Positions 1 to 23,449 of a stretch of 23,449 bases of DNA are shown here, one piece after another. Made by a program: the position numbers and the translations under genes. Location of the stretch: positions 1 through 23,449 of IMG/VR virus record IMGVR_UViG_3300025120_006270. One strand, written 5' to 3'. The stretch is from a virus. Each line of letters begins with the position of its first letter. Within the stretch, counting starts at the first letter, position 1. The notes below the pieces were generated by a model, which ran no database searches, was not told where the DNA came from, and worked only from the letters and a program-made list of their open reading frames with translations.

Positions 1-311
1 ATGATGACTTTGTGTTTTGCAGTTGAAGAAAGCGAGACGGTCGAAGCGAAATTCTTCGCAGTATTTCTGACGGTATCAAGGAATCGCCCCTCATCGGATC
101 CGTTGATGACATAAAAATCTACTCCTAGTTCGTTACAAAGTGCTTTGGCAACCGTAGTTTTACCACACCCTGCAGGTCCAGTTAGTAGCATATTTGGTAT
201 CTCACCTTTATCTAGGAAGTCTTGAAAAGTCTTCTTAATATTTGGTGGTAAGATACATTCTTCAATAGTTTTGGGTCGATACTTTTCAACCCAGAGAAAT
301 TCATCACGCAT
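1..311 (-). CDS. 44: gp44 sliding clamp loader ATPase, N-terminal part (runs off the window)
   Basis: This is the large AAA+ subunit of the phage clamp loader, which with gp62 opens the gp45 ring and places it on primer-template DNA using ATP. I translated the edge of the window by hand. The ATG at 309-311 opens a protein that begins MRDEFLWVEKYRP, the usual opening of clamp-loader subunits (replication factor C type). A Walker A motif, GPAGCGKT, lies near residues 42-49. The Walker B and sensor regions lie outside the window, so the gene is cut at its C-terminus. It overlaps the end of the AbrB-like gene by 8 bases and comes soon after the gp45 clamp gene in the same transcript. The identification as gp44 follows from the motif and the gene order; I am fairly sure of it. 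Confidence 0.9.
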   Translation of the reverse strand, partial: MRDEFLWVEKYRPKTIEECILPPNIKKTFQDFLDKGEIPNMLLTGPAGCGKTTVAKALCNELGVDFYVINGSDEGRFLDTVRNTAKNFASTVSLSSTAKHKVI

Positions 312-453
312 GTTCTTTTTTCACCAAAATAAACGAACCATCATCATTGGGAATCCATTCTAGCATATCCCCTTCCTTCCAACCAGTTTCTTTCATAAGT
401 TCATCGGGGAAAGTTAGGATCCCATTTTCATCAACTGTTAAAGTAGTTTTCAT
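304..453 (-). CDS. 49-aa AbrB/SpoVT-like mini-protein
   Basis: This short reading frame encodes 49 residues, from an ATG at 451-453 that overlaps the speD stop as ATGA, to a TGA at 304-306 inside the start of gp44. The protein reads MKTTLTVDENGILTFPDELM and continues with a KETGWKEGDMLEW segment and a final FILVKKE strand. The pattern of a strand, G-I-x-x-x-P, a short helix, a 'GW.EGD' turn and two more strands is that of the swapped-hairpin AbrB/MazE/SpoVT DNA-binding fold. Family members bind DNA as dimers and act as transition-state regulators or antitoxins. No toxin-like partner is adjacent. A role in DNA binding is inferred from the fold pattern alone. The tight overlap on both sides shows that it is translated with speD and gp44. 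Confidence 0.75.
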   Translation of the reverse strand: MKTTLTVDENGILTFPDELMKETGWKEGDMLEWIPNDDGSFILVKKEHA

Positions 454-785
454 TTCAAAGGACGAACAAATTCATTAGACACAATATCAGTTGCCTTCAA
501 TTGTTCTTTCATATATTCTACACCGTTTTCAGGTATAGCGGTATCGCCACAAGTAAAGACATCACAAATTGCCATACCATTTTCAGGCCAAGTATGGATA
601 CTAAGATGACTCTCGGCAAGCATAGCAATTCCAGTCACACCTTGAGGATCGAACTTATGTACTGTTAGGTTAAGTAATATTGATTTACACTCTTTCGATG
701 CTCTAAACAAAACCATCCGTATAAACTCTTTATCATTAAGCAAATCAAAAGGACAACCTTTCAAGGTAAAAAGAATATGTTTCAT
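450..785 (-). CDS. speD: S-adenosylmethionine decarboxylase proenzyme (SpeD)
   Basis: The product should decarboxylate S-adenosylmethionine to give the aminopropyl donor for spermidine and spermine synthesis. It is a short 111-aa prokaryotic-type enzyme. The self-cleavage site is visible as AES within ESHLSIHTWPE: cleavage between E58 and S59 would turn S59 into the pyruvoyl cofactor. H64 and C79 lie 5 and 20 residues after that serine, the same spacing as Ser63, His68 and Cys83 of the Thermotoga enzyme, so the active site looks intact. I chose the ATG at 783-785, which overlaps the preceding stop as TAATG; a TTG three codons upstream (794) is possible but less likely. speD is a known auxiliary metabolic gene of T4-like cyanophages. 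No other polyamine gene is in the window. Confidence 0.93.
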   Translation of the reverse strand: MKHILFTLKGCPFDLLNDKEFIRMVLFRASKECKSILLNLTVHKFDPQGVTGIAMLAESHLSIHTWPENGMAICDVFTCGDTAIPENGVEYMKEQLKATDIVSNEFVRPLK

Positions 786-1312
786 TATACCCAATCAGGT
801 TTACGGTCGGGGATACGAAGATAATTATCTTTTACCCATGGTTTAGATGAAATATACATCTTGTAAGCAGTAAAGATATCAATACTTGTATCATACTTGA
901 ACTCATCAGGTCCAGCAAATACAAATGGTGTTGGACTTTTCCCACTACGACCTTGAGGGTCTGCGGTAGGAAGTATCTCCTTTGCTGCTAGAAGGGTCTT
1001 CTGACAGGTATGAACCTTACCATAACGAGCAGTGTACTCCTCACACATAGCAAGACCATGAGCAAGTAACCATTGCCAGTTGGTCACAAACTCATTTGCC
1101 CAAATAGTGCAGGGATGATTACGAAAAGCACCCTTCTCAGTAGCATAGGGAGTACCGTTTGCTCTAGGAAGAGTGCCGAAGTTATGTCCCCATTTATCAG
1201 AGCATACAATAGCAAGCATCTGACAGGTCTCTAAAGGCATCTTGACAATGTGCTTATCAGGAAGAACCATAGCAGACTTGTATGGATTGGGATCAGTCAC
1301 AAAGATATTCAT
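785..1312 (-). CDS. Conserved phage protein of unknown function, 175 aa
   Basis: I do not recognise a function. The protein opens MNIFVTDPNPYKSAMVLPDK and then H-I-V-K-M-P-L-E-T-C-Q-M-L, an arrangement (NIF.TD.NP..SA..L.DKH..KM..E..Q.L) that I know from many phage proteins called hypothetical. It is rich in conserved-looking Trp, His and Asn positions, with a segment AFRNHPCTIWAN near residues 62-73, which suggests an enzyme rather than a structural protein; no nucleotide-binding loop or membrane segment is visible. The start ATG at 1310-1312 overlaps the gp45 stop as ATGA, and the stop overlaps the speD start, so it is expressed with the clamp and speD. A role in DNA metabolism is plausible from the neighbours only. 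Confidence 0.85.
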   Translation of the reverse strand: MNIFVTDPNPYKSAMVLPDKHIVKMPLETCQMLAIVCSDKWGHNFGTLPRANGTPYATEKGAFRNHPCTIWANEFVTNWQWLLAHGLAMCEEYTARYGKVHTCQKTLLAAKEILPTADPQGRSGKSPTPFVFAGPDEFKYDTSIDIFTAYKMYISSKPWVKDNYLRIPDRKPDWV

Positions 1313-1992
1313 TCAAAAGTAGAATCAGGCTCTAGAGCAATATAATAAGTTAAATCATGATTCTTGGAGGAAAATCGTGACAAAAGTTTTTGAGACACAA
1401 CTACTTCATAAGTTCCAGGAAGGATTTTAATATTCTCAACTTTAAAGTTGAATGAGAACTCCATATTAGTCTCACCAACTACAACAGAAAAATCATTGGA
1501 AGTATTATTCTTCTTGTCACGAACAACCAGTTTAACTACACCCGCTTCACCGACAGCAGAAATATCAGGGAGTTGATAAACCGCAGCTGCTTTAAGTAGT
1601 TTGTCCAGTTGCTCCGTACTTAATTCAAAACAAACATCTTCACTAGGAAGAGAAATGTCTTTTTCTGGAGGAGTGACAATTACATTTGGATCTGCGAAGA
1701 AATACTTAGAGCGCATTTTACCTTCGCGAATAACAACATAACCATCATTAGCAAAGTCAAGTTCAGGACTTTGATGTAGACTCATGCCGTTAAGAAACTG
1801 GTTGAGATCATAGATCCCAAAGTCTTTCATAAACTCTTCAGTAACAGTTGCCTCTGCAAGAATGTTCTTCATCACACTAATAGTGCGAAGTTTGCTACCC
1901 TCTTTAAATAAAATTGATTGATTGATTGAAGAAAAGTTCTTCAGAACTGAAATAGTTTTGTCAGATAGTTTCATAGGATTACGAATTTTCAT
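1309..1992 (-). CDS. 45: gp45 sliding clamp (DNA polymerase processivity factor)
   Basis: This is the ring-shaped clamp that tethers the phage DNA polymerase to DNA; in T4 it also activates late transcription by contacting gp55 and gp33 at the promoter. At 227 aa it matches the T4 clamp (228 aa). The stretch MKLSDKTISVLKNFSSINQS from residue 7 lines up with the N-terminus of T4 gp45, IYDLNQFL near residues 60-67 matches T4 IYDLNGFL, and the C-terminus YYIALEPDSTFE matches the T4 ending. Two starts compete: the ATG at 1990-1992, coupled to the preceding stop as TAATG, and the ATG at 1974, which is where the T4 protein begins. I give the longer form. The gene is co-transcribed with gp44 downstream and probably read from the promoter ahead of cobS. 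Confidence 0.95.
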   Translation of the reverse strand: MKIRNPMKLSDKTISVLKNFSSINQSILFKEGSKLRTISVMKNILAEATVTEEFMKDFGIYDLNQFLNGMSLHQSPELDFANDGYVVIREGKMRSKYFFADPNVIVTPPEKDISLPSEDVCFELSTEQLDKLLKAAAVYQLPDISAVGEAGVVKLVVRDKKNNTSNDFSVVVGETNMEFSFNFKVENIKILPGTYEVVVSQKLLSRFSSKNHDLTYYIALEPDSTFE

Positions 1993-2516
1993 TACTGAGG
2001 GTAAGTTTCACGTTGTGCATTCTTGTCGTTAAAATGCATTAGAAGGACAGCATAATGAAGAATCTTCATAATGTCACGACGGGCAGTGCCCTTCTTATCA
2101 TATCGTGACGCATACTTGAGGATATTGCTGCGACAGAATGCCTCACCATCACCACAAGCTTCGATAAGATCAAGAGTTTGAATTTTATCGGAACCAGCAG
2201 AATAATGCTGATCATATGTTCTACCGATGTACTCTTGTAATTCTTTGATAATTTCATCTTCACTGTACTTCCTTCTACCATTGGGAGTTGAAAGATTTGT
2301 ACTAGAGTCAGGAACCTCTGTAGTATAGGCAATCGATGGATCTACAAAATTGATGTGATCTTCACCGATACCACCTGAAAGATGAGAACTATTAAAAACA
2401 ATAGTATCTGAAGATTCAGTACTGGGATTACCCACAACACTGAATCCATCATCTTCCCAATAATTTTGATTGGACATATTTAATTCGTCAAATAGAAAGG
2501 ACCATGCGTTAGTCAT
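1992..2516 (-). CDS. DUF3310-domain protein, 174 aa
   Basis: The C-terminal half carries a DUF3310 domain: from about residue 95 it reads YIGRTYDQHYSAG, then IQTLDLIEACGDGEAFCRSN, and KYASRYDKKGTARRDIMKIL. This domain, with its pattern of 'H Y . . G . . I Q . . D . I E A' and a nearby 'K Y . . R . . K K G', is spread among phages and has no proven biochemical role. The N-terminal 80 residues are low in complexity, rich in Ser, Thr and Asp, and likely disordered. The gene lies 6 bases after cobS and shares one base with gp45, so it is part of the same operon. An internal ATG at residue 14 (MSNQNYWEDDG) could be an alternative start. Function unknown; I see no sign of a frameshift. Confidence 0.85.
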   Translation of the reverse strand: MTNAWSFLFDELNMSNQNYWEDDGFSVVGNPSTESSDTIVFNSSHLSGGIGEDHINFVDPSIAYTTEVPDSSTNLSTPNGRRKYSEDEIIKELQEYIGRTYDQHYSAGSDKIQTLDLIEACGDGEAFCRSNILKYASRYDKKGTARRDIMKILHYAVLLMHFNDKNAQRETYPQ

Positions 2517-2522
2517 ATTATA

Positions 2523-3614
2523 TCAGGATTGAACCTCCGCGTCAATTGGCATTTGGAAATCCGCATCAACTTTGTCATACAGTTCCAAGAATGCCTGCTT
2601 GGTTTCATCATCAAAACGATTGACACAAACCTGAATTGCTTTTGCCTTATCATTGAAGATACTGTAGGCACGAATGATATGGACTAAGCGGCGGGTGCTA
2701 ATGACCTCTTCAATACCACCATCATAGAACGTCTTACGGATAATGTCAGCCCAGTCAGCAAGGCGCTTACAGAAGTCAGGAGCAACCACTTTTAGATCGC
2801 GAGCAACATTTTCAAGAATCTTGATTTCTTGTGTAGGATTAGGATACTCTTGCTCAAAGGTTACAGGGAATCTCTCAAGGAACGCCTCGTTAAGCACGTT
2901 AGTTCCAATAAATCGCCCGTCCTCGGATCCTTTACCTTTAGTGTTTGCCGTAGCAAATACTTGGAATCCATCGGCAGGGATGATGAACTTTCCGATTTTC
3001 TTAAGAAAAACTCCTTTACCCTCAAGAATAGATTGAAGACAGAGGATTTTGTTTGAGGCAAGGTCGATTTCGTCAAGAAGCAACACGGCACCACGCTGCA
3101 GTGCTTCAATGACTGGTCCATTGTGCCAAACGGTTTCACCATTAATAAGACGGAAACCGCCAATGAGATCATCCTCATCAGTCTCTACTGTGATGTTGAC
3201 TCGGATGAGTTCCCGACCCAATTGAGCACATGCTTGTTCAACCGAGAAAGTTTTTCCATTACCAGAGAGTCCTGTAATAAATGTTGGATAAAATAAATCG
3301 GACTTAATAATTTTTTTAATATCAACGAAGTTACCAAAGCTGACGAAGGTATCATCTTTACGAGGGATAAGGTTTTGTTCAATCGCTGGAATTGCAGCAG
3401 GAGCACTATATGTTACTTCTAGTTCTTCCACTGTTTCTTTTGTTACTTCAAGATTCCACTTACCGCGACTAATTTTGTAGTCAGCAAGTTTGTTAGTGAC
3501 AGTTTGATAGTTCGCACCATTCATAGCACACCAGGCACGAATATCAGCAGCAGCAACAGACTCACCATACAATCCCTGAAGAGAAGTGCGAATGAATTCG
3601 GGTGAGAGAGACAT
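2523..3614 (-). CDS. cobS: CobS-like MoxR-family AAA+ ATPase
   Basis: This 363-aa protein is the cyanophage version of CobS, the ATPase subunit named after aerobic cobalt chelatase of the cobalamin pathway. It has a helical N-terminal region of about 75 residues, then an AAA_5/MoxR core: Walker A GLSGNGKT at residues 115-122, Walker B AVLLLDEID at 176-184, sensor 1 ATANT with N224, and the arginine finger in EAFLERFP with R248. All key ATPase residues are present. CobS works with CobT, a VWA protein; a CobT-like gene lies just upstream in this genome, but the CobN subunit that holds the metal site is absent from the window. The pair could therefore act as a chaperone or remodelling machine rather than as a chelatase. 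The ATG at 3612-3614 follows a terminator and a -10-like box. Confidence 0.9.
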   Translation of the reverse strand: MSLSPEFIRTSLQGLYGESVAAADIRAWCAMNGANYQTVTNKLADYKISRGKWNLEVTKETVEELEVTYSAPAAIPAIEQNLIPRKDDTFVSFGNFVDIKKIIKSDLFYPTFITGLSGNGKTFSVEQACAQLGRELIRVNITVETDEDDLIGGFRLINGETVWHNGPVIEALQRGAVLLLDEIDLASNKILCLQSILEGKGVFLKKIGKFIIPADGFQVFATANTKGKGSEDGRFIGTNVLNEAFLERFPVTFEQEYPNPTQEIKILENVARDLKVVAPDFCKRLADWADIIRKTFYDGGIEEVISTRRLVHIIRAYSIFNDKAKAIQVCVNRFDDETKQAFLELYDKVDADFQMPIDAEVQS

Positions 3615-3636
3615 GTTGTTTGTTTGTACTGAAGTT

Positions 3637-3642
3637 ATTATA
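3637..3642 (-). promoter_or_regulatory. Possible -10 box for the cobS-gp44 operon
   Basis: Read on the minus strand the sequence is TATAAT, a perfect host-type -10, in the short gap between a strong terminator and cobS; the start codon lies 22 bases downstream. A good -35 is not visible at 16-18 bases upstream, where the terminator hairpin sits. The position suggests the start of a new transcript, but the promoter is inferred from the -10 alone. Confidence 0.4.
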
Positions 3643-3645
3643 TAC

Positions 3646-3669
3646 GAAAAAGGAGGTTATGAAACCCCC
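3646..3669 (-). terminator. Rho-independent terminator after the CobT-like/52-aa unit
   Basis: On the minus strand GGGGGTT pairs with AACCTCC (7 bp including one G-U pair) around a TCAT loop, followed at once by TTTTT. It begins a few bases after the stop codon of the 52-aa gene and before cobS, so it separates two transcription units. Confidence 0.85.
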
Positions 3670-3675
3670 TAGTGG

Positions 3676-3834
3676 TCAGTCTCCAGATCGTCCATATTTG
3701 AACTTCATCGCTTGGAGAAACCACGCATCGGTTAGACGCTTTGGTCCATCCATAATGATTCGTGCTTGTTTATCGTTTACAGAAGGATCTTGTAATGCTC
3801 TAACCTTCCACTCTGGTAACTGATTATTACTCAT
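3676..3834 (-). CDS. 52-aa basic small protein downstream of the CobT-like gene
   Basis: This reading frame starts at the ATG at 3832-3834, which overlaps the TGA of the 706-aa CobT-like gene as ATGA, and ends at the TGA at 3676-3678 just before a terminator. It reads MSNNQLPEWKVRALQDPSVN, then DKQARIIMDGPKRLTDAWFL, then QAMKFKYGRSGD. It is probably all helical, mildly basic, and ends with aromatic residues. The exact coupling and the placement between the CobT-like gene and cobS suggest a role linked to that pair, for example as an adaptor, but that is inference. I recognise no domain. The overlap and the terminator directly after the stop argue that it is a true gene. Confidence 0.75.
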   Translation of the reverse strand: MSNNQLPEWKVRALQDPSVNDKQARIIMDGPKRLTDAWFLQAMKFKYGRSGD

Positions 3835-5951
3835 GCCACCAAAGAAATAAACTCGCCTAATACTTTCTTATTTAGTTTTTTGACTTTTAATGATTTAACA
3901 AAAGCACTCTTAATCTTTGCTTTGCTGGCACCTTCATCAACTTCAAACTCTGAATCTTGAGACAGAGAATTTGAAGATAAACCAAAGTATGCATCATACC
4001 CAGAGTTTTTAATACAAAAACTCTTTTCTTTCCTCCACTCTTTTTGAATACGTTCAAATTCAGCTTCACCAGGATTATTATGAATACGCATAAAGTTTCC
4101 AACATCACGAGAAGCAAGAACACGCATACCAATAAAGTTCACATCAGAGAACTTATCCTTAAGATTACGCAGCATCACATTAGTAAACTCATAATATGAA
4201 TATCCCATCTTATATGTCGTTCCAAGTTTACGATCACGTAAAATAGTATTGCCTAGATCAATACGCTTATGCCCAAGAAAAGGATCAGGATCATTCTCCC
4301 AATAACGTTTGATTTCTTTATATTGTGCGAGAGCATTTGCCTCACCATCAGTCAAGACAATACACTGAATTTTTTGCAGTTTATTATCACGCTGAAATTT
4401 TGGAAGAATTTGATGAAGACAAATAAGAGATTCATTTAAAGGAGTTCCTGAAAGACTAAGACGATCAGGCCAAGCATAAGAAGTTGAATATGAACGTCCA
4501 AAAGAATAAGCGAGTCGCCAAATACTAACCATTTGCCTTTCCATTTCTTTGCCAGATACTTTACTGGAAAGAATATTCATAAGATTAAAGTCATTTTCAA
4601 CAACAAATAAACCTTCTTTCTTTTCAAAATGAGGAATAAGATTCGCTGCAATATCTTCTCCATTTTTGCCAATATGCTTACGATTCCACTCATTAGTGAA
4701 TGCATAGACTTCAAAAGGAATGTTGACCTTTTTACAGAACCAAACAAGATTAAACAATTGCTTACAGGTATCAGTCATGACATTAGACATGGATCCAGAC
4801 CAGTCAAGAACAAATACTAGACCATGGTTCTTGCCATCAGGAAGAACAGTAACTTTCTTGAACAGATCTTCATTGTATTTGTAAGTATGAAGATTAGACG
4901 TATCAAGGATACCAGTGCGAGCAGTTGATGCGCGGGCATATGAGTCTGCTGCCTTGCGACATTCAAACTCTTTCACTAAGTAATTGACTTCTTTCTGTGC
5001 ATTACGTTTAAATTTAACAAACTCCTGATCTGGATTTTCAAAGACAGGAGTTTCAAACTGATCATAACGAGACCACCACCAATTGATGTAATCATGAACA
5101 TCAGCGTTACTGGCAATTATGGTGTCAAGATTGACCTTTGGAACTTCAAGATAAACAGTATCACTTGAGTATTGATTGATAAGATCTTTAATGTTGTCGC
5201 TGAGAGAATCAGCAGTTTCGACATTAAGGTCATCTTTTTTGTTAGACTGAAAATCTTGATCAGAGGAGATAGGTTCTTGAGACTCATCTACTTTATCATC
5301 AGATTCATCTCTGACTTTCTCTTTTGCATCCTCATCAATCATCTCTGATGTAGGTTGCTGATTATCTGTTTTATTATCAGGTTTCTTTGCGTCCTCATCA
5401 TGTTCCTTCTTACAGTACAGATACAATTCTTCAGCAACTCCCAATACATCATCAAACGTTTCTGTCTCAGAAATCTTTTGAATGATTATTTTTTCTTCAG
5501 GTGTTTTGAAGCAGCAATCTATAAAATTACCAATCTTAAAGTATAGATTTGCACGATCAGCAAGATTGAGATCAGCAACATTGCTGTCAGATATAGAGAA
5601 AAAGTCCTCTTCTTGTAATTCCTTATAGCCATGGTAAAAAGTTTTTCCTAATCCAGCATATTTACGCTTCATCATCTTTTCAATTCTAGCATCCTCCACC
5701 ACATTCACAAACTGAGGAGGAATTACTACTTTCTCTAACCAGTTTTCATCGGGTGTAAAGAGTGCATGACCAACCTCATGTCCCACCAGAAGGTCGTATA
5801 CGGTGTTGCTTGCCTTGTCCCACATGGGAAGAGTTAAGACACGGGTGTGGACGTTAAAGCAGGCAGTTTCGCATTGCTTGTGCTCCACAATCAAATCTTC
5901 GGTGGCAAGAAGTTTAGCGAGTTGGGATTTGATTTCGTGCTTAACTGTCAT
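3831..5951 (-). CDS. CobT-like protein: zincin metallopeptidase motif plus von Willebrand A (MIDAS) domain
   Basis: Counting from the ATG at 5949-5951 this is 706 aa. The N-terminal part has the zinc-metallopeptidase motif HEVGH at residues 58-62, followed about 20 residues later by NVVEDARIE (83-91), which could supply the third zinc ligand. Residues 185-260 are acidic and low in complexity, a likely linker. From about residue 375 there is a von Willebrand A domain with an intact metal-ion site: DWSGS (D383, S385, S387), T503 in SGTPLNE, and D535 in LTDGEA. This order is that of CobT and related VWA proteins that partner MoxR/CobS ATPases; cobS is the next large gene. A GTG start 13 codons upstream is possible but would overlap the promoter-like region, so I prefer the ATG. 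It is either a protease or peptidase-derived scaffold; the sequence does not decide. Confidence 0.88.
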   Translation of the reverse strand: MTVKHEIKSQLAKLLATEDLIVEHKQCETACFNVHTRVLTLPMWDKASNTVYDLLVGHEVGHALFTPDENWLEKVVIPPQFVNVVEDARIEKMMKRKYAGLGKTFYHGYKELQEEDFFSISDSNVADLNLADRANLYFKIGNFIDCCFKTPEEKIIIQKISETETFDDVLGVAEELYLYCKKEHDEDAKKPDNKTDNQQPTSEMIDEDAKEKVRDESDDKVDESQEPISSDQDFQSNKKDDLNVETADSLSDNIKDLINQYSSDTVYLEVPKVNLDTIIASNADVHDYINWWWSRYDQFETPVFENPDQEFVKFKRNAQKEVNYLVKEFECRKAADSYARASTARTGILDTSNLHTYKYNEDLFKKVTVLPDGKNHGLVFVLDWSGSMSNVMTDTCKQLFNLVWFCKKVNIPFEVYAFTNEWNRKHIGKNGEDIAANLIPHFEKKEGLFVVENDFNLMNILSSKVSGKEMERQMVSIWRLAYSFGRSYSTSYAWPDRLSLSGTPLNESLICLHQILPKFQRDNKLQKIQCIVLTDGEANALAQYKEIKRYWENDPDPFLGHKRIDLGNTILRDRKLGTTYKMGYSYYEFTNVMLRNLKDKFSDVNFIGMRVLASRDVGNFMRIHNNPGEAEFERIQKEWRKEKSFCIKNSGYDAYFGLSSNSLSQDSEFEVDEGASKAKIKSAFVKSLKVKKLNKKVLGEFISLVA

Positions 5952-5972
5952 GCGTTTTTTATCGATGTCCCT

Positions 5973-5978
5973 ATAATA
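5973..5978 (-). promoter_or_regulatory. Possible -10 box for the CobT-like gene
   Basis: The minus strand reads TGGTATTATAGG, a one-mismatch -10 (TATTAT) with an upstream TG of the extended type. It follows directly on the hairpin at 5984-6003 and lies 21 bases before the ATG at 5951. No -35 match is seen, because the hairpin occupies that place. Weak, single-element evidence. Confidence 0.35.
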
Positions 5979-5983
5979 CCAAA

Positions 5984-6003
5984 CCCCCACCTTGTGGCGG
6001 GGG
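5984..6003. terminator. GC-rich hairpin between the 60-aa gene and the CobT-like gene
   Basis: CCCCCACC and GGCGGGGG form an 8-bp stem (one G-U pair on the minus-strand transcript) with a 4-base loop, ACAA on the minus strand. It lies about 35 bases after the stop of the 60-aa gene. The tract after it on the minus strand is TTTGGTATT, weaker than a normal U-run, so termination may be partial; it might also act as an mRNA-stabilising hairpin. Confidence 0.65.
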
Positions 6004-6038
6004 TATTAGGTGACAGTTCTCCAATTGGTTGGTCTCGG

Positions 6039-6221
6039 TCAGACTAAAATTGTTCGACAAATACGTTTACATGTTGCTTGGTCGTCGCTACAATCGATTA
6101 AACATTCGTAGTAATCGTTGATTTGATCGCTCTCCTCTATTGTAGTTTCTAGAGTGTGACTAAGTTTTTTAAGACTCTTAGTCCAGTCTGCTAATTGATT
6201 AAATGATACTAGATTGTGCAT
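6039..6221 (-). CDS. 60-aa small protein with a twin CX3C motif
   Basis: The ATG at 6219-6221 is preceded by a very good ribosome-binding site (AGGAGG, about 5 bases from the start), one of the strongest in this window, which supports translation. The protein is 60 aa, mostly helical, with an acidic middle (TIEESDQINDYYE). The C-terminal third has CLIDC and CKRIC separated by six residues, a twin CX3C pattern that in other small proteins forms a disulphide-pinned or metal-binding helical hairpin. There is no signal peptide or membrane segment. It stands alone between the sulfotransferase gene and a hairpin. I do not recognise the family, and no function can be given. Confidence 0.75.
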   Translation of the reverse strand: MHNLVSFNQLADWTKSLKKLSHTLETTIEESDQINDYYECLIDCSDDQATCKRICRTILV

Positions 6222-6327
6222 GACATCCTCCTCATGAAAAAATAATATAGGGAGTTTAGTTCATTCATTTCTCCAATTCTATTACTATTTAGTGTTCGTA
6301 TGCTAACTTAATGAAGTTTTTGTTAGA

Positions 6328-6948
6328 TTAACCCTCTGGATATAAAACTTCAAAATCCTTTACATAAAGTTGTTTAATATTGTCAATCAGTCTATCAGTC
6401 TTTACTAATTTTTTGGTTTCATTGGTGGACAGTTTTTTATATGGCACATCTTTCATTACAAATTCTATATCAAGTGTCTCACTCATCCATTTTTCAAAGT
6501 CATCATCAAATCCCCACTCTAGTTTCCAGATGTTTGTTTTAGATGAAATAAAATCCATCTGTGGTCTAAACCAATTCGCACCTTCAGTAAGTGGAAAGTT
6601 CTCAAGCATCATACCAAACATCATAGGGTCTTCCATAACTTCTTGAATATCATCGCCATACATTCTTGTGAGAAAAATAGAGGTTGATATAAATCTATCG
6701 ATGGGATTTCTTACGACTGTAATGTGAGGAATATCAGAGACATCAAAGTGCTTTTCATACAACTCTTTATGAAAGTGTGCGGGTTCAATACCATCAACAC
6801 TTTTCCAAATAAATTGACTTTCTAATTCAAAATTATTAAGTTTAATATTTTCAGTAAAAAATCTTCCTGCAGTTCTTGGTATATGAATAAACAGAAACTT
6901 TTTTTCAGGATCAGGAAAGTTTCTAATAGTATGACGATAGACTGGCAT
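6328..6948 (-). CDS. Sulfotransferase-family protein
   Basis: The 206-aa product looks like a small sulfotransferase that would move sulfate from PAPS to a hydroxyl, most likely on a carbohydrate. The N-terminal FLFIHIPRTAGRFFTENI (near residues 18-35) is the 5'-phosphosulfate loop pattern of the type 2 sulfotransferase families, where a Lys is more common than the R25 found here. The second site, VVRNPIDRFIST (78-89), gives the Arg and Ser that bind the 3'-phosphate of PAPS. The protein is short for the family, but both cofactor sites are present. The start overlaps the stop of the epimerase gene as TAATG, so both are one unit at the tail of the gp55-gp47-gp46 operon. The substrate is unknown: host surface glycan, or a phage glycan, is possible. 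Confidence 0.8.
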   Translation of the reverse strand: MPVYRHTIRNFPDPEKKFLFIHIPRTAGRFFTENIKLNNFELESQFIWKSVDGIEPAHFHKELYEKHFDVSDIPHITVVRNPIDRFISTSIFLTRMYGDDIQEVMEDPMMFGMMLENFPLTEGANWFRPQMDFISSKTNIWKLEWGFDDDFEKWMSETLDIEFVMKDVPYKKLSTNETKKLVKTDRLIDNIKQLYVKDFEVLYPEG

Positions 6949-7664
6949 TAAACAGTATCAAAAATATCTACAGTAGGAAACCATCCAATACTCTTAAGTC
7001 TTGAGATATCTGCTTGATTGTCCATTCTTTCACCAGGAGTATCCTCTACAAGAGGTAAGTGACCCATATCCATTACTTTAGCAAGTTTCTTGACAGACAC
7101 TGACTTACCTGTTCCAATTGTCACAGGACCAGTAATACTAGATGATGCCAGATAATGAATAGCACGACATACATCTTTAACATGAATCCAATCACGCTTA
7201 TGGTTCGTGACATACTTTGCAGTCTTATCTTCAAGCATCCTATACATCATATTAGGACGACTGTTAGGACCATAGACTGTTGTAAACCTCATGCCAACTG
7301 AATTTGGAGGAGCCATGACTTCATTAATCCATTTAGTCATAGCATATGGATTCTCCCAGTAATCTTCCTCTACTGCACTTGAAGAGGCATACAAAAGTCT
7401 TGTGTTTGTCTTTCTACACCACTCAAACAACTTCTTTGCTTTGACTACGTTGTTCTCATAATAAAGTTTTGGTTCTTTTAGACTCTCTCTAATATCAGCA
7501 TACGCTGCAAGGTGAATGATGAGATCATAATTACCACCAGAAAAGTCTCCAATATCATCAGGATAGTCAATGCCATCAACATTTACAAAACCTAAAGTCT
7601 GTTGCCAATCTTGAAAAACATTACGACCAATAAAACCATTATGACCTGTAACTAAAACTTTCAT
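6948..7664 (-). CDS. NAD-dependent sugar epimerase/dehydratase (extended SDR)
   Basis: The product should be a nucleotide-sugar epimerase, dehydratase or reductase. The NAD-binding loop GHNGFIG is at residues 7-13, the active-site pair is Y107 and K111 (YAMTK), with Ser residues at 94-96 (ASSSA) in the expected place, and MRFTTVYGP is the usual substrate-side motif. At 238 aa it is shorter than common family members (about 300-330), and the end GWFPTVDIFDTV suggests loss of the last C-terminal part, with the catalytic half intact. It shares ATGA with the end of gp46 and TAATG with the sulfotransferase, which ties the two to a carbohydrate-modifying role. Such enzymes are often laterally moved and carried by cyanophages. 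Its precise substrate cannot be told from sequence. Confidence 0.85.
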   Translation of the reverse strand: MKVLVTGHNGFIGRNVFQDWQQTLGFVNVDGIDYPDDIGDFSGGNYDLIIHLAAYADIRESLKEPKLYYENNVVKAKKLFEWCRKTNTRLLYASSSAVEEDYWENPYAMTKWINEVMAPPNSVGMRFTTVYGPNSRPNMMYRMLEDKTAKYVTNHKRDWIHVKDVCRAIHYLASSSITGPVTIGTGKSVSVKKLAKVMDMGHLPLVEDTPGERMDNQADISRLKSIGWFPTVDIFDTV

Positions 7665-9373
7665 GATACCATCCTACTAAATCCTTTAACTTTTTCAAAT
7701 CTCATCACATTATCAAATCGATCTTCCAGACCAGTCTTATGAGAGATAATAAAGATGTTTGCATCTTTCACAACGTATTTAATAATCTTGAGGAACTCTT
7801 CTGTTCCAAACCCATCAAGAGAACTATCAAACACTTCGTCCATAATGAGTAGATTTGTGTTAACAGAATTTTTCATCCTTGCTACCTCTCTCCAGGTAAA
7901 CAAGAGTGATAGGTCGATTCTCATCTTCTCCCCCTCGCTGAAAGAAGCATAAGAAAAATCTTCATGTATTGGAGACTGAACGGTTTCGTTAAACTCCTCA
8001 TCAAGTGTGAAGTTAATATAGAAGTCCATCATCTGTAGATAACGGTTCACCTGCTGATTAATCAGAGGAAGATACTTCTTAATGATTTTGGATTTTACTC
8101 CACCGTCTTTGAGTAGACTATACGAAAAATCGTAATAGCTAATCGTATCCTTCTTTGAAGATAACTCGTCGTATGTAGTTTTTAGATTATCCTTGAAGGT
8201 CTCTAACTTTTCATGTTCAGTATTTCTGTTTGCAAGTTGATCGGCAAGGTTTTGAACTTCCGATTCCAGATCTCTGATTTGTCTTTGACATCCAGAAATC
8301 CTAGCATTGTTTTGAGAAATATCATTATTGAGTTTAGAGATCTCCTTTGATAGAATAGTAAATTGACGCTCTCGCTCTTCTTCTCCTTTAATTGCCTCCT
8401 CCAGTTCTTTATAACCAGATTGCAACTCTTTTGCTTTAGTTTGAGCGTCATTAATTCTATTTATTCTGAGAGTCTCTTCAATCTCTTGGTTGCAGGTAGG
8501 GCAAACTGTATTTTCAGTGAAGAACTTATGATCTTTAGTAATGGTAGATACTTTTTGTGAAATCTTTCCTTTTAAGTTACCAAGTTTACGAAGTTTATCT
8601 GTAGCACCCGTGACATATCCTTGATCTTTGGTATGACTAAAAATATTTTCTTCTGTTATAGCATTTTGCTTCATGTACAAATCTGTTTCAGTAAGAAGTT
8701 CAGTTACTTTCTTCTTTTTACTTTCAATATTTTGTGCTGCTTGATTCTCTAACTCCTCAATAAAGTTTTCCTGCATTTTAACTTTGTCAGTTAAAGACTC
8801 TTTCTTCAAACAAAGAACTTTAATATCTTCTTTTACTATACGAATTTTATCCTTAAGAATACCATTCATAGAAGAAAAGATTTTGATGTCTAACAAATCT
8901 TCAATTACTTCTCTCCTACTGTTTGCAGGAAGTTGCATGAAAGGAACAAAGGTGCTACTACCCAAAATTACAATCTGGGTAAATGACTTGTAGTTCATCT
9001 TTAATACACTCTGTTCTAACCATTTTTGTTGATCTAAAGCAGCAGCAAACTGGTCCATTACAGAACCGTTCCTATAGATCTCAAACAGAGCAGGTTTAAT
9101 TCCACGAACCACTTTCCAATTCGTATCACCAATTGTGAATTCAACCTCTACCTTACAATCCTTCTCATTCACAGAGTTGATGAGTTGAGGTTTGTTTATT
9201 TTACGGAAAGGTTTTCCAAACAAGGAAAATGTTAATGCATCAAGTACTGTTGATTTACCAGCACCATTTGTTCCAATGATTAAATTAGTAGAGTTCTCAT
9301 TAAGTGAAAATTCAGTAAATTGATTGCCCGTTGATAGAAAGTTTTTCCAACGAATCTTTTCAAACAAAATCAT
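7661..9373 (-). CDS. 46: gp46 recombination endonuclease subunit (Rad50-like ATPase)
   Basis: This is the SMC/Rad50-type ATPase of the phage gp46-gp47 complex, which resects DNA ends for recombination-dependent replication and takes part in host DNA breakdown. The 570 aa show Walker A GTNGAGKST at residues 34-42, a long coiled coil on both sides of a zinc hook CPTC at 291-294, the ABC signature in ASFSEGEKMR near 476-485 and Walker B LLIMDEVFD at 508-516. All motifs are complete and the length is close to T4 gp46 (560 aa). Its ATG at 9371-9373 lies inside the end of the DUF3110 gene (14-base overlap), with gp47 just before that, so all three are translated from one message. Confidence 0.97.
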   Translation of the reverse strand: MILFEKIRWKNFLSTGNQFTEFSLNENSTNLIIGTNGAGKSTVLDALTFSLFGKPFRKINKPQLINSVNEKDCKVEVEFTIGDTNWKVVRGIKPALFEIYRNGSVMDQFAAALDQQKWLEQSVLKMNYKSFTQIVILGSSTFVPFMQLPANSRREVIEDLLDIKIFSSMNGILKDKIRIVKEDIKVLCLKKESLTDKVKMQENFIEELENQAAQNIESKKKKVTELLTETDLYMKQNAITEENIFSHTKDQGYVTGATDKLRKLGNLKGKISQKVSTITKDHKFFTENTVCPTCNQEIEETLRINRINDAQTKAKELQSGYKELEEAIKGEEERERQFTILSKEISKLNNDISQNNARISGCQRQIRDLESEVQNLADQLANRNTEHEKLETFKDNLKTTYDELSSKKDTISYYDFSYSLLKDGGVKSKIIKKYLPLINQQVNRYLQMMDFYINFTLDEEFNETVQSPIHEDFSYASFSEGEKMRIDLSLLFTWREVARMKNSVNTNLLIMDEVFDSSLDGFGTEEFLKIIKYVVKDANIFIISHKTGLEDRFDNVMRFEKVKGFSRMVS

Positions 9374-9632
9374 GACTAGCGTCTGGAGGAATTACAAGGT
9401 CGTTTTTTGTGATCACTGCATAATTATAGTCATGCATCTCACAAGTTTTAATCATTATATCATCTTCTACTTCGATGATGTGCATGTCTGGACTACCATC
9501 ATCTTCAAGCATCATAGCATATCTTGTCGCATCGTCTTCTTCTTCAAACAAATATAATATTTGTTCTCCCTCATCATCTTTTACAGAATATGCTCCTTCT
9601 GTTTCTTTACCGTAGATCGTTAAGATATACAT
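9360..9632 (-). CDS. DUF3110-like protein between gp47 and gp46
   Basis: The 90-aa protein opens MYILTIYGKETEGAYSVKDD and carries LYLFEEEDDATRYAMMLEDD followed by an acidic stretch and IEVEDDIM. The core 'L F E . E D D A T R Y A . . L E' is the hallmark of DUF3110, a family found chiefly in cyanobacteria and their phages, with no known biochemistry. The protein is very acidic. The start overlaps the end of gp47 as TAATG and the stop overlaps the start of gp46, so it is placed in the middle of the recombination complex operon. A partner role with gp46/gp47 or a host-derived regulator are both open. Family assignment is from memory of the motif. Confidence 0.82.
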   Translation of the reverse strand: MYILTIYGKETEGAYSVKDDEGEQILYLFEEEDDATRYAMMLEDDGSPDMHIIEVEDDIMIKTCEMHDYNYAVITKNDLVIPPDASHDFV

Positions 9633-10678
9633 TACACCAGCTCACATGCTTCCTGATAAACTTCATTCATAATTTTTTGAATCAAAGATTTATCAAGAGG
9701 AACCTCTGCCTCTTCAATATATCTATTCAGTATTGACATCGTATCCTCAGATTCAACCAAGTCAATTTCCTTATCATACCATCCACTAAAGTCAAAGTTT
9801 TCAACAACTTTTAATTCAGCAATACCTGATGAATAAAGTTTATCTATAAACTTTTCGAAATTCTTAGTATCAGTTTTCTTACGAACAATTACCTTTACAA
9901 TTTTGTTTTCGTATTCTCTAGTATCAAACGTTTGATGTGGCGTATCCTCATAGTAAATATTGTAAAACATTCTGTGTGGATTATTGACTGGTTTCCTTTC
10001 TAAAGTCTCTGTGTCAAAAATATGAAATCCACGAGCATCATTCACATCACTCCAGAACATCTCATATGGATTTCCTAGGTACGAGATTTTACCATCAGTC
10101 GATCTAGTGTGATAGTGTCCGGAGAAGACATGATTGAACTTCTCAAATAATGAGCACTCCATACCATGCTCCATGACGATCTGTCGATTAACTCTAAATC
10201 CTTGGAGCTCAAGGTGCCCCATCGCGCACTTGCAAGTTGTCTTTTCAATAATTTTAAAAGTATCTGCTTCATTTTCTTGATTGATCCAAGGTATAAAAAG
10301 AACTTTAAGTTTGTCTAACTTTACTTCTTCTGGTGCAGAATAAACTTCGACATTATCATACTCACGCAGAAGAAGATCAACTGCATTAATTGTGTTAGTA
10401 TTTTTATAATATGCTGTGTGATTACCAACGATAGTATGAACTTTAACTCCCATCTTTTGGAGTCTATCGTAATAGTTATCCTTTGCCCATGCAAGAGCAG
10501 CAAAATTAATACCAGTTCTATTGTCGAAGGTATCACCCATATCAACAATCGTAGTGATACCTTCTTTCTCTAAAGTAGGAAAGAATACTTCATCGTAGAA
10601 CTTTAAAAAGTAATCATGAAATAACTTAGAGTTTTTACGAGCACCAAAGTGTTGATCGGTAATGATTGCAACTTTCAT
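9632..10678 (-). CDS. 47: gp47 recombination endonuclease subunit (Mre11-like)
   Basis: This is the Mre11-type metallophosphoesterase nuclease that pairs with gp46. From the ATG at 10676-10678 it is 348 aa (T4 gp47 is 339 aa). The five metal-binding motifs are in order: D8 and H10 in TDQHFG, D49 in MGDTFDNR, N86-H87 in VGNHTAYY, then GHLELQG, and SGHYHTRS with two more histidines. The gene overlaps the gp55 stop by one base (TGATG); a TTG codon just upstream is an unlikely start. It is read from the gp55 promoter. Nothing unusual is seen in the catalytic core. Confidence 0.96.
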   Translation of the reverse strand: MKVAIITDQHFGARKNSKLFHDYFLKFYDEVFFPTLEKEGITTIVDMGDTFDNRTGINFAALAWAKDNYYDRLQKMGVKVHTIVGNHTAYYKNTNTINAVDLLLREYDNVEVYSAPEEVKLDKLKVLFIPWINQENEADTFKIIEKTTCKCAMGHLELQGFRVNRQIVMEHGMECSLFEKFNHVFSGHYHTRSTDGKISYLGNPYEMFWSDVNDARGFHIFDTETLERKPVNNPHRMFYNIYYEDTPHQTFDTREYENKIVKVIVRKKTDTKNFEKFIDKLYSSGIAELKVVENFDFSGWYDKEIDLVESEDTMSILNRYIEEAEVPLDKSLIQKIMNEVYQEACELV

Positions 10679-11169
10679 CAATTACGGAGCTTGGAATGCA
10701 CAGCGTCTTTGATACTATTATAGTCGCTGTAATTCGATCCGTCAAGGGTGTTGTTGTCGTCAAACACCTCACTGTAACCAGACCGTTCGATGATCTTGTT
10801 CTTGATTTCTAACTGTCTTTTCTCTCGCTGAATACGACGCAGAAAAGCGTAATGAATAATCTGAGTGAAATACGCAAAGGGATTCTGGGATTTCTCTGGG
10901 TTAAAGTTATGTATATACTGAACGCAGTTCTCAATTCCGTCTGAAACCATGTCCTCTTTGAACATGTAGTTGACGAAGTTTGGTTTAAATGAAAGGTGTG
11001 TAGCAATCTTTAAAAAACACTCACCAATATACCTTGGAATAGGAGGTTTGGGAAGTTCCTTGATTACTGCAATTTCTTTGTCTTCACGATACTTGATAAG
11101 TGCTGCCAGGAACTCTTTATTATTAACATAATGTTCCGACCTCTTTCTCTTTGCCATTGGTCTTATCAT
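10678..11169 (-). CDS. 55: gp55 late-transcription sigma factor
   Basis: gp55 is the small sigma-like protein that directs host RNA polymerase to late promoters of the TATAAATA type. The 163-aa protein has YVNNKEFLAALIKY near the N-terminus, matching the T4 gp55 start region, and the central MVSDGIENCVQYIHNFNPEK followed by NPFAYFTQIIHYAFLRRIQR, which corresponds to the conserved sigma region-2 helix that recognises the -10-like box. It is shorter than T4 gp55 (185 aa). The start may be the ATG at 11167-11169 or the one four codons later (MAKRKRSEHY), which fits the T4 start better. The promoter just upstream is of host sigma-70 type, as needed for a factor made before late transcription. Confidence 0.95.
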   Translation of the reverse strand: MIRPMAKRKRSEHYVNNKEFLAALIKYREDKEIAVIKELPKPPIPRYIGECFLKIATHLSFKPNFVNYMFKEDMVSDGIENCVQYIHNFNPEKSQNPFAYFTQIIHYAFLRRIQREKRQLEIKNKIIERSGYSEVFDDNNTLDGSNYSDYNSIKDAVHSKLRN

Positions 11170-11193
11170 AAGTTTATCTCATAATATGTATAG

Positions 11194-11222
11194 ATTATAT
11201 CATCTTACTGAAGACTTGACAA
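11194..11222 (-). promoter_or_regulatory. Sigma-70 promoter with extended -10 ahead of gp55
   Basis: On the minus strand a -35 of TTGTCA (11217-11222) is followed by a 17-base spacer and a perfect -10 TATAAT (11194-11199), with TG one base ahead of it (TGATATAAT), the extended -10 form. The gp55 ATG lies about 25 bases downstream of the -10. This is the strongest host-type promoter in the window and should drive gp55, gp47, DUF3110, gp46 and probably the epimerase and sulfotransferase. Confidence 0.88.
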
Positions 11223-11270
11223 GTTCTGTAATTAAAGTAGAATACCTTTGTGGAGGTTGATAGGGATAGC

Positions 11271-11666
11271 TTAGTTCTTCTTAAATAACTTTTCTAAAAT
11301 CTCTTTTGCATCATTGATATTACCTATGCGTCCCATGCGTCTGCTTATCTGTTTGTTATTGTCATCATCATTATTAGAGGATCTGACATAGTCTTGATAC
11401 ATCATAATCATTTCTATATCAGATGATTCACTCATTGTAAGAATGTCAGCAATATTTAAAATGAACATATCCTCTGTAGTTGTTTTTAACCAAGGTTCTA
11501 CCTTGTATCCAACAACACCAGATCTACTCTTAATTTCATTAACTATAACTGGATTAGAAACAAGAATCATAGTTCTATCTTCTTCTTCAGTAGCAGCTAT
11601 CTTGGCAAAGATTTCTTCACCAGTTTTTAATTTAAGTGTGCAGTAAAAATCGTCTTCAATTCCCAT
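11271..11666 (-). CDS. Conserved cyanophage protein, probably Sm-like fold, 131 aa
   Basis: The first half, MGIEDDFYCTLKLKTGEEIF followed by AKIAATEEEDRTMILVSNPV and IVNEI, reads as a run of short beta strands: 'V.LKTGEEI.AKI......D..M.L.NP' is the pattern of Sm/Lsm/Hfq-type barrels, in which residues such as 'L . . G . . . . G' and a strand before 'NP' are typical. A crystal structure of an Sm-like protein of supposed cyanophage origin has been published, and this protein may be a homologue; I cannot confirm that here. The second half is acidic (SSNNDDDNN) and ends in a helical NDAKEILEKLFKKN tail. The gene overlaps the end of uvsW by 11 bases. If the fold is right, RNA binding is possible but not shown. 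Confidence 0.8.
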   Translation of the reverse strand: MGIEDDFYCTLKLKTGEEIFAKIAATEEEDRTMILVSNPVIVNEIKSRSGVVGYKVEPWLKTTTEDMFILNIADILTMSESSDIEMIMMYQDYVRSSNNDDDNNKQISRRMGRIGNINDAKEILEKLFKKN

Positions 11667-13140
11667 GTTTTCCTAGTTGAATAGTGATTATTTCATAGTT
11701 AAAGTTTTCTTCATTATACGTTTTAATTCTTTCTATAAAATGATTTAGTGTGTAATTTCTTCTAGACTTAGTTGAACAATCATCTGAAATATCATACAGA
11801 GTTGCTTTTACTTTATCTTTTCCTTTTCTAAGAACTCGTCCAATACTTTGAAGATTGCGGATTCTGGACTTACTTGGAGAGGCAAAGATAACATTATGGA
11901 GGTTTTTAATGTTAATACCAGTAGAAAAAGTTCCATAAGATGCAACGATGACTGCGTTGTTTTCTTTCTCAGTAATTTCTCTAACTAATTCTCTTTCTTC
12001 GGCGTCTACACCGCCATGTATAAAAAATACCTTACGGTCACCTCGCTTATGTTTATTTATCTCCTCATAGAGTATGGCACCATGCGCTTCAACTCTTGCA
12101 AAAAGCACAAGTGAATTACCTTTAAGATCAAGTGTTAGATTACGAATGAAACGATTACGTTTTTCGTGACCTATTAAATACTGTATCTCATCCTCATAAA
12201 CATCAAATGTTTTTGGTGGATGTTTTAAAACAAGACACTGTATATCAAGTTGAGAAAGATGCCCTTGTCTCATCAATTCATCAGTTCTTGTCACCTTATA
12301 TGATGGACCAAACAGACCCTCTAACACCCACTTATGCGTCTGTGTGCCGTCTAAAGTTCCAGTAAATCCAAATCTATACTTGGCATGATGAAGTTTGGTC
12401 ATGATGTTGATGAGAGACTTAGACTTGAACAAATGCGCTTCATCACCTATAATAACACCATAGTCTTCAAAGAAAGATCTTTCTAGTTTATAAACAGATT
12501 GCCAGGTTGTGATTGTTACTGGTGCTTCATTACTTTTTTCCTTACCAGAATAGATACGGTGACAATATGACTCAACATCCAAACCATAATCAAGAAAATC
12601 CTTGTACATCTGCTCTACGAGAGATGTCGTTGGAACAACTAAAAGGATTTTTTCACCTCGGTCTGCATAATATCTCACTAGAGAATAAATCATCAATGAT
12701 TTGCCAGAAGCAGTGGGGCTTATCAATAGCTTTCTATTGTGCTTTAGAGCTCCGTATACTCCCTCAATTTGATATTTCCTAGGAGTATGAGAACAAATAG
12801 AGTTCATATAATCCTTAACACCTTCTAAGGAAATATGATCGTTCTCCTCATACGGAGTTCCATAGAATTTATTATCTTCAAATTTATAACTATATCCGTA
12901 GTTATCACAGAACTGAACAATCTTATCTAACAGACCAACATAAATCTGCTTAGATCGCATATCGTAAAGGTGAATCTCTCCGTTCCAATTCTTTCCACGA
13001 TACTGTGGCATAAATTTTGCATTAGGAACTTCAAACTTAAAGTGATCTCTAAGTTCATATTCTATATGAGGTTCAGTATTAATTTTTAAAAATACTTCGT
13101 TTGATTTAGATATAACAAGATTGGCAGTCGTATCAATCAC
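11656..13140 (-). CDS. uvsW: UvsW RNA-DNA and branched-DNA helicase
   Basis: UvsW is the superfamily 2 helicase that unwinds R-loops and stalled forks, switching T4 from origin-dependent to recombination-dependent replication. This 494-aa protein has the T4 N-terminal DNA-binding part (YRGKNWNGEIHLYD near residues 47-60), Walker A SPTASGKS (141-148), the DEAH box GDEAH (232-236), motif III FTGT, and motif VI QSIGRVLRKG. The start is a GTG at 13138-13140: the only in-frame codons upstream back to a stop are not starts, and the N-terminus beginning there matches the T4 domain. A late-type box lies 21 bases upstream, in keeping with late expression of uvsW in T4. The stop runs into the Sm-like gene. 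Confidence 0.95.
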   Translation of the reverse strand: MIDTTANLVISKSNEVFLKINTEPHIEYELRDHFKFEVPNAKFMPQYRGKNWNGEIHLYDMRSKQIYVGLLDKIVQFCDNYGYSYKFEDNKFYGTPYEENDHISLEGVKDYMNSICSHTPRKYQIEGVYGALKHNRKLLISPTASGKSLMIYSLVRYYADRGEKILLVVPTTSLVEQMYKDFLDYGLDVESYCHRIYSGKEKSNEAPVTITTWQSVYKLERSFFEDYGVIIGDEAHLFKSKSLINIMTKLHHAKYRFGFTGTLDGTQTHKWVLEGLFGPSYKVTRTDELMRQGHLSQLDIQCLVLKHPPKTFDVYEDEIQYLIGHEKRNRFIRNLTLDLKGNSLVLFARVEAHGAILYEEINKHKRGDRKVFFIHGGVDAEERELVREITEKENNAVIVASYGTFSTGINIKNLHNVIFASPSKSRIRNLQSIGRVLRKGKDKVKATLYDISDDCSTKSRRNYTLNHFIERIKTYNEENFNYEIITIQLGKHGN

Positions 13141-13161
13141 ATAGACCCATTCATCTAATAA

Positions 13162-13170
13162 TATTTATTA
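13162..13170 (-). promoter_or_regulatory. Late promoter box for uvsW
   Basis: The minus strand reads TAATAAATA, one base from the T4 late consensus TATAAATA in its first half, 21 bases before the GTG of uvsW. The first TAA of the box is the stop codon of the 69-aa gene. Confidence 0.65.
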
Positions 13171-13377
13171 CATATTTTCAAACTTATATTCTAACATCAT
13201 TCTATACAAGGAGTCTCTTAAATACCAAAGATGTTCTTGCTCCATTGGATGTCTGGCAGGAGAACCTTCCCAATTTTCAATCCTTTTCAAAACACAGTGA
13301 TGCAATAGACGAATATCTTCTATAGTCAAACTAACTGTGTAATCAAAGTCTTGACTTGGTTCGAATTCTTCATCCAT
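13168..13377 (-). CDS. Conserved small protein, 69 aa, between uvsY and uvsW
   Basis: The protein opens MDEEFEPSQDFDYTVSLTIE and continues with a helical HHCVLKRIENWEGSP and a C-terminal EHLWYLRDSLYRMMLEYKF. It is acidic at the start and amphipathic after that, with no domain that I recognise. The ATG at 13375-13377 shares one base with the uvsY stop (TAATG). Its last codons lie within the late promoter box of uvsW. Location between two recombination genes hints at a role in the same process, or simply at shared expression. Confidence 0.8.
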   Translation of the reverse strand: MDEEFEPSQDFDYTVSLTIEDIRLLHHCVLKRIENWEGSPARHPMEQEHLWYLRDSLYRMMLEYKFENM

Positions 13378-13811
13378 TATCCTAGTCCTGAATTAAACCT
13401 CATGAATTCTATTGCGTTTTTAATTTGATAAGTTCTATTAGTTATCTGTTTTAGTATGCTCTCGATATACACGAGCATCGTATCATAGTAATCTATCTTT
13501 AAACACACTGTAGAGAGTTTTTCATCTGCATCAAGATACTTTTGCATAGTATCTTTATCTCTAATTTTTTTAGGAAAAGGTTTTTCGACATATACTTCAG
13601 GGTCAGATTTGCCACTGAAGTATTCATAACGTTCGTGTCTAATATTTTTTTTCTGTTGTTCTGCTTTCTTTCTCATTAGAAAGATTGTATTATATAATTC
13701 AAAATACTTCGCATGAAGAGCGGGAATGTTAGTGGACTCTATATGTAAATTGTCCATATCAATTTTAGAATCCTTTACCCACATCTCTTGAAGTTTATCA
13801 AGATCGATCAT
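13377..13811 (-). CDS. uvsY: UvsY recombination mediator
   Basis: UvsY loads the UvsX recombinase on gp32-covered single-stranded DNA. The 144-aa protein matches T4 UvsY (137 aa) in length and order: a first part LDKLQEMWVKDSKID, then a basic helix KKAEQQKKNIRHERYEYFSG in which RYEYFSGKSDPE corresponds to the T4 LDYYSGRGDG segment, a DADEKLSTV stretch matching T4 SADKDVLKV, and a C-terminal helix IKNAIEFMRFNSG matching T4 IKHIQDMRAFEAG. ATGA overlap with the gp3-like gene upstream. Confidence 0.93.
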   Translation of the reverse strand: MIDLDKLQEMWVKDSKIDMDNLHIESTNIPALHAKYFELYNTIFLMRKKAEQQKKNIRHERYEYFSGKSDPEVYVEKPFPKKIRDKDTMQKYLDADEKLSTVCLKIDYYDTMLVYIESILKQITNRTYQIKNAIEFMRFNSGLG

Positions 13812-14395
13812 AGAGAGTTGTTTTCCATATCCGTCAAGTTGTACATAGTATACTTGAAACTTGCCTCTGCTGTAAAGTATTCAATGTCAGTATCAGTAGC
13901 ATCAAACGTAATTGTTGTCAAAGAATATGGGAATAAATCTTTAAACATTACTTGAAACTTTGGAACAAGATTGTTACTAAGTATTTGTAGTGTAGCATCA
14001 GAGTAGATATTGTCACCAGTTTCCGTTGGGATAATACCATACTCTTCACCTTCTTTTTCTAAATCAAAAAATTCTTTTGGTGATTCTGGAAAACCAAGAC
14101 CACGAATCCAATTTTGAATTTCCATGTAATTAGTCAAATCTTCATCGACTAAAAATCTAATTGAAAGATCACCAAACTCTATTTTATCTCCAGGGATGGG
14201 AACATCTCTCAAATAGTTTGGTTGAAATGTAACACCAAGATCAATGGATGGAATATTTGCTTGATTGCAGAGAAATGCTGCTTTAGGACATCTTTTTACA
14301 ATAAACCTAAAACCAGTTGGTGATAAAAAATTTCTATTCTCAACCTGTCTAGAATATCTTTCTGCAGGTTTAGTTCTTTTTCTTGTCCTTGGCAT
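13808..14395 (-). CDS. 3: gp3-like tail completion and sheath stabiliser protein
   Basis: gp3 in T4 caps the end of the tail tube before the head is joined. This 195-aa protein (T4 gp3 is 176 aa) has a basic start (MPRTRKRTKPAERYSR), then FRFIVKRCPKAAFLCNQANI, PSIDLG, and IEFGDLSIRFLVDEDLTNYM followed by EIQNWIRGLGFP. The part 'PG . . . E . . . L . . R F . V D E . L . . . . . . . . W' is shared with T4 gp3 (FEYDPLIVRFIVDEEL), and the pattern belongs to the tube-fold proteins in general. The closing strands ITFDATDTDIEYFTAEASFK match the T4 ending in place. A paralogue such as gp54 or a tube protein is the alternative. The gene order after gp23 fits known cyanophages. Confidence 0.75.
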   Translation of the reverse strand: MPRTRKRTKPAERYSRQVENRNFLSPTGFRFIVKRCPKAAFLCNQANIPSIDLGVTFQPNYLRDVPIPGDKIEFGDLSIRFLVDEDLTNYMEIQNWIRGLGFPESPKEFFDLEKEGEEYGIIPTETGDNIYSDATLQILSNNLVPKFQVMFKDLFPYSLTTITFDATDTDIEYFTAEASFKYTMYNLTDMENNSL

Positions 14396-14397
14396 AA

Positions 14398-14610
14398 TTA
14401 TTCAGTAACGACTGTGGCGTTTGCAAAATGTTTAGGTGACCACGTATGCCCATTTAATGTTACAGTTGTATTTTTAACTGTAGTGGCAGCAGATTTTGTC
14501 GAGAATACTTTTCTATCGTCATATTCTTCAGTCCAAGTACTTTCATCTTTATAGTAAACATCACCAATGCTTGAACCCATAACGCTTGGTGTTTTAATAT
14601 GATAAGCCAT
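14398..14610 (-). CDS. Conserved small protein, 70 aa, after gp23
   Basis: The protein reads MAYHIKTPSVMGSSIGDVYY, KDESTWTEEYDDRKVFSTKS and then a Thr- and Val-rich end (TVKNTTVTLNGHTW). It looks beta-rich and small, with no signal or membrane segment. I do not know the family by function. It begins 16 bases after a late promoter box (14627-14634) and ends two bases before the gp3-like gene, so it is read with gp3 and uvsY, late in infection, and may be a minor virion protein; that is inference. Confidence 0.8.
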   Translation of the reverse strand: MAYHIKTPSVMGSSIGDVYYKDESTWTEEYDDRKVFSTKSAATTVKNTTVTLNGHTWSPKHFANATVVTE

Positions 14611-14626
14611 TGTGCTAGTTTTTAGT

Positions 14627-14634
14627 TATTTATC
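14627..14634 (-). promoter_or_regulatory. Late promoter box for the 70-aa/gp3/uvsY unit
   Basis: The minus strand reads GATAAATA, one mismatch to TATAAATA, just after the gp23 terminator hairpin and 16 bases before the ATG of the 70-aa gene. Confidence 0.7.
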
Positions 14635-14734
14635 TAACCATGAAAAAGACCCCCCTTGCGGGAGGTCTGTAAGGACATGTGGGGCAACCGCTTCCGCAGC
14701 AACCACTTGAATCACATGAGGTTCTTAACAGCAA
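14630..14734 (-). CDS. Possible 34-aa cysteine-rich microprotein after gp23
   Basis: This reading frame starts at a TTG (14732-14734) inside the last codons of gp23, in the +1 frame, and ends at a TAA (14630-14632) in the next late promoter box. Most of it lies outside gp23, in the gap and across the terminator. The predicted peptide includes SCDSSGCCGSGCPTCPYRPP: five cysteines in the order C, CC, C, C, with the motif CCGSGCPTCPY. This looks like the CCG(N/S)GC..CPY pattern of small cysteine-rich domains in bacterial proteins, which probably bind metal. No ribosome-binding site is seen and the start codon is weak. It could instead be made by a +1 frameshift at the end of gp23. I hold it as a candidate only. 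Confidence 0.4.
   Translation of the reverse strand: MLLRTSCDSSGCCGSGCPTCPYRPPARGVFFMVR
14643..14668 (-). terminator. Rho-independent terminator after gp23
   Basis: On the minus strand AGACCTCCC pairs with GGGGGGTCT (9 bp with one G-U pair) around a GCAA tetraloop, followed by TTTTC. It begins about 45 bases after the gp23 stop and should end the head-gene transcript. Confidence 0.9.
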
Positions 14735-16142
14735 CGCGACGATAGTAGCGATTCTGGTTAACGATGAGTTGACCACCGCGTGAGTTCTCGGTTCCTTCGG
14801 AGAATGGGTTGGAAACAAGACCATAGCGGGTCTTGAAGCCAATTTTAGGCTGGAAGGAGTTCTCTCCAACAGCACGAACCATTTGAAGGGGAACGTATGG
14901 GCAGTAGAATATACCTGCGTCATAAGGCGAAGAACCCTTATAACCGACAACGTAATACTGGTTACCAGAGTTAGTTGCTGAGTTAGCAGAATTCAGGTTA
15001 GCAGAATAAGGATCGATGTAGACGCGGAATTTACCCATCAGGGTTCCAGCAAACGTGTTGCCGGTGTCGTCAACGTTAAGGTTAGCGTTGAGTGCAGGGG
15101 TGTAGTCGAGCACACCAGCCATGGTCAATGCAGACGCAACGTCAGCAGAGCACATGATGATGTTGCCCTTTCCGCGACGAGTTCTTTGTGCGATTGCGTT
15201 CGCATCTCTCTCGATTTGGAATAGGAGACCTTTGAACTTCTCAACAGACCAACGTCCGTTAGAGTCGATATCAAGGTCAAATACACCAGCGGTAGCGGTG
15301 TTAGAAACAGCACCTTGTTCAGCAACCTTATAGATGGTTCTGATGACTTCTCTGTTGATTTCCGCGAGGATTTCAGTGGAGAGAATGTTAGCAAGTTCTG
15401 CTTCAGCATTCAGACCGTGGATTGCCTTGAGGTCCTGTGCCAGTTCCATGCTGTACTCTGCTTTCAGAGCGCGTGACTTGGCGGTTACCGTGACTTTCTC
15501 AATGCTGAATGCCATCTGGTTGAAGGCATTGTTACCAGTGCCATCAAGTGCTTCAGCACTGTCTGTACGCATTCCCTGACCAGTGTTGTAGTCAGTAGAA
15601 GATGCTGAACCAACAGGGTTCAAGACTGAAGGGTTGGTTCCTACGTTAGAGGTAGAACCGAAACCAGACTGTCTCTGGGAATATCCAGTGGTGTTGTCGA
15701 AACCAGCATCAGATCCAGAGAATCCGGTGTCTGCTTCGTTGTAGAATGCTTCGTCGCCACTTTGAGTGTTGTAGCGGGAGCGCATTGCAAAAATGAGTCC
15801 AGTAGGACCGGACATTGGCTGAACGCCTGCGAGGTCATATGCGACCAGGTTAGGCATCGAGCGACGGATCAAGGAGATCAGTACGGGGTCGAAACCTGCA
15901 ACTGGACCAGTTGCGGTAGCGTCAGCGGAGAAACCAGCACTAGCACCAGAGTTGGTGTTCATGTTTGGTTGCTCAGTTAGCATACCACCGTGTTCAAACG
16001 ATGATTGCTCTCTAAGGAATTTTTCTTGGTTTTCTAACAGGACTGCGGTTACTGCACGACGATGGGGATCAGAGATCTTATCGCATCCTTCATGATTGAG
16101 AAGGGGTGCCCACTTTTCCTGCAGATGCTCGGATTGGAACAT
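14712..16142 (-). CDS. 23: gp23 major capsid protein
   Basis: This is the hexon-forming major head protein, 476 aa before processing (T4 gp23 has 521). The N-terminal MFQSEHLQEKWAPLLNHEG and the central IRRSMPNLVAYDLAGVQPMS, GPTGLIFAMRSRYN, are characteristic of T4-type capsid proteins. The gp21 protease cuts after (L/I)xE; MLTE at residues 54-57 (cut after E57) is the best candidate for maturation and is close to the T4 cut after residue 65. The C-terminus GGQLIVNQNRYYRRVAVKNL is typical. The ATG at 16140-16142 is preceded by AAAGG, a weak ribosome-binding site. Unlike most structural genes here it has no clear late box of its own. A strong terminator follows. Confidence 0.98.
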   Translation of the reverse strand: MFQSEHLQEKWAPLLNHEGCDKISDPHRRAVTAVLLENQEKFLREQSSFEHGGMLTEQPNMNTNSGASAGFSADATATGPVAGFDPVLISLIRRSMPNLVAYDLAGVQPMSGPTGLIFAMRSRYNTQSGDEAFYNEADTGFSGSDAGFDNTTGYSQRQSGFGSTSNVGTNPSVLNPVGSASSTDYNTGQGMRTDSAEALDGTGNNAFNQMAFSIEKVTVTAKSRALKAEYSMELAQDLKAIHGLNAEAELANILSTEILAEINREVIRTIYKVAEQGAVSNTATAGVFDLDIDSNGRWSVEKFKGLLFQIERDANAIAQRTRRGKGNIIMCSADVASALTMAGVLDYTPALNANLNVDDTGNTFAGTLMGKFRVYIDPYSANLNSANSATNSGNQYYVVGYKGSSPYDAGIFYCPYVPLQMVRAVGENSFQPKIGFKTRYGLVSNPFSEGTENSRGGQLIVNQNRYYRRVAVKNLM

Positions 16143-16185
16143 TTGCTTTTTACCTTTAAGTGTTTAGTTTGATTTAATGTTAAAT

Positions 16186-17262
16186 TCAGTTTTTACCGAA
16201 TGAACCTAACGTTCTAATATATGCAGACATTGAATTTGAGTGAGACTCAGATCCAGACTCGTCCACACCTTCCGAAAGGGTTTCGGTTTTTGCCACTGGT
16301 GACTTCTTATCGGAGAAATATGACTCCTTAAGTGTTTCCAGTTTTTCACGATATTGACCTTCACTTTCAAACTCTACACTTTCGGAAAGTGAGGCGAGCT
16401 TCTCTTTCTGGGTCTGTGCTAGACCTTCGGAGACTTGATCCAAGATACCGTCAGCAGTTGCCTCTGAGAGACGACCGTTGAGTGAGATATTCTTCTCAAT
16501 TTGCTCATTGAGTTTGGTTTCCATATCATCTAGTTTTTCTACCATGCTCTCAAGCACATCATACTTATCTTCAGGGATTGTTACATAATGTTCTTCAAAT
16601 AGACCCTTCATTCCAGAAAGGAATGATTCGGTCATTTCAGTCTTAAGACCGTTCTCGATGGCGAGTGCGTTTTCTTCAAACCACTCGTCAGCGACGTACT
16701 CAAGATAGGAATCAACACGTTCAGCGAGTGACTCTTTTGCTGCTTCGATTTCCTCAGCAAGCTTCTCTTGGTACTGTGTCTCAAGTTCTTCTTTAATTCC
16801 AGCAACCTTAGCATTGATTGCTGCTTCAAAGATGGTCTTTGCCTTTTCTTTGAATTCTTCGGAGAGTTCTTCGCCACCGAGGAGAGCATTGACATCTTCT
16901 TCGACATCATACTCGGCAACGATCTCTTCTTCGGCAACTATATCTTCAGTGGAAGTCTCTTCCTCTTCAATGGTTTCTTCGGTGTCAAGAACCTCTTCTT
17001 CTTTCATGCCTTTTGCTGCTTCTGCTGGTTTTGCACCTTTGTTCACAACGTCCCTAACTTGCTTAAGTGTTCCACCGGGTTCCTTAAGTTTTGCTGAGTC
17101 ATCGTCAGGCTTGTAGTTCTCGGGGGTAGGACCACCGAGATCTTCGTAAGAAGCAGCAACCGAGGAATCCATTGCATCTGCTGGCTTAGCCCCAGAATTA
17201 ACAGCGGTTTTGGATTGCTGTGTCTTTACATCCATTTCTTGTAATTTTGTGCCACGAGACAT
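16186..17262 (-). CDS. 22: gp22 prohead core scaffold protein
   Basis: This is the main scaffold inside the prohead, cut to small peptides by gp21 during head maturation. The 358-aa protein is very acidic and helical, with a Lys-poor Glu-rich block (EEEVLDTEETIEEEETSTED) near residue 90-110, long coiled-coil-like helices from about residue 130 to 280, and the C-terminal SAYIRTLGSFGKN, a short motif typical of T4-like scaffolds. It is longer than T4 gp22 (269 aa), mainly through a disordered N-terminal part that contains two related segments SGAKPADAMD and KGAKPAEAAK. It starts at the ATG at 17260-17262 after a GGAG ribosome-binding site 7 bases away, and is driven by a tandem late box. Confidence 0.93.
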   Translation of the reverse strand: MSRGTKLQEMDVKTQQSKTAVNSGAKPADAMDSSVAASYEDLGGPTPENYKPDDDSAKLKEPGGTLKQVRDVVNKGAKPAEAAKGMKEEEVLDTEETIEEEETSTEDIVAEEEIVAEYDVEEDVNALLGGEELSEEFKEKAKTIFEAAINAKVAGIKEELETQYQEKLAEEIEAAKESLAERVDSYLEYVADEWFEENALAIENGLKTEMTESFLSGMKGLFEEHYVTIPEDKYDVLESMVEKLDDMETKLNEQIEKNISLNGRLSEATADGILDQVSEGLAQTQKEKLASLSESVEFESEGQYREKLETLKESYFSDKKSPVAKTETLSEGVDESGSESHSNSMSAYIRTLGSFGKN

Positions 17263-17295
17263 TTGAACGCTCCGTTTATCTGTTTTTTAAAACTA

Positions 17296-17307
17296 TATTT
17301 ATTTATA
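17296..17307 (-). promoter_or_regulatory. Tandem late promoter boxes for gp22
   Basis: The minus strand reads TATAAATAAATA: an exact TATAAATA (17300-17307) overlapping a second AATAAATA (17296-17303). It is 33 bases before the gp22 start and the best late-type sequence in the window. It may also drive gp23, which lacks a box. Confidence 0.8.
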
Positions 17308-17331
17308 ATTTAATAAATTTTATACTCAATA

Positions 17332-17982
17332 TCAGAGATTATTGAGAAAATTATTGAACAAATCTAACTTTTGTTCGTCAAGTTGTTTATTAGTAACTAA
17401 AGTGTTGATTTGTTTGTATGTTTTTTGAGCATACTTTTCACGAAGGATGCCACCATCCCATACCCAATCTTTTCCTTCCATAATTCCCTCAACAAATGCA
17501 TCGGGAGCAGAAGGATCAGCGACGATATCAGCAGCAGTTGCTAACATAAAGTCGTCACCGACAATGTTAACACCCTCACGGGTCTGCTTTAATGAACCAA
17601 TACCACGGGATGAAACACCAAGTTTTACACCTTCTTCAATAAGTGAAGATGCAATTTTACCCATGGGGGTGCTTAGAATTTTTGCCTTACCAATAAAGTT
17701 TGATCCACTCTCTCTTAAAGAAACAATCTTATGGGATACGCGATCTAAATTAACTGTTGGTCCATCAGGATGACCAAGTTCGCCAAGTGCTCTACCTGAT
17801 TGAACATGATTTTCGTTATACCTACCAACTTCACGGCGAAGTGTTTCCATAGGATACATACGACCATTACGGTTCTTGATGTTTCCTTGAAGGAATACTC
17901 CCTCAATATACATAGACTTTTTGCCGTTCTTAGATTCGACAATAAATTCTACTGACTCTACTTCTTCTCTAATCAGTTTCAT
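17332..17982 (-). CDS. 21: gp21 prohead core protease
   Basis: gp21 is the serine protease that cleaves scaffold and capsid proteins during head maturation. The 216-aa protein (T4: 212 aa) has the fold markers MYIEGVFLQGNIKNRNGRMY, the catalytic His in GELGHPDGP (H71) and the catalytic Ser in GVSSRGIGS (S124 or S125), followed by ATAADIVADPSAPDAFVEGI. These are the family signatures of herpesvirus-like prohead proteases. The start (17980-17982) overlaps the end of the 196-aa gene as TGATG, so the two are translated together. All active-site positions are intact. Confidence 0.96.
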   Translation of the reverse strand: MKLIREEVESVEFIVESKNGKKSMYIEGVFLQGNIKNRNGRMYPMETLRREVGRYNENHVQSGRALGELGHPDGPTVNLDRVSHKIVSLRESGSNFIGKAKILSTPMGKIASSLIEEGVKLGVSSRGIGSLKQTREGVNIVGDDFMLATAADIVADPSAPDAFVEGIMEGKDWVWDGGILREKYAQKTYKQINTLVTNKQLDEQKLDLFNNFLNNL

Positions 17983-18572
17983 CAGGATGGTCCTCCAGCG
18001 GTTTGAATTTGTTGTGCATAAAACATTCCAGTTCCACCAATTGCTTCTGCAGAGACTTTAAAGTCATCTCTTAACTCTGCATATTGGAAATTGAATGCGG
18101 TGGCAATTCCAGAAGTATTTGCGTTTAAAGTAATACGAGTATTATGGAAACCACTAAATCCTGCCGTGCTATTTACAGCAAGAACACCAACATTAGTCAA
18201 AGCATTAATGTATGCATACTCAAGATTACCCTGTGTTTGAGATGTGCTTCCATTAATACTTAATGAAACAATATCATCTTGTTCAAATGGCGATCCAGTT
18301 CCTTCAGGGAAATCAATAATTGTCGTTGTCCCTGTAGTTATGGCAACCACTCTTTGTGATGATGGTCTACCAATAGTAAGAATTTCTGGTTCACCAGTGA
18401 TGACTACAAGATCTGTAGTCGTAGCACTCGGAGCAGTTCCAACTGCAACGTGAGCATTTTTATCGATAGCAACCACTCTGATGTACTCAGATTGATGTGA
18501 AATGAACGACGACGCTTGCGCCGATCCACTAGTGGCGAAACTAATACCACTTCCTACAGGTTTTAACGCCAT
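17982..18572 (-). CDS. Unknown structural-type protein, 196 aa, before gp21
   Basis: The protein reads MALKPVGSGISFATSGSAQA and then many short stretches rich in Ser, Thr, Gly, Val and Ile (for example VVAITTGTTTIIDFPEGTGS), which predicts a beta-rich, Cys-free protein. The end is FYAQQIQTAGGPS. In T4 this position is taken by gp68, a prohead core protein, but no likeness to gp68 is seen. It is transcribed from an exact late box (18600-18607) and coupled to gp21. A virion or tail-decoration protein is the likeliest guess; no function is known to me. A weak AGGA ribosome-binding site precedes the start. Confidence 0.85.
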   Translation of the reverse strand: MALKPVGSGISFATSGSAQASSFISHQSEYIRVVAIDKNAHVAVGTAPSATTTDLVVITGEPEILTIGRPSSQRVVAITTGTTTIIDFPEGTGSPFEQDDIVSLSINGSTSQTQGNLEYAYINALTNVGVLAVNSTAGFSGFHNTRITLNANTSGIATAFNFQYAELRDDFKVSAEAIGGTGMFYAQQIQTAGGPS

Positions 18573-18599
18573 TATTTCCTAAAATTCATTTATAATAGT

Positions 18600-18607
18600 T
18601 ATTTATA
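18600..18607 (-). promoter_or_regulatory. Late promoter box for the 196-aa gene and gp21
   Basis: An exact TATAAATA on the minus strand, 27 bases before the ATG, overlapping no stop codon but ending just past the gp67-like stop at 18610. Confidence 0.8.
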
Positions 18608-18609
18608 AA

Positions 18610-18807
18610 TTACACATCATCAGTTTCTTCAGATGCTTCATCTTCAATCTCTGCTTCAATTTGATCATCACCAAATACTGAGTTAGCAGCATAAGGTTTA
18701 AATGCATCTACTCTCTCAGCAGCTTTGGAATACAATAAATCTTTGATTCCATCACTAATTTGTGAAGGAGATTCATCACTCACAATAGCATCTAATAGGT
18801 CTTCCAT
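18610..18807 (-). CDS. 67: gp67-like prohead core protein, 65 aa
   Basis: The protein begins MEDLLDAIVSDESPSQISDG and has a very acidic tail (EAEIEDEASEETDDV). T4 gp67, an 80-aa prohead core protein that is cut into internal peptides, begins MEGLIEAIKSND and also has a long acidic tail. Size, start pattern, acidity and the place between gp20 and gp21 all fit. The central DGIKDLLYSKAAERVDAFKP would be a helix as in T4. A possible weak protease site is less clear. The identification rests on these combined features rather than on strong similarity. Confidence 0.7.
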   Translation of the reverse strand: MEDLLDAIVSDESPSQISDGIKDLLYSKAAERVDAFKPYAANSVFGDDQIEAEIEDEASEETDDV

Positions 18808-18832
18808 TTAAAATTCTAAAGATTAACTGTAA

Positions 18833-18840
18833 TATTTATA
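18833..18840 (-). promoter_or_regulatory. Late promoter box for the gp67-like gene
   Basis: An exact TATAAATA on the minus strand, 25 bases before the ATG. The TAA stop codon of gp20 (18836-18838) lies inside the box. Confidence 0.8.
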
Positions 18841-20506
18841 TCTCACCACCCTTCGGCAGTTCTGGTGCTTCAGTTGCAGAACCATCAATATCTGGTTCCA
18901 TTTGAGGTTTACCTAAATCCATACTTGCTGAACCATCCAAAGGTTGACCAGTTTCTGGGTCAACAGGTATATTTGGATCTAGAATTACCCCCTCTTTAAT
19001 TTCTTTTTCGATCAGTTTATCCTGTTCGATAATCTCCATGTCAGTTTGACGTAAGATTTTACGGCGAACATAATCTTGAGAGTAATACTTACCAACATAT
19101 GGTTCTGCAGTTGCTGCAAGAGACAGTCTCTCATTCATGAGTTCTGCTTCTTTTAGTTCTGAGAAGTGGTTGTCATATAAGAAATCATACTGAATATGCT
19201 CACTCATAGACTGCCAGTCTTCAGGAGTAATTACATTCTTTAGGATTAATTGTGTCTTCAGCATGTCATTAAACATGTTGGAGAATCTTTTTCTTAAACG
19301 ACCAACAAACTTAGTAAACTTAAGTTCATCTCTTAAGATCTCAGAAGATCTCCCCAAGTTAAACCCACCTTCTCCATCCATTCGTGATGGTGGGACGTTA
19401 AGCGAACGGTAGAGTTTCTTTTTAAAATATTCAATATCAGTGATTTCACCCAAGTTTTGTCCGCCAGGAAGAGTGGTGATTTCTGTTCCTCTTCCACCCT
19501 CACGCCTGGGAAGCCAGAAGTCCTCAAGCATTGCCATGTGTTTTTTATCATCACGAATCTCTCCAGTATTAGCATCGTAAACCATTTTGTTACGATATCT
19601 CATCATAACATCACGCAGATATTGCTCTGCTTTCATTTTTGGTAAGTTACCAACATCAATATAGAAGATTCTACGCTCAGGCGCACGCGACAGTCTGTAT
19701 ATAACAAGACTATCTTCAATCATTCTAAGTTGATTGAGTGATTTGATTGCTTTATGAAGATATGATAAAGTATTACCTTTGTTACGATCAACAAGACCAG
19801 ATGTACAATATGAAATTGCATCTTTTGAAATTTTTATCCCCTTGTCTCCACCTGCTTGAGTTGGATTTGCAACTGGGTAAGCAAGTTTTGGTTGGTAAAG
19901 AAAATATTCTTCTATCTCAGGAAACTCATAATCCATTGGATCAGAGTTTCTATTATTGATTCTTGCTATAGCGTTTGCTCTATCTTCTGGTTTCAGTTTT
20001 TGCTTACGAATATAACGCATTTTCATTGCGTCAATATAACGCAACTCTTGAATACCTTCGTTAGGATTTTTTAAATCGATAATTTTGTGATAATAAATGC
20101 GACCATCAATATACCAATTACGATAAATTTCATGTGCCTTTTTATCAAAATCAAGAAGATCTAAGATATACTTAAACTCTTTACGAATTTTATTTTTAAT
20201 GCCATCACTAGCATTTAAATTTGATAGTTCAATTTCTACAGGACTATCATTAGAATCGGATACAACTGCTTCATTAACAATATCTTCAATAGCACTATCA
20301 CATTCGGGATGAAGTGACATTTCACGATATCGTTTGATTAGTTCAAACTCATTTCTAAAGACACCCTCAAGATCAACATGAGTACCAAAAAAACCACTAC
20401 CAGCGTAATGGTCAACCCCGTCCTCATTACTGGGAGGAACTGGGGAGACTGCTCCGGGAGATAGTGGTTCTGAGTTCTCAATCGAGAATCCAAATAATTT
20501 GGACAT
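18836..20506 (-). CDS. 20: gp20 portal vertex protein
   Basis: gp20 forms the twelve-fold ring through which DNA enters the head and to which the tail is joined. The 556-aa protein (T4: 524 aa) has the family stretches AIEDIVNEAVVSDSNDSPVE, LRYIDAMKMRYIRKQKL, RLSRAPERRIFYIDVGNLPK followed by MKAEQYLRDVMMRYRNKMVY, and VPPSRMDGEGGFNLGRSSEI. The last of these is much used to identify cyanophage portals. The C-terminal 60 residues are acidic and rich in Pro and Gly. The start at 20504-20506 has no good ribosome-binding site. Confidence 0.97.
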   Translation of the reverse strand: MSKLFGFSIENSEPLSPGAVSPVPPSNEDGVDHYAGSGFFGTHVDLEGVFRNEFELIKRYREMSLHPECDSAIEDIVNEAVVSDSNDSPVEIELSNLNASDGIKNKIRKEFKYILDLLDFDKKAHEIYRNWYIDGRIYYHKIIDLKNPNEGIQELRYIDAMKMRYIRKQKLKPEDRANAIARINNRNSDPMDYEFPEIEEYFLYQPKLAYPVANPTQAGGDKGIKISKDAISYCTSGLVDRNKGNTLSYLHKAIKSLNQLRMIEDSLVIYRLSRAPERRIFYIDVGNLPKMKAEQYLRDVMMRYRNKMVYDANTGEIRDDKKHMAMLEDFWLPRREGGRGTEITTLPGGQNLGEITDIEYFKKKLYRSLNVPPSRMDGEGGFNLGRSSEILRDELKFTKFVGRLRKRFSNMFNDMLKTQLILKNVITPEDWQSMSEHIQYDFLYDNHFSELKEAELMNERLSLAATAEPYVGKYYSQDYVRRKILRQTDMEIIEQDKLIEKEIKEGVILDPNIPVDPETGQPLDGSASMDLGKPQMEPDIDGSATEAPELPKGGEI

Positions 20507-20535
20507 GATTTATATTATAGTGGTTATCCTCAAAC

Positions 20536-20543
20536 TATTTATC
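20536..20543 (-). promoter_or_regulatory. Late promoter box for gp20
   Basis: The minus strand reads GATAAATA, 29 bases before the gp20 ATG. It overlaps the TGA stop codon of gp19 (20542-20544). Confidence 0.7.
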
Positions 20544-21141
20544 AACCACTGACAGCGCCACCATCACCAAGCAGTTCAAGTGATTGAACTTGGAAAGTTA
20601 CTGTAAATTCCTCAATAGCATCTGATGAATCGTAAGAGAGATCAATAGCAGAAACTTCTGTTGGGAAGATATCTACAAACTTATACTTAGCGAGAACAAC
20701 ATTTGATTCTCCACTATTTCTCTTGCTGCTCTTGCTGCTACCTCTACCAAGTTGATATACATGAGCGGATGCCATGTACGCATCAGGGTTAGTTGCACCA
20801 AGATTAGTGTCTAACTTAGCAATTTGCTCAGTCCACTCTTCAAATGCTCTTCTAAGATTGAAGTCTTCATCATTGATAATGGTTACACTCCATGTATCAA
20901 TAGTTCTGTCTCCAGCAACTTTAAAGATTCTTCCTCTAAAAGGAACATCGATAGAACCGACGTTTTGAGCAGGTAGATTAGATGCTTTGCATAAAAATGC
21001 AAAGTTAGTAGCATCAAATCCGGGTAAAGTAAATTCCAGTTCGTTAAGAGTCATCTCAACTTCAAATAGATTGGGGCGGGCACCGCCCCCAACCATTGCT
21101 GACTTAAACTGGGAAATTGTTCTGTTTTCTTTTTGTGCCAT
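20542..21141 (-). CDS. 19: gp19 tail tube protein
   Basis: gp19 is the tube protein around which the sheath assembles. The 199-aa product (T4: 163 aa) has ARPNLFEVEMTLNELEF near the start, FLCKASNLPAQNVGSIDVPF, RGRIFKVAGDRTIDTWSVTI and NDEDFNLRRAFEEW, the standard T4-type tube signature, and the closing YKFVDIFPTEVSAIDLSYDS. The extra length lies between residues 110 and 140 (YQLGRGSSKSSKRNSGES), a basic Ser-rich loop. The ATG at 21139-21141 has an AGGAGG ribosome-binding site 8 bases upstream. Confidence 0.96.
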   Translation of the reverse strand: MAQKENRTISQFKSAMVGGGARPNLFEVEMTLNELEFTLPGFDATNFAFLCKASNLPAQNVGSIDVPFRGRIFKVAGDRTIDTWSVTIINDEDFNLRRAFEEWTEQIAKLDTNLGATNPDAYMASAHVYQLGRGSSKSSKRNSGESNVVLAKYKFVDIFPTEVSAIDLSYDSSDAIEEFTVTFQVQSLELLGDGGAVSG

Positions 21142-21160
21142 TGTTTGGTCCTCCTTTTGT

Positions 21161-21168
21161 TATTTAGA
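21161..21168 (-). promoter_or_regulatory. Late promoter box for gp19
   Basis: The minus strand reads TCTAAATA, a looser form of the late box (TATAAATA) 19 bases before the gp19 start, with the stop of gp18 about 9 bases upstream of it. Confidence 0.55.
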
Positions 21169-21176
21169 TAATGTTA

Positions 21177-23405
21177 TCAAACTGTACCAGCTACTTCTTC
21201 GAAAGAAATACCAGTTCTGGTGGCAACAAACGTAAGAGTGACGTAGTTAATAGACTTAGCAGGCTTCAGGAAGATGTCTGCTCTAAACTCATTGTTATCA
21301 ATAACATCAGGTGTGTTGTTTGAAGAGTCACAAACAACGAGGAATCCGAAGAGACCTCTCTTTGCCTGAACATCGCGGAGGAAGGGTTCAACAATGTTTC
21401 TAAAGTTTGCTCTTGTTAACTCATCATTGAGTTCAAAGAGTTGTGCTTCTGCTGCTCTCTCAAGTGCTTGCTCAACTGTCAGGAACAGGCGGCGAACATT
21501 AATTCTGTCGAATGCAGATGCGTATCCGAGAGCGGTCTTATCGCCAAAGAGAAGTGTTCCAACACCTGGTTTTGTGATGAAGGAGTTAACTCTCTGTGGA
21601 TAGAGACGATCTCTCTGTGCTTTATTTGGGTTATATGCAAGTTTGACAGCGTTGTTAATAACACCACGCTGCTGACCTGCAGGGGAGAACCATGGGAATG
21701 CAACGATTGATGTGCGAGTCATGAGACCAGCAACGTCAGCGTTAGCAGGCACATAACGGAATTCGTTATTGAATCTATCGAATTGATACTTATAACCACT
21801 ATCAAATACCGCGTAAGAAGAAGAACTCAACGTGGAGAAGTAATTGATAAGATTATCAGTTTGATCATTGCTATTAGTTACATTGACCAGATTTGTTCTG
21901 TGTGGTCCAACGACTGCCATACAGTCTTTTCTTTGACCAGCGATAGAAATCAGTTTGTTTGCTTTCGCTTGTGATTCTGCCTCAGTGTCGCATCCAGGAC
22001 CCATGATCAAGTAGTCTACCTCAATCTCATCTCTATTAGAGAAGAGATCGTATGCTCTCATGGTATCAGAGAGTTCTGACAACATCGCGCCTCTAACGGT
22101 GCCGTAATCACGACCGTTAAGAAGAGGATATGTTACATTTCCAATAGCGGAAAAAGTAACATCTTGAGCATCTTGTGAGAACGCACCATCAGCAGTGCCG
22201 ACAGGAACGAAAGCACTTGCGTCTCCACTAGTTGTTGTGAATCCAGTTGCTCTGGGGATAGTTCCATGGACAAGGTCAGGTGCCAGAGATACGTTATATC
22301 CAGCGTAGATGTTCTCTGAGAAGTCTGCGAGATAATCTTTGTAGTAAATTCTCTGTGGAGCATTTACATTCGAGATTGCATCATTTGCCTTTGAGAGACC
22401 AATATGCTTTTCAAGAAGGTTACCTCTAATTCCGGTAACTGAACCAGTGTCATCTGCAACAACGATATGTATAGCATCGTTATAACCTTGTCTATCAGAG
22501 ACAAATACGTTAGTAGCTGGTTTAGGCGCTATGGACTTCCAGAAAATAGTCTGGTTGTTAAGACCCAAAGTTTGCTGATCATACCAGTCCTTAACTGATA
22601 GTGCTACTGGAGTAAATGACTTAACAGCGTCTGTTCCATTACCAGTGTTGATACCAGCGTTGTTGACTGGGAATATTGCATCGCTTGTATCAAAAGACTT
22701 AAGTCCATTTCCTTCAGCGTATGAAATTCTTGTCTCAGTTCCTGCGGAGGACACTTGAGAAATAATCTTAACTTCAATCGTGCTCAAAGCAGCACTAGTT
22801 GAAGTATTAACACCAGTAATAATAGCTTTAAGTGCCCCAGTGAAGAGTCCCGTAGTACCTATACCAGGTTGAACTGCGCTGATAGCAGCAGTTACACCAA
22901 AACCGATTGAGAATCCAGAGAGACCCAGATTAGTTGTGTTAATACCAATGATTTGGTCAGCAGCATCATCGATGTAGCAGACTTTTAGTTGATCTGCCCA
23001 TGAACCAGGGTTTTTAGCAGCATAAGTGAATGATGCATCTGATAGGTGATTGTTCTGATAGTCATCGTAATTGTAGACTTGCAGAACAGATGTTGAGGCA
23101 ATACCTACACCAGCATTTGCATTTCTTAAATTTGTATTTGCAGTTCTTACTACCTTAAGGACACCGCCATAAGAAAGAAAGTTAGAAGCACTCATCCAGT
23201 ATTCATACTGGGAATCGGTAGTTAGTGGTTTACCGAAAATGTTAATTAACTCTTGTTCTGTGCTGATGTCAACAGATTCTTCGACAGGTCCTATTCTAAA
23301 AGGACCGGCGATTGCACCGATGTTATCTAATACGTTATCAGCTCTCCCTACAGTTAGGTCAACCTCCCTTACCAATACTCCAGGAGATAATTGAGGAGTC
23401 GCCAT
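21177..23405 (-). CDS. 18: gp18 tail sheath protein
   Basis: gp18 is the contractile sheath subunit. The 742-aa protein (T4: 659 aa) starts MATPQLSPGVLVREVDLTVG, the typical opening of T4-type sheaths, and the C-terminal domain has GDKTALGYASAFDRINVRRL, LTVEQALERAAEAQLFEL and FLVVCDSSNNTPDVIDNNEF, the part that forms the conserved inner core of the sheath. The middle (about residues 100-400) is a more variable, Thr/Ser/Gly-rich outer domain, which accounts for the extra length. The ATG at 23403-23405 follows a GGAG ribosome-binding site. The window ends just upstream. Confidence 0.98.
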   Translation of the reverse strand: MATPQLSPGVLVREVDLTVGRADNVLDNIGAIAGPFRIGPVEESVDISTEQELINIFGKPLTTDSQYEYWMSASNFLSYGGVLKVVRTANTNLRNANAGVGIASTSVLQVYNYDDYQNNHLSDASFTYAAKNPGSWADQLKVCYIDDAADQIIGINTTNLGLSGFSIGFGVTAAISAVQPGIGTTGLFTGALKAIITGVNTSTSAALSTIEVKIISQVSSAGTETRISYAEGNGLKSFDTSDAIFPVNNAGINTGNGTDAVKSFTPVALSVKDWYDQQTLGLNNQTIFWKSIAPKPATNVFVSDRQGYNDAIHIVVADDTGSVTGIRGNLLEKHIGLSKANDAISNVNAPQRIYYKDYLADFSENIYAGYNVSLAPDLVHGTIPRATGFTTTSGDASAFVPVGTADGAFSQDAQDVTFSAIGNVTYPLLNGRDYGTVRGAMLSELSDTMRAYDLFSNRDEIEVDYLIMGPGCDTEAESQAKANKLISIAGQRKDCMAVVGPHRTNLVNVTNSNDQTDNLINYFSTLSSSSYAVFDSGYKYQFDRFNNEFRYVPANADVAGLMTRTSIVAFPWFSPAGQQRGVINNAVKLAYNPNKAQRDRLYPQRVNSFITKPGVGTLLFGDKTALGYASAFDRINVRRLFLTVEQALERAAEAQLFELNDELTRANFRNIVEPFLRDVQAKRGLFGFLVVCDSSNNTPDVIDNNEFRADIFLKPAKSINYVTLTFVATRTGISFEEVAGTV

Positions 23406-23440
23406 GTTTTGATTCTCCGTGATCTCAGTTTATCTAAAAA

Positions 23441-23449
23441 TATTTATTA
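23441..23449 (-). promoter_or_regulatory. Late promoter box for gp18
   Basis: The minus strand reads TAATAAATA at the extreme edge of the window, 35 bases before the gp18 ATG. It is a one-base variant of the late consensus. Confidence 0.65.

Follow-up and report, generated by a model that had tools for sequence, protein, structure and literature searches.

Among the auxiliary metabolic genes of cyanophages, cobS ranks as a core 'vitamin B12' gene, and it serves as a marker of viral effects on ocean B12. In the literature its phage function is stated as unknown (PMC9983427, PMC11288001), and its VWA partner is described as 'mistakenly annotated as a peptidase' (PMC8651126). A 23,449-nucleotide stretch of viral DNA (IMG/VR record IMGVR_UViG_3300025120_006270, hereafter the window) encodes both proteins, which raises the question of whether such a pair belongs to a cobalt chelatase or to a different kind of machine. 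We favor as the probable answer that the pair is an ATP-driven MoxR-VWA remodelling machine of T4-like phages with a zinc-metallopeptidase-type domain, and not a cobalt chelatase. The evidence points to the peptidase label being the better one and to the B12 label being doubtful for the cyanophage pair. The widely cited 'metabolic' gene cobS probably does something else, because the pair resembles an ATP-driven protein-handling machine with a zinc-protease domain. If this is true, much of what metagenomic studies have claimed about cobalamin synthesis by viruses needs revisiting, and a conserved phage machine becomes open to simple point-mutant tests.

Genes and features of the locus

The window covers part of the genome of a T4-like marine cyanophage and is nearest to Synechococcus phage Bellamy. 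The three ORFs of positions 2523-5951 were confirmed, all on the minus strand. The residue numbers given in the initial annotation (H58-E59-H62, NVVEDARIE, DWSGS, T503 and D535) were correct on re-check, and the ATGA overlap that it described between the VWA stop and the start of the 52-aa protein is present. With the ATG at 5951 as its start, as in phage Bellamy, the VWA protein has 706 aa; an alternative GTG lies at 5990. The features are as follows.

2523..3614, minus strand: CobS-like MoxR AAA+ ATPase, 363 aa, phrog_249 (E 3e-133)
3249..3272, minus strand: Walker A motif of the ATPase, GLSGNGKT
3651..3670, minus strand: terminator-like hairpin in the gap that separates the ATPase gene from the 52-aa gene (8 pairs; consensus match only)
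3676..3834, minus strand: 52-aa protein, phrog_869, its start overlapping the VWA stop (ATGA)
3831..5951, minus strand: zincin-VWA protein, 706 aa, phrog_459 'peptidase' (E 8e-265)
4197..4343, minus strand: strand-rich insertion after MIDAS residue D535, residues 537-585 (predicted strands)
4347..4805, minus strand: VWA metal site (MIDAS), with DWSGS (383-387) at 4805-4791, T503 at 4445-4443 and D535 at 4349-4347 (invariant residues; PDB fold matches)
5679..5780, minus strand: zinc-site region, from HEVGH (58-62) at 5780-5766 to NVVEDARIE (83-91) at 5705-5679 (invariant residues; synonymous codon change)
5983..6004, minus strand: terminator-like hairpin in the gap that separates the VWA gene from a 60-aa gene upstream (9 pairs, 7 G-C; consensus match only)

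The T4-like late-promoter core ATAAATA occurs at 10 sites, which is not above chance, and at none inside the pair.

The ATPase had been credited with a complete motif set (Walker A and B, sensor, arginine finger), and residue alignment bears this out. It carries the motifs of a MoxR-type AAA+ protein, namely GLSGNGKT (115-122), VLLLDEI (177-183) and the invariant residues N224, R248 and R308/R309; G115, G118, G120 and K121 are invariant in 8 phages, the last Walker A position being T or S. Its profile matches include AAA_5 (E 4e-17) and CbbQ_C (above cut-off), and the nearest solved structures are midasin, CobS, NorQ and CbbQ, with solved CobS matched at E 5e-37. The ATPase and true CobS are clearly related.

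The 52-aa protein, previously suggested to be an adaptor, is not supported in that role: its homologues, present in 251 cyanophage records, are mostly neighbours of the tail-completion gene gp3 at a distance of ~8-10 kb, and the gene is missing between the pair in the divergent relatives P-HM1, P-SSM4, HTVC008M and an Ochrobactrum phage. We reject the adaptor role and regard this protein as probably a neighbour that is not conserved as a component of the machine.

The zinc site and VWA domain of the partner

Proteins of the phrog_459 VWA type are present in 463 phage records. An HExxH motif alone is weak evidence of a zinc site, because it also arises in 445 of 20,000 shuffles of the VWA protein. 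Among 103 aligned relatives, HExxH is invariant in all 97 that cover the site and E86 in 98 of 98, which strengthens the initial observation of HEVGH with a downstream Glu. The codons of the invariant zinc-site and MIDAS residues differ synonymously among relatives. The protein shows the gluzincin-type signature of HExxH plus a downstream Glu (H58, E59, H62 and E86, all invariant), with E86 a candidate third zinc ligand. A model of the N-terminal domain (pLDDT 88) contains three strands, an HExxH helix (49-65) and a Glu helix (79-97), a predicted topology that fits a zincin. Its fold matches are weak, none at E <=0.001, and mostly zincins: jannalysin and selecase, ArdC, IrrE/PprI, Wss1 and aminopeptidases. 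The minigluzincins jannalysin and selecase have a strand-helix-helix zincin layout like that predicted for the phage domain, and jannalysin aligns with probability 1.00 over 67 columns at a non-significant E-value of 0.17; they are small stand-alone peptidases, whereas the phage domain is fused to a VWA domain.

The MIDAS site, which had been called intact (DWSGS, T503, D535), proves to be so, its five residues being invariant in 103 of 103 aligned relatives, and the ATPase has an adjacent VWA partner with an intact metal site. At the sequence level, the VWA family matched no solved structure. In an AlphaFold2 model of the 706-aa protein (pLDDT 80, pTM 0.71), the best PDB fold matches of the predicted VWA domain are the NorD VWA domains in NorQD complexes. 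The insertion at residues 537-585, with predicted strands at 543-547, 558-562, 569-573 and 578-581, is a candidate counterpart of the NorD 'finger', which enters the AAA+ pore (PMC13036017).

We propose that the CobS-like ATPase would form an AAA+ ring onto which the partner would dock through its VWA domain, as in NorQD, and that the MIDAS metal site would bind a target protein. The N-terminal zinc-metallopeptidase-type domain, whose HExxH...E is intact in sequence, would then most likely cut or clip the substrate that the motor has opened. Our best guess for the target is a replication-stage phage or host protein, because the pair, a core module of T4-like phages sited between gp46 and gp45, lies in a replication and late-transcription block away from head and tail genes. 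NorQ-NorD likewise combines an AAA+ ring with a C-terminal MIDAS VWA domain behind an N-terminal domain and a disordered linker. The N-terminal domain of NorD has been described as unconserved and responsible for target specificity (PMC9976466), whereas that of the phage protein has an invariant HExxH...E; NorQ-NorD acts on nitric oxide reductase, and the phage pair has no such target.

The pair could instead be a MoxR-VWA chaperone without proteolysis, of the NorQD, RavA-ViaA or CbbQO type, in which the zinc domain is structural or binds targets only. We consider this unlikely, given that the T4-like clade keeps the catalytic Glu and three presumed ligands invariant, which a structural role would not need. 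Two related pairs do argue for it: the Acinetobacter phage-plasmid (QEVAK) and Pseudomonas phage nickie (SEISK) retain the pair and the MIDAS motif despite loss of HExxH, and proteolysis is therefore not essential across the wider family. Another viral MoxR-VWA pair, which we take to be p618-p892, is that of Acidianus two-tailed virus, whose ORF892 is a weak structural match (E 0.017). This archaeal virus system, tied to tail assembly according to work cited in PMC7159879, offers a viral precedent, and known MoxR-VWA pairs are remodellers or metal-insertion chaperones (PMC9976466, PMC13036017).

Cobalt chelation and metal insertion

The preference of the initial annotation for a MoxR-VWA machine over a cobalt chelatase, based partly on the absence of CobN, is supported on several counts. 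CobN (PF02514), the subunit with the metal and corrin site, was found neither within the window nor in any of 13 phages and phage-plasmids with complete genomes that bear the pair. The ATPase scores 71.5 bits against the CobS equivalog TIGR01650, far below the cut-off of 558.55 bits, and the VWA protein of the window has no match to the CobT families PF06213 and PF11775; among 41 relatives, 2 reach merely E 0.018 with PF06213. Conversely, the HExxH site of the phage protein is missing from 14 cellular CobT sequences. The match of the VWA model to NorQ-bound NorD and the occurrence of the pair in phages whose hosts lack CobN or B12 synthesis favor the same reading.

It has been proposed that viral CobST hijacks host CobN, serving as the motor part of a mosaic cobaltochelatase and raising B12 production in the infected cell (Liu et al. 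2021, PMC8651126). The phage ATPase is indeed homologous to CobS, the two systems share a two-gene logic, and CobN/ChlH-type proteins are present in 61 of 61 Prochlorococcus/Synechococcus-family genomes, of which 60 lack CobS, the single match being a 189-kb phage contig. We nonetheless regard hijacking as improbable, a helper role alongside host CobN keeping a small probability in cyanobacterial hosts. In addition to the failed CobS and CobT models and the zinc site retained by the partner, the pair is found in phages that infect hosts lacking CobN or B12 synthesis. Escherichia coli, the host of one pair-bearing phage-plasmid, is among the CobN-lacking controls, and a 3.7-Mb Nonlabens assembly holds a pair without CobN. 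SAR11, the host clade of HTVC008M, is B12-auxotrophic (PMC9296465), and a cobS-bearing virus predicted to infect SAR86A has been called curious in view of that lineage having no cobalamin genes (PMC12965618). Finally, 12 of 13 pair-bearing genomes encode the B12-independent class I ribonucleotide reductase (RNR), and no class II enzyme passes the cut-off in any of the 13, so that a role in supplying B12 to class II RNR is also rejected.

The least probable of these readings is a chaperone that inserts metal into a phage metalloenzyme, such as the di-iron subunit of the phage class I RNR. In its favor, NorQD inserts iron (PMC13036017) and the class I small subunit is encoded by the same 12 of 13 genomes. 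Large phages commonly have class I RNR, however, and the invariant HExxH would be left unexplained. Phage T4, moreover, has RNR and is not known to carry this VWA-ATPase pair. A Rubisco-activase-like role (CbbQO) is rejected as a general function, since the pair also occurs in pelagiphage and other phages of non-autotrophs.

Relation to cellular CobT and distribution of the pair

The pHCM2-type phage-plasmids carry a CobT/CobS-like pair in the same gene order as the window, beside DNA-replication genes, and their VWA protein has an intact zinc site (HEVAH...LEDVFIER). Their N-terminal domain is homologous to that of the T4-like proteins (hhalign 96%, E 2e-9), and they are also covered by PF06213, the CobT N-terminal family; their VWA domain matches CobT_C strongly, whereas the T4-like VWA protein does not. 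Compared directly by profile, the zinc domain of the T4-like proteins and cellular CobT gave no significant match, and the connection runs solely through the phage-plasmid proteins. A more speculative and rather unlikely reading is that all T4-like marine phages carry a MoxR-VWA metalloprotease, powered by ATP and directed at a replication-stage phage or host target, and that cellular CobT is a relative of this lineage whose zinc protease domain has lost its active site. On this reading CobT, a subunit of B12 synthesis, would be a 'retired protease partner'.

Nearly every T4-like marine cyanophage carries the pair. In nearly all loci holding both genes, VWA precedes ATPase, adjacent and on the same strand, and the same order recurs in unrelated phages and phage-plasmids. 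An ATPase of Staphylococcus phage 812 annotated with 'porphyrin biosynthesis' was set aside, its neighbour having neither HExxH nor DxSxS by eye. The close homologue in host chromosomes that a host-derived auxiliary metabolic gene would be expected to have was not found among the 61 host-family genomes, and 20 of 27 matches in bacterial and archaeal assemblies adjoin T4-core genes. The distance correlation between VWA and ATPase (0.95) is no higher than that between VWA and gp46 (0.96); we therefore reject it as a sign of specific interaction and read it as vertical inheritance with the phage core.

Genomic setting and inheritance of the pair

The window, a 23,449-base IMG/VR virus record, has the gene set of a T4-like marine cyanophage: all genes lie on the minus strand, and among them are those for portal, capsid, the late sigma factor gp55, gp46/gp47, and the sliding clamp gp45. 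The three open reading frames of interest, with their motifs and residue numbers, are all where the initial annotation had placed them:

2523-3614, minus strand: CobS-like MoxR AAA+ ATPase
3676-3834, minus strand: 52-aa protein, its start overlapping the VWA stop (ATGA)
3831-5951, minus strand: VWA protein of 706 aa, with a predicted zinc site (HEVGH: H58, E59, H62; plus E86) and a MIDAS (DWSGS 383-387, T503, D535)

Among named phages, Synechococcus phage Bellamy is the closest relative, at 81.5% for the VWA protein and 84% for the ATPase, and P-SSM2 has the same neighbor order. Upstream of the VWA gene, between it and gp46, the window has an insertion of NAD-dependent epimerase and sulfotransferase genes (6328-7664); the corresponding interval in P-SSM4 and P-HM1 is empty or nearly so. 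After the clamp gene come SpeD (S-adenosylmethionine decarboxylase) and a DenV-type pyrimidine-dimer glycosylase (450-1312).

By tblastn, the VWA protein matched 463 phage records and the ATPase 519, with the same cyanophage counts for both (365 Synechococcus, 61 Cyanophage, and 24 Prochlorococcus). Because these counts approach those of the T4-like portal protein (381 Synechococcus and 62 Cyanophage records), the pair is nearly universal among T4-like cyanophages. It likewise lies between gp46 and gp45 in Pelagibacter phage HTVC008M and Ochrobactrum phage OC, and at another site, adjoining DNA polymerase, UvsX, and primase-helicase, in Stenotrophomonas phage DLP6. In Rhizobium phage RHEph10, Pseudomonas phage nickie, Vibrio phage JPW, and pHCM2-type phage-plasmids, less similar pairs adjoin replication genes. 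When bacterial and archaeal genomes were scanned, T4-core genes adjoined 20 of the 27 loci recovered, and the distances of both proteins follow those of gp45 and gp46 (correlations 0.92-0.96). Such sequence comparisons indicate that the pair is a vertically inherited phage core module and not a host metabolic gene captured recently.

Two cellular assemblies deserve mention. A 188,235-bp record from the isolate Nonlabens xiamenensis (L102, NZ_RMVE01000006.1) carries gp45, gp46, gp47, gp55, uvsW, and uvsY with the pair, and resembles a T4-like phage genome that either belongs to the flavobacterial assembly or contaminates it. The sole CobS-like match among 61 host-family genomes lies in Prochlorococcus single-cell genome AG-418-C09 (L095/L126), on a 189,106-bp contig that is itself a cyanophage, probably from an infected cell.

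The zinc-site domain and its predicted motor

Among 103 aligned relatives, H58, E59, and H62 (97/97), E86 (98/98), and the five MIDAS residues (103/103) are invariant, and the codons of both sites vary freely at synonymous positions. The motif alone is cheap, HExxH arising by chance in 445 of 20,000 shuffles; the weight lies on the invariance of the zinc site. The AlphaFold2 model of the N-terminal 191 residues (pLDDT 88, pTM 0.84) places three strands first, then the HExxH helix at residues 49-65, and last the E86 helix at 79-97, an order that we take to be the gluzincin layout. Foldseek returned no PDB match at E 0.001 for this domain, and its best-ranked matches are mostly zincin-type (ArdC, jannalysin, selecase, abylysin, IrrE/PprI, and Wss1). 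The modeled domain likely has a zincin fold.

The full-length model (pLDDT 80, pTM 0.71) comprises the N-terminal domain, a disordered linker (191-239), and the VWA domain. Its three significant PDB matches are each a NorD VWA domain in the NorQ-NorD complex, and the ATPase profile matches midasin, CobS, NorQ, and CbbQ. In NorQD, the AAA+ ring is plugged by the VWA domain, and target binding is attributed to the MIDAS motif (PMC9976466; PMC13036017). By analogy, the phage pair would consist of a motor and a target-binding arm, with the zinc domain perhaps acting as the working head. We consider it probable that the pair forms a MoxR-VWA remodelling machine equipped with a metallopeptidase domain; the same machine operating with no proteolysis seems rather unlikely. 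To the eye, the first ~60 ATPase residues (3440-3614) resemble a small helix-turn-helix-type domain, a stretch missing from the Ochrobactrum phage relative.

Cobalt chelation and the relation to CobT

In 2021, cobS was paired with cobT in a paper that rejected the peptidase annotation as mistaken and suggested that host CobN is hijacked (PMC8651126). That the pair works with host CobN is very improbable; the one point in its favor is that cyanobacterial hosts do encode CobN/ChlH-type proteins (61/61) and lack CobS. CobN is missing from 13 complete pair-bearing phages and phage-plasmids, the window ATPase reaches 71.5 bits where the CobS cut-off is 558.6, and the VWA protein matches neither CobT family. 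The pair also occurs in phages of hosts or host clades lacking CobN or B12 synthesis: E. coli control genomes are without CobN, yet E. coli hosts a pair-bearing phage-plasmid; SAR11, whose phages include pair-bearers, is described as B12-auxotrophic (PMC9296465); and CobN was not found in the Nonlabens assembly, whose phage contig may instead reflect contamination. Cobalamin had been proposed to aid ribonucleotide reductase (PMC2984593), but the small subunit of class I, which does not depend on B12, is encoded in 12 of the 13 genomes, and no class II enzyme scored above the cut-off in any. In the control genome of Caulobacter vibrioides, CobT and CobS match and CobN/ChlH does not, a case of cellular CobST without CobN.

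By hhalign (96%, E 1.8e-9), the zinc domain of the T4-like protein and its counterpart in the 'CobT' proteins of phage-plasmids are homologous. Those 'CobT' proteins match CobT family PF06213 (E 7e-33, pHCM2-type) and retain HEVAH. An Acinetobacter phage-plasmid and phage nickie carry intermediates whose site is broken. In cellular CobT, as aligned, the zinc site is lost (HExxH is missing from 14 such proteins), although direct profile links are weak. Among plasmids, the RHEph10 CobT-like protein has matches in about 995 records, including many phage-plasmids of roughly 110 kb from enterobacteria and Acinetobacter. In three of these records (L119, L120, and L121) the CobT-like protein, labeled CobT, porphyrin biosynthesis, or hypothetical, adjoins a MoxR-type ATPase and dnaE.

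Earlier reports and the 52-aa protein

cobS has been described among the core genes of cyanophages (PMC3037559), and the ATPase of Cyanophage S-CREM1 carries a MoxR family annotation; in the S-CREM1 paper, 'MoxR' occurs 14 times and 'VWA', 'cobS', and 'metallopeptidase' not at all. Given these and the cobS/cobT reports, the genes were known and the MoxR label was in use. A literature search for CobT with zincin or metallopeptidase gave nothing treating both among the 15 matches listed. The addition here is to bring together the evidence for a zincin-VWA-MoxR machine with that against a B12 role.

The initial annotation had proposed a MoxR-VWA machine as a possible alternative to a chelatase, a reading supported by the absence of CobN, the CobS and CobT failures, and the NorD match. 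Its suggestion that the 52-aa protein could be an adaptor fares worse: homologues lie near the tail-completion gene gp3 in most listed records having one. The protein is missing between the pair in divergent phages, and a terminator-like hairpin separates its gene from the ATPase gene. It is best treated as a mobile neighbor.
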